Positions 1-62,652 of a DNA stretch of 62,652 nucleotides are shown piece by piece (the first letter of the stretch is position 1; each line of letters begins with the position of its first letter). Made by a program: the position numbers and the translations under genes. Source of the DNA: an uncultured Lentisphaeria bacterium (GTDB lineage: Bacteria; Verrucomicrobiota; Lentisphaeria; Victivallales; UBA1829); the NCBI GenBank assembly GCA_949282305.1, contig CASDPB010000017.1, positions 1 to 62,652 of the forward strand, read 5' to 3'. Below the pieces are notes generated by a model, which was not told the origin of the DNA, ran no database searches, and was given only the letters and a program-made list of their open reading frames with translations.

Positions 1-102
1 CTCAACTGTCTTGAAAGCGGAGCCCCTCAGCAGACACGGGTCGTTGTTCCCCGGCTGATCGTCCGGGACTCCGTTGCGGCACCGCCGAAAACAAAACAAT
101 AA
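1..102 (+). CDS. C-terminal end of a LacI/GntR-type transcriptional regulator (partial)
   Basis: Reading from base 1 the frame is open for 33 codons and stops at TAA (100-102). The tail contains [12 protein letters not shown], which resembles the extreme C-terminus of LacI-fold effector domains, where a Leu-Ile-Val-Arg-(Asp/Glu)-Ser strand precedes a short disordered tail. The pseudopilin gene starts 22 bases later, the same regulator-pseudopilin neighbourhood seen for the complete regulator at 5481-6584. Only 33 residues are visible, so the family call is an inference from this motif and the context. Confidence 0.5.
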
Positions 103-124
103 AATACATTCAAGGAGCAGAATC

Positions 125-940
125 ATGAGAGAAAAAAACAGAATCTTCAGACAGCCGCCCTGCGGCGGGGAAAATCACACGGCGCCGCCATTCGTGTTCA
201 CAGTCCGGACGAAAAGAAACGGAATGTTCCGGCGGAATCATTTTCCCACAGGGAAATCCGCCGTTTTCACCTTGATAGAGCTCCTCGTCGTGATTGCGAT
301 CATCTCCGTTCTCGCCGCTCTGCTGCTTCCGGCACTGAGCAAGGCAAAAGAAAAAGTAATCATGGCAAAATGCAAGAACAATCTCAGGCAGATCGCGATC
401 GGCATCCATGCCTACGGCAACGACAACGGCGAATATATGCCGAACTGTCCGCTGAGCGCGACGCCGCCCAACAGCCGTTACACCCATCGCGCCAACTCCG
501 ACAACAGGAAAGCCTACACCAACCTGGGACTGCTGATTGACGGCTATCTGAATGAGGCGGTGCTCTACTGTCCCGCCCAGAAGATCCGCACTTACGACTC
601 GATGAAAGACCTGCCGCGCACCGCCAACCGCATCGCGGGATACGACAGCCTGCCGGTATGGGCAAACTCGAAATGGAACTTCCGTCCGCGCATCAGTTTC
701 ATGCAGAAAGAGAAACTGGCAATGGTGTATGACATTGCGACCGACAGCCAGCGTTACAGCATGCCGCACGGTTTGCAGTGGAACGTTGCGTTTGCCGACG
801 GACATATCGCCGTCTACCGGAACGGTTCGAGTTCGATTGGCGGCGGTTCCACGCTTGCCGTCATGATCGCGGAGGGAAAGAACACCTCATTTCCCAACGC
901 GACGACCATCCTGAAACGTCTTTCAACCTGCGGATACTGA
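125..940 (+). CDS. Pseudopilin-like protein with prepilin-type N-terminal methylation motif
   Basis: Encodes 271 residues. The type IV prepilin/pseudopilin signature ([12 protein letters not shown], then [11 protein letters not shown]) starts about 47 residues in. The C-terminal [12 protein letters not shown] resembles the H-x-DG segment of the large PVC pseudopilin family. Such proteins are expected to be processed by a prepilin peptidase and to sit in the inner membrane or a type II secretion-like pseudopilus. The start at 125 is chosen because AAGGAG lies eight bases upstream. An internal Met at about 227 would give a short leader but has no ribosome site. The -1 residue before the Phe is Val, not the usual Gly. 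It is followed 16 bases later by a secreted glycosidase gene, suggesting co-expression; the role in polysaccharide use is inference. Confidence 0.8.
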
Positions 941-956
941 GCATAAGGAGTCTCAC

Positions 957-3900
957 ATGTTTTTCATCAGAATCGCCGCCGCACTGCTGTTGTGCGCCAC
1001 CTGCTCCGCCGCCGGGCTGACCGTGGAGACCCGGGTCAGCGAAAAAGCCGCTTACCTGCGCGGGACAAAGGTCTACCCCGAATATCTGCTTGACATGAGC
1101 AGCGCCGCCGACTGGGCGCGGATCGGCAGCACCGGAGGTCATCGGCTGCGTGTCACGGAAGTCGATGCGCCGGGACGTCCCGGCAGACGCGCACTGATGT
1201 TTTCGGTAAAGATCGACAAAAAGAATCCCAAAGCGCCCGGCTGGGTCGCATGGCAGTCAATGCTTTCACCGGAACTGAACATCATCGGCGCGGACGAGAT
1301 TGAGTTTGAAATCTATCCGCTGCAGAAGTTTCCGTTCGGCGTGGTCGCGCGCTTCGGCACCTCGAAGGGGTTCGGCCAGCTCCCCTGCTCCTGGTCGGAC
1401 GTGGTGAAAAACCTGGAGCCGAACCGCTGGCACACCGTGCGGATCCCGGTCAAGAAAAGCCGTAAATCCGTGGACAGTCTGCGTTTCGACTTCAATGCCC
1501 GCGGCGATGCGGTTCCGCATCAGCAGGAACTGTCGATGATCGTCGGCGCGATCCGCTTCCTGCCCGCGCCGTCCCCCGCCACGGCGGAGTGGTCAACCCG
1601 CATGAAAACCGAAGCGCCGCTTGAAAACGGATTCCTTATCAATCCGCATCCGCTCGAAATGGCGGACGATGCCGATCTTGAATACAGCGTCGAGCTGGCG
1701 GTCGGGCATCCGGGGAAAGCGACACTGGAACTCCGGTGCGGGGACAAGAGTCTGAAACAGCCGGTCGTGCTCGGAACGCCGTACACCACGCTCCGGATTC
1801 GGTTTCCCCGGTTTGCGGAACTGTTTTCCCCCGGCGACCGCCGGCTGGAAACCGTCATCCGCGACGAGTCAGGCAAGGTAATTGCGCAAAATGCCGAAGC
1901 AATGCCGCTGAAGCTCTTCTCCTCCGCCGCAATGGACAAGGAACGCCGCCGACTCCTGACACGCCTCGACGCGCTGACCGGAGAGCTGGATTCTCTGCGC
2001 AAATCCGGCGCGGCAGTGCAGCTGCCCGAAGTAACCCGGACTACCGCGGAACTGTTTTTGAAACACTTCATCCCCGACGACTTCAACCGTCAGAAAAAAT
2101 ACGGCATCGCCATCGCAGAACTGGCAGATGTGAAACGGTTGCTCGACGCGCTCGAAACGGAACTCGCCGCATACCGCGCGGGAACGCTCCGCGAACCGCC
2201 GCTCACTCCTTATGATCCGGCGACACCCCTCACTGTCCGCGACGGCGTAATCACCCAGCACGGCAAACCGATCCTGCTGATCGGTCCGCTGACGGGAATG
2301 CCCGCGCTCGACTGGAACGAATATGCCGCGAAACTCGGCTTCAATTCCCTGGTGGTCGAAACCGACATGGACCGCTGGCTGAACTTCGACGCGAAAAAGA
2401 ACATGGTTCTGAACCCGCATCCCGATCTGATCCCCGGTCCCACCCGGAGTTTTCAAGGAGAAGCCGCCCGCCTCAGGCATTATCTGGAACGCAGCCGCGC
2501 CAACGGGCTGGCAGCCAATCTGCTGCTCTCCTCGCACTACTGCAGGAGCATCCCCGGGGATCTCAAAAATGCGCGCAGTCTCTACGCGGGGCACAACAAC
2601 TTCAACTGGAACGTGCTGGCTCCGGAGGCAAAGGAAGTATTCCGCCGCATGTATGCCGGCGTGATTCCGTTCCTGCGGGAGCCGCACCTGGTCAGTCTCG
2701 GCACCGCCAACGAACCCGGCTACACCGTCAAATCCGGTTCCAAAGAGTTTGAACGCGGCTTCATCAGCCGTCTGAAAGAGAAATACCCGTCCGCCGCAGC
2801 GCTGAACCGTGCGTGGGGAACACGGTATGCCTCCATTGATGACGTGACGCTTCGCGATGTGCTTTCGCCGCAGGCTCCTCCGCAGGCGCGGGTGGACTGG
2901 GCAGAATACCAGAGCCGGGAAGTCAGCCTTTTCTACGGCTTCCTGAAGAACAGTCTGCTCGACGCGCTGCCCGAAAAACAGATCTGGGTCAAGCTGATGG
3001 GCAACCTCGGCTACGAAATGCTCGACGAGGCGGACAACATCGCGCTCGGACAGAACGTCGCAGGCTCGGATTCTGCCAATGAACCGTGGCTGGATCACCT
3101 GAGAAGCCTCTTTCCCGACTATCCGATCACCAACCACGAATGGCATTTCATCCGCGCGGAACACACATCCAATGCACCGTTCCTTGCGATGCGGATGTTC
3201 CAGGGAGTCAGCCGCGGACTGCAATCCGGAAACATCTGGCGCGGTCAGCGCGCGGATTGGGAAAGCAAGGGATACGGACACGCCGAATCTTTCTCACGCT
3301 ATCCGGTCGCCCTGAACGCGATCGGCAGAACCGCCCTCAAACTGCGCTTTCTCTACCCGGTGCTGGTCCGGTTCCAGCGGCTTGACGGCGGCGCGGTGCG
3401 ACTCTACTACGACAAAAACGATCAGCTGCTGCGCGAAAAGGAGTATCCGGCAAAATTCAATGCCGCCTACAACCGCCTCAGAATCAACCCCGCCGGCGTC
3501 CGCTTCCTGTATCCGCAAACCGTCACACCGGAAAAACTGGCGGGAATAAAACTCATCGCCGCCGGTTCAATCCGCCATATTCCGGCGGAAACAGCCCGGA
3601 CACTCGCGGCATGGGTCGCAGACGGTGGCACGCTCCATCTGCAGACGCCGGGGGAATGGTCCGACTACAGCGGTGCGCCGCTCGACCTGCCCGCCGGATT
3701 CCGCAATGCCGTTGCAACCGCCGGAATCACCCGTTACGGAAAGGGAACGGTTGTCACGGTTCCCGACTGGGAAGGAGACGCCGCCATGATGACCGGTCCC
3801 GTCGCCTGGAGCGGCTCCGCCCCGAACCGCGAAGTCGAATGCCGTCTGCTGACCGATCCGAACGGCAATCCGCAGTATCTGTCAATCGTCAACCTGAAAA

Positions 3901-4049
3901 ACAAGGTTCAGAAAATCCGGCTGCGGAACGGTCAGGCACCGCAGAGGATCTCCGGGGAAGACCTCTGGAACCATGCCGCAGCCGTAATCGACGGCGAATT
4001 TGAACTCGCGCCTTTTGAAGTTCGGCTGATCGAGGCTGACCGCCCGTAA
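957..4049 (+). CDS. Secreted GH42-like (clan GH-A) glycoside hydrolase
   Basis: Encodes 1030 residues with a signal peptide (hydrophobic to about residue 20, ATCSAAG). Residues about 30-230 look like a beta-sandwich. A central TIM-barrel region carries the clan GH-A hallmarks: an Asn-Glu-Pro acid/base motif (Glu about 586, in GTANEPGYT) and a second Glu about 142 residues later (about 728, in TNHEWHF), the expected nucleophile spacing. A Rossmann-like segment after about residue 870 resembles the GH42 trimerisation domain. The start at 957 is preceded by AAGGAG. The protein probably cleaves beta-linked sugars outside the inner membrane. Family GH42 is the best guess, but a related uncharacterised clan-A family is possible; the substrate cannot be read from sequence. 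Confidence 0.65.
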   Translation: MFFIRIAAALLLCATCSAAGLTVETRVSEKAAYLRGTKVYPEYLLDMSSAADWARIGSTGGHRLRVTEVDAPGRPGRRALMFSVKIDKKNPKAPGWVAWQSMLSPELNIIGADEIEFEIYPLQKFPFGVVARFGTSKGFGQLPCSWSDVVKNLEPNRWHTVRIPVKKSRKSVDSLRFDFNARGDAVPHQQELSMIVGAIRFLPAPSPATAEWSTRMKTEAPLENGFLINPHPLEMADDADLEYSVELAVGHPGKATLELRCGDKSLKQPVVLGTPYTTLRIRFPRFAELFSPGDRRLETVIRDESGKVIAQNAEAMPLKLFSSAAMDKERRRLLTRLDALTGELDSLRKSGAAVQLPEVTRTTAELFLKHFIPDDFNRQKKYGIAIAELADVKRLLDALETELAAYRAGTLREPPLTPYDPATPLTVRDGVITQHGKPILLIGPLTGMPALDWNEYAAKLGFNSLVVETDMDRWLNFDAKKNMVLNPHPDLIPGPTRSFQGEAARLRHYLERSRANGLAANLLLSSHYCRSIPGDLKNARSLYAGHNNFNWNVLAPEAKEVFRRMYAGVIPFLREPHLVSLGTANEPGYTVKSGSKEFERGFISRLKEKYPSAAALNRAWGTRYASIDDVTLRDVLSPQAPPQARVDWAEYQSREVSLFYGFLKNSLLDALPEKQIWVKLMGNLGYEMLDEADNIALGQNVAGSDSANEPWLDHLRSLFPDYPITNHEWHFIRAEHTSNAPFLAMRMFQGVSRGLQSGNIWRGQRADWESKGYGHAESFSRYPVALNAIGRTALKLRFLYPVLVRFQRLDGGAVRLYYDKNDQLLREKEYPAKFNAAYNRLRINPAGVRFLYPQTVTPEKLAGIKLIAAGSIRHIPAETARTLAAWVADGGTLHLQTPGEWSDYSGAPLDLPAGFRNAVATAGITRYGKGTVVTVPDWEGDAAMMTGPVAWSGSAPNREVECRLLTDPNGNPQYLSIVNLKNKVQKIRLRNGQAPQRISGEDLWNHAAAVIDGEFELAPFEVRLIEADRP

Positions 4050-4083
4050 AACCGTCTTTGCCGCTCTTCCTTTCAAGGTTCCC

Positions 4084-4127
4084 CAGGCTTCCGGCGTGCA
4101 TCATAAACGCCGGAAGCCTGTTTTTTT
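4084..4127 (+). terminator. Rho-independent terminator after the GH42-like gene
   Basis: A perfect 14-bp inverted repeat (4084-4097 with 4107-4120) around a nine-base loop is followed by seven T. It ends the first pseudopilin-glycosidase unit, 34 bases after the stop codon. Confidence 0.9.
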
Positions 4128-4425
4128 CCCATGACTGTCCAACGCCTTCCAGACAGTCCGGCACGGGCATTCCGAGGGGCAGGACGAACGCACCTGCATT
4201 TTCCGGAAGCTGCCGCATCTCCGCGACGATCGGCAAATACGGTTTTCACGGTTCCGCCGGACCGCCGCCATGCTGTTACGATACGGGAAGAAATATTATT
4301 TCATTGTAGACCAATTCATTTTTTTTTCGTATTGACATGAATATCAATTCAACAAAAAAACGTCAATTTCATCTGTTTTTTCCGCCTGATTATAAAATAA
4401 CATCGAAAAAAAATGAAACTCTCTA
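4128..4425. other. Gene-free spacer, AT-rich toward the promoter
   Basis: I see no coding sequence here. Composition falls from GC-rich to strongly AT-rich after about 4280, with oligo-A/T runs typical of promoter-upstream DNA. Two short ORFs in this stretch have no ribosome site and no recognisable motif. Confidence 0.6.
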
Positions 4426-4453
4426 TTGACATTGCAGATTTTGATTATATAAT
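4426..4453 (+). promoter_or_regulatory. Consensus sigma-70 promoter for the second cassette
   Basis: TTGACA (4426-4431) and TATAAT (4448-4453) are both perfect and lie 16 bp apart, upstream of the pseudopilin-regulator-glycosidase unit. The expected transcription start is near 4460. Confidence 0.85.
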
Positions 4454-4456
4454 AAT

Positions 4457-4471
4457 AAATGTATACCATTT
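4457..4471. promoter_or_regulatory. Candidate operator palindrome over the transcription start
   Basis: AAATG and CATTT form perfect five-base arms around TATAC, beginning three bases after the -10 box. A repressor bound here would block initiation. The regulator encoded in the same unit (5481-6584) is of the GntR-LacI hybrid (AraR) type, whose known operators are comparable short palindromes with a GTA/TAC core. That it binds here is inference. Confidence 0.45.
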
Positions 4472-4519
4472 AAGAAATACAGCAATCTGTCAACCCCGCT
4501 GTGAAAGGAGTCGGACATC

Positions 4520-5473
4520 ATGCGGAAGTCTGCATCAATTAAATTAGACAAACCAATGTCTGCGGCGGCATTTCCGCATCATCTGATGAAGAAAAGCCAT
4601 CCGGCAAGGTTTTCAGCACACGTGAAGAACAGGGAAAAACTGAGAGCATCCCGCCTGAAGTTCTTCCTGCCGGCTTCTGCGCCGGACGTTTTTGCCAAAC
4701 TCCGGGCCGTTCTCTGCCCGACGATTCCAGTCCTGAAATTGAAAACAAGTCTTTTCACCTTGATCGAGCTCCTCATCGTCATTTCAATCATCGCAATCCT
4801 GGCTTCCATGCTTCTTCCGGCGTTGAGCCGGGCACGGGAAAGCGCGAAAACGTCCGTCTGCATAAACAATCTCCGGCAGATCGCTCTTGCGGATGCACAG
4901 TACATCTCCGATTACGCCGACTGGCTCTACGGTCCCCGTCTGCACGTGCCCCCCGCAGTCGACAACGGTCATCTGGACAGCAATTCCTGGGGAGTCAGCA
5001 TGGCACATCTCGGATACATCGGCGACTACAATACCGCCCGGAAAAATATCCAGATATGGATGGCGGTCTGCCCTTCCGCGTTTCCATTCGGAAAATTTGA
5101 GCACGAACAGCGCACTTACGCGAAGCGCGGGATCCGCAATCAGAACGCCAACAACGTAAACGCCTACTGGAAATCCAGAGGGGATTCCTTCTCCTATGTT
5201 CCGGAAGATCCTTCCCACACGGACCTGAACGACAACAAACTTTCTCCCGCGCGCTTCGTCACCACCTATGACAGTGCTCAGAACTACGGCGGTGGCAAAA
5301 GCGGCCAGCTCTGTTATGCCAGCTTTGAAAACTTCGGTTTGAATCACGGCAGCCGGGGCAATGTGCTGATGTATGACGGTCACGCGGAAAGCGGAAGAAA
5401 AAAGTTCCATGTATTCATCGCGGCACGCTATCCTGCCGCTCCCGACCAGAGAATTGCAATTTCAAACGATTGA
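4520..5473 (+). CDS. Pseudopilin-like protein with an unusually long N-terminal leader
   Basis: Encodes 317 residues. The prepilin motif [20 protein letters not shown] begins only after about 76 residues, and [12 protein letters not shown] follows. The C-terminal [11 protein letters not shown] is the H-x-DG-like segment of the family. The start is supported by AAAGGAG about ten bases upstream and by the promoter at 4426. The leader is basic and serine-rich and has no Gly at the predicted cleavage site (Leu precedes Phe). The gene runs straight into the regulator gene, seven bases after its stop, so they form one operon. Expected location is the inner membrane or a pseudopilus-like fibre; the actual job is unknown. 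Confidence 0.8.
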
Positions 5474-5480
5474 CAAGACC

Positions 5481-6584
5481 ATGAAACTACAGCAAGAAGA
5501 ACACTCTGTCCTGAACCGGGTTCGGGAAGCGCTGCTCGATGAAATCCGAAAGATGGAAATCGGCACCCGGCTGCTTCCCGAACGACAGCTTGCCGAACAG
5601 TTCGGCGTCTGCAAAATGACAATGAACAAAATCATGAAATCCCTGGTGGACGACGGCTATCTCTCCCGCCATGTCGGACGCGGCACCTATGTGCTTCCGC
5701 GTCCTCAGCCGGTGGCGCAGGTGGCGTTCAACGGCACGTCCAGAGGCGAAATCATCATCGTATATCCCGACTTCTACTCCCACGGCATTCTGGAACGGGT
5801 GCGGCTGACGGAACTGGCGGCGATGCGCGCGAACCTGCGGCTGATCAACATCAAGATCCATCCGGAAGTCAACCTGGGACCGGTCTATGAACTGGTGGAA
5901 GCCTGCCGGAATCTGCGGGGCATGATCGTGGTTGCCGGGCCGCCCCTGAACGGTGAGGCAGCCCGCCTTGACGCCATCGGCTGCCCGGTGGTGATGCTCG
6001 GCGAACTCCCCGATGCGGGAGTCTTCCGGAATCTGTTCGTCATCAGCAACAATCACTTTCAGTCCGGTTTTCTGAAAATGAACGCCCTCCTGGAAAAGGG
6101 ACACCGCAAACTGGGCTGGATACCGAATGAACCGCGCACCCTGGCGGGCAGACGTTCGCTGCGGGGCATCAAGCAGGCGCTTTACAAATACAAACTCCGC
6201 TATCAGAATCTTGTGCGGCCCGTGAAACAGATTCGCTTCTGGGAAAGCCCGATGCAGGCGGGGTATGAGCAGACAAAGGAGGTGATGCAGGCACATCCCG
6301 AGCTGACGGCGCTTGTGATCGACACCATTCCCGGCGCACTCGGCGCACTGCGTGCATTTGCCGAACTCGGCATACGCTGCCCGGAGGACGTCAGCCTGGT
6401 CACTGCCTATGACATGTTCGGGTACGAGGAGTTCACCTTTCCCCGTCTCACGCGGGTGGTGGAGCCGTGCGAACAGATTGTCGCCGCCGCCATGCGGATC
6501 ATCCAGTCCGGCGGAGTTTCGGAACCCCGTGAAATCATGATCGACCTCATTCTCAAGGAAGGCGAAAGCATCAGGCAGCTATGA
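5481..6584 (+). CDS. GntR-LacI hybrid (AraR-like) transcriptional regulator
   Basis: Encodes 367 residues. Residues about 10-75 form a GntR-type winged helix (RLLPERQLAEQFGV, then YLSRHVGRGTYVLP). The remainder is a LacI/periplasmic-binding-protein-like effector domain, as in AraR of Bacillus. It likely senses a sugar and controls the surrounding glycosidase genes, with the palindrome at 4457 as a candidate site. The start at 5481 is the first Met after the upstream stop and begins directly before the DNA-binding domain; its ribosome site is weak, suggesting coupling to the pseudopilin gene. The stop overlaps the next start (ATGA). Confidence 0.82.
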   Translation: MKLQQEEHSVLNRVREALLDEIRKMEIGTRLLPERQLAEQFGVCKMTMNKIMKSLVDDGYLSRHVGRGTYVLPRPQPVAQVAFNGTSRGEIIIVYPDFYSHGILERVRLTELAAMRANLRLINIKIHPEVNLGPVYELVEACRNLRGMIVVAGPPLNGEAARLDAIGCPVVMLGELPDAGVFRNLFVISNNHFQSGFLKMNALLEKGHRKLGWIPNEPRTLAGRRSLRGIKQALYKYKLRYQNLVRPVKQIRFWESPMQAGYEQTKEVMQAHPELTALVIDTIPGALGALRAFAELGIRCPEDVSLVTAYDMFGYEEFTFPRLTRVVEPCEQIVAAAMRIIQSGGVSEPREIMIDLILKEGESIRQL

Positions 6585-9136
6585 AACAGTTTTTCCTTCT
6601 TCTTCTGGCACTGTCTCTGCTCCGGACGGAAGCCTCCGTCCTCCTGGAGGAATCCTTCGGCATACTCAGGAATGTGCCCGCCTATGTTCAGGAATGGCAT
6701 GTCTGGTGGGGATTTCCCTATCCCGACCGGCAGGCGCCGTTCTCACACATCAGCTCCACGCTGACAGCCGAAGGCGAACCGTGGCGGCTTCACTGGAACC
6801 ACAAAGGCTATCCGCTGACCGGGCTCTATGACTCAGCCAATCCCGACATCATCCGCTGGCAGATCCGTCTGATGAAAGCGGTCGGACTGGACGGCACGGC
6901 GGTGATGCTGCATCCGGAGTGGAACAGGGGAATCGAATACATTCAGGAAGAACCGCCCAACCTCATCAAACTCATTCTTGACATCGCGGCAGAGGAAGAC
7001 TACCGCGTCTTCTTCATGGATGAAGTGGCTTTCCGCAAGGGCTCTCCCGCACAGAAACCGGAGGTGATGATCCAACGTTTCCGCCGTTTTCTCCGACTTT
7101 ACGGCAGACATCCCGGTCTCTTGAAAATTGACGGAAAACCGGTAATCTATTTTCAGACATTCGGATTTGGAATCACGCCGGAGGATCTGGAAACGGTTTT
7201 CGCAGAAGTGGAAAAAGAGGCGGGAGAAGTTCACTGGATGATTTTCGGCGACGTGGAACGCTACGGGAAAATCTCCCGGATCCGCCGCATGGTTGCCGGA
7301 AACAGCCTGGTGCGCAACAGCGAATTCACCCGGCAGTGGCAGCTCGGGGAACAGAATCCCGCCGGCATTTTCAAGGCCGCACGGAAATACGGAAAGAAAA
7401 TCTCCGACATGCAGTATCCGAAATTCGACGGGACGGGACAAAACTGGCGGCAGACCGGAGTGCGTGCCTACGGTCTTGAAGGGCGCAGACTGGAAAAGAC
7501 ACTGCGCGCCTCCCTTGCGGCAAAACCGGATTTCGTAATGCTGAGCAGCTGGAACGACTGGGAGGAAGGAGCGGGATTTGAACCGGGCTGGGACTTTGAC
7601 GGCTTTACCGGCGATCCTTATCTTTACTGCCGGGTTCTTGCGCATCTCAAGGGGCGGAAGTTCGTTCCGCCGCCCCTCCCCCCGAAGAAAAGCGTGCATC
7701 CGACAATTTGGGAAAAGCTCGGTTACGGCGACGGAGCGGGGCCCATTGTGGAAAAAATCATCCGGGCAAACAACCGGGGCGGTGCCATTGCCGTGGAACT
7801 CCGGGATACTGCAAGCGAGGTCGTGGCACTGGAAGCGGTATGGGAAGGCGATCTCTACTGGAAAGCGCCGCAGGGAGAGAAGGCGGAAGCAAGCGGCAAT
7901 CTCAAAATCGCAAGCGGAACCCACGGCAAGCCGGAACAGCTGCGCAATATATTCGATTTCACTCCCGGCTGGGGTGTGCCGGTCAGAGGAAGCACCATCG
8001 CATTCCATGCTCCGGAACTGAAAACGTATACAGACGCCTTCGCCGTGGGAGCAGCGATTGCATTCGATCCTTCCGATCCTTTCCCGGAATTCCGGATGTT
8101 CATGCCGAATCGGACGCCGGTACATCGGCGGGAGCCGAAAAACGACAGCGCAGACACCTGCACCTTCGATTTCACGCCGAACACCCGGGACAGTCAATTC
8201 CCCGCAGAGCTCTGGAACGGCTGGCGGACGGCAGTCGGGATAAATCCGCGGGAAGCCGACTTCAGCAAAGGATACCTTGAAGTGAAAGCGCCGGAACAGC
8301 ATCTCGGGCAGGTTTCGCTGCTCGGTGCGCCGCGGCAGGAGCGCATTCTGAAAAACGGAATCGCCGTTCCCGGAAGCGACGGGCGGATCAAACGTTTTTC
8401 CTTTCCAATTCCGGACCAGGTGCTCAATACCCCCGGAGCTCATTTTCTCTGGCTGCGCGGAATGGACAAAGCCGGAAACTGGGGAACTCCGGTTCTTTAT
8501 GCCGTCCCCAATTACGAAGCGTTTGACCGGAACAGAAGTTCAGACTCCTCCGCACAATTGAATGAGGAACCGGACGTCGTATTTGCAGCCGACGCCCGGC
8601 ACATCGGGCTTTTTTCGCCAAAAGGCGTCTTGAAAACGGCAAAAGACAAACTGCGGGGCACGGGACTGCGCATCGCCAACGGCATTGTCAGCGCGTCTGC
8701 CGCACGCCCCCTGACCGGCAGTTTCACGATTGAAGCCGAGGCGGTCCATCTTCGGAATCAGCGTCTGATGCTGCTTTATCTGACCGATGATTCCGGCAGA
8801 AACGGAATCGGCTTGAGCTGGGATTCGGCAAAGGAGGAAATGTTTGACGGAGGGGGGATCGTCGGAATCCGGAGATTCCGTCTGGATGCCGCTCCCACAT
8901 GGAGCGATACCGGACAGTTGATCGCATCCGGCGGCAGCGGACATTACGCATTGAGCCACAAGACCGCGAAACTGGAACTTGTCTATGACCGGAATCACAG
9001 CAGGGTCACACTTTTTGTGGACGGCAGAAAAGCAGCGGCGGCATCCCTTTCCGAACCGCTGCCGCCGCTGACCCGGCTCTGGCTGCGCGGAAACGACTCA
9101 CAGTTCATCCGCCGAATCGTTGTAAGGGAAAGATGA
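6581..9136 (+). CDS. Secreted GH99/GH71-like glycosidase with C-terminal carbohydrate-binding region
   Basis: Encodes 851 residues. A signal peptide (FFLLLLALSLLRTEA) is followed by a barrel-type domain to about residue 360, with VQEWHVWWGFPYPD near the start and SWNDWEEGAGFEPGW near the end. This layout is seen in GH71/GH99-like and WbsX-like proteins (glucan or mannan endo-hydrolases). The C-terminal half looks like beta-sandwich modules; the last about 170 residues resemble a concanavalin-like fold (SFTIEAEAVHL ... LYLTDDSGRNGIGLSWD). It overlaps the regulator stop by four bases and is translationally coupled. Catalytic residues cannot be assigned with confidence, so family membership is tentative. 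Confidence 0.55.
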   Translation: MKQFFLLLLALSLLRTEASVLLEESFGILRNVPAYVQEWHVWWGFPYPDRQAPFSHISSTLTAEGEPWRLHWNHKGYPLTGLYDSANPDIIRWQIRLMKAVGLDGTAVMLHPEWNRGIEYIQEEPPNLIKLILDIAAEEDYRVFFMDEVAFRKGSPAQKPEVMIQRFRRFLRLYGRHPGLLKIDGKPVIYFQTFGFGITPEDLETVFAEVEKEAGEVHWMIFGDVERYGKISRIRRMVAGNSLVRNSEFTRQWQLGEQNPAGIFKAARKYGKKISDMQYPKFDGTGQNWRQTGVRAYGLEGRRLEKTLRASLAAKPDFVMLSSWNDWEEGAGFEPGWDFDGFTGDPYLYCRVLAHLKGRKFVPPPLPPKKSVHPTIWEKLGYGDGAGPIVEKIIRANNRGGAIAVELRDTASEVVALEAVWEGDLYWKAPQGEKAEASGNLKIASGTHGKPEQLRNIFDFTPGWGVPVRGSTIAFHAPELKTYTDAFAVGAAIAFDPSDPFPEFRMFMPNRTPVHRREPKNDSADTCTFDFTPNTRDSQFPAELWNGWRTAVGINPREADFSKGYLEVKAPEQHLGQVSLLGAPRQERILKNGIAVPGSDGRIKRFSFPIPDQVLNTPGAHFLWLRGMDKAGNWGTPVLYAVPNYEAFDRNRSSDSSAQLNEEPDVVFAADARHIGLFSPKGVLKTAKDKLRGTGLRIANGIVSASAARPLTGSFTIEAEAVHLRNQRLMLLYLTDDSGRNGIGLSWDSAKEEMFDGGGIVGIRRFRLDAAPTWSDTGQLIASGGSGHYALSHKTAKLELVYDRNHSRVTLFVDGRKAAAASLSEPLPPLTRLWLRGNDSQFIRRIVVRER

Positions 9137-9244
9137 CGCGCACGCCCCCCGCACAGGCGCGGATAAGGAAGAGAACAACATGGGAAAAAGCATTTTCATG
9201 CCGGAAAAACAGGAAAAACATCCGGAAAAATTTCCCGGAAAAAT

Positions 9245-9273
9245 TTGAAATTGCGCAGTTCATGCTGTATTGT
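9245..9273 (+). promoter_or_regulatory. Putative promoter of the MATE gene leader
   Basis: TTGAAA (9245-9250), a 17-bp spacer and TATTGT (9268-9273) would start a leader of about 110 bases. The -10 box matches only four of six positions. Confidence 0.4.
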
Positions 9274-9277
9274 ATAT

Positions 9278-9316
9278 GCCGCTTACTCGGAGGGTGAGTC
9301 ATTCGCAAGAAATGGC
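9278..9316 (+). ncRNA. Structured leader RNA (possible riboswitch aptamer) upstream of the MATE gene
   Basis: After the putative promoter lies a hairpin (9282-9288 pairs with 9292-9298, three-base loop) and a weaker one (CATT 9300-9303 with AATG 9311-9314). GCC at 9278-9280 and GGC further on can close them. It is placed directly before a terminator that precedes the ribosome site. The guanidine-IV (mepA) class is known to control MATE exporters and is the first class to test, but I cannot match its consensus from memory. Confidence 0.45.
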
Positions 9317-9370
9317 AAGCTGGATAAGGTAACAGGCTGAGACGCCTGTTTTCTTATCCAGCTTTTTTTT
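9317..9370 (+). terminator. Attenuator-type terminator inside the MATE leader
   Basis: A two-tier stem is visible: 9319-9328 pairs perfectly with 9353-9362, an inner AACAGGC (9331-9337) pairs with GCCTGTT (9344-9350), and eight T follow (9363-9370). It ends only five bases before the AAGGAG of the MATE gene and no gene lies between promoter and terminator, so it probably controls transcription into the gene. Confidence 0.85.
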
Positions 9371-9389
9371 GTTTAAGGAGAATGCAGCA

Positions 9390-10724
9390 ATGGACTTATT
9401 GAAAGAAAACGTCAAAAACATTTACTTCAAGTATCTCGCCGCCGCGTTCGGCAGCACGCTCATCAGTTCCATCTACGGCATTGTGGACATGGCAATGGTA
9501 GGACAGTATCAGGGTCCGAACGGCTCGGCGGCACTGGCAGTGGTCGCTCCCGTCTGGAACATCATTTACAGTCTCGGGCTGCTGACAGGAATCGGCGGCT
9601 CCGTGCTGTTCAGCGCCGCACGCGGGGAAAACAAAAAGCGGAAGGCGGACGAATATTTTACCGTTGCCACGATCGGAACATGCCTGTTTGCTCTGGCAAG
9701 CTGGCTGGTCATCCTCTTTTTCGACACACAGATGCTGCGGCTTTTCGGAGCGGAGGAAACTCTGCTGCCTCTAGCGAAAAGCTATCTGCTTCCCATCAAA
9801 TTTGCCGTTCCGCTGTTTCTGTTCAGCCAGATGCTGGCGGCGTTTCTGAGGAATGATAAACGTCCGGGGCTGGCAACGGCCGCCGTATTGGCGGGAGGCA
9901 TTTTCAATGTCATCGGGGACTATGTCTTCATTTTTCCGATGGACATGGGCATTTTCGGCGCGGGGCTCGCCACGGCAATCGGCGCGCTGATTACGTTTCT
10001 GGTCATGCTGTCGCATTTCTTCTACGCCGGAAACACGCTGCGCTTCACCCGCCCGAGGCTGGTGCAGGTCAAGCTGAAACAGATTCTCGTGATCGGGCTT
10101 TCCACTTTCTTCATTGATGTGGCAATGGGAATCCTGACCATGCTGTTCAACCGCCAGATCATCAAATACCTGGGCACGGACGCCCTGGCGGTCTACGGGG
10201 TGATCGTCAATATCAGCACCTTCGTCCAGTGCTGCGCCTACAGCGTCGGACAGGCTGCCCAGCCGATCATTTCGCTCAATTTCGGCGCGGGGAAATGGGA
10301 TCGGATCAGAGGCACGCTGAAATACGCTCTCTGCTCGGCAGCTTTCTTCAGTCTGCTGTGGACATTCCTGATTTTCGCGTTTCCCAACGGGTTCATACAC
10401 ATCTTCATGGCACCGACGCCGGAAATTTACCGGATTGCACCGTTTATCATGAGATGCTATGGAATCTCTTTCCTGTTGCTGCCGCTGAACATCTTCTCCA
10501 CCTATTACTTCCAGTCCTTGATGAAACCTGTCGCGGCATTTGCCGTCTCGGTCGCGCGCGGACTGCTCATCAGCGGTACGCTGATTTATCTGCTGCCCCT
10601 GCTTTCCGGTGCGGATTCCATCTGGCTCGCCATGCCGGTCACTGAACTGGCGGTGGCGGCGGTTGTCGCATATCTGATCTTCAAATACACCCGGCAAATG
10701 GCAAAGGAGGAGGCGTCAATATGA
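9390..10724 (+). CDS. MATE family multidrug/cation efflux transporter
   Basis: Encodes 444 residues with about twelve hydrophobic helices, near the usual family length of about 450. N-terminal motifs are typical of MATE proteins (SSIYGIVDMAMVGQY; GTDALAVYGVI at the start of the second half). The protein should exchange Na+ or H+ for cationic or aromatic compounds at the inner membrane. The start at 9390 has AAGGAG nine bases upstream, downstream of the attenuator. Its stop overlaps the next start (ATGA), so both genes form one unit. If the leader senses guanidinium or another amine, this is the exporter; that link is inference. Confidence 0.9.
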   Translation: MDLLKENVKNIYFKYLAAAFGSTLISSIYGIVDMAMVGQYQGPNGSAALAVVAPVWNIIYSLGLLTGIGGSVLFSAARGENKKRKADEYFTVATIGTCLFALASWLVILFFDTQMLRLFGAEETLLPLAKSYLLPIKFAVPLFLFSQMLAAFLRNDKRPGLATAAVLAGGIFNVIGDYVFIFPMDMGIFGAGLATAIGALITFLVMLSHFFYAGNTLRFTRPRLVQVKLKQILVIGLSTFFIDVAMGILTMLFNRQIIKYLGTDALAVYGVIVNISTFVQCCAYSVGQAAQPIISLNFGAGKWDRIRGTLKYALCSAAFFSLLWTFLIFAFPNGFIHIFMAPTPEIYRIAPFIMRCYGISFLLLPLNIFSTYYFQSLMKPVAAFAVSVARGLLISGTLIYLLPLLSGADSIWLAMPVTELAVAAVVAYLIFKYTRQMAKEEASI

Positions 10725-11329
10725 AAAAAATCATCATCACCATCGGGCGCGAATTCGGAAGCGGAGGACGTGAGTTCGGGCAGCGGCTGGCGGAAGCCAT
10801 GCAGATCGCATATTACGACCGGGAGATCATAACGGAAATTGCAAAACGCACCTCCATGGCGGAACGATACATCCGGCAGATTGTGGAACGGCGGCCGATT
10901 CATCCGTTCCCGCTGACCATCGGACAGACGTTCTGTCTCTCCGCCCATCCCGTTCAGGAACAGGCGCTTTCCATTTACAGGGCGCAGAGCCGCATTCTTG
11001 AGGAAATGGCAAGAAAATCCGACTGCGTGATCGTGGGACGCTGCGCGGATTACATCCTGCAGGACAGGAATCCCTTCCGCATCTTCATCTATGCCGACAT
11101 GAAAAGCAAACTGGAACGATGCCGGAACCGCGCAAATCCGAAAGAAAAACAGCTTTCAGACAAAGACCTGACCAGGCAGATTCAGAGCGTGGACAGACAC
11201 CGCGCCGACTACTATGAATTCTACACCGGACAGAGCTGGGGCAACAGGCTGAACTACGACCTCTGCCTCAACACCTCGCGGATTCCCATGGATGAAATTG
11301 TGCTGGCGGTCGCCGGACTTTTTCCGTAA
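10721..11329 (+). CDS. Cytidylate kinase-like family protein
   Basis: Encodes 202 residues. It begins with ITIGREFGSGGREFGQRLAE, a Walker A-like loop of the cytidylate-kinase-like (AAA_26) family, followed by YYDREII and a lid-like arginine-rich region (RNRANPKEKQLSDKD). Members of this family are P-loop nucleotide kinases whose substrate is usually unknown; they are not the housekeeping Cmk. The start overlaps the MATE stop, so it is translated with the exporter and falls under the same leader. A coupled role in detoxification is possible but not shown. Confidence 0.8.
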   Translation: MKKIIITIGREFGSGGREFGQRLAEAMQIAYYDREIITEIAKRTSMAERYIRQIVERRPIHPFPLTIGQTFCLSAHPVQEQALSIYRAQSRILEEMARKSDCVIVGRCADYILQDRNPFRIFIYADMKSKLERCRNRANPKEKQLSDKDLTRQIQSVDRHRADYYEFYTGQSWGNRLNYDLCLNTSRIPMDEIVLAVAGLFP

Positions 11330-11388
11330 ACGGCAGGACACGGCATCGTATTTTCTCCGCCGCGCTGAAGAGTCCTGCACAGCCGTAT

Positions 11389-11438
11389 GCCGCCCCGCAT
11401 TTCCTCCGGAAGTGCATTCCCCGGGGCGGCTTTCTTTT
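11389..11438 (+). terminator. Rho-independent terminator of the MATE-kinase unit
   Basis: GCCGCCCCG (11389-11397) pairs with CGGGGCGGC (11422-11430), then a T-rich tract follows. The rest of the 330-base gap before the next gene holds TTGACA (11592-11597), a possible -35 box with no convincing -10 partner. Confidence 0.8.
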
Positions 11439-11660
11439 TCCGTCTCCGGGGAAACCGGCGCCGGGACATTGGCGGACTCCCGGGCAGATGAAACGCATCG
11501 GCAGCGGAAGACAGGCACCCTTCCCCGTAATCTGTTTCCCCCGGCACATCCGTAAAACCTTTTTTGCATGAAGTCGTTTCCGGGATTGATTTTGACAAGG
11601 TTTCGTGATATATTACCGTTTGTATTTTTTATACACAAAATGTGGAGGTGTATTTCAATT

Positions 11661-12119
11661 ATGGGTAACGAATTTTCCTACCTGTCGGAACTCGGCAGTG
11701 AGAAGGGAGATCTGATCAAGGGTCTCCAGCTCGTTCAATCGCGTGAAGGCTACGTCTCGGACGACGCCATTCGTGCAATTTCAAAACATTTTTCCATTGC
11801 CGAGGCTGAGGTAGAAGGTGTTCTCACATTCTATGCCCAGTTCAAACGCACGAAACCCGGAAAATACAAAATCTGCGTCTGCGACGGAACCGCCTGTCAC
11901 ATCAAGGGCTCCATCCTGATTCAGGACTGGCTTTCGTCCGCGCTCGGCATCTCCGACGGACAGACGACCGAAGACGGCATTTTCTCCATTGAAACCGTCG
12001 CCTGTCTCGGCTGCTGCAGCCTTGCCCCGGTCATGTCCGTAAACGGCAAGGTCTACGGCAAGCTCAACCGCAAAAGCCTTCTCAAGATTTTGAGCGACTA
12101 CAGAAAAATGGAGGAGTAA
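11661..12119 (+). CDS. stnA: NuoE/HydC-like [2Fe-2S] subunit of an Stn-type electron-bifurcating transhydrogenase
   Basis: Encodes 152 residues of the thioredoxin-like [2Fe-2S] ferredoxin family (24-kDa subunit of complex I, HydC of bifurcating hydrogenases). The four expected cysteines lie in VCDGTACH and VACLGCC, with an N-terminal helical segment before them. The start at 11661 has GGAGG upstream. It is followed after seven bases by a NuoF-like and then an NfnB-like gene. This set of three without a hydrogenase subunit is the composition described for StnABC of Sporomusa ovata, which couples NADPH oxidation to NAD+ and ferredoxin reduction or the reverse. StnA would carry electrons at the StnB flavin site. 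The symbol is assigned by domain composition. Confidence 0.75.
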   Translation: MGNEFSYLSELGSEKGDLIKGLQLVQSREGYVSDDAIRAISKHFSIAEAEVEGVLTFYAQFKRTKPGKYKICVCDGTACHIKGSILIQDWLSSALGISDGQTTEDGIFSIETVACLGCCSLAPVMSVNGKVYGKLNRKSLLKILSDYRKMEE

Positions 12120-12126
12120 CTGCATC

Positions 12127-13866
12127 ATGGCTGATATTAAGAGAATCAAAGTCGGAACCGCGTCCTGCGGACTTGCCGCCGGAGCCGCCGATGTTCTGGA
12201 CGCCTTCAAACGCCTTGCCGGAAACATCCCCGTGGTCGAAGTCGGATGTATCGGACACTGTTATGCCGAGCCGATGGTGGAAGTCGAACTCAAGGACGGC
12301 ACTTCCGTTTTCTACTCCTCCGTCAAGGGCGACGACAAAAGCGTCAACTCCATTCTCGCTCTCTCCGAGGAGGGGCGTTTCCACGTGCCCGCCGAGAGAG
12401 CGGCGCTCGAAAAACTCAACGTGACCCGTCTCTCCGGACGCATCGACCCCAAGGACATTGAGGAATACAAAGCCAACGGCGGATTCACTGCGCTGAAGAA
12501 GGCGTTTGAACTCAAGCCCGAAGGCGTGATCGAAGCCATGAAAAAGTCCGGACTGCGCGGACGCGGCGGCGCCGGTTTCCCGACCGGGACAAAATGGTCG
12601 TTCCTCGCGGCGAAGCAGGCGGAGGAAAAAATTCTCATCATGAATGCGGACGAAGGAGATCCCGGCGCATTCATGGACCGTTCCATGATGGAGTGCGTTC
12701 CGTTTCAGGTCATGGAAGGCATGCTGATCGGCGCGTATGCCACCGGCGCAACCAAGATTTTCATCTACTGCCGTGCGGAATACCCGCTGGCGATCAAGCA
12801 CCTGAACATTGCAATCGAGGAACTCAAAAAGCAGAGATACGACAAACTTCCCGGACGCAGCAAACCTCTTGACATCATGATTAAGGAAGGTGCCGGAGCG
12901 TTTGTCTGCGGCGAGGAAACCGCAATGATCGCCTCCCTCGAAGGCAAGCGCGGACAGCCCCGTTTCCGCCCCCCGTTCCCGACCGACAGCGGATGGAACG
13001 GCTATCCGACCGCCATCAACAACGTTGAAACTTTCGCCAACGTCCCCGTTGTGATTTCCGATCCCGACGCATTCGCGGCTCTCGGTTCCGAACGCAGCAA
13101 GGGAACAAAAATTTTCGCTCTCGCGGGCGACCTCAAGAATCCCGGACTCACCGAGGTTCCCATGGGCATCACTCTTGCGGACATTGTCTACAAGATCGGC
13201 GGCGCCGAACCCGGAACAGTCAAAGCCGTTCAGACGGGCGGACCGTCCGGCGGCTGTATTCCCGCAGACAAGTTCGACGTCAAGGTCGATTACGACTCCC
13301 TGAAAGAGCTCGGCGCAATCATGGGTTCCGGCGGACTGATCGTCATCGGCAACAACCGCTGCATGGTCGAGACGGCGCGCTACTTCCTCGACTTCACGCA
13401 TCGTGAATCCTGCGGCAAGTGCACCTTCTGCCGCGTGGGAACCACACGCATGTTTGAAACGCTGGAAAACATTACCGCCGGCAAAGGAAAACCGGAAGAC
13501 ATCGACTTCCTCGAAGACATCGGCAACAAGATCAGAAAAGGCTCTCTCTGCGCTCTCGGGCAGACCGCGCCGAATCCGGCGCTTTCCACGATCCGCTACT
13601 TCCGCAATGAGTATGAGGCACACGTGAAAGACGGCTACTGCCCGACGTTCCAGTGCGCCGCACTGTCCGATGTCAAACTTGACCAGAGCAAGTGCATCAA
13701 GTGCAAACTCTGCATCAAGACCTGCCCGGTGCAGGCGATCAGCGACGTTTTCGTGGTGGACAACTCCAAGTGCACGCGCTGCAACACCTGTATGGAAGTC
13801 TGCCCCAAAAAGACCATTCACCGCGTGAAAAAGGGTGACGGTTTCTATTCCAACCTCAGCAAATAA
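12127..13866 (+). CDS. stnB: NuoF/HydB-like NADH-binding flavoprotein subunit of an Stn-type transhydrogenase
   Basis: Encodes 579 residues. A thioredoxin-like [2Fe-2S] domain (ASCGLAAGA, VGCIGHCYAEP) precedes the NuoF core, with the glycine-rich FMN/NADH loop GLRGRGGAGFPTG, NADEGDPGAFMDR and the [4Fe-4S] motif SCGKCTFCRVGT. A C-terminal two-cluster ferredoxin follows (CIKCKLCIKTCP, CTRCNTCMEVCP). This N- and C-terminally extended form is that of HydB/HndC in bifurcating complexes rather than respiratory NuoF. It should bind NAD(H) and the FMN at which bifurcation is proposed. It lies 19 bases before the next gene. Confidence 0.85.
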   Translation: MADIKRIKVGTASCGLAAGAADVLDAFKRLAGNIPVVEVGCIGHCYAEPMVEVELKDGTSVFYSSVKGDDKSVNSILALSEEGRFHVPAERAALEKLNVTRLSGRIDPKDIEEYKANGGFTALKKAFELKPEGVIEAMKKSGLRGRGGAGFPTGTKWSFLAAKQAEEKILIMNADEGDPGAFMDRSMMECVPFQVMEGMLIGAYATGATKIFIYCRAEYPLAIKHLNIAIEELKKQRYDKLPGRSKPLDIMIKEGAGAFVCGEETAMIASLEGKRGQPRFRPPFPTDSGWNGYPTAINNVETFANVPVVISDPDAFAALGSERSKGTKIFALAGDLKNPGLTEVPMGITLADIVYKIGGAEPGTVKAVQTGGPSGGCIPADKFDVKVDYDSLKELGAIMGSGGLIVIGNNRCMVETARYFLDFTHRESCGKCTFCRVGTTRMFETLENITAGKGKPEDIDFLEDIGNKIRKGSLCALGQTAPNPALSTIRYFRNEYEAHVKDGYCPTFQCAALSDVKLDQSKCIKCKLCIKTCPVQAISDVFVVDNSKCTRCNTCMEVCPKKTIHRVKKGDGFYSNLSK

Positions 13867-13885
13867 CCGATGGAGTTTATCTGAA

Positions 13886-15916
13886 ATGGCTGATATCAAT
13901 TTCATATTGGACGGAAAAGCGGTGACTGCCGCGCCCGGAGAAACGATTCTCTCCGTCGCAACGAAAAACGGGATTGAAATCCCGACCCTCTGCTTCAACG
14001 GCAAGGTGTCCCGCACAACCGCATGTTTTGTCTGTGTCGTCAAAGACAAAAAGACAGGGCGTTTCCTGCCGTCCTGTTCCGCATGTCCGGGCGAAGGTCA
14101 GGAAATCGACGCGTCTTCGGATGAAGTCAAAGACATGCGCAGAACCGCGCTCGGGCTGCTTCTTTCCGAACACACCGGCGACTGCGAAGCCCCGTGCACC
14201 ATGGCATGTCCTGCGCACGCCAGCGTGGAGGAGTATGTCCGCGCCGGACGCCAGGGCGACTTCAAAAAGGCGCTTGAAATCATCAAACAGCGCATTCCGC
14301 TTCCGATGTCCATCGGGCGTGTCTGCCCCCGCTTCTGCGAAAAGGACTGCCGCAAGAACGTGACCTCCAAGCCGGTCTCGATCAACGATTTCAAGCGTCT
14401 TGCCGCGGATCTTTATTACGAAGAATACATGGAAGAACTTCCGGAGCTCAAAGACAAGAAAGTCGCAATTGTAGGCGCGGGTCCCGCCGGGCTCTCCGCC
14501 GCATATTATCTGCGCAGACTCGGTTACGGTTCCAGAATTTTCGAGCGCATGCCTGAAGCCGGCGGCATGCTCCGTTACGGAATCCCCGAATTCCGTCTCC
14601 CGAAAGCGACACTCCGCAAGGAACTTGAACACTTCAAGAAAATGGGGGTCGAGATTGAAACTGGCAAAGAGCTCGATAAAGATTTCACGATCGAATCCCT
14701 GAAAAAAGAGTACCAGGCTGTCATCGTGACGGTCGGCTCCTGGGCGTCCAGCTCCATGAGAATCGACGGTGAAGAACTCGCCCAGCAGGGTATCAAATGG
14801 CTGGAGGGCGTCGCCTCCGCCAACTGGAAAGGCTGTGCAAATCCCGGTAAAACGGTCGTGGTCGGCGGCGGAAACACCGCAATGGACTGTGCAAGGACGG
14901 CGCTCCGTCTCGGCGGCGATGTCACAGTCGTTTATCGCAGAACCCAGAAGGAAATGCCTGCGGAACAGCTCGAAGTCCTTGAGGCGATGGAAGAAGGCGT
15001 GAAGTTCGAGTTCCTGACCGCGCCGCTTTCGCTCAAGAAGAATGCGGACGACAAGCTGGCTCTGACCTGTCAGAAAATGGTGCTCGGCGAGCCCGACGCT
15101 TCCGGCAGACGTTCCCCCGTTCCCCAGCCCGGATCGGACTTCGACATCATCTGCGATACCGTCATCGCCGCAATCGGACAGCGCACCGTCGCACCATCCG
15201 AAGTCAACACCGACAAACGTGGCAATATTGCCATCGGCAAGGATGTTCGTTGTGCGGACGGCGCCGTTTTTGCCGCCGGCGACTGTGTGACGGGCCCGAA
15301 GACAGTGGTGGAAGCGGTCGCAGCCGGACACAATGCCGCAGACGCCGCGGCTGCCGCGATGGAAGGCAGAACCTACGAGGTTCCGGCGATCTTCAACGTT
15401 TCCCGCGGACACTGGAGCTCCCTTGAAAAGAGCGATCTGGTATTCCTGCGCGAAGTATCCGATGCGGATCGCGTCAAACCCGACTACATCCCCATGGAAA
15501 AGCGCAGAACGACCTTTGAAGAGCTTTTCCCGACCATCCCCGCGGAAAAGATCGAGAAGGAAGGCGAACGCTGCATCGAATGCAGCTGCACGGCGAAAGG
15601 AGAATGCAAGCTCAAGAAATTCTCCGAAAAATATTGCGCTGCCCCCGATATGTTCAGCGGTTCCAAACCCGTTGCCGCGGTGGATACGCGCCATCCGTAT
15701 ATCATTCACGACCGCAAGAAATGTATCCGCTGCGGAATCTGCGTGAAAACCTGTTCCGAGATCGTGAACAAGAATCTGCTTGCGGCGATGAAGCGCGGAT
15801 TCAACACGCAGGTCGGAACGGCATTCGATCAGGGACTCCAGTCCTACTGCACGGACTGCGGCGCCTGCATTGAAGCGTGCCCGGTCGGAGCTCTCGACTG
15901 GAAGAAGAAAGACTGA
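13886..15916 (+). CDS. stnC: NfnB/GltD-like NADPH oxidoreductase fused to ferredoxin domains, Stn-type
   Basis: Encodes 676 residues. An N-terminal [2Fe-2S] domain has Cys36, 47, 50 and 64 with NuoG-like spacing. Next comes a cysteine-rich segment (CEAPCTMACPAHAS; CPRFCEKDCR), then a GltD/NfnB-like FAD and NADPH module (AIVGAGPAGLSAAYYL; VVVGGGNTAMDCARTA; AAGDCVTGPKTVVEA) and two C-terminal [4Fe-4S] motifs (CIRCGICVKTC, CTDCGACIEACP). No H-cluster motif is present, so the complex is not a hydrogenase. The domain set matches StnC. It should receive electrons from NADPH and pass them to the NuoF-like subunit. The start at 13886 directly precedes the ferredoxin fold. Confidence 0.8.
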   Translation: MADINFILDGKAVTAAPGETILSVATKNGIEIPTLCFNGKVSRTTACFVCVVKDKKTGRFLPSCSACPGEGQEIDASSDEVKDMRRTALGLLLSEHTGDCEAPCTMACPAHASVEEYVRAGRQGDFKKALEIIKQRIPLPMSIGRVCPRFCEKDCRKNVTSKPVSINDFKRLAADLYYEEYMEELPELKDKKVAIVGAGPAGLSAAYYLRRLGYGSRIFERMPEAGGMLRYGIPEFRLPKATLRKELEHFKKMGVEIETGKELDKDFTIESLKKEYQAVIVTVGSWASSSMRIDGEELAQQGIKWLEGVASANWKGCANPGKTVVVGGGNTAMDCARTALRLGGDVTVVYRRTQKEMPAEQLEVLEAMEEGVKFEFLTAPLSLKKNADDKLALTCQKMVLGEPDASGRRSPVPQPGSDFDIICDTVIAAIGQRTVAPSEVNTDKRGNIAIGKDVRCADGAVFAAGDCVTGPKTVVEAVAAGHNAADAAAAAMEGRTYEVPAIFNVSRGHWSSLEKSDLVFLREVSDADRVKPDYIPMEKRRTTFEELFPTIPAEKIEKEGERCIECSCTAKGECKLKKFSEKYCAAPDMFSGSKPVAAVDTRHPYIIHDRKKCIRCGICVKTCSEIVNKNLLAAMKRGFNTQVGTAFDQGLQSYCTDCGACIEACPVGALDWKKKD

Positions 15917-15940
15917 CCCGGTCTTTTCATTCGATTGCGG

Positions 15941-15965
15941 AAAGCGGCGGAAACGCCGCTTTTTT
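15941..15965. terminator. Terminator between convergent genes
   Basis: AAAGCGGCG pairs with CGCCGCTTT around GAAA, followed by T and preceded by A-rich DNA. It ends the three-gene redox operon and may also act for the opposite MFS gene. Confidence 0.8.
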
Positions 15966-15985
15966 CATATCGGCACACCGGAGCG

Positions 15986-17176
15986 CTACTTTAACCTGTC
16001 CGCCGTTCTCATCGTCAGGAAACCGATTCCCGCAATGACGGCGAAGGAGGAAAGAATTCCCCACAGAATCCACGGTGTGCCGGAATAAGACTGGAACACA
16101 AGCGAACCGATCCACGGTCCGACCGCCATGCCGATTCCGCGCACCAGTCCGAGCGTCGCCATGCTTCTGCCGACTCCCCCCTGCGGCGCCAGGCGGCTGA
16201 CCTGCGTAAAAAGCGCCGGCTGAACAACCACCTCGCCGAGCGTCAGCACAAACACCGCGGCGGCAAGCGACCAGCCGCCGGAACAGAAAGCCAGGGAAAA
16301 ATAACCGAGCGCATACAGAGTCGCGCCGGAGAGCAGACGCAGGGACTGCGGCATGCGGATACGGTCCAGCAACTGTGTGACCGGAAGCTGAAAGAAAATG
16401 ATCGTAAAACCGTTGACGGAATAGACCAGCCCCAAAGTATCGCGGCTGACACCGACCACGCCGGTCGCATAGACAGACAGCACGGAGTAAAGCTGGGATG
16501 TCAGCAGAAACAGCAGGAAACTGCTGACCAGCAGCTTCAGCAGCGTCATGTTCCGCAAAATGCTCCAGACAGTGGACTTGTCCTCGGCTTTCGAGACGGC
16601 GGAGACGGCTTGCGGCACCTCCCGGCAGCAGTGCCCAGTGTAACAAGTTCCCGCCATGCAGAGTATGGCTGTAATCGCAAACATCAGCGAAAACGGAGTC
16701 CGCGCGAGAAACGCCCCCAGCATGGGACCGACTGCCCAGCCGATGTTCGTGCCGATTCTTATTTTGCTGTAGACCCGGGGACGCTCCTCCGGCGTCGTCA
16801 GATCCGTCAGATAGGAGTCCGCCGCGACCTGAAAAAAAGTTCCGACTCCGGCATTGACCATCAGGATGACGGCAAACAGCCAGAAGGGCGCCTGAAAGAA
16901 AGCCAGCGCAGCCAGGATCAGGAAAAGCGCCGCACGCGAACTCTGCCCGAACTGCATCATGAAACGCCGTCCGATCCGGTCCGTCAGCCACCCGGATACC
17001 GGAGGCGCCAGAATGACGGCAAGCCCCATCAGCGGAAAAATCGTGCCGACCACATCCATGGGGATCCCGCGTTCCTCATGCAGGTAGATCGGGATGAACG
17101 GATAGACGATGGAGTATGCCAGCGAATTGATCGCCCACGCCGCCGCCAGTGACGTGGAACGGTTGTCATGTTTCAT
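15986..17176 (-). CDS. Major facilitator superfamily transporter
   Basis: Encodes 396 residues with about twelve hydrophobic helices, the common MFS length. The loop 2-3 signature appears as GWLTDRIGRRFMMQFG, and SKIRIGTNIGWAVGPMLGAF fits helices 4-5 of drug-type transporters. GGAGGG lies upstream of the start. It is transcribed away from, and just downstream of, a TetR-type repressor gene with an 88-base gap, the usual layout of a regulated efflux pair. The exported compound is unknown. Confidence 0.85.
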   Translation of the reverse strand: MKHDNRSTSLAAAWAINSLAYSIVYPFIPIYLHEERGIPMDVVGTIFPLMGLAVILAPPVSGWLTDRIGRRFMMQFGQSSRAALFLILAALAFFQAPFWLFAVILMVNAGVGTFFQVAADSYLTDLTTPEERPRVYSKIRIGTNIGWAVGPMLGAFLARTPFSLMFAITAILCMAGTCYTGHCCREVPQAVSAVSKAEDKSTVWSILRNMTLLKLLVSSFLLFLLTSQLYSVLSVYATGVVGVSRDTLGLVYSVNGFTIIFFQLPVTQLLDRIRMPQSLRLLSGATLYALGYFSLAFCSGGWSLAAAVFVLTLGEVVVQPALFTQVSRLAPQGGVGRSMATLGLVRGIGMAVGPWIGSLVFQSYSGTPWILWGILSSFAVIAGIGFLTMRTADRLK

Positions 17177-17264
17177 TTCAGCAGTGTCTTCCCTCCAGTT
17201 TGCCTGCGGTCAAATCTTCAGGACAGCACTTCCCGGAAGCGAGTCCGGGCTGCCCCGCGTCTCA

Positions 17265-17957
17265 TCATTTCAGCCCCAGCAGAGGGCAGGACACATCCGC
17301 AATGCTCAGGGCAATCTTGTCCAGCACTTCCGGGGAATAGGCTTTGATCTTGAACTCCTGAAGGATCGCCTTCTTTGAAAACATCGTATACTGCATCTGC
17401 GCGATAACGACCCTGCGCCATGCGCAGACCTGCTCTTCCGTGAGTTTCGGATTGATGCGCATGGCGAACTGGTTCAGAGCATCCCTTGCGCCGGACAGAC
17501 GCGCGTCCATGATTTTCCTTGCATCTCTGTCGGCATCCACCAGAAGCCGCATGTAAAAAGCGGGAAGGAAAGGGTATTTCCTGTTGCAGTGAATATCCTT
17601 CAGATAAGAGGCGACCGCCGCGGCAAGGGCATTCATCACGCTTTTACGATCCTTTTTCCGGCATGCTGCCAGGGGCGAGGCAATCTCCCGGGCACGTTCT
17701 TCCGGCATCAGAAAGGTGTTGAGCGTCTCAAGATAAAGATTGTGCTTGACTCCGAAATGGTAGACGAGTGAACCAAGTCCGATACCGGAAGCCTCGGTAA
17801 TATCCCGGAAAGACGTGCCGTCATATCCGCGTTCCGCAAAAAGTTTTGCGGCGGACTTGAGGATGTTCTTCCTTGTTTCAATCCCATTGGCATTGAAACG
17901 CAGTCCCGGTCTCTGCCCCTTTCCGATGTTATGCTTCTTCATCGTTCTTTTCTCCAT
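17265..17957 (-). CDS. TetR/AcrR family transcriptional regulator
   Basis: Encodes 230 residues from the Met at 17957, chosen because AGGGAAG lies about nine bases upstream; an upstream in-frame Met adds 11 residues without a better site. Residues about 20-70 are a TetR helix-turn-helix (AAKLFAERGYDGTSFRDITE, ASGIGLGSLVYHFGVKHNLY). The C-terminal half is the larger type of ligand domain. It precedes the MFS gene on the same strand and probably represses both. GTAA-N10-TTAC near 18032-18049 is a possible operator. Confidence 0.85.
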   Translation of the reverse strand: MEKRTMKKHNIGKGQRPGLRFNANGIETRKNILKSAAKLFAERGYDGTSFRDITEASGIGLGSLVYHFGVKHNLYLETLNTFLMPEERAREIASPLAACRKKDRKSVMNALAAAVASYLKDIHCNRKYPFLPAFYMRLLVDADRDARKIMDARLSGARDALNQFAMRINPKLTEEQVCAWRRVVIAQMQYTMFSKKAILQEFKIKAYSPEVLDKIALSIADVSCPLLGLK

Positions 17958-18182
17958 AATTGTAACTTCCCTTATCCCCATCAGTTCCATTAGCCCACCC
18001 GGTTACTGCAATATTATCGGAAATATTGAAAAGTAAACGCTATAACTTACATCTGTTTCTCAAAAAAAACAATCCGGTTTCCATATTCTCCGTCAAAAAA
18101 CAGAATGCGGGGGCTCCCCGTCTCCCAATGAAATCCATCTTCTGTTTTCCGCCGTTTCACCGGACTTTGACAGGCGCAGCGC

Positions 18183-18210
18183 TTGAAAAATCAGTTTTTT
18201 CCGGTATATT
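18183..18210 (+). promoter_or_regulatory. Promoter of the DMT transporter gene
   Basis: TTGAAA (18183-18188) and TATATT (18205-18210) are separated by 16 bp and lie 31 bases before the GTG start. Confidence 0.65.
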
Positions 18211-18241
18211 AACCGGCTTTGAAATTCAAAAGGAGTTGTCC

Positions 18242-19135
18242 GTGTTTGATCTGCCATTATGGTTCCTTCCGATTCTTGCATCGGCGTTCGGGCTGGGCTT
18301 CTATGATCTCTGCAAGAAACATGCGGTAAGGGACAATCCGATCATGCCGGTTCTCTTTTACGCGACTCTGTGCGGTTCCGCATTGTTCGTCGCCGCGACT
18401 CTGATCACCGGGAAATTCTTCTCCGCCGTCGCAGCCACTCCGCAGCACTGGTTTCTGATCCTGGCAAAGACCGTTCTCGTTTCAGCCAGCTGGATCTGCG
18501 TCTACTATGCAATGCGGGAACTGCCGATTTCCATTGCGTCGCCGGTCCGTGCCAGCGCGCCGCTCTGGACTGTCATCGGCGGAATTCTCATTTTTCATGA
18601 AATTCCCAATATGACGCAGGGTGCCGGAATGCTTGCGATTTTCATCGGATATTATCTTTTTTCCGTATTCGGCAAACTGGAAGGCATCTCATTCACCGGA
18701 AACAAAGGCATCCATTTCATCCTGCTCGGCACGATCCTCGGCGCGGCTTCCGCACTGTATGACAAATATCTGCTGGGAGTGGCGGCGATTCCGCGGGAGA
18801 CGCTCCAGCTGTGGTTTTCCATTGACCTCGTGTTCATCCTCGGCGCGGCGTATCTGGCAGGGCATCTCTGGCGGAGACAGGATAAATACGTGTTTCAATG
18901 GAGGTGGTCGATTCCGCTGACGGGGATTCTGCTGATCGTCGCGGATTACCTGTATTTTTATGCCGTCAGTCTGCCGGACGTCCATATCTCAATCCTGTCT
19001 CTGATCCGCCGCTGCAACTGCATTGTGACATTTGTTTTCGGCGTATGGTATTTCAAGGAGGTTCACATCCGCCGGAAGGCCTTTGCCCTTGCGCTGATCC
19101 TGCTGGGAGTCTTTTTCCTCGCCGTCGCGGGATGA
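18242..19135 (+). CDS. EamA/DMT superfamily transporter
   Basis: Encodes 297 residues starting at GTG. AAGGAG lies seven bases upstream, and the upstream extension of the frame is not hydrophobic and overlaps the promoter. About ten hydrophobic helices in two repeats are visible, as in EamA-type metabolite exporters; the second repeat starts near the GIHFILLGTILGAASALYDK segment. Typical substrates are amino acids, nucleotides or sugars; none can be assigned. It is a single-gene unit between the divergent TetR gene and a deacetylase gene that has its own promoter. Confidence 0.8.
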   Translation: MFDLPLWFLPILASAFGLGFYDLCKKHAVRDNPIMPVLFYATLCGSALFVAATLITGKFFSAVAATPQHWFLILAKTVLVSASWICVYYAMRELPISIASPVRASAPLWTVIGGILIFHEIPNMTQGAGMLAIFIGYYLFSVFGKLEGISFTGNKGIHFILLGTILGAASALYDKYLLGVAAIPRETLQLWFSIDLVFILGAAYLAGHLWRRQDKYVFQWRWSIPLTGILLIVADYLYFYAVSLPDVHISILSLIRRCNCIVTFVFGVWYFKEVHIRRKAFALALILLGVFFLAVAG

Positions 19136-19191
19136 TGCGCCGTTCGCGGTCTGAAAGACGGGAAAAAAGAAGTTTTTTCAGCAATCAGGTC

Positions 19192-19219
19192 TTGCAACTC
19201 CCCGCATTCCGGCTATCTT
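19192..19219 (+). promoter_or_regulatory. Promoter of the polysaccharide deacetylase gene
   Basis: TTGCAA (19192-19197), 16 bp, TATCTT (19214-19219), placed 37 bases before the chosen start. Confidence 0.5.
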
Positions 19220-19256
19220 TACGGAATCCATGCAACAGCAAAAGGACGGAAAGCTC

Positions 19257-20048
19257 ATGAGACTTGCATTCTGTTTTCCGGAAGGAAAGAAAAAGGCGCT
19301 CACCTTCAGCTACGATGACGGGGCGGGACAGGATGAACGTCTGGTCGGGATCTTCAACCGGCACAAAATGAAAGCGACGTTCAACCTGAACGCCTCCCGT
19401 TATCAGGAAAAACCGGAAGAAAGTGCGGCATATCTTCAAAAACTTTACGCCGGACATGAAATCGCATGTCACGGCAGGACGCATCCGTTTTTTGAGCGCA
19501 TGCCGCAGATGGCGCTTGTCGAAGATATTCTGGAAGACCGCCGTATGCTGGAAAAACTCACGGGGAGAATCGTCAACGGCATGGCATATCCCTACGGCAC
19601 CTATGACTCGAATGTGATCCGGACTCTGCGTTCTCTCGGCATCGTATATTCCAGGACTGTGAAATCGACGGGCAAATTCAGTTTTCCGGACGATTTTCTG
19701 GAATGGCACCCGACCTGCCACCACAGGGAGAACATTGCGGAACTCGCCGACCGTTTTCTCGCGACTCCGTATGTTTCGCTCTTCTATGTGTGGGGACACT
19801 CCTTCGAGTTCGACCGGAACAACGACTGGCACATCATGGAGGATTTCTGTGCGAAACTTGCGGGAAAGGAGGATGTCTGGTATGCGACGAATCTGGAAGT
19901 CCATGATTACATCACGGCATTCCGCCGCCTGGTGACATCCGCCGACTCGCATATCGTGCGCAATCCCTCCGCGCGGACGGTCTGGCTGCTGGATCAGAAC
20001 AATATGCAGCTGGAACTCAAGGGGGGCAGCGAAGTGTTTCTGTCGTAA
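19257..20048 (+). CDS. NodB-like polysaccharide deacetylase family protein
   Basis: Encodes 263 residues. ALTFSYDDGAGQDERL holds the catalytic-base/metal Asp pair, CHGRTHPFF supplies the metal-binding histidines, and AYPYGTYDSNVIRTLRSLGI matches the third NodB motif. This family removes N- or O-acetyl groups from polysaccharides. There is no signal peptide, so this member should act in the cytoplasm or leave by another route. Start 19257 is preferred because AAAGGACGG lies eight bases upstream; 19230 is an alternative adding nine residues. Confidence 0.8.
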   Translation: MRLAFCFPEGKKKALTFSYDDGAGQDERLVGIFNRHKMKATFNLNASRYQEKPEESAAYLQKLYAGHEIACHGRTHPFFERMPQMALVEDILEDRRMLEKLTGRIVNGMAYPYGTYDSNVIRTLRSLGIVYSRTVKSTGKFSFPDDFLEWHPTCHHRENIAELADRFLATPYVSLFYVWGHSFEFDRNNDWHIMEDFCAKLAGKEDVWYATNLEVHDYITAFRRLVTSADSHIVRNPSARTVWLLDQNNMQLELKGGSEVFLS

Positions 20049-20050
20049 AA

Positions 20051-20081
20051 AAGCCTGTTTCTGCAAGAAAAAACAGCTTTT
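20051..20081 (+). terminator. Probable terminator after the deacetylase gene
   Basis: AGCCTGTTT near 20051 can pair with AAAACAGCT around a short loop, followed by TTTTC. The stem has a bulge, so strength is uncertain. Confidence 0.45.
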
Positions 20082-20095
20082 CTGCCGGACAGATG

Positions 20096-20122
20096 TTGAT
20101 TTTTCGTTTTCCGGGGTATAAT
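20096..20122 (+). promoter_or_regulatory. Promoter of the Gfo/Idh/MocA gene
   Basis: A perfect TATAAT (20117-20122) is preceded by TTGATT (20096-20101) at the short spacing of 15 bp. Confidence 0.55.
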
Positions 20123-20195
20123 TTATTACTAAATGGATTTAGTTACGGACGGGAACGTCCGGAAAAAATAACAAAAAAATGGAGATTTTGGCAAA

Positions 20196-21305
20196 ATGGC
20201 TGAAAGTGTATCGGTCAAGATGGATGATCCCGTGAAGAAATTCAAGGGGAAAAAATTCAGAGTGGCAATCATCGGCTGCGGTGGCATCGCCCAGACTCAC
20301 CTGACGGCATACAAGGAAATTCCGGAAGTGGAGATCGTCGCCGGCGTGGACATTAATCCGGACAGACTCAAAGTCATGGAAGAGAAATGGGGCGTTCCGA
20401 AGAAGGCTCTCTTCAAGGACTGGAAGGAAATGCTGAAAAAGATCAAGCCCGACGCCGTGGACGTCTGCACGCCGAACGGAGTCCATTGCGCACCGGTCGT
20501 GGACGCCTGCCTTGCCGGATGCCATGCAATGGTCGAAAAACCGATGGCAATGAATCCCGCTGAATGCGAGAAAATGATTGCGGCGGCGAAGAAAGGCAAA
20601 GTCAAACTTTCCGTCGGTTTCCAGCAGCGCTACAACACCAATACGACCGCCCTGATCCAGGCGCGCAAGAACGGTCAGTTCGGCGACATCATGTTCGTCA
20701 GATGCCAGGCTCTCCGCCGCCGCGGCATTCCGAACTGGGGCGTCTTCGGTCAGAAGGAACTCCAGGGAGGCGGTCCCATGATCGACATCGGCGTGCACAT
20801 CCTCGAATGCGCCTACGAATTCATGGGAGCTCCGAAACCGATTGCCGCCAGCGGCAACATCTGGACTTACATGGGCAACAAGCCGAGCACTGTCCGCAAT
20901 GCCTGGCCGAACTGGGATTACAAGACCTACACGGTGGAAGACCTTGCCATCGGGCAGATTCGCTTCGACAACGGCGCGATCCTCCAGATCGAATCCTCTT
21001 TCGTCGCCCACATTCCGAAAAACGACATTTTCAACTGGTCCGCAATGGGAACCAAAGGCGGATGCAACTGGGAAAATGCCGAAATTTACACCGACCAGAA
21101 TGACCTCATGGTCAATATGACTCCGGCATTCATCGGCAATGCGGACTGGATCTACATGTTCAAGACAAAACTTCAGAACTGGGTTGACGCATGCACGAAG
21201 GGCACGCCGCAGGGCGCTCCCGGTGAGGCAGGACTCGCCGTTCAGAAGATGCTCGACGGAATCTACCGTTCCGCCGCGGCGGGAAAAGAAGTCACCATCA
21301 AGTAA
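20196..21305 (+). CDS. Gfo/Idh/MocA family NAD(P)-dependent sugar oxidoreductase
   Basis: Encodes 369 residues. The Rossmann fold starts after about 23 residues (VAIIGCGGIAQTHLTAYKEI). The family EKP motif is present (VEKPMAMN), and the C-terminal alpha/beta domain contains GGGPMIDIGVHILECAYEFM with its conserved Asp and His. Members oxidise or epimerise sugars, inositols or sugar acids. The charged N-terminal extension has no hydrophobic stretch, so no export signal is seen. It is monocistronic between its own promoter and terminator. The substrate is unknown; the carbohydrate-rich setting fits sugar catabolism. Confidence 0.88.
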   Translation: MAESVSVKMDDPVKKFKGKKFRVAIIGCGGIAQTHLTAYKEIPEVEIVAGVDINPDRLKVMEEKWGVPKKALFKDWKEMLKKIKPDAVDVCTPNGVHCAPVVDACLAGCHAMVEKPMAMNPAECEKMIAAAKKGKVKLSVGFQQRYNTNTTALIQARKNGQFGDIMFVRCQALRRRGIPNWGVFGQKELQGGGPMIDIGVHILECAYEFMGAPKPIAASGNIWTYMGNKPSTVRNAWPNWDYKTYTVEDLAIGQIRFDNGAILQIESSFVAHIPKNDIFNWSAMGTKGGCNWENAEIYTDQNDLMVNMTPAFIGNADWIYMFKTKLQNWVDACTKGTPQGAPGEAGLAVQKMLDGIYRSAAAGKEVTIK

Positions 21306-21324
21306 CTTCCCGTCCTGAATACCG

Positions 21325-21358
21325 AATCCCTGCGGAAGTCTGTTCCGCGGGGATTTTT
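21325..21358. terminator. Terminator between convergent genes
   Basis: A 12-bp stem (21325-21336 with 21344-21355) around a seven-base loop is followed by T on the plus strand. Confidence 0.85.
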
Positions 21359-21373
21359 CATGTACCGGGAAAA

Positions 21374-22402
21374 TCAGACGCGGGATTCAAAATCAATTCT
21401 CGGATCCGCAAGCACGTAAAGAAGATCCGAAAGCAGAATGCCCGCCAGGGTCAATGCGCCGCCGAAGGCAAAAAGAGCCATCAGAAGCGGAATGTCACGG
21501 CTGCTCAACGCCAGCATCGACAACGATCCCATGCCGGGAATATTGAACACATACTCCACCAGAATGCTTCCCGCAACCAGCGAAGGCAGAATTCCCGCAA
21601 AGAGTGTAATCATAATAATCAGCGCATTGCGGAGGGCATGCTTCATGACAACGCCCCATTCGCCAACCCCTTTCGCACGCGCCGTTTTGATGTAATCCTG
21701 ATGAATCACCTCCAGCATCCCGGAACGGGTGAAGCGGGCAAGTCCCGCAAAACCGGCGTAACTCAGGCAGAACACGGGAAGCACATAATGCCAGAGCGTA
21801 TTGCCGATGATCTGCCATGTCGTCATGCCGCGCGTGATTTCGGGGAAAATCCCTTTCAGCGGAAACAGCGGAAAATATCCGCCTTTGCACAGCATCGCCT
21901 GAAGCATCAGCGCAACCCAGAGCACGGGAAGAGAATAGAGAAAGAAAAGAAGAAAGGTGATGAAATTGTCCAGTTTCGTATCAGGCCGCACCGCCGAAAA
22001 AATGCCCAGGGGAATTGCAAACAGGTAAGTGACAAGAATCGCAAGCAGATTCAAGCTCACGGTGACAGGTAGGCGTTCCAGGATAAGCCCTGTCACGGGG
22101 CGCCCCTTGTCGACGGCGGCGGATTCTCCGAAATCACCGTGAACCACCCGCTCCAGCCACAGCAGAAAACCGACGGGAACCGGTTTGTCCAGATGCAGCT
22201 TCTCCCGCAGAGAATGATTGCGGGCAAGCGCATTCCTGTCGGATGACATCTGTGCCCCCGCCCCCTCGCCCAGCATGGTGCTTTTCGTCGGATCGCCCGG
22301 AGCAAGACGCATCAGCACATAACTGGCAAACAGAATGATGAACAACGTCATCACACCCAGCAGACAGCGTTTCAGCAGATATTTGAAAAAGCCTTCCTTC
22401 AT
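21374..22402 (-). CDS. ABC transporter permease of the DppB/OppB type
   Basis: Encodes 342 residues with about six hydrophobic helices. LLKRCLLGVMTLFIILFASY and RLAPGDPT are the typical OppB N-terminus. The EAA-type coupling loop is present as YIKTARAKGVGEWGVVMKHA, with VEYVFNIPGMG near the end. It should form half of a peptide or oligosaccharide import channel. Start 22402 has GGAG upstream and a promoter at 22434-22461; the longer upstream frame is not membrane-like. No DppC, ATPase or binding-protein gene is adjacent on either side. Confidence 0.85.
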   Translation of the reverse strand: MKEGFFKYLLKRCLLGVMTLFIILFASYVLMRLAPGDPTKSTMLGEGAGAQMSSDRNALARNHSLREKLHLDKPVPVGFLLWLERVVHGDFGESAAVDKGRPVTGLILERLPVTVSLNLLAILVTYLFAIPLGIFSAVRPDTKLDNFITFLLFFLYSLPVLWVALMLQAMLCKGGYFPLFPLKGIFPEITRGMTTWQIIGNTLWHYVLPVFCLSYAGFAGLARFTRSGMLEVIHQDYIKTARAKGVGEWGVVMKHALRNALIIMITLFAGILPSLVAGSILVEYVFNIPGMGSLSMLALSSRDIPLLMALFAFGGALTLAGILLSDLLYVLADPRIDFESRV

Positions 22403-22433
22403 CCCGGTTCTCCATGTTTGTTCAGGAAAATAC

Positions 22434-22461
22434 AAGATAACGCATGAAACTTTTTTTTCAA
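22434..22461 (-). promoter_or_regulatory. Promoter of the OppB-type permease gene
   Basis: On the minus strand TTGAAA (22456-22461) and TATCTT (22434-22439) are separated by 16 bp. The remaining spacer to 22637 contains no recognisable gene. Confidence 0.6.
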
Positions 22462-22637
22462 GTGCCGCCTCGCAATTCAGGAAGACAACGCATCCGGCGG
22501 CATGTGCGGTGAAAGAAAGTCCGCACTCTTCACTTCTCAGGAACTCCCCGGACATCCGGGGAATTGTCCCCGGAAAAACAGGGAGAACGCGAGCCGTTGT
22601 TTTTTTAATTTTTTTCTCATGGACTTTTCACAAAGTC

Positions 22638-22665
22638 TTGATAAATGCAAAAGCGGCGTTACATT
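22638..22665 (+). promoter_or_regulatory. Promoter of the stator-like gene pair
   Basis: TTGATA (22638-22643), 16 bp, TACATT (22660-22665). Confidence 0.5.
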
Positions 22666-22713
22666 AAGATTCAGGAAACGATGGACGATCAATTATCTGA
22701 CAGGGCGGAGATT

Positions 22714-23277
22714 ATGAAAAGAATTCTGAAATGGTTCGGCGTCGCCGCAATTTATATCGGCGTTGCGGTTATTTTGATTTTGCTCATGCAGTATTTCTAT
22801 TTGAGTTCGGATTTTTTCAGATCGCTGTTTGAGGGCGGCGCTCTGCAGGCGGCTCCGGCGGAAGGGGCTTCGACTCCCGCATCGTCTTCCAATCTTACCG
22901 AAACCACGGCAAAACTTTCCTTTTATATTCTGATCTTCGTCATGCTGCTCCAGCTGTTCGCTTTCATCACTGCGCTGAGAGTTTTCCTGAATCTCGCGCA
23001 GAGCCGGGAATCTTATGAAATCCGGATGAAGAAAATGGAAAACGCGGATCTCTTCCTGGATCTGCCGCTTTATTTCGGACTTTTCGGCACGGTCTCCTCC
23101 TTCATCGTCATGTCCTTCAATCCGCAAATCAGCCGCCTGATCGCATATTCCTCCACGCTGGTCGGCATCATTTTCAGCGTGGTGCTGAGAGTGTCGCTTC
23201 AATATCCGATCAAGCAGAAACTGCTCGGGGAACGCATCAAAGACGACAACCTCAAGCTGGGAGACAGAGAACTGTGA
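22714..23277 (+). CDS. Four-helix membrane protein resembling a reduced MotA/TolQ/ExbB stator subunit
   Basis: Encodes 187 residues with hydrophobic helices at about 9-30, 68-90, 115-135 and 142-163. Helix 3 reads YFGLFGTVSSFIVMSF, which matches the LGLLGTVxGM pattern of TolQ/ExbB/MotA. Helix 4 (YSSTLVGIIFSVVLR) matches their second pore helix with its conserved Thr-x-x-Gly. The long cytoplasmic domain of MotA is reduced to about 25 residues between helices 2 and 3. The start at 22714 is chosen for GGAG five bases upstream; 22681 is an alternative adding 11 residues. The stop overlaps the next GTG start. The family is not one I recognise; the stator reading rests on pattern and partner. Confidence 0.6.
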   Translation: MKRILKWFGVAAIYIGVAVILILLMQYFYLSSDFFRSLFEGGALQAAPAEGASTPASSSNLTETTAKLSFYILIFVMLLQLFAFITALRVFLNLAQSRESYEIRMKKMENADLFLDLPLYFGLFGTVSSFIVMSFNPQISRLIAYSSTLVGIIFSVVLRVSLQYPIKQKLLGERIKDDNLKLGDREL

Positions 23278-24950
23278 ACCGGTCGATCCTGATAGTCATC
23301 TGCGATTTCCTGGTGCTGTCGGCAATGTCGCTGTCGATCGGCGTCGGAGAAATGGCTTCGACCCCGAAAGGCGGTGCGGTCATTTCACGCAGCGCGGCTC
23401 AGGACGCACATATCGAACAGATGCACAAGGTGCTGAAAAAACGCGCACAGGCGGAAACGGAAAAAGCAAAAGCGGAAGCCGAACTGGAATCCCTGCGCGC
23501 TCAGCTTGCCCAGCTCTCCGGCGATGTCGACAGCCGCACCTTGAAACTGAATGAGACCTCAAAAGAACTTCTGAACGCCCGGACAGCTCTCCGGGAACAG
23601 CAGAAGATGCTGAAAGACCGGGAAAAAGCGCTTGCGGACAAAACCAGCGCGCTGAAAGACGCGATCGCCGACATGGAAAACATTTCGGCAGAATATGCAA
23701 AAACGCGGCAGGAGCTTCAACAGTCAAGGGAGGAAATTGCCTCCAGAGACTCCGCGCTGAAACAGTCGAAAGAACATCTGGCGGCAGTTTCAGGCAAACT
23801 TCAGTCCGCGGAAAACAAACTCCGGAAGACGGAACTTGATCTCTCTTATACCAAAGGTTCACTGGGACGGGCGGAAAAAGAGCTGGCAGACGCCAGAGAC
23901 AAAGAGGAAGCCTCAGCAAAACGTCTTTATGTCCGCGGCATGGAGCTGGAACAGACAAAAGTGGAGCTGGCAAATACCAAGCAGCTCCTGAACGCGGCCG
24001 TCCGGAAATTCACTCTTGCACAAAAAGAGCTGGACAAGACAAAGAAGAATCTGGCAGACAGCGTTTCCCAGCTTTCCAGAACACGCGAAACCCTGTCAAA
24101 AGTCTCTGCGGAATCGAAAGCCAACGCCGAATCGCTGGCTTACACACGAAAACAACTGGTCAAAACGGAAGAGCTCCTGCGAAGCGATGCCCTCACAAAG
24201 TACTCCCAGGCGGCAGTGCAGGTGTCGTTTCATCTGAAGAATGAACGGTTCATGAACGATTTCGAGCTGAACGAAAATCTGTATCTGCCGGAAATTGAAA
24301 TCGGCGGAAAAACCTACCTTCCGGGAAGTTTCCGCGCTTTGACGGGACTGCTGAAGCAATATGCGGGATACACCAGGATCACGGAACTTGCATATCGCAT
24401 GAAAAAACCGGAAACATCCACGGCATTCCTTCCGGTCGCCGAATCGCTGTGGTCACTGAACAGTGACCCGCGCGCCTGTCTGATCGAGACGGCAGAACCG
24501 ATTGGAACTCCGCTGAAAGCAATTACTTATTCGGAGCTGAAAAAACGCGGGCTTCAGAATCTGACGCTGTTCAAATTCGGAAGTTTCGGCAAGGAGACCG
24601 CACCCCTGAACGGGCGCTGCTCCGTGGCACTCGGTCATGACGCCCCGTATCTCTACATCAGGAATTCACAGCGGAGCAGCAGCGAACTCCCCGCCTCCAT
24701 TGGCGATTTCGTCATTTCAAAAGAGGGGGAATTCATCGGTGTCGTCGTGAGCACGGCGGCAAAGGATCTGGAAGGATATGAAGAAGCCCTCTGCTACATC
24801 TTCCCCTCCGCGGTCAATCTGAAAGATGCCGTTGAACTGCCGCTGAACAGGAGGACGGGAGAAAAATATTACACCGGATTCACAAACGCACTGCAGAAAC
24901 TGCAGAAGACGGTCAGCGAACTCGACCGCAGGTATGAAGCGGACAATTGA
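23274..24950 (+). CDS. Single-pass coiled-coil protein with MotB/ExbD-like helix and a periplasmic C-terminal domain
   Basis: Encodes 558 residues from a GTG that overlaps the upstream stop (GTGA), so translation is coupled. Residues about 4-22 form one uncleaved hydrophobic helix with an Asp at position 11 (ILIVICDFLVLSAMSLSI), the position and context of the proton-carrying Asp in MotB, TolR and ExbD. Residues about 43-300 are a long heptad-rich coiled coil. Residues about 305-558 form a compact domain in which GDFVISKEGEFIGVVV resembles the trypsin-fold strand pair around the catalytic serine, but the GDSGG nucleophile motif is missing. No peptidoglycan-binding OmpA domain is present. Function unknown; partner of the preceding four-helix protein. 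Confidence 0.6.
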   Translation: MNRSILIVICDFLVLSAMSLSIGVGEMASTPKGGAVISRSAAQDAHIEQMHKVLKKRAQAETEKAKAEAELESLRAQLAQLSGDVDSRTLKLNETSKELLNARTALREQQKMLKDREKALADKTSALKDAIADMENISAEYAKTRQELQQSREEIASRDSALKQSKEHLAAVSGKLQSAENKLRKTELDLSYTKGSLGRAEKELADARDKEEASAKRLYVRGMELEQTKVELANTKQLLNAAVRKFTLAQKELDKTKKNLADSVSQLSRTRETLSKVSAESKANAESLAYTRKQLVKTEELLRSDALTKYSQAAVQVSFHLKNERFMNDFELNENLYLPEIEIGGKTYLPGSFRALTGLLKQYAGYTRITELAYRMKKPETSTAFLPVAESLWSLNSDPRACLIETAEPIGTPLKAITYSELKKRGLQNLTLFKFGSFGKETAPLNGRCSVALGHDAPYLYIRNSQRSSSELPASIGDFVISKEGEFIGVVVSTAAKDLEGYEEALCYIFPSAVNLKDAVELPLNRRTGEKYYTGFTNALQKLQKTVSELDRRYEADN

Positions 24951-25044
24951 CCTGCCGTTCATCCCCGGATCGCCGCGGAAAACGGAAAGTGCGGAATCCC
25001 GTTTCCGATTCAGCGCCGGAGCGTAAAAATTCTTCCGGAACCAC

Positions 25045-25072
25045 TTGCATTTTACGGGAAAAAGCATAGGTT
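25045..25072 (+). promoter_or_regulatory. Possible promoter of the radical SAM gene
   Basis: TTGCAT (25045-25050), 16 bp, TAGGTT (25067-25072), 28 bases before the start codon. Confidence 0.35.
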
Positions 25073-25099
25073 ACTTCCTGAAGAAAACGGTATCATGCA

Positions 25100-26227
25100 A
25101 TGCTCGACACAATCGAAAAACTCAACATTCTTTCCGAAGATTCCCAATATGATCTTGCGTGTTCCTGCGGGACGTCGCAGAAGAACAGGCGGCGGCGCAC
25201 GCTGGAAGGGAAATGGCTCTACCCCGTGCCGCTGGCACGCGGCGGATATGGAATCATGCTCAAAACACTGCTCTCGAATGCCTGTTCCAGCGATTGCAAA
25301 TACTGTCCGCTGAGACACGACGGGAATACTCCGCGCCGCTGCACGCTCACGCCCGACGAAACCGCGCGCGCATTCATGAACCACCTGCGCAGACAGTGGC
25401 TTCTCGGCATTTTCCTGAGTTCCGGCATCATCGGCACCCCCGACCATACCATGCAGCTACTCACGGACACCGCCGCGATTCTGCGCTATAAATACCGTTA
25501 CAAAGGCTATATCCACCTCAAAATCATCCCCGGCGCATCGGAAGCGGCGGTCAGGCGCGCATTGCAGCTGTCCACGGCGGTTTCGCTGAATATCGAGGCA
25601 CCCGGCAGACAGCATTTCGCAAAGCTCTCCAGCTACAAGGATTATAACCGGGACATCATCGCTCCGCTGAAGCTCATGGCGGCGGAAACATCCAGAGGAG
25701 CCGAATACGCAAAAGTCAAATGCACGACGCAGTTCATTGTCGGGGCATCCGACGAAACCGACCGCGAAATTGTCAAATACATGGACGGAATCTACAACCG
25801 CCTGAAGTTCGAGCGGGTCTATTTTTCCGCCTATCAGACGGGGCTCGGCAAACCCGACCTTCCCGGCGAACGCAATTTTACGCTGGACCCCGGAGACCGC
25901 CTGACGCGCGAGCACCGTCTTTACCAGGTGGATTTCCTGATGCGCGCCTATCAGTTCAACGCCTCGGAAATGGTTTATGACGACAAGGGAAACCTTGATC
26001 TCTCGCGCGACCCCAAGGAGGCATGGGCGCTCTCACACCCGGAATTTTTCCCGGTGCGGATCAACAAGGGCGACAAAGAGGCACTGCTCCGCGTCCCCGG
26101 CCTCGGTCCGGTTTCCGTGGAACGCATTCTCCTTGCACGGAAAAACTTCCGCATCCGCGCCCTGGAGGACATCGGCATCAGAGGCAAACTCGCGCGCAAG
26201 GCATTTTCTTATCTGGATTTCTCCTGA
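25100..26227 (+). CDS. Putative DNA modification/repair radical SAM protein
   Basis: Encodes 375 residues. The radical SAM cluster motif appears as CSSDCKYC (Cys-x3-Cys-x2-Cys), preceded by an extra cysteine motif (YDLACSCGT) typical of the family annotated as rSAM-linked DNA metabolism protein. The C-terminus is a helix-hairpin-helix (LLRVPGLGPVSVERILLAR), supporting nucleic-acid binding. In many genomes this family is paired with a uracil-DNA-glycosylase-like DUF4130 protein; no such gene is adjacent here. Its last 19 bases overlap the convergent phosphatase gene. The reaction is unknown. Confidence 0.85.
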   Translation: MLDTIEKLNILSEDSQYDLACSCGTSQKNRRRRTLEGKWLYPVPLARGGYGIMLKTLLSNACSSDCKYCPLRHDGNTPRRCTLTPDETARAFMNHLRRQWLLGIFLSSGIIGTPDHTMQLLTDTAAILRYKYRYKGYIHLKIIPGASEAAVRRALQLSTAVSLNIEAPGRQHFAKLSSYKDYNRDIIAPLKLMAAETSRGAEYAKVKCTTQFIVGASDETDREIVKYMDGIYNRLKFERVYFSAYQTGLGKPDLPGERNFTLDPGDRLTREHRLYQVDFLMRAYQFNASEMVYDDKGNLDLSRDPKEAWALSHPEFFPVRINKGDKEALLRVPGLGPVSVERILLARKNFRIRALEDIGIRGKLARKAFSYLDFS

Positions 26228-26991
26228 TCGCGGAAATACGGGAGCAGCTGTTCCACCAGCGCGGGGGTGCCGGACAGCGTTCCATCCGCCGGATAATTTT
26301 CCCCGCCGCGAAGATCGCAGACACGCCCCCCGGCAAGACGGCAGATCAAAGCCCCGGCGGCAACGTCGTACTCCTGAAGGCAGAGCTCCCAGGATGCGTC
26401 ATAACGTCCGGAGGCGACAAAACAGAGATCCAGGGCGGCGGAACGACAGCATTTGATATCGCGTATGACCGGCACAATGCGGTTGAAATACGGCAGATTG
26501 TTTTTCCGGACGCCTGCGCGGAGACACGCAAAGCCGGTCGAACATGCGGCATTCTCAAGACGGTCGCAATCCGACACATGAACTGTCTTCCCGTTCTCAA
26601 ACGCCCCCTTCCCCTCTTCGCCGGAAAACATCATCCCCAGAGCCGGCGCATAAACGCATCCGGCAACCGCCGCGCCGTTCTTCTTCAGGGCGATTGAAAT
26701 CGAAAAATAAGGGTGATTCTTCACAAATGACTGCGTCCCGTCGATCGGGTCGATCACCCAGCAGTATTCGGAGGATGCGCCGGAGCGCCCGGACTCCTCG
26801 CCGTAAATATCATGTTCCGGATACCGTTCCCTGATCGCGTCGACAATCACCTTTTCCACGGCTTTGTCGGCAGTCGAAACCAGATCCTTCACACTTTTCT
26901 TCGATGAAATCCGGTTTGTCTTTTCATGTTTGAAATACTTCATCGCCTCCGTCCCTGCGCGTCCGGCAACCGACTCTATGAACTCCATCAT
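26209..26991 (-). CDS. Inositol monophosphatase family protein
   Basis: Encodes 260 residues. Metal-binding motifs are complete: IYGEESG (first Glu pair), WVIDPIDGTQSFV (Asp-x-Ile-Asp-Gly-Thr) and the C-terminal EYDVAAGALI. The family hydrolyses inositol phosphates, 3'-phosphoadenosine 5'-phosphate or fructose bisphosphate; the sequence alone does not separate SuhB-like from CysQ-like use. Start 26991 is chosen for GGAG seven bases upstream; the reading frame runs 34 residues further without a ribosome site. It overlaps the convergent radical SAM gene at the 3' end. Confidence 0.85.
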   Translation of the reverse strand: MMEFIESVAGRAGTEAMKYFKHEKTNRISSKKSVKDLVSTADKAVEKVIVDAIRERYPEHDIYGEESGRSGASSEYCWVIDPIDGTQSFVKNHPYFSISIALKKNGAAVAGCVYAPALGMMFSGEEGKGAFENGKTVHVSDCDRLENAACSTGFACLRAGVRKNNLPYFNRIVPVIRDIKCCRSAALDLCFVASGRYDASWELCLQEYDVAAGALICRLAGGRVCDLRGGENYPADGTLSGTPALVEQLLPYFRDQEKSR

Positions 26992-27560
26992 TTTCCCGCT
27001 CCATTTCTTCGTTGACTGTTCAGCCCCGTCCCTCAAAATGACAGCTCCATGTCTCCGCATGGCCTCCGTCAGGACGGCAAACTCCAATATCACTGGAACA
27101 TCCCTATTATAGCCAGCGCCTTTTCAAAAATCAACTTTCCAGCTCAAAATATCTCAGGAAAACAATCCCTCATGCAATCTTCTCAAACTGTTTTCCGTTC
27201 GCTGCTTCCCTGCCGTTCATGAAAACGGCGCGCCTTGCCGAAGTATGCCTGTGCCGCACCGGACAACACGGCTGTGATGCACAAGGGGCAAGTCTTTTCA
27301 TTCGGAAACCAGCCTCAATTTGAGTTCAAAACGCATCGGTGCCATAACCCTGTTTACGCATGAATTCTACTGTTACAGCAGTCTGTCGGAAGAAAAGGGA
27401 ATTGAGTTCAGGAATCGGCAGCTTTTCTACTTGCTACCATATAGAAGCCGGGTTTTCTCTGGCTTTTGCTTGCTTTTCTCTAAAAAACCATTATTTTCCT
27501 TGAAAATCAAGCCCATTTCAAGAAAAAATTAAGAAAAAACAGGAAGGAGATTCCGACACT
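26992..27560. other. Long gene-poor stretch with AT-rich end
   Basis: No convincing gene in about 570 bases. Base composition changes from GC-rich to AT-rich after about 27110, unlike the flanks. A 70-codon frame at 27320-27532 has no ribosome site and a low-complexity hydrophobic tail. The segment ends at the excisionase-like gene and may be a scar of an integrated element. Confidence 0.5.
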
Positions 27561-27812
27561 ATGGCTTTCAGAAAGACAAACCGCCCGCAGACAGCGGAAG
27601 AAATCCGGAAATTTGTGGACATTGCACAACAGGCATCTGCCCTGCCGTTCATCACGGAGGAACAGGCGGCTTGCCTCCTGCAAATCTCAATCCCGCAGAT
27701 GATTCGTCTGCGAATCAAGCATAATCTCCCACATTTCAAGGTTGGAACCAGGCTTATCCGTTATGACCGGGAAAAGCTCCTGCTGGCATTGCAGGACATT
27801 TCCATAGATTGA
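27561..27812 (+). CDS. Excisionase-like helix-turn-helix DNA-binding protein
   Basis: Encodes 83 residues. LPFITEEQAACLLQISIPQM and LPHFKVGTRLIRYDREKLL match the MerR-like winged helix of the excisionase (Xis) family: a first helix pair choosing the site, then a wing with conserved Arg-Tyr. AAGGAG precedes the ATG at good spacing, so it is probably expressed. Such proteins direct excision of integrated elements or act as small regulators. No integrase is in the window, which makes it an orphan. Confidence 0.75.
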   Translation: MAFRKTNRPQTAEEIRKFVDIAQQASALPFITEEQAACLLQISIPQMIRLRIKHNLPHFKVGTRLIRYDREKLLLALQDISID

Positions 27813-27836
27813 TTCCATACCAACCCACCATGTAAT

Positions 27837-28675
27837 TTACATCAAAAAAGTTGAATCACTCCCCTTTGGCTGTTTTTCGCTGCAGGTGAGTGAATGGGAC
27901 TTTTTGTCTCGAACCATCGGAGACCAGTTCAGGGGAACGTCGGAAACCGCCGCGATAATCAGCTCTCCGCCGGTTTTCAAACCGTCGATTAAAGAGGAAA
28001 TGACTTCAGCGTCGGGCGCGGTGGCGAGAATGACCACAGCGCCGCCCAATGCCTTCAATGCCGACGCCGGCTTTTCCTTTGCGGAGTCCACATAGTGATG
28101 CGCACCGAGTTCCGCCGCCAGCACCTCCTTATCCGCTCCGCGGGAAATGGCGACGGTTTCATATCCGGCCTTTTTCGCATACTGAACTGCAAGATGCCCC
28201 AGACCGCCGATGCCGGAAACCGCCACCAGATCGCCGGGACGCGCCTTGCTGTTCCGCAAAGCGCTGAATACAGTTTCTCCCGCGCAGAACAGAGGAGCCG
28301 CCTCCGCGGGGAAAGCTCCTCCGGAATTGCAATCAGACCGTCTTCATAGGCGATCATGTATTCCGCATAACCGCCGTTCATCGTAAGTGCCGTGGTGTGC
28401 CCGTGTCCGCCATGCCAGCCGACGCCGACTCTCTGCCCGATCCGCCAGTTGAGCGTCCCCTTCCCCGTTTTCGCCACAGTCCCCACAACCTCATGCCCCG
28501 GAATCCTCGGATAGGAGGAAGCGGCGCCCTCCACGACTTTGGAATCCCCATGGCAGACGCCGCAAGCCTCCACGCGGATCAACACCTGTTTTTCGCCCGG
28601 CTCCGGAATCGGAATTTCAACCAGCTCCATGTTCCCGCCGGGAACGGACACCTGCACTGCTTTCATGACAGACAT
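27837..28675 (-). pseudogene. Zinc-type alcohol dehydrogenase pseudogene
   Basis: The first part (28675 to about 28310) encodes an ADH N-terminus: GVCHGDSKV with catalytic zinc Cys-His, PGHEVVGTV, then RVGVGWHGGH. About 18 residues holding the four structural-zinc cysteines are missing after that point. A one-base deletion near 28310 shifts the frame; the second part (from about 28305 down to 27837) continues in another frame with PGDLVAVSGIGGLGHLAVQYA, the NAD-binding fold. The C-terminus loses similarity after VPLNWSPM and ends short, about 280 codons against about 340. Three independent lesions indicate true decay rather than a sequencing error. Confidence 0.85.
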
Positions 28676-28844
28676 AGAATATTACCTCCAGTTTATTTAT
28701 TTTGGCGGACACCCCGGAAACCGTCTCCGGCTCACCATGCCGGAAAATCCGTTTCCACACCCGGGACGCCTTTGAAAAGCAGAGGTAATGTAACTCGAAA
28801 ACAAAACTTTTACTTGCCTGTTTCTTTGAAGTGTTTGCACGATC

Positions 28845-29087
28845 CTATTTATCTGCGGGAGAACCGGAGGAGGACTCCTGTTTTTTCTGTTCCGCGTTCC
28901 GAACCAGCTCGGCGAAGTCCGCGAGAGAATCTCCCCGCCGTGTTTCCGCCCCGTCCACAAGGTTGAAAAAGCAGCTCGGAATCTCTTTCAGCCTTAAATT
29001 TTTGCTGATGCAGGGCGTGCAGCCCTTGTCGTGATTCGTCGGATGCAGAGGACATTTCAGATTCCTGCAGGTACAGAAACTGCTCAT
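28845..29087 (-). CDS. Small cysteine-rich DUF6485-like protein
   Basis: Encodes 80 residues. The N-terminal half carries CTCRNLKCPLHPTNHDKGC and CTPC, then IPSCFFN, a pattern of small putative metal-binding proteins common in anaerobes (DUF6485 as I recall the family). The C-terminal half is polar and probably disordered. The start at 29087 places the cysteine motif at residue 5 and has AGGAAAGGGA upstream; the longer frame is unsupported. Function unknown. Confidence 0.65.
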   Translation of the reverse strand: MSSFCTCRNLKCPLHPTNHDKGCTPCISKNLRLKEIPSCFFNLVDGAETRRGDSLADFAELVRNAEQKKQESSSGSPADK

Positions 29088-29346
29088 TGTTCTTTTCCCT
29101 TTCCTGTTCGTCAGATTTGATACCTCCTCAGCCGCGCACAGACGTGAAGGAAACGTCTCGGAAGGCGCGGCATTGCCGCTTCGGGGATAGACAGCCGCTG
29201 GAATATATCCTGTTTTTTCCGATTTGCAAATTTCCGGCAATCAGGAAGCATTGCCGGTTCCGCCTTTTCAGCAAAAGCCGCGCTTCCGTCCGGCATCAAA
29301 AAGAACGACAAGGCGCGAATAATATTTTATTTTAACTGAAAGCCGC
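29088..29346. other. Gene-free spacer
   Basis: I see no coding sequence or strong terminator in this stretch. The AT-rich end near 29310-29340 leads into the promoter at 29347. Confidence 0.5.
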
Positions 29347-29374
29347 TTGCAAATCGAAACGGACGGGATATTTT
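29347..29374 (+). promoter_or_regulatory. Promoter of the acetyltransferase gene
   Basis: TTGCAA (29347-29352), 16 bp, TATTTT (29369-29374). Confidence 0.5.
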
Positions 29375-29438
29375 ACCCGGAACGACATCCGAACGGAAGT
29401 CCATGAAACTCAAGAATAACAGAAAGCAGCGGGGCGAT

Positions 29439-30044
29439 ATGAGCATGACGACAAAAGAACGTATGAAAAGCGGAAAACTGTATTTCTGCACAGATGCGGA
29501 AATCGCGAAAGAGCAGTTGAAATGTCTTGACAGACTTTACGACTTCAACCAGACACGCCCCTCTCAAATGGAGCTCCGTTCCAGGCTGCTCCGGGAACTT
29601 CTCGCGGAAGTGGGGGAAAACTGCTATGTCGAACCGCCGCTCCATGCAAACTGGGGCTGCAACACCCATTTCGGCAGCAACGTATACGCCAATTTCAATC
29701 TGACGCTCGTGGACGATACTGATATTTATGTCGGAGACAGCGTCATGTTCGGTCCGAATGTGACTCTCGCCACGGCGGGGCACCCCGTGGAACCGGAACT
29801 CCGCAGAAAAGTCGCGCAGTTCAACATCCCGATCCATATCGGCAACAATGTCTGGATCGGCGCCGGAGCGGTCGTTCTGCCCGGCGTCAGCATCGGCGAC
29901 AACTCGGTGATCGGCGCGGGAAGCATCGTCACGAAGGACATCCCCGCAAACGTAGTCGCGCTGGGAAATCCGTGCCGCGTTCTCCGCGAAATCAATGACC
30001 GCGACCGGGAATACTATTACAAAGACCTGAAGATTGATCTTTAA
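29439..30044 (+). CDS. Maltose/galactoside O-acetyltransferase (LacA/Maa family)
   Basis: Encodes 201 residues of left-handed beta-helix hexapeptide repeats. KERMKSGKLYFCTD is the typical N-terminal helix of the family; NFNLTLVDDTDIYVGDSV, the catalytic-His segment TLATAGHPV, and IHIGNNVWIGAGAVVLPGV are all present. It transfers acetyl from acetyl-CoA to sugar hydroxyls in the cytoplasm. Start 29439 fits the family length; 29403 would add 12 basic residues and has GGAAG upstream, so it remains possible. A glycosylase gene follows after 15 bases. Confidence 0.88.
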   Translation: MSMTTKERMKSGKLYFCTDAEIAKEQLKCLDRLYDFNQTRPSQMELRSRLLRELLAEVGENCYVEPPLHANWGCNTHFGSNVYANFNLTLVDDTDIYVGDSVMFGPNVTLATAGHPVEPELRRKVAQFNIPIHIGNNVWIGAGAVVLPGVSIGDNSVIGAGSIVTKDIPANVVALGNPCRVLREINDRDREYYYKDLKIDL

Positions 30045-30059
30045 GCGGAAAAGGACGCC

Positions 30060-30674
30060 ATGAGATTCCAAGTATCCGCCAAAGACAGGAAAGCACTTTG
30101 CAGGCAGGCACCGGAATTCAAAGAGGTGGTCGGCAAAATCAGGATCGACGGTTTTGAATGCAACGGAAATCTGTTTCACGCCCTGGTGCAGAGCATCATC
30201 TCGCAACAGCTCTCCGTCAAAGCCGCCGATACGATTTACGGCAGGGTGGAACAGCTGCTGGGAACCATCACGGCGGAGAAACTGAACGCAGCAGATACCG
30301 AAGACCTCCGCGCCTGCGGATTGTCCGCAAGGAAGATCGAATATCTGCGGGGCATTGCGGAAGCCGTCCTGTCGGGGAAGATCAATTTCGACGCGCTTGC
30401 CCGCCTTCCCGATGCGGAGGTCATAAAAGAGCTGGTGCAGCTGAAGGGCGTCGGGGAATGGACGGCGGAAATGCTTCTCATCTTCGCATTGGGACGCCCC
30501 GATGTGCTGAGTTTCAAAGACTTGGGAATCCGGCGCGGAATCATGCTCCTGAACGGGCTTGACACTCTTACGGAAGAGGATTTTGAAATTTACCGGAAGC
30601 GTTACTCCCCCTATGGAACGCTGGCGTCGCTTTATCTCTGGAAGATCAAGGACGGGGGACTTTCAATCAGGTGA
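30060..30674 (+). CDS. DNA-3-methyladenine glycosylase II (AlkA-like)
   Basis: Encodes 204 residues of the HhH-GPD superfamily. The helix-hairpin-helix is LKGVGEWTAEMLLIFALG, followed by RPDVLSFKDLGIRRG, which contains the catalytic Asp. ALVQSIISQQLSVKAADTIY is the conserved first motif. It lacks the N-terminal domain of E. coli AlkA, as many short homologues do. It excises alkylated purines. AAAAGGA precedes the ATG. It is probably cotranscribed with the acetyltransferase upstream and the protease-like gene downstream. Confidence 0.88.
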   Translation: MRFQVSAKDRKALCRQAPEFKEVVGKIRIDGFECNGNLFHALVQSIISQQLSVKAADTIYGRVEQLLGTITAEKLNAADTEDLRACGLSARKIEYLRGIAEAVLSGKINFDALARLPDAEVIKELVQLKGVGEWTAEMLLIFALGRPDVLSFKDLGIRRGIMLLNGLDTLTEEDFEIYRKRYSPYGTLASLYLWKIKDGGLSIR

Positions 30675-30732
30675 TCCCTCTCCGGCACAGTTTCCGCATA
30701 CAGTCACCGGCAGCAGCAAAGAAAGATTTTCC

Positions 30733-31458
30733 ATGAATCAGGATACCAACCGGCACAGAATTCACATCACGTTCCTCTGCGTCATGGCTGTCATCGCGTT
30801 TTTCCAGGGATTCGTTCCGGTGCTTCTGGGATATGCGGCAAAATCGCTGGTGCAGCTGCCCATGTGGCTCCAGCTTCTCATTCTGATTCTTCCGCTTCAG
30901 ATCGCCTACCTCTGCGCGGTCGTCATTCCCGCGAAAAAAATTCAGCCGACGGTTCCCCTTCGGGAACAGCTGAACCTTGCCCTTCCCCGGAACAGGCTCA
31001 GTACCTTCGGACTGCTCATCGGCGGCGTCGTGCTTCTGTATCCCTGCCTCTCCTTGGTGACTCTGCTCAACAAAAAACTCCTGACGCTGCTTCATATCAG
31101 AGCCGAGGCACAGGAACTGGTCACACTCATAGGAAGTGCGGATCTTTCCACGGCCGTTGTCATTCTGTCCGCCGCGATCCTGCTGGCTCCGCCCGGCGAG
31201 GAACTCGTATTCCGTCATGCGATCTATCAGCAGTTTGAGTGCATCTCGCATCCCGCGGGTGCCGCCTGCGTCAGCGCTCTGCTGTTCGCATTGAGCCATT
31301 TCAACATTCTGACGTTTCCCGCTCTTTTTCTTCTGGCGCTTTTCCTCCAGTTCGTTTATGTCAGGACAAAATCCCTGACCTGCGCCATTTACGCACATAT
31401 TCTGTATAACGCAATCTCGGTGATTCTTCTGCTGCTTCTGCGGTTCGGCGTGCTGTGA
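30733..31458 (+). CDS. CPBP family intramembrane metalloprotease
   Basis: Encodes 241 residues with about seven hydrophobic segments. The Abi/CPBP motifs are complete: EELVFRHAIY (Glu-Glu and Arg), ALLFALSHFN and CAIYAHILYNA with the metal-binding histidines. Such proteins cleave or process membrane substrates, and some are linked to bacteriocin immunity. Start 30733 is the first Met before helix 1; its ribosome site is weak. Confidence 0.82.
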   Translation: MNQDTNRHRIHITFLCVMAVIAFFQGFVPVLLGYAAKSLVQLPMWLQLLILILPLQIAYLCAVVIPAKKIQPTVPLREQLNLALPRNRLSTFGLLIGGVVLLYPCLSLVTLLNKKLLTLLHIRAEAQELVTLIGSADLSTAVVILSAAILLAPPGEELVFRHAIYQQFECISHPAGAACVSALLFALSHFNILTFPALFLLALFLQFVYVRTKSLTCAIYAHILYNAISVILLLLLRFGVL

Positions 31459-31461
31459 CGT

Positions 31462-31863
31462 TCACTCGGGGCGCGCATCCTGGAAAAAAAGTTCCACGCG
31501 ACGTGTCCGCGGACCGTCGAACTCGCAGAAATACACCCCCTGCCAGCTTCCGAGATGAAGCCGTCCGTTCACGACCGGCAGAGTCAGGCTCACGCCCATC
31601 AGGGAGGATTTCAGATGCGCCGCGCTGTTGCCCTCGCCGTGCCGGTAATAATTCTCGTGATACGGAATCAGGGCGTCCAGTTTGGCAAGGAGATCATGCT
31701 TCACGTCAGGATCGGCATTCTCATTCACCGTCAGCCCCGCCGTCGTATGCGGACAATGAATCAGGCAGATTCCGCACTTCAGATTCTGCGGAATCGCGCG
31801 GTTGATCTGCAATGTAATGTCGATCAGTTCATTCTGTTTCCCGGTGACAATGCTCAATTCCAT
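31462..31863 (-). CDS. yjbQ: YjbQ family protein (UPF0047, secondary thiamine-phosphate synthase type)
   Basis: Encodes 133 residues. The three family signatures are visible: PHTTAGLTVNENADPDV, YRHGEGNSAAHLKSSLMG and LGSWQGVYFCEFDGPR, with the conserved His residues of the active pocket. Members can replace thiamine-phosphate synthase activity weakly; the main role is unsettled. The stop lies three bases from the convergent CPBP gene. A hairpin at 31915-31948 separates it from ppdK, so it may have its own promoter. Confidence 0.88.
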   Translation of the reverse strand: MELSIVTGKQNELIDITLQINRAIPQNLKCGICLIHCPHTTAGLTVNENADPDVKHDLLAKLDALIPYHENYYRHGEGNSAAHLKSSLMGVSLTLPVVNGRLHLGSWQGVYFCEFDGPRTRRVELFFQDARPE

Positions 31864-31914
31864 AAAAAATCCCCGTCTGTTTCCGTTTTCCGGTATGCCT
31901 TGTTCAAAAGTGAA

Positions 31915-31948
31915 AATACCCTCACGGCATGATGCCGATGAGGGTATT
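31915..31948 (-). terminator. Terminator after ppdK
   Basis: AATACCCTCA (31915-31924) pairs with TGAGGGTATT (31939-31948), with a second stem GGCAT/ATGCC inside. On the minus strand a short T-rich run follows. Confidence 0.75.
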
Positions 31949-31967
31949 CCTGCATGATTTCCGTCTG

Positions 31968-34733
31968 TTATTTCTTCTTGTCCGCAATCGCTGCCTGCGC
32001 GGCGGCAAGACGCGCGATCGGAACGCGGAACGGACTGCATGAAACATAATTCAGCCCGACCGCATGACAGAACGCCACGGATTTCGGTTCGCCGCCCTGT
32101 TCACCGCAGATGCCCGCTTTCAGATTCTTACGGGTGGAGCGTCCGCCGTTCACGGCACATTTAATCAGGGAGCCGACGCCGTCCACGTCAATGGTCTGGA
32201 AAGGATCGCCTGCAAGAATCTTCCTGTCCAGATAATCGCCGAGGAAAGAGCCGATGTCGTCGCGGCTGAACCCGAACGTCATCTGCGTCAGGTCGTTGGT
32301 GCCGAAGGAGAAGAACTCCGCCTCCTCCGCCATTTTGTCGGCAAGCAGGGCGGCGCGCGGAATTTCGATCATGGTTCCGACCATGTATTCGAGTTCCTTC
32401 ACCTTGAATTTCTTTCTGACCTCCTCCGCGACTCTCTCCACAATCGCTTTCTGGTTCCTGAGTTCGTTCGGATCGCAGGTCACGGGGATCATGATCTCCG
32501 GTCTGCATTTTTTCTTCGCCTTGACAAGTCCGGCGGCGCTTTCGAGAATCGCGCGCACCTGCATTTCTGTCACTTCCGGATAGGTCACGCCGAGACGCAC
32601 GCCGCGATGCCCCATCATCGGATTGCTCTCTTTGAGGGAGTCGGCGCGCTTCTTAAATTCGTCATGGGAAATCTTCAGCGCCCGGGAAATTTCGGCCTGC
32701 TGGTCGCGGCTGTGCGGAATGAATTCATGCAGCGGCGGATCCAGCAGACGCACCGTCACGGGAAGCCCGTTCATGGATTCCAGAGTCGCCTTGATGTCCT
32801 TCTTGACAAACGGGAACAGTTCATCAACGGCTTTCCGACGCTCCGCCGGAGTGCCGCTGAGGATCATTTTGCGGAGAGCGAACAACGGTTTCTCCGCGCC
32901 TTTTCCGTAGAACATGTGCTCGGTGCGGAAGAGTCCGATGCCTTCGGCTCCGAATTCGCGGGCGCGCTGCGCATCCGCCGGAGTGTCGGCATTCGCGCGG
33001 ACGCCGAGCTTGCGGAAAGAGTCCGCGATCTTCATGAACTTCTGGAAACGGGGATTTTCGCTGGAATCCATCGTCCCGACTTCGCCCGCATAGGCATAGC
33101 CTCTGGTTCCGTTGAGACTGATGACGTCGCCTTCCTTGAAGGTGTATTTCCCGACTTTGAAAACACCTTTGGCTTCATCAATCTTCATATCGCCGGCGCC
33201 GACGATGCAGCATTTGCCCCATCCGCGGCAGACGAGAGCCGCATGGCTGGTCATGCCGCCGCGCGCGGTCAGAATGCCGTCTGCGGCGCGCATCCCCTCC
33301 ACGTCTTCCGGATTCGTCTCCTCGCGCACAAGAATTGATTTGATTCCCTTTGCGGCAAACGCCACCGCTTTTTCCGAGGTGAATGCGATCCTGCCGACCG
33401 CGCCGCCGGGCCCCGCGGGAAGTCCTTTGGCAATGACTTCGGCTTTCTTCTCCGCCTTGGGGTCAAGGATCGGATGCAGAAGCTCGTCAAGCTGGTTCGG
33501 GGAAATTCTCATGACAGCCGTCGCCTTGTCGATGAGCTTTTCGTCCAGCATGTCCATCGCCATGTTGAGCGCGGCAGTCCCGGTTCTCTTGCCGACGCGG
33601 CACTGGAGCATGTAAAGCACACCTTCCTGAATCGTGAATTCAATATCCAGCATGTCCCTGTAATGCTTTTCAAGTTTCGTGCGGATTCCGGCAAGTTCCC
33701 TGTAAGTTTTCGGCAGGAGCTCCTGCATGGACTTGAGCTTCTTGTTCTGCTCGTTTCTGGTGTCGTTGTTCAGGGGATTCGGGGTACGGGTTCCGGCGAC
33801 GACGTCCTCGCCTTGCGCATTCACAAGCCATTCGCCGTAAAACTTGTTGTCTCCGGTGGCGGGATCACGGGTGAACGCAACGCCGGTTGCGGAATTGTCG
33901 CCCATGTTTCCGAAGACCATGCTCTGGACGTTGACCGCGGTTCCCCACTCGTCCGGAATGCCTTCGATGCGGCGGTAGGAAACGGCTTTCTTTCCGTTCC
34001 AGCTCTTGAACACGGCGCCGATTCCGCCCCAGAGCTGTTTTTCCGCATCATCGGGAAACTCCGCCTTGAGCACTTTCCGGATCGTTTTCTTGAAATCCTC
34101 GCAGAGTTTTTTGAGATCGGCAACAGTCAAGTCCGTATCGGATGTGTATTTTTTCGCCTTTTTCAGTTTTTCGAGCTGATCGTCAAGCTGTTTGCGGATT
34201 CCCTTGCCCTCGGCGGGTTCAATGCCTTCGGCTTTTTCCATCACGACGTCGGAATACATCATAATCAGGCGGCGGTAGGCGTCATAGACGAAACGCTCAT
34301 TCTTCGTCTTTTTGACCAGTCCCGGAATCGTTTTGGAGGAGAGCCCGACGTTGAGAACGGTCTCCATCATTCCCGGCATGGAGCTGCGTGCGCCGGAACG
34401 GCAGGAAACAAGAAGCGGATTCGCGGGATCGCCGAACTTCATCCCCATCGTCTTCTCCACTTTCGCGAGAGCCTCTTTCACCTGCTTCTCCAGGCAGGAA
34501 GGATACTGCATCCCGGATTTGAAGAAGTCAACGCAGCACTCCGTCGTGATCGTGAAGCCTGCCGGAACAGGAAGGTTCAGTTTCGCCATTTCAGCAAGAT
34601 TCGCGCCCTTGCCGCCAAGCAGCTCCTTCATGGAGGCATTGCCGTCCGACATTCCCTTGCCGAACAGATAGACATACTTTTTTACGGGCGCGGCGACCGG
34701 TGCCTTCCGCTTTGTTGTGGTTGTTCTGGCCAT
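31968..34733 (-). CDS. ppdK: Pyruvate, phosphate dikinase
   Basis: Encodes 921 residues, close to the usual 880-900. The N-terminal nucleotide-binding region has LLGGKGANLAEMAKLNLPVP. The swivelling phosphohistidine domain has GGMTSHAALVCRGWGK with the catalytic His. The C-terminal PEP-binding barrel ends with FFSFGTNDLTQMTFGFSRDD and a GICGEQGG motif. It interconverts pyruvate, ATP and phosphate with PEP, AMP and pyrophosphate, acting as a pyrophosphate-using glycolytic or gluconeogenic step in anaerobes. The first about 20 residues are a basic Thr/Lys/Ala-rich extension not usual in the family. The start is supported by AAGGAAAGGA upstream. Confidence 0.95.
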   Translation of the reverse strand: MARTTTTKRKAPVAAPVKKYVYLFGKGMSDGNASMKELLGGKGANLAEMAKLNLPVPAGFTITTECCVDFFKSGMQYPSCLEKQVKEALAKVEKTMGMKFGDPANPLLVSCRSGARSSMPGMMETVLNVGLSSKTIPGLVKKTKNERFVYDAYRRLIMMYSDVVMEKAEGIEPAEGKGIRKQLDDQLEKLKKAKKYTSDTDLTVADLKKLCEDFKKTIRKVLKAEFPDDAEKQLWGGIGAVFKSWNGKKAVSYRRIEGIPDEWGTAVNVQSMVFGNMGDNSATGVAFTRDPATGDNKFYGEWLVNAQGEDVVAGTRTPNPLNNDTRNEQNKKLKSMQELLPKTYRELAGIRTKLEKHYRDMLDIEFTIQEGVLYMLQCRVGKRTGTAALNMAMDMLDEKLIDKATAVMRISPNQLDELLHPILDPKAEKKAEVIAKGLPAGPGGAVGRIAFTSEKAVAFAAKGIKSILVREETNPEDVEGMRAADGILTARGGMTSHAALVCRGWGKCCIVGAGDMKIDEAKGVFKVGKYTFKEGDVISLNGTRGYAYAGEVGTMDSSENPRFQKFMKIADSFRKLGVRANADTPADAQRAREFGAEGIGLFRTEHMFYGKGAEKPLFALRKMILSGTPAERRKAVDELFPFVKKDIKATLESMNGLPVTVRLLDPPLHEFIPHSRDQQAEISRALKISHDEFKKRADSLKESNPMMGHRGVRLGVTYPEVTEMQVRAILESAAGLVKAKKKCRPEIMIPVTCDPNELRNQKAIVERVAEEVRKKFKVKELEYMVGTMIEIPRAALLADKMAEEAEFFSFGTNDLTQMTFGFSRDDIGSFLGDYLDRKILAGDPFQTIDVDGVGSLIKCAVNGGRSTRKNLKAGICGEQGGEPKSVAFCHAVGLNYVSCSPFRVPIARLAAAQAAIADKKK

Positions 34734-34792
34734 CTTGTTTCCTTTCCTTTGATGTTGATACACGGACTGATAATTTTATAGATAAACAAAAC

Positions 34793-35182
34793 TTAAAAAC
34801 TTCGGAAAGCCTTGATCAGTTCCTTTTTCTTGACATTCGTGGCATGGTCGATCATAACGAAAGAACCGTTCACTTCCGCTTCAAACGGAATGCCGCTGAT
34901 GTAGAGCATGCCGGTCTCCTTGATGTGTTTCAGTTTGCGGCGCTGTTTGGAATAATTCAGATCATATCGGTAAAACGCGACTTCACGCCCTGCAATCAAC
35001 ATGGAAACGCCTTCGCTCGCCCTCACCGGATCCGGCAGCATCAGCGCATTGACATTGCCGCCGACCTGTTTTGCCATGTGCATGACCAGATCGGAAAGCG
35101 GACGTTCGTTATTATCGGTGGCGCAGGATGAGAAGAACACGGCGGAGAAAAGACAGAGAAAAGCGGAGAGAAATAATTTCAT
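34793..35182 (-). CDS. Small putative lipoprotein
   Basis: Encodes 129 residues. A hydrophobic signal sequence ends in VFFSSC, a plausible though imperfect lipobox, followed by a soluble domain of about 105 residues without a motif I recognise (GREVAFYRYDLNYSKQRRKL; GMLYISGIPFEAEVNGSFV). It should be anchored in the cell envelope. The start at 35182 is the Met that begins the signal peptide; the longer frame upstream is polar and unsupported. Confidence 0.6.
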   Translation of the reverse strand: MKLFLSAFLCLFSAVFFSSCATDNNERPLSDLVMHMAKQVGGNVNALMLPDPVRASEGVSMLIAGREVAFYRYDLNYSKQRRKLKHIKETGMLYISGIPFEAEVNGSFVMIDHATNVKKKELIKAFRSF

Positions 35183-35406
35183 AGTCCCAAAATTCTTTAA
35201 TTTGCAAGATTCATGTTCCGGCGCGTACGCCAGGCTCGTCTGTCGGGCTGTCCCGACCGGACCAGAACATAATCTAAATCGTCCGGACGCAAAATTCAAG
35301 TTGCATATCGGGCTTTTATGAAATATATTGACGATATTGCCGGAAAACGGAGAAAGAGGGCACCGGAAATATTGTTACAATTGTATTAAAACAAGGTTAC
35401 GGAAAG

Positions 35407-36078
35407 ATGAAGAACGAGGTCATTCATGCCGGTTATCCCGGCGACAACACGCGCGCCATGCTCAGACGCATGAGAAAGGACGTCCTTTCGCACGATCCAA
35501 CCTGCGTGGCAATTCTCTGCGGCACCAACGACGCCGTCAATCCGAGGGCGCTTGTGCCGAAAGGGGAATTCACGGAAAACCTGAATGCAATGATCTCGGC
35601 AATCCGGGAAACGGATGCGGATCTCCTGCTGATCTCCCCGCTGCCCGTCGTCTCCCGGGAGGTAATCGAACGTTACGGATTCGATCTGCCGCCGGAGACG
35701 GATCTCAACCCGAAAATCCGGGAATATGCCGGAGTGGTGCAGCAGCTGGCAAACAGCTTCGGCGTTCCCTGGCTGAATCTCTTCCACCTCTTTTCGGAAA
35801 TCGGAATGGCCGGCGCCGGAACAAGCAGTCTCATCCGCAACGAAGCCAATTCCGGCACGAAGGACGGAGCGCATCCGACGGAAGACGGCTACCGTTTCAT
35901 CGCCGCGCTGGTCTATCTGGCGCTGCGGGACAACCGCTGCGACTGTTCGCGCCTCGTCTGTTTCGGGGACAGCATCACCTGCGGCTATCCCTACCCCGGC
36001 ATGGGGACACTCGAAGGCGGCAGCTACCCCGCCCTGCTCAACAAACTGCTCAACACAGGATATGAATCTGAAAAATGA
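35407..36078 (+). CDS. Circularly permuted SGNH/GDSL hydrolase
   Basis: Encodes 223 residues. SGNH hydrolases normally run block I (GDS), II (G), III (GxND), V (DxxH). Here block II-like HAGYPGDNT is at residues about 7-15, block III AILCGTNDA at about 35-43, block V GAHPTEDGYRF at about 156-166, and block I VCFGDSITCGYPY only at about 186-198. The C-terminal end (ALLNKLLNTGYE) would join naturally to the N-terminal NEVIHAGYPG, exactly where the cut would be. All four catalytic-block residues are present, so the enzyme should be active as an esterase or lipase-like hydrolase. GGAAAG precedes the ATG. The stop overlaps the trmL start (ATGA). Confidence 0.8.
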   Translation: MKNEVIHAGYPGDNTRAMLRRMRKDVLSHDPTCVAILCGTNDAVNPRALVPKGEFTENLNAMISAIRETDADLLLISPLPVVSREVIERYGFDLPPETDLNPKIREYAGVVQQLANSFGVPWLNLFHLFSEIGMAGAGTSSLIRNEANSGTKDGAHPTEDGYRFIAALVYLALRDNRCDCSRLVCFGDSITCGYPYPGMGTLEGGSYPALLNKLLNTGYESEK

Positions 36079-36554
36079 AGGAACTGTTTTTTCACGTCGT
36101 TCTCGTCGCACCCGAAATCCCGCAGAACACCGGCAATATCGGCAGAATCTGCTCCTGCTCCCGCTGTCACCTCCATCTCGTCAAGCCGATCTCGTTTTCT
36201 CTTGATGACAAGCACGTGAGACGCTCCGGCATGGATTACTGGCGGCATATCGACTACACGGTTCACGAGTCCTGGGAGGAATTCGTGAAAACCACAGGCG
36301 GCGCGCCGCTGTATTTCTATTCCACCAAAGGACAGAAAACCTACTGGGACTGTCCGATGGAAGACGGCGCCTATCTGATTTTCGGAAGTGAAGGCTCCGG
36401 GCTTCCGCAGCATATCCATGACACCTATCCGGAGCGGTTCTACACGATCCCGATGCCGGGAAATTTCACGCGCAGCCTCAATTTGGCAAATTCCGTCGCA
36501 ATCGCCGTCTACGAAGGACTCCGCAGACGCAGAAAAGAGTTTGAAACCATGTGA
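36075..36554 (+). CDS. trmL: tRNA (cytidine(34)-2'-O)-methyltransferase
   Basis: Encodes 159 residues, the length of TrmL. It shows the SPOUT knot motifs: PEIPQNTGNIGRIC at the N-terminus, LIFGSEGSGLPQ, and FTRSLNLANSVAIAVYE at the C-terminus. It methylates the wobble nucleotide ribose of tRNA-Leu. It is translationally coupled to the permuted hydrolase by a four-base overlap. Confidence 0.93.
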   Translation: MKELFFHVVLVAPEIPQNTGNIGRICSCSRCHLHLVKPISFSLDDKHVRRSGMDYWRHIDYTVHESWEEFVKTTGGAPLYFYSTKGQKTYWDCPMEDGAYLIFGSEGSGLPQHIHDTYPERFYTIPMPGNFTRSLNLANSVAIAVYEGLRRRRKEFETM

Positions 36555-36562
36555 CATATTCT

Positions 36563-36591
36563 TGCATATTGAGATGGCAGGACGTATATTA
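36563..36591 (+). promoter_or_regulatory. Possible promoter of the flippase-like gene
   Basis: TTGCAT (36563-36568), 17 bp, TATATT (36586-36591). Confidence 0.45.
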
Positions 36592-36617
36592 CCCGCCTGA
36601 AACAACAGGGAACCATC

Positions 36618-37673
36618 TTGGAAAACAACGCAGAAAAAAAACGGAACTGGAAAAGCTGGATCATCCAGTTCCTCAAACTGATTCTCGCCGGCATCCTGAT
36701 CTGCTGGGTCGTCCGGGGAATTGACTTCACCCACTTGAATCAAGCCGCATCCTGCCGTGTCATGGCATTCACCATACTGGCAGGCATTGCCATCGGAGCC
36801 CAGCTGATCCTGTGCGCTGTCCGCTGGCAGATGCTGCTCCGCATCCAGCAGATTGAAATCCCGTTTTTGCGCGCCCTGTCCCTAAGCATGCAGGGAACCT
36901 TTTTCTCTCTCTGCATGCCGGGCGGCGCAGTCGGCGGCGATGTCATCAAAGCGGCATTCCTGCTCAGGGAAACTCAGAAAGGCAAGAAGCTCCACGGCGT
37001 GACCTCCATCTTCATCGACCGTGTCATCGGTATGCTGGCGCTCTTTTTTCTTGTGGCGGCGGCAGTCTCCTTCGCCATGAAGCGGGTTCTGGCATTCCCG
37101 CCGGAAGTGAAATATCCGGTCATCATTCTTTATCTGCTCTGTCTTGCCGGACTCGTCGCCGGGGCTGCGCTGTTTCTGCAGGACATCATCTTCCGGATTC
37201 CCCTTGCCCGGAAATGCCTTGAATTCGCGGACAGACTTGCAAAAGGCAGAATCAAGCCGGTGCTGGAATCCGTCGAATGCTGCAGAAAAGCCCCGGGGCG
37301 GCTTTTTGCCACATTTCTGCTGAGTGTTCTCGTCATGCACCCGCTTCTGGTTCTGGGGCTTGTCCTGATCGTAACGGGCGTCACAGGCACGACGGCGCAC
37401 ACGGGGGGAACGATTCTCGCCTCCCTGCTCGGCAGCACGGCGGCGGCGATTCCGATTACGCCGGGGGGGCTCGGAACGCGGGACAAAATCACGCAAATGG
37501 TTCTGGAATCCCAGGGAATAAGTTCGACCGGCGCCAGTTTCGCTCCCCTGCTCTACACCCTCGCACTGGTTCTGGTTTCAATGACAGGCGTATTCTTTTT
37601 CCTGTTCGATTCATGGTTCAGGAAAAGCGGAAATATTCCGGAAAACAAAACAAGCAAGGAGTCGGAAAAATGA
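36618..37673 (+). CDS. Lysylphosphatidylglycerol synthase TM region / flippase-like membrane protein
   Basis: Encodes 351 residues starting at TTG, with AGGGA just upstream; no ATG precedes the first helix. About eight hydrophobic helices of the LPG_synthase_TM (AglD/MprF flippase-domain, YbhN) family are visible, with the characteristic SLSMQGTFFSLCMPGGAVGGDVIKA and AAIPITPGGLGTRD segments. No soluble synthase domain is attached. Members are thought to translocate lipids or lipid-linked sugars. The stop overlaps the following start. Confidence 0.82.
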   Translation: MENNAEKKRNWKSWIIQFLKLILAGILICWVVRGIDFTHLNQAASCRVMAFTILAGIAIGAQLILCAVRWQMLLRIQQIEIPFLRALSLSMQGTFFSLCMPGGAVGGDVIKAAFLLRETQKGKKLHGVTSIFIDRVIGMLALFFLVAAAVSFAMKRVLAFPPEVKYPVIILYLLCLAGLVAGAALFLQDIIFRIPLARKCLEFADRLAKGRIKPVLESVECCRKAPGRLFATFLLSVLVMHPLLVLGLVLIVTGVTGTTAHTGGTILASLLGSTAAAIPITPGGLGTRDKITQMVLESQGISSTGASFAPLLYTLALVLVSMTGVFFFLFDSWFRKSGNIPENKTSKESEK

Positions 37674-38236
37674 CAAAGAAAATTCTGATGATCGTCGGAG
37701 ATTTCGTAGAGGATTATGAAGTCATGGTGCCGTTTCAGGCGCTTCAGGTCTGCGGCTGTGAAGTCGCGGCGGTCAGCCCCGGAAAAAAGTCCGGCGAACA
37801 AATCCGCACGGCAATCCACGACTTTGAAGGCGATCAGACCTATACGGAAAAACGCGGGCACAACTTCACGCTGAACGCGGATTTTGAAAGCGTCTCCGCG
37901 GATGCTTTCGACGCGCTTGTTCTTCCGGGCGGGCGCTCGCCTGAACATCTGCGCCTGAACGACAAGGTTCTGGAACTCATCCGCGCCTTTGTGAATGCGG
38001 GAAAACCGGTCGCGGCGATCTGTCACGGTCCCCAGCTCCTGACCGCCGCCGGTGTCATCAGAGGCAGAAAGATCAACGCTTATCCGGCAGTCAGGCCGGA
38101 AGTTGAAGCGGCAGGCGCGGAATACGTCGACGCGGGCTTCACCGGAGCCGTCACAGACGGTCTTTTCGTGACGGCTCCCGCATGGTCGGCGCATGTCGAG
38201 TGGCTCAAACAGTTCCTCGCCGTATTGAACGGCTGA
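37670..38236 (+). CDS. DJ-1/PfpI family protein
   Basis: Encodes 188 residues. The nucleophile elbow AAICHGPQLL holds the conserved Cys followed by His, and GDFVEDYE supplies the N-terminal Glu, as in PfpI/DJ-1 proteins (protease-like, glyoxalase or deglycase activities are debated). AAGGAG lies ten bases upstream, and the ATG overlaps the previous stop, so the pair is coupled. Confidence 0.9.
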   Translation: MTKKILMIVGDFVEDYEVMVPFQALQVCGCEVAAVSPGKKSGEQIRTAIHDFEGDQTYTEKRGHNFTLNADFESVSADAFDALVLPGGRSPEHLRLNDKVLELIRAFVNAGKPVAAICHGPQLLTAAGVIRGRKINAYPAVRPEVEAAGAEYVDAGFTGAVTDGLFVTAPAWSAHVEWLKQFLAVLNG

Positions 38237-38299
38237 TCTTTCCGTTCCCGGCGGATTCATGCCGGGCACCACACATTTCAACTCAGGAGACGATGAAAA

Positions 38300-39118
38300 A
38301 TGAATCAGAAAAGGTTTCTTGTCTTCGGCGCGCATCCCGACGACTGCGACCTGCTGTTCGGGGGAACCGCAATCAAACTGGCACGCGCGTGACACCTCGT
38401 CAAGTTCGTGTCCGTCTGCAATGGCGACTGCGGGCACCAGTCCATGGACCGCAAGGCTCTCGCGGAACGCCGTTACGCCGAAACGCAGGCGTCCGCAAAA
38501 ATCGCGGGGCTCGCGGAGTATCAGGTGTTGAACCATCATGACTGCGAAGTCGAAAACTCGCTCGCCGCCAGAGAAGAGGTCATCCGCATCATCCGCAAAT
38601 TCCAGCCGGACGTGGTTTTGTCCCACCGCAACTGCGATTACCATGCGGATCACCGCGCCACAGCGCAGCTGGTCATGGACGCCGCCTATCTGGTCAAAGT
38701 GCCTCTCTACTGCGCGGACACTCCCATCCCCGCCAGGAATCCGGTCTTCGCCTACCTGTATGACCGTTTCCGCGATCCGCGCCCCATCCGCGCCGACGCC
38801 GCGGTGGAAATTGATTCCGTCCTTGAAACGAAACTGCGGATGATGGACTGCCATGTCTCCCAGTTTTACGAATGGCTCCCCTGGGATCAGGGATGCAGGA
38901 ACCTCGACACATCCGCAATGAGCTGGGAACAGAAGAAGGCATGGCTCTACGAAAACTGGGGATGCCGGTTTGAGGCGGCGGCAGAGCTTGCGCGCAACAC
39001 CCTCTGCGAGATTTACGGAGATGCGGGCAGAACAGTGAAATGCGCGGAAATCTTCGAGTTCTCGGAATATGGAGAACCGGTATCCAAAGAGGAATTCAGA
39101 AACCTCTTCCTCTGCTGA
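38300..39118 (+). pseudogene. PIG-L family deacetylase gene interrupted by an in-frame UGA
   Basis: The frame starts at 38300 with AGGAG upstream and encodes VFGAHPDDCDLLFGGTAIKL, including the zinc-binding His-Pro-Asp-Asp. It then meets TGA at 38390-38392 and continues in the same frame to 39118. The continuation has VCNGDCGHQSMD and HRNCDYHADHR, the other metal and substrate motifs. Family members have Gly at the interrupted position (Arg-Ala-Gly-His), so one base change from GGA would explain it. Everything else, about 272 codons, is intact. Either a recent nonsense mutation or, less likely, recoding. The family removes N-acetyl groups from GlcNAc-type substrates. Confidence 0.8.
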
Positions 39119-39240
39119 CCGGGCAGCGTTTTCAAAAGCCGGGGCGCCTCATGCGGCTCATCCCGCCATGCGGCGCCCGTCCCGAAGATTTCCGCCGGGA
39201 TGAAATATGACAAAAAACAGAGTCTTTTAACTCAAAAAAG

Positions 39241-39268
39241 TTGACTTCCACTCAACCGGACTTATATT
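39241..39268 (+). promoter_or_regulatory. Promoter of the rhamnose/mannose nucleotide-sugar operon
   Basis: TTGACT (39241-39246) and TATATT (39263-39268) lie 16 bp apart, 44 bases before the first gene. Confidence 0.65.
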
Positions 39269-39311
39269 AAACCCACTATGTTTATGATCTTATCAATATG
39301 AGGGTATTGCA

Positions 39312-40385
39312 TTGGCTAATAAAATTATCGTTACAGGTGGAGCCGGATTCATCGGTTCGGCTGTCGTCAGGCATATCATCCGGATGACGCAGGATCAGGT
39401 CTGCATCATTGACAAGCTGACTTATGCGGGAAATCTGGAATCGCTCGAAAGCGTCTCCGGCAGTCCGCGCCTCCGTTTTGAGAAGGCGGACATCTGCGAC
39501 AGGGCGGCAATGGACCGCATTTTCGCAGATTTCCAGCCCGACATCGTCATGCACCTTGCGGCGGAATCCCATGTGGACCGCTCCATCGACGGTCCCGGAG
39601 AATTCATTCAGACCAACATCGTCGGCACCTACACCCTGCTGGAGGCGGCGAGGAAATATTTCAATGCGCTTGATGAGGAAGCAAGAAGGAAATTCCGCTT
39701 CCACCACATCTCCACCGATGAAGTATACGGCGATCTGGAAGGCCCCGGAGACTTCTTCCGGGAAACCACCCCCTATGCTCCATCCTCCCCCTACTCCGCC
39801 AGCAAAGCGGCAAGCGATCATCTTGTCCGCGCATGGAAACGCACATTCAAGCTGCCGACCATCGTCACCAACTGTTCCAACAACTACGGGCCCTATCATT
39901 TCCCGGAAAAACTGATTCCGCTGGTCATTCTCAACGCGCTCGACGGCAAACCGCTTCCGGTATATGGAACCGGAGCGCAGATCCGGGACTGGCTTTACGT
40001 GGAAGATCACGCGCGGGCACTGTATCTGGTGGCAACGTCCGGCGTGCCGGGCGAGACCTACAACATCGGCGGGCACAACGAAAAGAAAAATATCGAAGTC
40101 GTTCATAAAATCTGTGAAATTCTCGATGAACTCCAGCCGCGCGCCGACGGAAAATCCTATGCGGAACAGATCACTTTCGTGACCGACCGTCCGGGACATG
40201 ATCTGCGCTATGCCATCGACGCGGACAAAATCGGGCGCGAGCTCGGCTGGAAACCGCAGGAGACCTTTGAAAGCGGCATCCGCAAAACCGTTCAATGGTA
40301 TCTCGATCACCGTTTCACATGGTGCAAAAATGTCCAGGACGGCACCTACAACCGTGAACGACTCGGAATCGGAGGCGCAAAATGA
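39312..40385 (+). CDS. rfbB: dTDP-glucose 4,6-dehydratase
   Basis: Encodes 357 residues beginning at TTG with GAGGG upstream. The extended SDR fold is complete: [15 protein letters not shown] (NAD loop), [27 protein letters not shown] and the catalytic Tyr-x3-Lys in [12 protein letters not shown]. It converts dTDP-glucose to dTDP-4-keto-6-deoxyglucose, step two of dTDP-L-rhamnose synthesis. First gene of a six-gene operon; the stop overlaps rfbA. Confidence 0.96.
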
Positions 40386-41254
40386 AAGGCATTGTACTGG
40401 CTGGAGGCGCGGGAACCAGACTGCACCCGATCACGCAGGGCGTGTCAAAACAGCTGCTCGCGGTTTATGACAAACCGATGATCTACTATCCGCTCTCGGT
40501 TCTGATGCTGGCGGGCATCAATGAGATTCTCGTCATCACAACCCCGGAGGATCAGGCGGGATTCATCCGTCTGCTGGGGGACGGTTCCCGCTTCGGAATC
40601 CGTCTTTCCTATGAGGTTCAGCCGTCGCCGGACGGTCTGGCGCAGGCATTCCTGATCGGAGAGAAGTTCATCGGCGGGGATTCCGTCGCGCTTGTTCTCG
40701 GGGACAACATTTTCTACGGTGCCAACCTCAGCGGGCTCATGAGAGAAGCGGTCGCGCGCAAAAAAGGCGCAACGGTCTTCGGATACTATGTCAGTGATCC
40801 GGAACGTTTCGGCGTTGTGGAATTCGACAAGAACGGAAAGGCGATTTCCATTGAAGAGAAACCGGCAAAGCCGAAATCGCATTTCGCCGTTACGGGGCTC
40901 TATTTCTATGACAACGACGTGGTGGAAATCGCAAAAAACATCCGACCTTCCGCACGCGGAGAACTTGAAATCACCAGCGTGAACAATGAATACCTCCGGC
41001 GCGGTGAGCTCCATGTGGAAAAGCTCAAGCGCGGCTATGCCTGGCTTGACACGGGAACGCATGAAAGTCTGCTGGACGCGGCGAACTTCATCCGTACAAT
41101 CGAGACCCGCCAGGGGCTTCAGGTCGCATGTCTTCAGGAAATCGCATACACGAACGGATGGATGACCGCAGCAGAAGTGAAGGAAAGCATCAAGGACATG
41201 ATGAAGACGGAATACGGCGCATATCTGGCGCGCCTTATCAGGGAAGAAGAGTGA
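40382..41254 (+). CDS. rfbA: Glucose-1-phosphate thymidylyltransferase
   Basis: Encodes 290 residues. The nucleotidyltransferase signature is [19 protein letters not shown], with [11 protein letters not shown] and [10 protein letters not shown] further on. It makes dTDP-glucose, step one of the rhamnose pathway. Coupled by ATGA overlap to rfbB and followed by rfbC after six bases. Confidence 0.96.
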
Positions 41255-41260
41255 CGGATT

Positions 41261-41833
41261 ATGGACATCGTAAAAACGGAAATCGAAGGCGTTGTCATCA
41301 TCGAACCCAGGGTGTTCGGTGACGCGCGCGGTTATTTTTTTGAATCATGGAACAAGGAAGTCTATGAAAAACACGGGATCACTGCTGATTTCATCCAGGA
41401 CAACGAATCAAAATCCCGTTTCGGCGTTCTGCGCGGACTCCATTTTCAGGCGGCGCCCTATACACAGGCAAAACTCGTCAGGGTAATTCATGGCGCAGTG
41501 CTGGACGTCGCCGTGGATATTCGCAAAGGCTCCCCGACTTTCGGCAGACACGTGGCAGTCGAACTCTCCGCGGAAAACAAGCGCCAGCTTTTCGTGCCCC
41601 GCGGATTCGCGCACGGATTTGTCGTTCTCAGCGACGAAGTCGTGTTCGCCTATAAATGCGACAACAAATACATGCCGTCCCATGAACGCGGCATCGCATT
41701 CGATGACCCCGCGCTCGGCATAGACTGGCGCGTCAAAGTCGACTCTTTCATTCTCTCGGAGAAGGATACGAAAAATCCGCTTCTCAAAGACGCCGATGTG
41801 TTCGACTACAACAACAGGGAGTATCTGAAATGA
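41261..41833 (+). CDS. rfbC: dTDP-4-dehydrorhamnose 3,5-epimerase
   Basis: Encodes 190 residues of the cupin-like RmlC fold. RGLHFQAAPYTQAKLVRV contains the catalytic His, and FVPRGFAHGFVVLSDE is the second signature. Third pathway enzyme. Its stop overlaps the rfbD start. Confidence 0.95.
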   Translation: MDIVKTEIEGVVIIEPRVFGDARGYFFESWNKEVYEKHGITADFIQDNESKSRFGVLRGLHFQAAPYTQAKLVRVIHGAVLDVAVDIRKGSPTFGRHVAVELSAENKRQLFVPRGFAHGFVVLSDEVVFAYKCDNKYMPSHERGIAFDDPALGIDWRVKVDSFILSEKDTKNPLLKDADVFDYNNREYLK

Positions 41834-42681
41834 AAGTTCTTCTGACCGGCGGCAAAGGAATGCTCGGACGCACGCTCTGCGCGGAACTCGGCGACTTTGA
41901 AATGATTCCCACGGATCTGCCGGAAGCCGACATCACGGATGAACGCGGAATAGACGCCGTCATCAGGAAATATGCGCCGGACGCCGTCATTCACTGTGCG
42001 GCAATGACGGCGGTGGACAAATGTGAAACGGAGCGTGATCTCGCCTATCGCCTGAACGCTTTCGGCACCGCAAACGTCGCATCCGCCTGCAACCGGAACG
42101 GCGTCCGGCTGATCGCCATTTCCACGGATTATGTCTTTGAAGGCGATTCGGAACGCCCCTACACCGAATTCGACCGTCCGAACGGCGGGAATACGGTATA
42201 CGGACAGAGCAAGTTCGCCGGTGAGGAAATGGTCCGCCGTCATTGTCCGAATCACGTAATCGCGCGCATCTCATGGCTTTACGGCGCCGGAGGACCGAGT
42301 TTCGTTCACACGATGATCCGTCTTGCGGACGGCACGCGCCCGGAACTGAAAGTCGTCAGCGATCAGTTCGGCAACCCGACCAGCACACTTGCCGTTGCAA
42401 GGGAGCTCCGCGAGGTGCTGAAGCGTCCGGAACTCGTCGGGACATATCACATGACTTGCGAGGGCGAAGCGTCATGGTATGAGTTTGCGCTGGAAATATT
42501 CCACCGGATGGGAATCTCGCAGAAAGTGCTTCCCTGCACAACGGTGGAGTTTCCGCGTCCCGCGCCCCGCCCCGCAAATTCGCGCCTGGAAAAGATGATG
42601 CTCCGGCTGAGCGGCCTTCCGCCGATGCCGGACTGGAAGGACGCACTCGGAGAATTTCTCGTGAAAGAATTCAGGAAGTAA
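41830..42681 (+). CDS. rfbD: dTDP-4-dehydrorhamnose reductase
   Basis: Encodes 283 residues. LLTGGKGMLGRTLCAEL is the NADPH loop; ISTDYVFEGDSERPY and YGQSKFAGEEMV (Tyr-x3-Lys) complete the RmlD active site. It produces dTDP-L-rhamnose, the last step, feeding surface polysaccharide assembly. Confidence 0.95.
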   Translation: MKVLLTGGKGMLGRTLCAELGDFEMIPTDLPEADITDERGIDAVIRKYAPDAVIHCAAMTAVDKCETERDLAYRLNAFGTANVASACNRNGVRLIAISTDYVFEGDSERPYTEFDRPNGGNTVYGQSKFAGEEMVRRHCPNHVIARISWLYGAGGPSFVHTMIRLADGTRPELKVVSDQFGNPTSTLAVARELREVLKRPELVGTYHMTCEGEASWYEFALEIFHRMGISQKVLPCTTVEFPRPAPRPANSRLEKMMLRLSGLPPMPDWKDALGEFLVKEFRK

Positions 42682-42695
42682 AGGACGAATCCGCA

Positions 42696-43790
42696 ATGCC
42701 GGGAGAAATTTATGCAGTCATCATGGCGGGAGGGCGCGGGGAACGTTTCTGGCCGGAATGCCGCGCGGACCGTCCCAAGCAGCTGTTGCGCCTTTTCGGA
42801 AACGCCCCGCTGATCGAGCAGACGGTTCTCCGGCTTCAGGGCCTCGTCCCGTTTCAGAACATCCTCATCATCACGAATGAAGTTTACCTGGAACGCATCC
42901 GCACCCTTCTGCCGCAGATTCCCGCGGAAAATGTCATCGGGGAACCCTGCGCAAGAGATACGGCGCCGTGTGTCGCGCTTGCGGCGGGGATCGTCAAGGC
43001 GAAGGCGGGTTCGGAAGACGCCGTCATGATCCTGCTCCCCGCGGATCATTTCATCCTCCGGCAGCAGGCAATGATTTCCGATCTGAAAACCTGCGCCGAT
43101 GCGGTGGCGGAATGCCATGCGATCGCCACAATCGGCATCGCGCCGTATGCACCCAGCCCGAATTATGGTTATATTGAATGCGGTGAACCGCTGGAACACT
43201 CCGGAGGGAAACTTTTCAGAGTCAGGCGTTTTACGGAAAAACCCGCCAGAGAAGAGGCGGAACGACTTCTCGCGGAAGGGAACTACAAATGGAACAGCGG
43301 CATGTTCGTCTTCTCCGTAAGAACCATTCTGGAGGAAATGCGGATTCAGGCGCCCGATCTCAGCGCCTTTGCGGAAGATGCGGCGCAGCACTGGCAGACA
43401 GAAAAATTTTCGGCGGAACGGATGGAAAAGTTCAGTGCGCTGCGCAAAATATCGTTCGATTATGCGATCATGGAACATGCTTCCGGCATTCTGATGCTGG
43501 AGGCGGGTTTCGACTGGGACGACATCGGAAACTGGACGACTCTGCGCAATCACTACGGGACGGATGGAGACAACAATGTGATACATGCCTCCGCGGAACT
43601 GCTGGACTGCAAGGACTGCATCATCTTTTCCGAAGACACGGACCGCCTGATCGCAGGGATTGATCTCAGGGAGATGGTCGTCATCCAGACGCCGGACGTG
43701 ACGCTGGTCGCGCCCGCTTCCAGCACCCAGAAAATCAAGCAGCTGCTGAAAAAGCTCTCGGCAAAAGAAGAAAAGCAGAAATATCTCTAA
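42696..43790 (+). CDS. manC: Mannose-1-phosphate guanylyltransferase
   Basis: Encodes 364 residues. MAGGRGERFWPECR is the pyrophosphorylase loop, with PADHFI, RFTEKPA and WNSGMFVF typical of GDP-mannose pyrophosphorylases. The C-terminal phosphomannose-isomerase domain of bifunctional ManC/AlgA is absent. It supplies GDP-mannose. It starts 14 bases after rfbD and belongs to the same transcription unit. Confidence 0.92.
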   Translation: MPGEIYAVIMAGGRGERFWPECRADRPKQLLRLFGNAPLIEQTVLRLQGLVPFQNILIITNEVYLERIRTLLPQIPAENVIGEPCARDTAPCVALAAGIVKAKAGSEDAVMILLPADHFILRQQAMISDLKTCADAVAECHAIATIGIAPYAPSPNYGYIECGEPLEHSGGKLFRVRRFTEKPAREEAERLLAEGNYKWNSGMFVFSVRTILEEMRIQAPDLSAFAEDAAQHWQTEKFSAERMEKFSALRKISFDYAIMEHASGILMLEAGFDWDDIGNWTTLRNHYGTDGDNNVIHASAELLDCKDCIIFSEDTDRLIAGIDLREMVVIQTPDVTLVAPASSTQKIKQLLKKLSAKEEKQKYL

Positions 43791-43807
43791 TCCGGAAGGA
43801 TGGTCTT

Positions 43808-44737
43808 ATGGCATACAGGATTGAAGAAAAACTTGTAATCGGAGTCGCTTCCAGCGCTCTTTTCCAGCTGGATGAAGCGGACAGAATTTTCCGCAGGGAC
43901 GGGCTGAACGCATACCGGGACTACCAGTATGAGCATCAGCATGACATTCTCAGCACCGGAGTCGCGTTCCCCTTTGTGAAGCGTCTGCTGGCGATGAACC
44001 AGTTCTTCCCCGACACCCAGCCGATCGAAGTCGTCCTGCTCAGCCACAACGACCCGGACACCGGACTGCGCGTATTTTATTCCATCCAGCACTACGGACT
44101 CAACATCATCCGCGCGGCATTCACGACCGGCGATTCCCCGTTCAAATACATTCCTGCCTATAACGTCTCCCTGTTCCTCTCCGCCAATTCGGGCGACGTC
44201 CGGCAGGCGATGAAGGAAGGCTATCCCGCCGGACAGGTTCTCGCCAGCGCCGCGGAGGACGATCCGAACAATCCGGGGCTCTGCATAGCCTTTGACTTCG
44301 ACGGAGTCATCGCCGATTCCAGCGCGGAGGAGGTCTACCAGAAAGAAGGCATCGAGAAGTTTTATTCAGAGGAAACGGAAAAAGCACAGATTCCACATGC
44401 GCCGGGACCTCTTGCCGATCTCTTTTCCAAACTCGCGAAGCTCCACAAGCTGGAGGACGAACGGCTGAAAAGTGATCCGAAATACCGCCGTTACATGAAA
44501 ATGGCGATCGTAACCGCACGTTCCGCGCCCGCCCATGAGCGGGTCGTGACCACGCTGCGCAAGTGGGACATCCCGGTTGACCAGACCTTTTTCCTCGGCG
44601 GCATGGACAAGGGACGCATTCTTTCGATCCTGCGTCCCCACATCTTTTTCGATGACCAGCGCCATCCGCATCTGGACGCCTCAAGCCCCTTCACTCCTTC
44701 CGTTCATATTCCTCTGGACTCGGTAAAAACAAACTGA
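43808..44737 (+). CDS. Cytosolic 5'-nucleotidase I-like protein (cN-I family)
   Basis: Encodes 309 residues. VIGVASSALFQLDEADRIF and LLSHNDPDTGLRVFYSI match the 5-nucleotidase family related to cytosolic 5'-nucleotidase I. CIAFDFDGVIADSSAEE is the Asp-x-Asp HAD-type core, and IFFDDQRHPHLD supplies the C-terminal acidic motif. It would dephosphorylate nucleoside monophosphates. As the last gene of the nucleotide-sugar operon (17-base gap) it could clear TMP/GMP released by glycosyltransferases; that role is inference. Confidence 0.85.
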   Translation: MAYRIEEKLVIGVASSALFQLDEADRIFRRDGLNAYRDYQYEHQHDILSTGVAFPFVKRLLAMNQFFPDTQPIEVVLLSHNDPDTGLRVFYSIQHYGLNIIRAAFTTGDSPFKYIPAYNVSLFLSANSGDVRQAMKEGYPAGQVLASAAEDDPNNPGLCIAFDFDGVIADSSAEEVYQKEGIEKFYSEETEKAQIPHAPGPLADLFSKLAKLHKLEDERLKSDPKYRRYMKMAIVTARSAPAHERVVTTLRKWDIPVDQTFFLGGMDKGRILSILRPHIFFDDQRHPHLDASSPFTPSVHIPLDSVKTN

Positions 44738-44837
44738 GTTCCGCCGGAACGCCGCCGCTCATTCGTTCAGAGAGAACAGAACCGGGCGGCGGAGAGTTCA
44801 TGGAAGAATCCGCAGTCACAGGAAAGGTCTTTGAGGG

Positions 44838-45599
44838 TCACTGCCGGATCAGAACGACCTCTTTCACATACAGAGTGACGGCGGGATGCAGTCTGGAAAA
44901 GGCAAGCAGTCCCGAACCCGATAAATCCGCCGCGCCGAATTCAACCGTTTTAAATGCCTCTCCCCCGATTTCATTCAGCTTGAATATTTTACGTTGACTG
45001 CCGTTTTTGCACCATACTTCCGCCGCATTGCCGGAACGGGGACCATCCGCCCGCATGGTCAGATAGATTTTCCACTTTCCTTTCAGCGCCGGCAGAGGAC
45101 ATTGCAAAGAAGAATTCCTGCCGGAACGGACAACCACGGCATGACCGCTCCGCCGGTTTTCATTGTCCCGGAAATTAAATTTGCCGGATGATATGATCCG
45201 GTAGTCCTCCGGATTCAGGTTCCTGCAAATATCCGGAATTTCCGTGTTCGGATAATTGCCGTTGCGGAGCAGGATCAGATACTGCATTTCCAGTTTCTGC
45301 TCCACTCCGGATGGAGACAGCGCAATATAACCGCGTCTGCCGTCAAGCCTGTGTCTGCCGAGATCAAGATATTTGAAATCCTTTCCCATGATTTCAGAAA
45401 TTCTGATCCAGCGCGGGGGAAAATGGGTGGATGTCACATCCGCCGCAACCATACCGCCGGGATTTCTCCGGAATCGGGTTCTCAGTCCGATCAGAACCTG
45501 CCATTCCGAGTCACCCAGACAGCGCGAGGGATCAAAACTGAAATGCACTTTCCAGCCTTTGTTCTTATTGATTCTGATGATGGGCAAACCGTTGGTCAA
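44838..45599 (-). pseudogene. Unrecognised gene remnant without a proper start
   Basis: A frame of 253 codons is open, but the only upstream start is TTG with no ribosome site, and an in-frame stop lies 12 bases before it. The content looks protein-like (WQVLIGLRTRFRRNPGG; ALKGKWKIYLTMRADGP; LYVKEVVLIRQ) and beta-rich, such as the C-terminal part of a secreted protein. On the same strand at 45613-45795 another frame has a signal-peptide-like stretch (FRAGVLFLLLAAGGV), so the gene may have been split by a frameshift or deletion. Family unknown. Confidence 0.45.
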
Positions 45600-45800
45600 G
45601 AGAGCATTTCAATTATTTCCTGAGAATCTTCATAAAAACAGGGGAAACCGGCAGAAAACCCGGTGCGGACACTCGGAAAAACCGCACTCCGCCGGCGGCA
45701 AGGAGCAAAAACAGGACTCCGGCACGGAAACGAAAACTGCCGTGGGACGGGGTCATGCACGGAAACAGGAAGCGCTCCTTTTCCACTGACCGCACAAAAT

Positions 45801-45834
45801 AAAAAACCGGAACCCTCGCGGCATCCCGGTTTTC
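45801..45834 (-). terminator. Terminator after the zinc-ribbon gene
   Basis: On the minus strand AAAACCGG pairs with CCGGTTTT across a partly paired loop and is followed by T-rich DNA. Confidence 0.65.
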
Positions 45835-45859
45835 AAGACCTTTTCATTTCTGAAGACGG

Positions 45860-46108
45860 TCATTTATATTTTTTATCGTCTTCCTCAAAATCTTCATCAT
45901 CGAAGTCGAGATCATCAAACTCATCGTCTCCGAATTCATCCCCCAGATCGTCGTCACCGAATTCGTCGTCGTAAATATCATCCGAATCTTCATCATCGAC
46001 AACGGAACCGGCAGTAATCAGGGTTCCACACTCAGGACAGCATCCGTCCTCAGCTTCCACGAGCTTTTCATTGATCTCAATGTCGCAGTAAGGGCAAATT
46101 ATTACCAT
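45860..46108 (-). CDS. Small zinc-ribbon protein with an extreme acidic tail
   Basis: Encodes 82 residues. ICPYCDIEI and GCCPECGTL form a Cys4 zinc ribbon in the first 33 residues. The remaining about 48 residues are almost only Asp, Glu, Phe, Gly and Leu in near-repeats (DDEFGDDDLGDEFGDDEFDD), ending in Lys-Lys-Tyr-Lys. AAGGAG precedes the ATG and a consensus promoter lies upstream (46156-46183). It might bind basic partners or nucleic-acid machinery; function unknown. Confidence 0.8.
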   Translation of the reverse strand: MVIICPYCDIEINEKLVEAEDGCCPECGTLITAGSVVDDEDSDDIYDDEFGDDDLGDEFGDDEFDDLDFDDEDFEEDDKKYK

Positions 46109-46155
46109 GGTTCACATTCTCCTTCATTTTGTCGTGTGAGTCCCATATAGAGCGA

Positions 46156-46183
46156 ATTATATGAAAGTTTTGCAAAATGTCAA
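46156..46183 (-). promoter_or_regulatory. Consensus promoter of the zinc-ribbon gene
   Basis: On the minus strand TTGACA (46178-46183) and TATAAT (46156-46161), both perfect, are 16 bp apart. The rest of the spacer to lpxA (46184-46367) holds no gene I can support. Confidence 0.85.
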
Positions 46184-46367
46184 GTGGAAAAGCAAAAAAA
46201 AAGCAATTTTTTTGTCGAAACGGGATTCAGGAAAACAGACAGACCGCGAAAAAGCCTGACGGAAGAAAAAACTGCATTTTCCGCTCCGGCATGCGATCAT
46301 TCTCCGGAGCCGGAACAGAAAAGCACAGCCTGCGAAAAGACGCAGGCATGAAATTCTCAAAAAAGGG

Positions 46368-47165
46368 TCAGGCTCTGCGCCCGCCGCGGTCTCCGGTGAG
46401 AATGCCGCGTTTCGTGGACTTGATGAAGTCCAGGAACTCAATCACCTCCGGGAGCGGCGGCACCTCCGCTTCGGCTTTCGCAATCGCGTTGCTCATGCTC
46501 AAACCATGACGGAAGAAAATATCGTAGAGATCCTTGACTGCGCGGATCGTCTCTTTGGAAAAGCCATTGCGCTTCATTCCGACGATATTGAATCCGCGGA
46601 CACCGCCGTTGCGTCCGTCGCCGATCATAAACGGGGCAAGGTCCATCGAAATCTGGGAACCGCCGCTCAACACCGCCATGCGTCCCATGCGGCAGAACTG
46701 GTGCATACCGGAAAGTCCGGAGATCAGGCATTTGTCTCCGACGGTGCAGTATCCGGCGCATCCGCTGTACGGCACCATCACGACGCCGTTGCCGATCGTG
46801 CAGTTATGGGAGACATGCGTATTCGCCATCATGAAGCAGCCGCTGCCGATTGTAGTCACTGTTCCCTCGTGAGTTCCGCGATTGACCGTGACCCCCTCGC
46901 GGAACCGGTTGTTGTCTCCGATTTTCGTATAGGAAACCCCGCCTTCAAATCCATAGTCTTCGGGTTCAGTGCCGAGGGACGCAAAAGGATAAACGACATT
47001 GTTTGCCCCGAGAGTGGCGTAGGCGCCGATATGACACTGCGCGATCAGCCTGGTTCCCGGTCCGATCTCGGTATCATGCTCAATCACGCAATAGGGTCCG
47101 ACCTCCACATCATCCGCCAATTTTGCGGAAGGGTCGACGATCGCCGTCGGATGAATTTTAGCCAT
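46368..47165 (-). CDS. lpxA: Acyl-ACP--UDP-N-acetylglucosamine O-acyltransferase
   Basis: Encodes 265 residues, the usual LpxA length. It opens with IHPTAIVDPSAKLADDVEVG (hexapeptide repeats), has the catalytic-His segment MMANTHVSHNC, RGTHEGTVTTIG and the C-terminal helical domain. It performs the first step of lipid A synthesis, showing a Gram-negative outer membrane. The usual lpxD/fabZ neighbours are not next to it. The small basic-protein gene lies upstream on the same strand, separated by a terminator. Confidence 0.95.
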   Translation of the reverse strand: MAKIHPTAIVDPSAKLADDVEVGPYCVIEHDTEIGPGTRLIAQCHIGAYATLGANNVVYPFASLGTEPEDYGFEGGVSYTKIGDNNRFREGVTVNRGTHEGTVTTIGSGCFMMANTHVSHNCTIGNGVVMVPYSGCAGYCTVGDKCLISGLSGMHQFCRMGRMAVLSGGSQISMDLAPFMIGDGRNGGVRGFNIVGMKRNGFSKETIRAVKDLYDIFFRHGLSMSNAIAKAEAEVPPLPEVIEFLDFIKSTKRGILTGDRGGRRA

Positions 47166-47230
47166 GTGAAATGACTCCTTTTATTTAAGAAGCCGTCCGG
47201 TGACAGACGGAGTTCAAGATGATTACCAAC

Positions 47231-47254
47231 AAAAAGGCGGGGAAACTCCCCGCC
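47231..47254 (-). terminator. Terminator between the 35-residue gene and lpxA
   Basis: On the minus strand GGCGGGG pairs with CCCCGCC around a five-base loop, followed by five T. Confidence 0.85.
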
Positions 47255-47261
47255 CTCGCGA

Positions 47262-47369
47262 TTATTTCTTTTTGGCAGACTTCATCGCCGCTCTTGCTTT
47301 TGCCTTGACTCTTTCGAGATAGGCTTTCCGGCGTGCTCTCTTCTGAAGCTTGTTATACTGCTTTCCCAT
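47262..47369 (-). CDS. 35-residue highly basic small protein
   Basis: A start with AAGGAG eight bases upstream, 35 codons and a stop directly before a strong terminator define a complete tiny gene. The product begins MGKQYNKLQKRARRKAYLER and ends in a Lys-rich run; more than half the residues are Lys, Arg or Ala. The composition suggests an RNA- or ribosome-associated peptide. Similar short GKQYNK-type proteins are, as far as I recall, found across PVC genomes; the function is unknown. Confidence 0.8.
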   Translation of the reverse strand: MGKQYNKLQKRARRKAYLERVKAKARAAMKSAKKK

Positions 47370-47588
47370 TTTCAACTCCTTGTAGTCTATAGTTTTTTCG
47401 GAAATCATGTTAAACCATGCAAAATATCATGGTTTTCCGTGAATTCAAGCACGGAACACTCTAAAATAATATAAAAATTACAGATTTGATGCAGAGAAAA
47501 AGCGGATTTCCGGTTGTAAATTTCAAGAACACTGCTAAAGTTAACTTCGTTTCGTTTGTCAATCACAGATTTGAGAGTTGAGAGAGCA

Positions 47589-48329
47589 ATGATTTTTTCG
47601 CAAAAACTGAACAAGACATGGGGCGGAAAACTGTTCCATTACATACTGGCGCCGTCCTCCGCTCTGCTGCTGACGTCCTGTTCGGATGACAAGATCCCCT
47701 CCCCTCCCAAGGCACACCCCGAACTTCTCCTTGAAATTTACGATGCCACGTCAAAAGGCGAACATAAACTCGCGCTGACAAAAATAGAACGTCTGCGCAC
47801 CATTGAGAAAACCAGCGTGTTCCTTTCGGAACTTGAAGCGGTGGAACGCAATAACGCCGTCATGGAACAGGTCAACGAATATGTGGAGGCGGGCGACTTC
47901 GCCGGAGCCCTGAAATATCTGGAGGAACATGAGGTCAGAAACGGAAAGCACGAGGACACAACCGAAGCAAAGGAACAGATTGAAACACTGTTGAAAATTG
48001 ATTCGCTCCTGAAAGCCGCGCAGACCGCCCGTTCTTCGGATGAACTGGCAAAAACAGTGGAAGATTTGCGCAAATCCGCAAAAAAAATCATGATCTCGCA
48101 GAAGATACAGAACTTTATCGACAGAAAAGAGTCTGAAATAAAAACAATGCAGACGGTGGAAAAAGACCGGATGCAGTTCGGCATGATTGCAGATGTCGGC
48201 GCAATGCTGGAACAGGGAAACGCGGAAGCGGCCGCTGTCGCGGCGGTTCTGGCTTTGGAAGACGGGGATAATCCGGTTCTTCCGAAAATCCTCTCCGTCA
48301 TGGGCGATATGCGGAATATAGAAAAATGA
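47589..48329 (+). CDS. Putative lipoprotein with helical repeats
   Basis: Encodes 246 residues. The signal sequence ends in ALLLTSC, a good lipobox, and the mature part is almost wholly alpha-helical and charged (HKLALTKIERLRTIEKTSVF; GALKYLEEHEVRNGKHED), resembling TPR-like or coiled helices. Probably faces the periplasm. It lies 45 bases upstream of the PpiC-type gene and may share its operon. Specific function unknown. Confidence 0.7.
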   Translation: MIFSQKLNKTWGGKLFHYILAPSSALLLTSCSDDKIPSPPKAHPELLLEIYDATSKGEHKLALTKIERLRTIEKTSVFLSELEAVERNNAVMEQVNEYVEAGDFAGALKYLEEHEVRNGKHEDTTEAKEQIETLLKIDSLLKAAQTARSSDELAKTVEDLRKSAKKIMISQKIQNFIDRKESEIKTMQTVEKDRMQFGMIADVGAMLEQGNAEAAAVAAVLALEDGDNPVLPKILSVMGDMRNIEK

Positions 48330-48374
48330 ACATTTTCATAAAGAAGATTCAACAATAAGAAAGGGATTCAATCC

Positions 48375-49595
48375 ATGATGAGAAAGTCAAAACTCTTCCG
48401 TACGGCGGCAGTGACCACGGTCTCCGCCTTCGCACTGGCCGCTTTCACCACGGCATGCGAACAGGAGAAACAGGCAGAAGCCAAGACCGACAAGCCGACA
48501 GCCAATGCGGCGGCACCGGCAGCCAAACCGGAAGCCAAACAGGCAGCGCCCGCCAATGCGGCGGCACCGGCAGCCAAACCGGCAACATCCGCCAAACCGG
48601 AAGCTAAGCAGGCAACACCCGCCAAACCTGCACCGAAAACGCTGGATGAGATGTTCGCCTTCCTGCCGGACCCGGTTGCAACCGTCGGCGACAAAAAGAT
48701 TTCCAAAAAGGAATTTCTCGACCAGCTCGGCAAGGTTCCGGTGGAATACATTGCCCAGCTGCCGCCCGACATGCTGAAAGCACAGGCAAAACAGATGGTC
48801 AGCAGTCTCGTCGACATGGAACTCCTGCTGGGTCTTGCCGAAAAATCCGGCGTCAAGCCCACGAAGGAACTCGTTCTCGCGGAATTCGACAAGAAACTCA
48901 AGGAAATGCCCAAAGAGCAGCTCGACATGATCACGAAACAGCTTGAGCTTCAGGGCAAGAAGCTGGATGACATCAAGGCGGAAGCCGTCAAAGACCCGAA
49001 CACCTTCAAGTTCTACGCAATCAACAAATGGGTGGAAGAGAACCTGAAATCCAAGATCAAAGTCACGGATGCCGATATTGAGAAATATTACAAAGAGCAT
49101 CAGGATCAGTTCAAGAAGCCGGAAACTCTTACCGCTTCCCACATTCTGATCTCCACGATGTCCGCAGACGGCAAACCCGGCGCGGCGGTTGATCCCGCCA
49201 AGGACAAAGAAGCCAAAGCAAAGGCGGAGAAAATCCTTGCCGATCTCAAGAAAGGCGCGGATTTCGGAGCTATCGCGGAAAAGGAAAGCGCCTGCCCCAG
49301 CGGAAAACAGGCGAAAGGCAAGCTCCCTCCGTTCACGAAAGGGCAGATGGTGCCCGAGTTTGAAAAGGCGGCAATGGCTCTCAAGCCCGGACAGCTCTCC
49401 GAAGTCGTCAAAACTCCGTTCGGCTATCACATCATCAAGCTGGAAGCCAAAACCCCGGCAAGCGTGATGCCGCTCGCGCAGGTCAAGACAACAATCAAAG
49501 GCATTCTTGAAGCTCAGGCTCTTGAAAAGCAGCTGACTGAAGTCCTGACCAAGCAGAAAGCCGCTATGAATGTGAAGATCAGCGATTTCAAATAA
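48375..49595 (+). CDS. PpiC-type peptidyl-prolyl isomerase lipoprotein (PrsA/SurA-like)
   Basis: Encodes 406 residues. The signal peptide ends AFTTAC (lipobox). A Pro/Ala/Lys linker of about 50 residues with repeats follows, then a SurA-N-like helical domain (DPVATVGDKKISKKEFLDQL) and a parvulin domain at about residues 250-360 (ASHILIST; FGAIAEKESACPSGKQAKGK; SEVVKTPFGYHIIKLE). It should fold or chaperone exported proteins from a membrane anchor. Confidence 0.92.
   Translation: MMRKSKLFRTAAVTTVSAFALAAFTTACEQEKQAEAKTDKPTANAAAPAAKPEAKQAAPANAAAPAAKPATSAKPEAKQATPAKPAPKTLDEMFAFLPDPVATVGDKKISKKEFLDQLGKVPVEYIAQLPPDMLKAQAKQMVSSLVDMELLLGLAEKSGVKPTKELVLAEFDKKLKEMPKEQLDMITKQLELQGKKLDDIKAEAVKDPNTFKFYAINKWVEENLKSKIKVTDADIEKYYKEHQDQFKKPETLTASHILISTMSADGKPGAAVDPAKDKEAKAKAEKILADLKKGADFGAIAEKESACPSGKQAKGKLPPFTKGQMVPEFEKAAMALKPGQLSEVVKTPFGYHIIKLEAKTPASVMPLAQVKTTIKGILEAQALEKQLTEVLTKQKAAMNVKISDFK
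48501..48582 (+). repeat. Direct repeat in the Ala/Pro linker of the PpiC-type gene
   Basis: A perfect 31-bp sequence occurs at 48501-48531 and again at 48552-48582, 51 bases (17 codons) apart and in frame. It encodes the AANAAAPAAKP-type linker; partial copies follow to about 48618. In-frame slippage would only change linker length. Confidence 0.9.
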
Positions 49596-49618
49596 TCAGC
49601 GGCAACAACAGTCATCAC

Positions 49619-49653
49619 AAGACCTGCATCCGGAAAGGAGGCAGGTCTTTTTT
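49619..49653 (+). terminator. Terminator after the PpiC-type gene
   Basis: AAGACCTGC pairs with GCAGGTCTT around a 13-base loop, followed by T. The loop contains AAAGGAGG but no start codon at a usable distance. Confidence 0.8.
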
Positions 49654-49676
49654 CTTGAAACAACGGGAAATGCACC

Positions 49677-50240
49677 ATGGAAATTCAATCACTGCTGAAA
49701 CTCATCGGGCGGCGCCAAAGCTGCCGTTCCTATGTTCCCGGAAAAGAAATTCCGGGAGAAGCCATGAAAAACTGTCTGGAAGCGGCCAGGCTCGCGCCTT
49801 CCTCCTGCAACAGACAGCCCTGGCGTTTTGTCATCGTCACGCAAAAAGAAATGATCCGGCGCATTGCCGGCGAAGGGCTTCTGCCGGGGATCAGGATGAC
49901 ATGGCTCAAGGACGCCTCCGCGATTGCAGTGCTGTGCGCAAAAACCGATGTGAAAGTGCACTGGCTCGCGCCGATACTTTCGGGGATCCAGTATCACCTG
50001 GTAGACATCGGCATCGCCGGGGAACATTTCTGCCTGGCGGCGGAGGCGCAGGGACTCGGGACATGCTGGATCGGCTGGTTCAAGCCGAAAACCGTGGCGC
50101 AGATGCTCGAAATCCCGGGGGGCATCCGGCCCGTGGCACTGATCTCCGTCGGTTATCCGCAGGAAAGGCATGACCCCGTTCCGCGCCTTCCTCTCGAAGA
50201 AACAGCCTGCGCGGACAGGTGGGGCAAACCAATTCAGTAG
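49677..50240 (+). CDS. Nitroreductase family protein
   Basis: Encodes 187 residues. RRQSCRSYVPGKEIPGEAMK and ARLAPSSCNRQPWRFVIVTQ are the FMN-binding N-terminus; GIAGEHFCLAAEAQGLGTCW is the second motif. Members reduce quinones, flavins or nitro compounds with NAD(P)H. The stop overlaps the convergent purF gene by seven bases. Confidence 0.88.
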   Translation: MEIQSLLKLIGRRQSCRSYVPGKEIPGEAMKNCLEAARLAPSSCNRQPWRFVIVTQKEMIRRIAGEGLLPGIRMTWLKDASAIAVLCAKTDVKVHWLAPILSGIQYHLVDIGIAGEHFCLAAEAQGLGTCWIGWFKPKTVAQMLEIPGGIRPVALISVGYPQERHDPVPRLPLEETACADRWGKPIQ

Positions 50241-52012
50241 GAACGGGCGTTCACCTTGTTGACATAATTCACCAGCGCCCGGTTTACGACACGATTGCCG
50301 CCGGGAGTCGGGTAATCGCCGGAAAAATACCAGTCTCCCCGATGCTCCGGACATGCGGCATGCACATCTTCGATTCTCTGGAAAATCACTTTCACGGAGG
50401 CGCGCAGATCGGGAGGCGTCAGCAGGGTGCCTATCTCATCGCACAACTGCTCGAAAGTAAACTGCTCGTAAAGAGTCCTGACATGATTCTTCATGCAGCA
50501 GTCCGGTTTTTCCAGATCCAGCAGCGCTTTCTCCGCCGTCAGGGAAAGGAGCTCCAGCCGCCCGTGTTTTCTCAGCAGAGACACCAGCGCTTCAAATGCA
50601 ACCAGCTCGCCGAAACTTGACATGTCGATTCCATAGCAGTCCGGATAACAGATCGGCGGGGCGGCAGACGCGACCACGATTTTTTTCGGTCCGAGACGAT
50701 CCAGAATCGGCAGGATCGCGTTGCGCATGGTATTGCCGCGCACGATCGAATCATCCAGAACGACCAGCGTATCCGCCCCCGGATGAATCACTCCGTAAGT
50801 CACATCGTATACATGCGGAAAAAGATCGCGTCGGTGCGAGGCGTCCGTAATGAATGTGCGGAACTTCGCGTCCTTGACGGCAATCTGGGAAAAACGCACC
50901 CGGTGACTCCCCCGCAGACTGTCCAGACCGTCCAGCAGACCGTGAAAACTGATCTGTGCGGTATTCGGGATATAGGAGAAAACGGTATTGTCGAAATCGC
51001 AGTCAATCGCCTTCATGACAGCCGGAACGAGCGCGCGCCCGAGCGCAAGACGCTCACGATGAATGTCCGCATCATTTCCCCGGGAAAAATAAATCCGTTC
51101 AAACACGCAGCGTTTATGGGGAACGGGCGGCAGACATTCCTTCAGGGTGATGTCGCCATTCACGGAGATCGTGAGAGCATGTCCCGGAGGAAGTTCCATC
51201 ACTTCCGAACTGGAAAGATTGAATGCGGTCTGAATCGCCGGACGCTCCGAAGCGACGACCGCGATTTCATCATCGAAATAGTAATATCCGGGACGGATTC
51301 CCGCCGCGTCGCGCAGTGCAAACGCATCGCCGTGCCCGAAGAATCCGCACAGAGTAAAACCGCCGTCCCAGTGAACCGCGGCCTGCCTCAGCAGTTCAAA
51401 AAGATCAAGCATCGGTTCATGCCCTCCGCGCGGCTCCAGCATTTTCTCCAGATAATGTCCGAGATGAAGCAGCAGAATTTCGCTGTCCTGCCGGCTGTTC
51501 GGATGATGACCGGATTCCACAAGTTCCCTGAAAATGGCGGAAGTGTTCGTAAGGTTGAAGTTTCCGGCAAGCAGCATCGTATGTCTGCGGCAGGAACTTG
51601 CACGCACCACGGGATGGCACGCGGAAAGAGAACGCTTTCCGAAAGTTCCATAGCGGAGATGCCCGAGGTAAAGTTCACTGCAGAACGGCAGACTCAGCGA
51701 AGTGACATTCTCCATCTCTCCGGCATGTTCCATCCCGTCTTCAATCTGTCTGCCGATCCGTTCAAGCAGATCGGCAAGAGAGAGATCGCAATTGGATTTC
51801 TCAAGCTGATAATAAGGACTGCCGGGTTCGACGTCCAGCCCGAGGCTGGCGATTCCCGCGCCGTCCTGCCCGCGGTTATGCTGTTTTTCCAACAGCAGGG
51901 AAAGTTTGTGATAACCGTAATACGGCGTCCCGTATTTGCGCAGATAGTAGTTCAAATCTTTCCGCAGACGCAGAAGCGCGACTCCGCACTCGTGTTTGAT
52001 TTCATCGGACAT
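50234..52012 (-). CDS. purF: Amidophosphoribosyltransferase
   Basis: Encodes 592 residues. The glutaminase nucleophile Cys9 lies in HECGVALLRLRK after a short propeptide, with QHNRGQDGAGIAS next. The phosphoribosyltransferase loop is TLVVLDDSIVRGNTMRN. The length exceeds the about 500-residue enterobacterial enzyme and resembles the longer form of Bacteroidetes and PVC bacteria. First step of purine synthesis, using glutamine and PRPP. It is divergent from gltB across a 244-base region with operator-like repeats. Confidence 0.88.
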   Translation of the reverse strand: MSDEIKHECGVALLRLRKDLNYYLRKYGTPYYGYHKLSLLLEKQHNRGQDGAGIASLGLDVEPGSPYYQLEKSNCDLSLADLLERIGRQIEDGMEHAGEMENVTSLSLPFCSELYLGHLRYGTFGKRSLSACHPVVRASSCRRHTMLLAGNFNLTNTSAIFRELVESGHHPNSRQDSEILLLHLGHYLEKMLEPRGGHEPMLDLFELLRQAAVHWDGGFTLCGFFGHGDAFALRDAAGIRPGYYYFDDEIAVVASERPAIQTAFNLSSSEVMELPPGHALTISVNGDITLKECLPPVPHKRCVFERIYFSRGNDADIHRERLALGRALVPAVMKAIDCDFDNTVFSYIPNTAQISFHGLLDGLDSLRGSHRVRFSQIAVKDAKFRTFITDASHRRDLFPHVYDVTYGVIHPGADTLVVLDDSIVRGNTMRNAILPILDRLGPKKIVVASAAPPICYPDCYGIDMSSFGELVAFEALVSLLRKHGRLELLSLTAEKALLDLEKPDCCMKNHVRTLYEQFTFEQLCDEIGTLLTPPDLRASVKVIFQRIEDVHAACPEHRGDWYFSGDYPTPGGNRVVNRALVNYVNKVNARSY

Positions 52013-52124
52013 AGTCTCTTTCTCCCTGATTTTATTAAATGAGGTTAAAGCAGGAATGATGCCAACAGAAAAAACGCCGGTTCAGCGGGGCAGACGGATG
52101 CCGCCGCCTCTTTCTCCCGGACTC

Positions 52125-52140
52125 TTTACAAAATTGTAAA
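52125..52140. promoter_or_regulatory. Inverted repeat site 1 in the purF-gltB region
   Basis: TTTACA-N4-TGTAAA, a perfect dyad, about 100 bases upstream of the expected gltB start point. Confidence 0.6.
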
Positions 52141-52156
52141 ATTACCGGCGGATATT

Positions 52157-52172
52157 TTTACATTTTTGTAAT
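52157..52172. promoter_or_regulatory. Inverted repeat site 2 in the purF-gltB region
   Basis: TTTACA-N4-TGTAAT, the same dyad with one mismatch, 32 bp (about three helical turns) after site 1. Confidence 0.6.
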
Positions 52173-52204
52173 ACATTTCATTCATTCCAGCCGGAAAACA
52201 AAGT

Positions 52205-52220
52205 TGGCATAATACCTGCT
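52205..52220 (+). promoter_or_regulatory. Sigma-54-like promoter of gltBD
   Basis: TTGGCA with GG at 52207-52208 and GC at 52219-52220, exactly ten bases between them, the invariant -24/-12 spacing of sigma-54 promoters. The -12 element reads CTGC instead of TTGC. Confidence 0.5.
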
Positions 52221-52256
52221 TTTCATCTGGCAAAATTCAAAAAGGAGTGTGGAACT

Positions 52257-55200
52257 ATGGTGGAAAACAACCTGGAACAGCAAAGCCCCGCCCGACAGCA
52301 GCCTGTGCCGGACACGGGCTTATACTCTTTCCGCAATGAACATGACGCCTGCGGCGTCGGGCTTGTTGCGAATCTCAACAATATTGCAGAGCATAGAATC
52401 GTCGAAATGGGAATCACGGTCCTGAAGCGGCTCATGCACCGGGGAGCCGCAGGCGGCGATCCGGAAACGGGAGACGGTGCGGGCATCCTGCTTGCCCTGC
52501 CCGACAAATTCTTCCGCAAGTCCCTGCCGGTCACGCTCCCCGCAAAGGGCGCCTACGGCGTGGCGATGCTCTTCGGAGGAGCTCACGAGGAATCGCGGAT
52601 TGAGAGCATCGTCACCTCAGAAGGGGGACGCATCCTCTTCTGGCGCGATGTTCCGGTTCACCCGGAAAGCATCGGCGCGGCGGCGCGCAGAACCTGTCCC
52701 CTGATCCGCCAGATATTCATCGGCGGGGAAGAGTTCAAGTCGCAGACGGCTTTCGAGCGCAAACTGTTTGTCATGCGCCGTCTCATTGAAAAACGTCTGC
52801 CGGACTGCTACATTCCAAGCTGTTCCAGCCGGAGCATCGTCTACAAGGGACTTCTCCTTGCGACCCAGATAGACAAGTTCTATCCCGATCTCAACGATCC
52901 GGATTTTGAAAGCCCACTCGCGCTGGTTCACCAGCGCTACAGCACCAACACCTTCCCCACCTGGAAACTTGCACACCCGTTCCGCTATCTTGCGCACAAC
53001 GGCGAAATCAATACCCTGCGGGGCAATCTCAATCAGCTCCGCAGCCGGGAACCGTTCCTCCAATGCGAAGAGCTCGGCGACGATGTGAAGAAACTCCTCC
53101 CGCTGATCGACGCGGGGCAGAGCGACTCGGCATGTCTTGACAATATGTTCGAGCTCCTCGTCGCCGCCGGGCGCAGTCTGCCGCACGCCATGCTGATGCT
53201 GATCCCGCAGGCATGGGGAAAGAACTATCATCTCGGACGCGACGTCCGCGGATTTTTCGATTATCACTCCGCCCTGATGGAACCGTGGGACGGCCCCGCC
53301 GCCGTCGCGTTCTCCGACGGAGTGAATGCGGGCGCGATTCTCGACCGCAACGGGCTCCGTCCTGCCCGCTACTCCCTGACAAAAGACGGCATCTTCGTGC
53401 TCGCCTCCGAAACCGGAGTGCTTGACCTCAAATCCTCCGAAATCGTCCGCAAGGGCAGACTCAAACCCGGAGAGATGATCTACTGCGACCTTGAAAAACA
53501 CCGTCTGGTCTTCGATGCGGAACTGAAAAACGACGCCGCGCGCCGCAAGCCCTACCGCCGCTGGGCGGAGGAAAGCAAAATCTCCGTGCACGGGCTTTTC
53601 GACTCGGTCAATCCCTCCGAAGTTCCCGAGCACATCAGTTACCGCCAGCAGCTCTTCGGATGGAGCCGCGAAGACGTCGAAATCCTGGTTCAGCCGATGG
53701 CGGAAACCGGGCATGAACCCGTCGGCTCCATGGGCAACGACGCATCGCTCGCGGTGCTCTCGGAAAAGCCCCAGCTCCTTTACAATTACTTCAAACAGCT
53801 TTTCGCACAGGTGACGAATCCGCCGATCGACCCGATCCGCGAGGAACTCGTCATGAGTCTGACCACCTACATCGGCAACGAGGGCAACATTCTCTCCGAC
53901 GAACAGGCAAAATCCAAACTCATCAAACTCCCGCGTCCCGTGCTGACCGACGAGGACATCCGCCGCCTGAGCGCCCTGAGCGACGGTTTCTTTTCCGCCG
54001 TCACGCTCCCCCTCGGCTGGAAGGACAATCTGGAAAACGCGCTGGCGAAACTGGAAGCGGACGCGATCAGCCATGTGAAAAACGGAAAGAACATCATCAT
54101 TCTCAGCGACCGCGCACTTGCCCCCGGAGAGCTGCCGGTTCCTGCCCTGCTCGCAGTAGCGGCGGTCAACCGTGCACTCAGCCGCGAGGGGCTCCGCCCG
54201 CCCGTCGGACTCATCATCCAGTCCGGCGAAATCCGCGAGATCATGCACTATGCGCTTCTCCTCGGATTCGGCGCAACGGCGATCAATCCCTATCTCGCGC
54301 TGGAAACCATCAGCACGCTGACCGCGTCCGGAAAACTCAGGCTCGATCCGGCGCGCGCCGTTGAAAACTACATCAACGCCGTCGACAAGGGACTGCTCAA
54401 AGTCATGTCCAAGATGGGCATCTCGACGCTCCGCAGCTACCGTTCGGCGCAGATCTTCGAGGCGGTCGGCATCGACCGCAGCGTGATCGACCGCTACTTC
54501 CCCGGAACAGCGTCGCGGATCGGCGGCATCAGACTTGCCGACATCGCGGAAGAAGTAAAACGGCGCTGCGCGGCGGCACATGCAGGACTCCTTCCCTCCG
54601 GCGGACAGTACCGTTTCCGCAGAGACGGCGAGAATCACCTCTGGACTCCGGAAAGCCTGAGCCTGTTCCGGCAGGCGGTTCAGGAAAACAATCCCGAAAA
54701 ATACAAGGCATACGCCGATTACATCAACGACCAGTCGAAGCACCTCTGCACGTTGCGCGGTCTCTTCGAGTTCGCGGACACCCGGAGCATCCCGATCGAA
54801 GAGGTGGAGAGCGTGGAATCCATTCTCCACCGCTTCGTCTCCGGCGCAATGAGCCTCGGCTCGCTGAGTCCCGAAGCACATGAGGCGATTGCGCTTGCCA
54901 TGAACCGCATCGGAGCCATGAGCAACTGCGGAGAAGGCGGCGAAGACCCGGCACGCGAACAGCCGGGTCCGAACGGCGAAGACCGCAGAAGCGCGATCCG
55001 GCAGATCGCCAGCGGACGGTTCGGCGTCACGATTGATTATCTCGCCAATGCGCGCGACCTTCAGATCAAGATGGCGCAGGGCGCGAAACCCGGCGAAGGC
55101 GGACAGCTCCCCGGGCACAAGGTGGACGAAGCGATCGCGCGGGTCCGCCACTCCACGCCGCATGTCACGCTGATCTCCCCTCCCCCGCACCATGACATCT

Positions 55201-56696
55201 ATTCCATCGAAGACCTGGCGCAGCTCATCTACGATCTGCGCAACTCCAATCCGAAAGCGCGCGTCTCCGTCAAACTCGTTTCCGAAGTCGGAGTCGGCAC
55301 CATCGCCGCAGGAGTGGCGAAAGCTCACGCGGACGTGATCCTCATCAGCGGTCACGACGGCGGAACCGGCGCCTCTCCGCTGACCAGCATCAAGCACGCG
55401 GGGCTCCCGTGGGAGCTCGGCATCGCGGAGGCACAGCAGACGCTTGTCCTCAACAAACTGCGCGGAAACGTCAAACTTCAGGTGGACGGACAGCTCAAGA
55501 CGGGGCGGGACGTCATCATCGGCGCTCTGCTCGGCGCCGAGGAATTCGGATTCGCCACCACGCTGCTGGTCTGCCTCGGATGCGTCATGATGCGCAAGTG
55601 CCATGAAAACTCCTGTCCGGTCGGCGTCGCAACGCAGGACCCCGAACTTCGCAAGTGTTTCAAAGGCAGACCGGAATACATCATCAACTTCCTGCGGATG
55701 CTGGCGCAGGAGGTGCGGGAATATCTCGCACAGCTGGGTCTGCACTCCATCGATGAAGCGGTCGGGCGCTCCGACCTGCTCAGAATGAACCGCGCAATCG
55801 AATTCTACAAGGCACGCAACCTAGACTTCTCCAATGTGTTCCTCCGCATCCCGGACGGCGAGGTTCATTACGCTGGCAGGAAGAATCCGCTGGAGACCTT
55901 CGACCGCGAATATCTGATCCCGAAACTCAGGAAAACACTGAAAGACGGCACTCCGGCGGAACTCAATGTGGAAATCCGCAACGTCAACCGGACGGCGGGA
56001 ACCGAACTTTCCAGCGAGATCGTCCGCCGCTTCGGGGCGCAGGGACTTCCGGACGACACGGTCCGGGTCAATTTCAGCGGAACCGCCGGACAGAGTTTCG
56101 GCGCATTCCTTGCCCACGGAATCACATTCCACCTGGAAGGCGAAGCCAATGACTTCGTAGGCAAGGGAATCTCCGGCGGCAGGATCATCATACGCCCGCC
56201 GTCCGACAGCCCGTTCGCGGCGGCGGACAACGTCATCGCCGGAAACGTGATCGGCTACGGCGGCACCTCCGGCAGAATTTTCCTCAACGGACAGGCGGGA
56301 GAACGCTTTGCGATCCGCAACAGCGGATTCACGGCGGTCGTCGAAGGCGTCGGAGACCACGGATGCGAGTACATGACCGGCGGACGCGTGGTCGTGCTCG
56401 GTCCCACAGGCGTCAACTTCGGCGCAGGCATGACCGGCGGCATCGCGTATGTCTATGACGCCTCCAACGATTTCGATCTGCGCTGCAACGTCGGAACCGT
56501 CGATCTGGAAAGCGTGCTTGCCGGTTCCGAAGACGAAGCAGAGCTCCTGGCTCTGCTCAGAGAACATCTGGAAACAACGGGCAGCCCCAACGCGGCGGCA
56601 AAACTGGCGGACTGGGAAAATGAACGCAGCAAGTTCGTCAAGGTCATTCCCGTGGAATACCGTCACGCGATGGCGGCGCAGAAGAAGGAGGAGTAA
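52257..56696 (+). CDS. gltB: Glutamate synthase large subunit
   Basis: Encodes 1479 residues. The Ntn-type glutaminase begins at DACGVGLVANLNN (Cys about 26, so a propeptide is removed). The FMN synthase domain contains GEGGEDPAREQ and ISGHDGGTGASPLTS. The [3Fe-4S] cysteines are in CLGCVMMRKCHENSCPVG, and the C-terminal GXGXG beta-helix is present. It transfers glutamine amide nitrogen to 2-oxoglutarate. AAGGAG precedes the ATG; gltD follows after three bases. Confidence 0.96.
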   Translation: MVENNLEQQSPARQQPVPDTGLYSFRNEHDACGVGLVANLNNIAEHRIVEMGITVLKRLMHRGAAGGDPETGDGAGILLALPDKFFRKSLPVTLPAKGAYGVAMLFGGAHEESRIESIVTSEGGRILFWRDVPVHPESIGAAARRTCPLIRQIFIGGEEFKSQTAFERKLFVMRRLIEKRLPDCYIPSCSSRSIVYKGLLLATQIDKFYPDLNDPDFESPLALVHQRYSTNTFPTWKLAHPFRYLAHNGEINTLRGNLNQLRSREPFLQCEELGDDVKKLLPLIDAGQSDSACLDNMFELLVAAGRSLPHAMLMLIPQAWGKNYHLGRDVRGFFDYHSALMEPWDGPAAVAFSDGVNAGAILDRNGLRPARYSLTKDGIFVLASETGVLDLKSSEIVRKGRLKPGEMIYCDLEKHRLVFDAELKNDAARRKPYRRWAEESKISVHGLFDSVNPSEVPEHISYRQQLFGWSREDVEILVQPMAETGHEPVGSMGNDASLAVLSEKPQLLYNYFKQLFAQVTNPPIDPIREELVMSLTTYIGNEGNILSDEQAKSKLIKLPRPVLTDEDIRRLSALSDGFFSAVTLPLGWKDNLENALAKLEADAISHVKNGKNIIILSDRALAPGELPVPALLAVAAVNRALSREGLRPPVGLIIQSGEIREIMHYALLLGFGATAINPYLALETISTLTASGKLRLDPARAVENYINAVDKGLLKVMSKMGISTLRSYRSAQIFEAVGIDRSVIDRYFPGTASRIGGIRLADIAEEVKRRCAAAHAGLLPSGGQYRFRRDGENHLWTPESLSLFRQAVQENNPEKYKAYADYINDQSKHLCTLRGLFEFADTRSIPIEEVESVESILHRFVSGAMSLGSLSPEAHEAIALAMNRIGAMSNCGEGGEDPAREQPGPNGEDRRSAIRQIASGRFGVTIDYLANARDLQIKMAQGAKPGEGGQLPGHKVDEAIARVRHSTPHVTLISPPPHHDIYSIEDLAQLIYDLRNSNPKARVSVKLVSEVGVGTIAAGVAKAHADVILISGHDGGTGASPLTSIKHAGLPWELGIAEAQQTLVLNKLRGNVKLQVDGQLKTGRDVIIGALLGAEEFGFATTLLVCLGCVMMRKCHENSCPVGVATQDPELRKCFKGRPEYIINFLRMLAQEVREYLAQLGLHSIDEAVGRSDLLRMNRAIEFYKARNLDFSNVFLRIPDGEVHYAGRKNPLETFDREYLIPKLRKTLKDGTPAELNVEIRNVNRTAGTELSSEIVRRFGAQGLPDDTVRVNFSGTAGQSFGAFLAHGITFHLEGEANDFVGKGISGGRIIIRPPSDSPFAAADNVIAGNVIGYGGTSGRIFLNGQAGERFAIRNSGFTAVVEGVGDHGCEYMTGGRVVVLGPTGVNFGAGMTGGIAYVYDASNDFDLRCNVGTVDLESVLAGSEDEAELLALLREHLETTGSPNAAAKLADWENERSKFVKVIPVEYRHAMAAQKKEE

Positions 56697-56699
56697 ATC

Positions 56700-58070
56700 A
56701 TGAGCAAGGATTTTATGAATATCGAACGCATCGCCCATGTCTACCGTCCCGTGGCGGAACGTGTGCGGGATTTCAACGAAGTCGAAACGCCGCTGACGGA
56801 ACAGCAGCTCGCGGAACAGTCCGCGCGCTGCATGGGGTGCGGCATTCCCTTCTGCCACGGCATGGGATGCCCGCTCGGCAATCTCATTCCGGATTTCAAC
56901 GAGGCGGTTCACAAGGGAGACTGGAAACAGGCATGGGATCTGTTGAGCGCCACAAGCTCTTTCCCTGAATTCACCAGCCGCATCTGTCCCGCGCTCTGCG
57001 AAGGGAGCTGCACCGGAGGTCTGAACCTGGAACCGGTCATGATCCGCCAGATTGAAAAGGCGATCGTCGAAACCGCTTTCGCAAACGGATGGGTCAAACC
57101 CGCTGTTCCCGCAAAACGTACCGGGAAAAAAGTCATCATCGCGGGAGCCGGACCCGCCGGACTCGCCGCCGCGGTTCTTCTGAATCAGGCGGGGCACAGC
57201 GTCACGATCTATGAAAAGAACAAGTTTCCCGGCGGACTGCTCCGCTATGGAATTCCGGATTTCAAGCTGAACAAGGAAATCATCGAGCGGCGCATGAGAA
57301 TTCTCGAAGAATCCGGTATCGAATTCGTGCTCGGAACGGAAGTCGGGACGGACGTTTCCGCGGAATATCTCAGGAAACGCTGCGACGCCCTGCTCATCAC
57401 CTGCGGCACCCCCGTTCCGCGCGACCTCAAGATACCCGGACGCGAATTGAAGGGAATCCATTTCGCTCTGGAATTTCTCCAGGGACAGAACCGCGTCAAC
57501 TCCGGCGAACTGTCCGAACTCCCCGTCTCGGCAAAGGGCAAACGGGTGCTCGTAATCGGCGGCGGAGACACGGGAAGCGACTGCGTCGGAACGGCAAACC
57601 GTCAGGGCGCGCGCAGTGTCACACAGATTGAAATCATGCCGCGTCCGCCGGAAAAACGCTCGGAATCGACGCCGTGGCCGAACTGGCCTTATCTGCTCCG
57701 CACCTCTTCAAGTCACGAAGAGGGATGCGTCCGCCGCTGGGAGATTCAAAGCAGGAAGTTCAACGGAAAAAACGGTTCCGTTGCAAGTGTGGACATCGTG
57801 CCGGTCAGATGGACACTCTCCCCGTTCGGCAGACCGCTGAAATTCGAGGAACTTGCGGACAAGGCGGAAACGATCGAAGCGGATCTGGTTCTGCTGGCGC
57901 TCGGATTCCTGAAGCTGGACCGCGCCGCCATGCTGGAACGTCTGAAGCTGGCGGATATGCCGGAGGTCTTCATCGCGGGAGACTCCGCAAACGGTCCCTC
58001 ACTCGTGGTCCGCGCGATTGCCGACGGCAGGAACGCCGCCGCGCAGATCGACCGGTATCTCGCACAATAG
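56700..58070 (+). CDS. gltD: Glutamate synthase small subunit
   Basis: Encodes 456 residues. The N-terminal cysteines (CMGCGIPFCHGMGCPLGN; CPALCEGSCT) bind [4Fe-4S] clusters. FAD and NADPH loops are IIAGAGPAGLAAAVLL and VLVIGGGDTGSDCVG; IAGDSANGPSLVVRAI closes the domain. It delivers electrons from NADPH to GltB. Together with GltB it forms the NADPH-GOGAT for ammonium assimilation. Confidence 0.96.
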   Translation: MSKDFMNIERIAHVYRPVAERVRDFNEVETPLTEQQLAEQSARCMGCGIPFCHGMGCPLGNLIPDFNEAVHKGDWKQAWDLLSATSSFPEFTSRICPALCEGSCTGGLNLEPVMIRQIEKAIVETAFANGWVKPAVPAKRTGKKVIIAGAGPAGLAAAVLLNQAGHSVTIYEKNKFPGGLLRYGIPDFKLNKEIIERRMRILEESGIEFVLGTEVGTDVSAEYLRKRCDALLITCGTPVPRDLKIPGRELKGIHFALEFLQGQNRVNSGELSELPVSAKGKRVLVIGGGDTGSDCVGTANRQGARSVTQIEIMPRPPEKRSESTPWPNWPYLLRTSSSHEEGCVRRWEIQSRKFNGKNGSVASVDIVPVRWTLSPFGRPLKFEELADKAETIEADLVLLALGFLKLDRAAMLERLKLADMPEVFIAGDSANGPSLVVRAIADGRNAAAQIDRYLAQ

Positions 58071-58087
58071 CAGAATGACCCCACTCC

Positions 58088-58142
58088 AGACCGTCGTCCG
58101 GACGAACCCTTTCCACCAATTCACCGGACGGCGGTCTCTTTA
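58088..58142 (+). terminator. Terminator of gltBD
   Basis: AGACCGTCGTCCGG (58088-58101) pairs with CCGGACGGCGGTCT (58124-58137), one mismatch, long loop, then CTTTATT. Confidence 0.75.
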
Positions 58143-58150
58143 TTCAAGAT

Positions 58151-58345
58151 TCAAAGACCGTCTCCTCTTCTCAATGCTTCACTGCGGAAAAGTCTGATAC
58201 GTCTTATCAGCTCGTATCTCATTTCTCCTTCCGTGATCTTACCACGATATTTCGGCACCCAAGCCCAATGATGTCGGCAATGCCATAAAACGTGCGCCGC
58301 TGAATCATTATAATTCTCACTCAAAGCGAATAAAAAAAGCGTCAA
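58151..58345 (-). pseudogene. Fragment of an IS200/IS605-type TnpA transposase
   Basis: A 64-codon frame contains AHVLWHCRHHWAWVPKYRGK, matching the N-terminal HUH-type Y1 transposase region, where His-Val-Trp and Pro-Lys-Tyr-Arg are typical. About half of the usual 130-150 residues is missing, including the catalytic Tyr region, and the first residues look degraded. It is a dead remnant between gltD and the next gene. Confidence 0.65.
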
Positions 58346-58448
58346 ACAAAAACCTTATGTTAGGATTCTGTTAGAACACCCTTCCGCATATTGAGTTTTG
58401 TAAGAAAACAGTTATATTTTCGTAAACATTCAACAATGGAGAATCACA

Positions 58449-60935
58449 GTGAGAACAATCTGCCTTCTGCTCGCGATGACTGCGCTCTTCGTATTTTCAG
58501 GATGCAAGGAAGCGCAATCCCTCAAGGTCAACAAAGTATCCGTCTTTCAAGGCGGCGGACAATGCGCCCTGCCGGGGGAAAAGTATGCCAGACCGCTCTA
58601 CATTCTGCTGACAACCGCTCCCGGAACCGGATTTTTCAGCGATCCCTCCAATCCGCCGCCGGCTCCGAACCAGAAGGTACTGTTTGAAACGGTCGACGGC
58701 TCCGATCTGATACTTTCCGCAAAAGAAGCGGTGTCCGATGAAGGCGGACTCGTCAAGATAGAAGTCATGGCTGGCAGGAAAACCGGAGACCAGTATCTGC
58801 GAGTCATCCCGGCAGACGCTCCGGACAAGGCGATCACCGTCCGTTTCATCACGGGAATCAGGATCACGGGGATCAATCAGGAGGGACGCGCCGGGCAGGA
58901 GCTGGCACAGCCGCTTTCAGTCACGGTGGTTTCTTCCGACGGCAAGCCGGTGGAAGGAGCGCCTGTCTACTTTACGCCTTCCGGCGCGGGCGCAACACTC
59001 TCGGAAAGAACGGTTCTCACAGACAGGAACGGCATCGCGCAAACCAATGTCAAACTCGGCAAGAACACCGGGAAATATGATTTCAACATCGAAGTGGGCG
59101 CAACGCAAAACAGCAGCATGATCCGCGGGGTCAGTGTGACCGAACTCGGCGTCAACCTGTATACGCTCCTGATGAACGTCTTCGGCGGTCTCGCCATTTT
59201 CGTATTCGGAATGAAGCTCATGAGCGACGGTCTGCATAAAGCGGCGGGAGAGCGTATGCGCAGTATTCTGCACTTCTTCTCCAGCAACCGTTACGTGGCG
59301 GTCGTCGCCGGCGCATTCGTCACAGCGGTCATCCAGTCGTCCAGCGCAACCACCGTCATGGTGATCGGATTCGTCAACGCCGGACTTCTGAATCTGGTTC
59401 AGTCAATCGGCATCATCTTCGGTGCAAACATCGGGACGACCATCACCGCGCAGATCATCGCATTCGACGTATCCAGCATCATCATGCCGGCAATCATTCT
59501 CGGACTCCTCATGATGTTCATCACATGGAAATATCTTCAGGGATGGGGCGAGACGGTGCTTGGCTTCGGACTGCTTTTCTTCGGCATGGGGATCATGAGC
59601 TCCGAACTGAAGCTCATCGGAGAATTTCCCTCCTTCGTCTCCTTCTTCAGCACTTTCGACTGCGCACCCGCGCCGGGAAGTCACATGCCGTTCCTCGCGC
59701 TTCTCGGTGCCATAGGAATCGGACTCGTGGTGACAATGGTCATTCAGAGCAGCTCTGCTGCAACCGGCATCATTCTGGCATTGGGCGCCAGCGGGCTTAT
59801 CAATCTTTATACCGCCATCGCGCTGGTGCTCGGCTCCAATATCGGAACAACCATTACCGCACAGCTGGCGGCGCTTACAGCGAACCGGATCGCAAAACAG
59901 GCGGCGCTGGCTCATACCCTGTTCAATTTCTTCGGAGTGTTTGTCATCGGCGCCAGCTTTTACATCTCATGGGGCGACAGCGGCATTCCGGTGTTTTTCT
60001 ATCTCGTCGATCAATTAACGGCGGGGGATGCCTTTGCCGCAATTCCGCAGAATCTTCCCCGGCACATTGCAAACGCCCATACGCTGTTCAATGTCATCAC
60101 GACCCTGCTCCTTCTGCCTTTTGTCTCGACATTGGCAAAAGTCTGTGAAAGGCTGATCCCGGTACGCACGGAAAAAGTCAAGATTCAATATCTGGAACCG
60201 CATCTTCTCGACACGCCGTCCGTTGCACTGGAACAGGCGGGACGTTTCCTGCGCCGCATGTTGAAGAAATCATGGAAGATGGTCTCCATCGCAACGGAAC
60301 GGCATTTCATTCCATGCGATGTGAACGAGGAACGCTTCCAGAGCCTCGCACGGAAAGAGGAGAAAATCGACCGCTGGCAGCTGGAACTGACCAATTATCT
60401 GGTTCAGGTGACGCGCCGTGAACTTTCCGAGCCGCAGTCGCAGATCATTCCTCTGCTGCTGCACTGCACCAATGACGCGGAACGGATCGCGGATCACACG
60501 GAAAACATCCTGAATCTTACGCTTCGCCTGAATCAGGCGGAAAGCAAGCTCTCCGACACCGCCATTCAGGATTTGAATCTGATCTACGGCATCCTCAAGG
60601 ATCAGGCGAAAAGTGTAATCGCCACTCTTGATGCGCATGATCAGGCAAAAGTCGATCAGGCAATGAAGGATGAACGCGACCTGCTCCGTCTTTCATCGGA
60701 GCTCGAAGCAAAGCATCTGGAACGCCTCCGCACCGGTGAATGCAACGCGGTTACGGGAGTCATTTACATCGAACTGCTTGCCGAACTGGAAAAAATATCT
60801 TCGCACTTCACCAATATTGCGGAGCGCTCCTCTGCAATACAGAAGAACTATCTCGGCATCAGCCGTCTCAAGAATGCGGCAAAACAGGCGGCAAAACAGG
60901 CGCAGACGGGTGACGGAACCTTGACCAATGTATAA
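58449..60935 (+). CDS. Lipoprotein Ig-like / Na-Pi cotransporter / PhoU fusion protein
   Basis: Encodes 828 residues from GTG with GGAG upstream. A signal peptide with lipobox FVFSGC (Cys about 19) is followed by two Ig-like or Big1-type segments up to about residue 230 (KAITVRFITGIRITG; SSDGKPVEGAPVYFTP). The Na/Pi-cotransporter II region (about 235-590) has the paired QSSSATTVMVIGFVNAGL and QSSSAATGIILALGASG repeats with Gln-Ser-Ser-Ser. A PhoU-like helical domain fills the C-terminus. The membrane part should import phosphate with sodium; the N-terminal extension would sit outside the inner membrane. This three-part build is unusual. Confidence 0.85.
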   Translation: MRTICLLLAMTALFVFSGCKEAQSLKVNKVSVFQGGGQCALPGEKYARPLYILLTTAPGTGFFSDPSNPPPAPNQKVLFETVDGSDLILSAKEAVSDEGGLVKIEVMAGRKTGDQYLRVIPADAPDKAITVRFITGIRITGINQEGRAGQELAQPLSVTVVSSDGKPVEGAPVYFTPSGAGATLSERTVLTDRNGIAQTNVKLGKNTGKYDFNIEVGATQNSSMIRGVSVTELGVNLYTLLMNVFGGLAIFVFGMKLMSDGLHKAAGERMRSILHFFSSNRYVAVVAGAFVTAVIQSSSATTVMVIGFVNAGLLNLVQSIGIIFGANIGTTITAQIIAFDVSSIIMPAIILGLLMMFITWKYLQGWGETVLGFGLLFFGMGIMSSELKLIGEFPSFVSFFSTFDCAPAPGSHMPFLALLGAIGIGLVVTMVIQSSSAATGIILALGASGLINLYTAIALVLGSNIGTTITAQLAALTANRIAKQAALAHTLFNFFGVFVIGASFYISWGDSGIPVFFYLVDQLTAGDAFAAIPQNLPRHIANAHTLFNVITTLLLLPFVSTLAKVCERLIPVRTEKVKIQYLEPHLLDTPSVALEQAGRFLRRMLKKSWKMVSIATERHFIPCDVNEERFQSLARKEEKIDRWQLELTNYLVQVTRRELSEPQSQIIPLLLHCTNDAERIADHTENILNLTLRLNQAESKLSDTAIQDLNLIYGILKDQAKSVIATLDAHDQAKVDQAMKDERDLLRLSSELEAKHLERLRTGECNAVTGVIYIELLAELEKISSHFTNIAERSSAIQKNYLGISRLKNAAKQAAKQAQTGDGTLTNV

Positions 60936-61007
60936 ACCCCGTTGGGATACCGGCAGATGCTCAAACGGCGGAACGCCCCCGGAAAAGCTGTCAAGGCATG
61001 AAACATA
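60936..61007. other. Short spacer after the cotransporter gene
   Basis: No strong hairpin or gene is visible before the AraC remnant. Confidence 0.5.
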
Positions 61008-61240
61008 TTATTTTCTGTCATGACTTTCATATTTTCCGGGGGTAACGCCAAAGGCTTTTTCAAAGACTCTGCCGAGGTGGCTTTCATCAAAAAATCTCCA
61101 ATGGAATGCGGCGTCTTTCAAAAAAGCCCCTCTGAAAGAGTTCGTCTGCCGCACCGTTCAGGCGGTATTGAATCATATTCTCCGAACTGAAATCACTCAG
61201 AAACAGATGTGCGCAAAATCGCGGACACTGCCCAATAAAG
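61008..61240 (-). pseudogene. Remnant of an AraC-type regulator C-terminus
   Basis: On the minus strand, ending at 61008, one frame reads FDESHLGRVFEKAFGVTPGK, the second helix-turn-helix of AraC proteins. Upstream, after a frame change near 61130, YRLNGAADELF matches the preceding helix. No start and no effector domain remain. Probably a decayed regulator at the border of an acquired region. Confidence 0.75.
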
Positions 61241-61258
61241 AGAATATCAGCATAAAAT

Positions 61259-62359
61259 TCATTTTATTCGAGGGCATATTTTAAACGGATCTATCTTAGA
61301 GGCAACTCTGTTTACCAGACCCATATAGCGATTTTCGAACAGCCTGATCCGCAAAAGCTCTATCAATGTGCAACAAATATAAACAGAGGAGATAACATAT
61401 AATGAATAAAGAATCAATAAATCGCTATCGGCATACGCCGCATTATTAAAAACACGATCCCAAATAAAAGAGCGAATATACTTATTATCATGGATCAGAT
61501 ACACGCCAAAAGTCGTAGAGGAAATAATGTTGATAATACGCCTGCACCCAATATCAATTTTTGAAAAACCGATAAACAGTCCAACGGAAATAACAATGAC
61601 CGGCAGACTTTGCATTTCATAAAAGAAAGTTGCATGTTGCCCGAATATCGGAATTTCAGTTCCTATAAAATCCAATATTACAGCAGACAACCAAGTAAAG
61701 AAAACAAAAACAACAGACCAGAGAATATATGTTTTCCCTTGCAGTTTCTGCACGGGATCAAAATGTCTGATATATCCCCCCAGAGAGTACAAATAAATAA
61801 ACCACAGCAGCTCATGCCCCCGGAATATTTGGTCTGTCACCATGGAAATAATGCACCAAATGACAGCAAAAATAATTAAAAGACGCAAGAACAGTTTTTT
61901 GTCCAAAGAAGCAAGAAACCTGTTGATGAACGGCGATAACAGATATAAGACAAAGTACGAACTCGCAAACCACCAACGGGAAAAAGTAATCGGGAAAAAG
62001 TTGACAATTAAATCTCGAATATGAAAGCTCTTAAGTCCAGCTAAAACAAAAATGACATAATATAATGCAGAGTATGTAAAGATCTGAAGCCATAACTTCA
62101 AAACCTTAACTTTTTTGAGAGATTTTGCATCAATCAGGAAATATCCAGATATGAGGACAAATATATTGACTCCGATTTTCCCGCCGAGGGCAAGAAATTG
62201 TATCCATAACCTGTTGGGAGCAACCGTCTCAATTGGAAAATCAAATCCGCCATGCACGGCAAAGTGATGCGCAACAATAATGACCATTGCGATAATCCGC
62301 AGCAGCTCAATATTGGATTGGCGAATTAATGCCTGATTGTCAGATTTTACAGCGTTCAT
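61259..62359 (-). CDS. Acyltransferase 3 family membrane protein
   Basis: Encodes 366 residues with about ten hydrophobic helices. SNIELLRIIAMVIIVAHHFA holds the conserved Arg and His of the family (O-acetylation of surface polysaccharides), and GVNIFVLISGYFLI is the second motif. Base composition is much more AT-rich than the rest of the window, suggesting recent transfer. It lies between an AraC remnant and an IS66-type end. Confidence 0.85.
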   Translation of the reverse strand: MNAVKSDNQALIRQSNIELLRIIAMVIIVAHHFAVHGGFDFPIETVAPNRLWIQFLALGGKIGVNIFVLISGYFLIDAKSLKKVKVLKLWLQIFTYSALYYVIFVLAGLKSFHIRDLIVNFFPITFSRWWFASSYFVLYLLSPFINRFLASLDKKLFLRLLIIFAVIWCIISMVTDQIFRGHELLWFIYLYSLGGYIRHFDPVQKLQGKTYILWSVVFVFFTWLSAVILDFIGTEIPIFGQHATFFYEMQSLPVIVISVGLFIGFSKIDIGCRRIINIISSTTFGVYLIHDNKYIRSFIWDRVFNNAAYADSDLLILYSLYVISSVYICCTLIELLRIRLFENRYMGLVNRVASKIDPFKICPRIK

Positions 62360-62513
62360 TCTCCCATGTCAGCTCCTTTTTCAAAATAATATGATGCGTT
62401 GCATTTTTCAAGTGCTGCTTTATGCGAATACGGTCAAAAAAAGGAAATATACCTTGCGAAATTGAACACCCGTAAAAAAATCTCTTATACGGTATTATAT
62501 AACTATGCTGAAA

Positions 62514-62652
62514 GTAAGCGCCCAGCCAGCCCCATCTGGATTTGAGTCAGACAGTGTGGTATGTTCTTCCACAAACCGTAATAATGGGAGAACGGCATGG
62601 GACGCGAAGGACGAGATTATTGGGAGGCGCAACTGTCAGAATATTGGGACAG
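62514..62652 (+). mobile_element. Left end of an IS66-type insertion sequence (cut by the window end)
   Basis: GTAAGCGCCC at 62514 resembles the terminal inverted repeat of IS66 elements, which start with GTAA. It is followed 83 bases later by a small ORF with the IS66 accessory-protein pattern. The right end is outside the window. Confidence 0.55.
62597..62652 (+). CDS. IS66-type accessory protein (TnpA-like), partial
   Basis: ATG at 62597 with GGAG upstream; 18 codons read GREGRDYWEAQLSEYWD before the window ends. The tryptophan-containing helix resembles the start of IS66 accessory proteins, where a helix-turn-helix follows. Too short for certainty. Confidence 0.5.
   Translation, partial: MGREGRDYWEAQLSEYWD

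Follow-up and report, generated by a model that had tools for sequence, protein, structure and literature searches.

Gene pair at the locus

Two overlapping genes lie on the forward strand of the window, by which the whole analysed stretch of 62,652 nucleotides is meant, and all features described below are on the same strand. Named relatives place the window in the Victivallales (Lentisphaeria; phylum Verrucomicrobiota in GTDB). Gene A (22714..23277) starts with ATG, ends with TGA and encodes a four-helix, stator-A-like membrane protein of 187 aa, whereas the product of gene B (23274..24950), which starts with GTG, is 558 aa long and consists of a single helix, a coiled coil and an HtrA-like C-terminal domain. 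GGAG stands immediately 5' of the gene A ATG, at 22707-22710. The two coupled reading frames described in an earlier note on this DNA were both found at these coordinates, with GTGA as a 4-bp overlap common to the end of gene A and the start of gene B. The pair is flanked on the left by a divergent ABC-transporter permease gene and on the right by a radical SAM gene that starts 150 bases 3'.

The scans against Pfam, NCBIfam and PADLOC gave no credible family match for gene A or gene B, only coiled-coil or chance matches, with those of gene B stemming from its coil. No stator was matched when sequence profiles of the pair were compared with PDB chains, and no published description of the A/B pair was found in literature searches. 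Four clear MotA_ExbB matches are located elsewhere in the same genome (contigs C35, C116, C131 and C110), indicating that the pair is not the only stator-like system of this genome.

Membrane helices and their likeness to known stators

The AlphaFold2 model of the gene A protein, based on a 39-row alignment, showed four long helices (mean pLDDT 86.9), and the distribution of charges suggests an N-in/C-in topology. Both the four-helix architecture and the GLFGTV and Thr-x-x-Gly patterns pointed out in the earlier note are seen in this model and in the sequence. Conservation is maximal on A helices 3 and 4 and on the B helix that bears the Asp, which is the pattern expected of a stator pore. Helix 3 (residues 117-133; 23062..23112) carries PLYFGLFGTV, of which GLFGTV is residues 122-127, and has the lowest entropy in the protein (0.59 bits); the helix 4 core (residues 137-165; 23122..23208) carries AYSSTLVGI, containing ST148xxG151, at 0.79 bits, compared with 2.4 and 1.9 bits for helices 1 and 2, respectively. 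Among the positions of A without variation in the order are P118, L119, Y120, G122, G125, T126, A144, Y145, T148, G151 and P165, so that each of the two putative pore-lining helices bears an invariant threonine, T126 or T148; the latter is replaced by Asn in one distant clade. In distant loci, gene A is either short, as in the window, or long, with an extra N-terminal domain. In the long versions, of 550-600 aa (L132, L133, L139-L150 and L265-L284), the stator-like core is preceded by one additional N-terminal helix and by a domain of ~320 residues.

The transmembrane helix of gene B (residues 4-24, SILIVICDFLVLSAMSLSIGV; 23283..23345) belongs to the most conserved part of the protein, the N-terminal helix MNRSILIVICDFLVLSAMSLSIG, with 0.71 bits versus 2.2-2.5 bits for most of the rest. 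C10, D11, F12 and V14 do not vary within the order, and Asp11 (codon GAT, 23304..23306) is the candidate ion-carrying carboxylate. The single N-terminal helix bearing Asp11, as read in the earlier note, agrees with both the reading frame and the AlphaFold2 model. Conservation of this residue, a check that the earlier note had proposed, was observed in every locus examined, that is, in 140/140 loci (partly from the same genomes) and in 20/20 further loci of other classes, where the helix reads MRRSILIVMLDVMVLSVLAL or MNKTLLLVICDFLLLSLLAL and the Asp is always kept. In the clade with Asn in place of A T148, B has Asn or Thr at residue 16, five positions past the Asp, a residue that is Ser in most of the other distant loci. 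A T148N and B S16N/T are found together in one family of another class (L146-L150 and L265-L279); this co-change hints at a contact between A and B and, being seen in a single clade, is suggestive only.

The pore-helix motifs of A, PLYxGLFGTV and STxxG, match those of ExbB/TolQ; at the equivalent positions, the ExbB/TolQ proteins from the same genomes as A have PLLGLLGTV and TTAAGL. A scan of 1.9 Mb of DNA with a two-helix motif, chosen after the fact, matched only gene A and ExbB/TolQ-type genes. The hhalign comparison of the A profile with ExbB paired GLFGTV with GLLGTV and T148 with the Thr region of TM3 (P 0.0014-0.0042). The score of the ExbB profile, 28.9, is modestly above that of block-shuffled controls (mean 22.0, s.d. 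5.9, maximum 33.6), indicating that most of the signal comes from the GLFGTV block; as a null these controls are poor, since the GLLGTV block survives in them. Foldseek placed PomA, TolQ and ExbB chains at ranks 1-4, 6-11 and 14, with PomA best and with 15 of the first 30 matches from these proteins, and the same matches are weak, with E values of 0.16-0.6, TM-scores of 0.2-0.3 and poor superposition. Neither member of the pair scored above the cut-off of Pfam MotA_ExbB (PF01618), for which true members in the same genomes exceed 100 bits, and by the Pfam model A is not a member of this family. The likeness to MotA and ExbB drawn in the earlier note is thus weakly favored as homology by the profile P values (0.001-0.004) and the good Foldseek ranks, but not by the E values of at least 0.16 and the TM-scores. 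Given these E values, the poor superposition and the shuffled controls, A is called stator-like and not a proven MotA_ExbB homologue.

ExbBD and TolQR depend on three essential residues, an Asp in the B helix and two Thr in A helices; in ExbBD these are Asp25, Thr148 and Thr181 (PMC12905483). For GldLM, too, an established 5:2 motor, there is no obvious sequence homology to MotAB (PMC9389320). The pair resembles ExbBD/TolQR in the GLLGTV and ST/TTxxG pore helices, in the Asp within a single N-in helix of B and in the arrangement as an A-B gene pair, whereas its A has four helices with a short cytoplasmic loop and no Pfam-level match, and its B extends into a coil of 257 residues with a head of the HtrA fold. 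With MotAB/PomAB it shares the four-helix N-in/C-in topology predicted for A and a D-F pair in the B helix, but the cytoplasmic loop between helices 2 and 3 is much shorter than that of MotA, and B has the HtrA fold instead of an OmpA-like peptidoglycan-binding domain.

These comparisons bear on two readings that overlap in part. The pair is likely an unnamed ion-driven stator-like motor. It might instead belong to the ExbBD/TolQR (generic ion transporter) lineage as a highly divergent member, in which B swapped its small periplasmic domain for the coil and the HtrA-fold head, and would then act via Ton- or Tol-like transducers. The pore-helix motifs are indeed most like those of ExbB/TolQ, and A of the far relatives has an extra N-terminal domain, a feature also described for ExbB-type A subunits (PMC12505986). 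We nevertheless consider this lineage assignment unlikely, as A has four helices and not three, Pfam-level homology is absent, no transducer gene was seen beside the pair, and the genome already holds its four clear MotA_ExbB matches.

Periplasmic coil, HtrA-like head and linked kinase

The coiled coil of B, predicted to be periplasmic (residues 39-302; 23388..24179), has a low-confidence hinge at residues 201-220. In the AlphaFold2 model of B, the N-terminal helix is followed by coil helices at residues 39-200 and 221-302 and then by a beta-rich domain. A 3.5-residue period along the coil of ~257 residues beat 1000/1000 shuffles, which confirms the coiled coil of about 260 residues claimed earlier. 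G195, just before the predicted hinge, is nearly invariant in homologues.

The C-terminal domain (residues 303-530; 24180..24863) was compared with PDB folds, and the top 50 matches were all HtrA/Deg proteins (best E 1.2e-5, probability 1.00). The hhalign comparison with HtrA was weak (P 0.064; GDFVISKEGEFIGV aligned with GGPLLNIxGxVIGV), and the assignment of the HtrA fold therefore rests on the fold search. In the register taken from this hhalign alignment, the segment of B aligned with GNSGGPL reads xxGDxV, and the position of the catalytic Ser, before GD, is occupied by V, P, I, R and others (I476 in the window), with Ser in 2/51 sequences, indicating a non-catalytic HtrA-like domain according to the predicted fold. 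The "degenerate trypsin fold" of the earlier note is accordingly specified as an HtrA/Deg fold that lacks a conserved catalytic Ser. The domain shares the chymotrypsin/HtrA double-barrel fold with the HtrA/Deg serine proteases and differs from them not only in the missing Ser but also in its membrane anchor and coil, and no PDZ domain was seen.

A gene encoding a transmembrane Ser/Thr kinase is located 3' of gene B in 48 of the best 80 loci of the collection-wide scan, mainly in Victivallaceae and usually within 60 bases of the gene B end (farther off in L207, 1 of the 48). Examples are L183:10199-12673 and L225:10295-12910, and an ABC-F gene is often next. Neither in the window nor in its genus is a close relative of this kinase adjacent to the pair. 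The description of the pair as a self-contained operon thus holds in the window, but not in the many Victivallales with the kinase as a third gene directly 3'. The linkage suggests a regulated envelope function in these relatives, the kinase not being part of the window locus. Three of the four kinase copies scanned contain a PorK-like FGE-sulfatase domain after the kinase part. In the T9SS, the PorLM motor works together with PorK, whose fold is a repurposed FGE fold (PMC12421860). The pair is like GldLM/PorLM, the T9SS motor, in the long periplasmic shaft of B and in the FGE-fold domain encoded next door in many Victivallales (compare PorK/GldK), and unlike it in having four helices in A versus two in GldL, an HtrA-like head on B and the FGE domain on a kinase.

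The head and the kinase could also fit a complex that is not a motor, in which A would be a membrane scaffold and B an anchored pseudoprotease serving as sensor or chaperone, held by a buried Asp-Thr/Ser contact with no ion flux. HtrA-fold domains sense misfolded proteins, as is established for DegS-type proteins, buried charges can serve assembly alone, and a kinase is linked in relatives. The conserved Thr126, Thr148, Pro and Gly on two helices of A, together with Asp11 of B, copy the pattern of proton motors, which a scaffold would not need, and a sensor or chaperone of this kind is therefore judged improbable.

Distribution and proposed motor

Gene A was present in 62/100 related genomes and was mostly all-or-none per genus, being found in 4/4, 13/13, 7/7 and 19/19 genomes of four genera, where the pair is single copy, and in zero genomes of several genera of the same family. 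At the scale of the phylum, gene A was matched in 100/289 genomes, 96 of these at E < 1e-10, and the matches include several families in other classes. Co-occurrence of the two genes, which the earlier note had suggested surveying, was strict at the order level, with gene B adjoining gene A in 40/40 loci (gene B is cut short in L040, and the contig ends within gene B in L067), and gene B is likewise 3' of gene A in the distant loci of other classes. The pair was also found in a cultured species, Victivallis vadensis DSM 14823 (L233; its contig is also that of L063). Pairing and an invariant Asp11 across the 40 order-level loci make the observation more than chance, and the distribution is typical of a cell function maintained by vertical descent, not of a defence island.

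An anti-phage role like that of Zorya, raised in the earlier note and prompted by ZorAB being a 5:2 motor with long extensions (PMC11890865), is highly improbable and was rejected, because PADLOC, including its ZorA/ZorB models, matched neither gene A nor the flanking genes and gene B only through its coil, no defence-gene neighbourhood was found, and carriage is genus-wide, single-copy and core-like. The likeness to ZorAB lies in a long extension and in the 5:2-type motor core proposed for the pair; the extension of the pair is periplasmic and on B, whereas that of ZorAB is cytoplasmic and on A.

The pair probably represents a new family of ion-driven motors of the 5:2 type. In the mechanism that we propose, several copies of A, presumably five, would form a ring in the membrane with helices 3 and 4 lining its pore, and the N-terminal helices of two copies of B would sit in this pore. 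As in MotAB, ExbBD and TolQR, the A ring would turn step by step against the B axle, powered by Asp11 of B gaining and losing a proton while facing Thr126 and Thr148 of A. The coiled coil in the periplasm, at most ~38 nm long when fully stretched, would pass this motion on to two non-catalytic heads of the HtrA fold, and these may bind a periplasmic peptide or protein or one located at the outer membrane. For this motor, we infer the pentamer-dimer assembly, the ion flux, the rotation, the binding by the heads and the target alike. The chances are roughly even that an axle with pseudoprotease heads represents an undescribed class of rotary motor of the Verrucomicrobiota, in which the flow of protons would, across the periplasm, move or load an HtrA fold that binds peptides, with control in some lineages by the co-encoded transmembrane kinase and its PorK-like FGE domain.

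To our knowledge, the known motors of the 5:2 type are few, namely MotAB, ExbBD, TolQR, AglRQS, GldLM and ZorAB. If the proposal is true, the pair would add a new branch to the small rotary-motor family behind swimming, gliding and outer-membrane transport. A further family across several classes of the phylum, missed by Pfam and terminating in a protease fold that lacks the catalytic serine, would point to a new kind of motor output and would provide an independent test of the residues needed by the mechanism, and the invariant Asp11, Thr126 and Thr148 make the pair directly testable.
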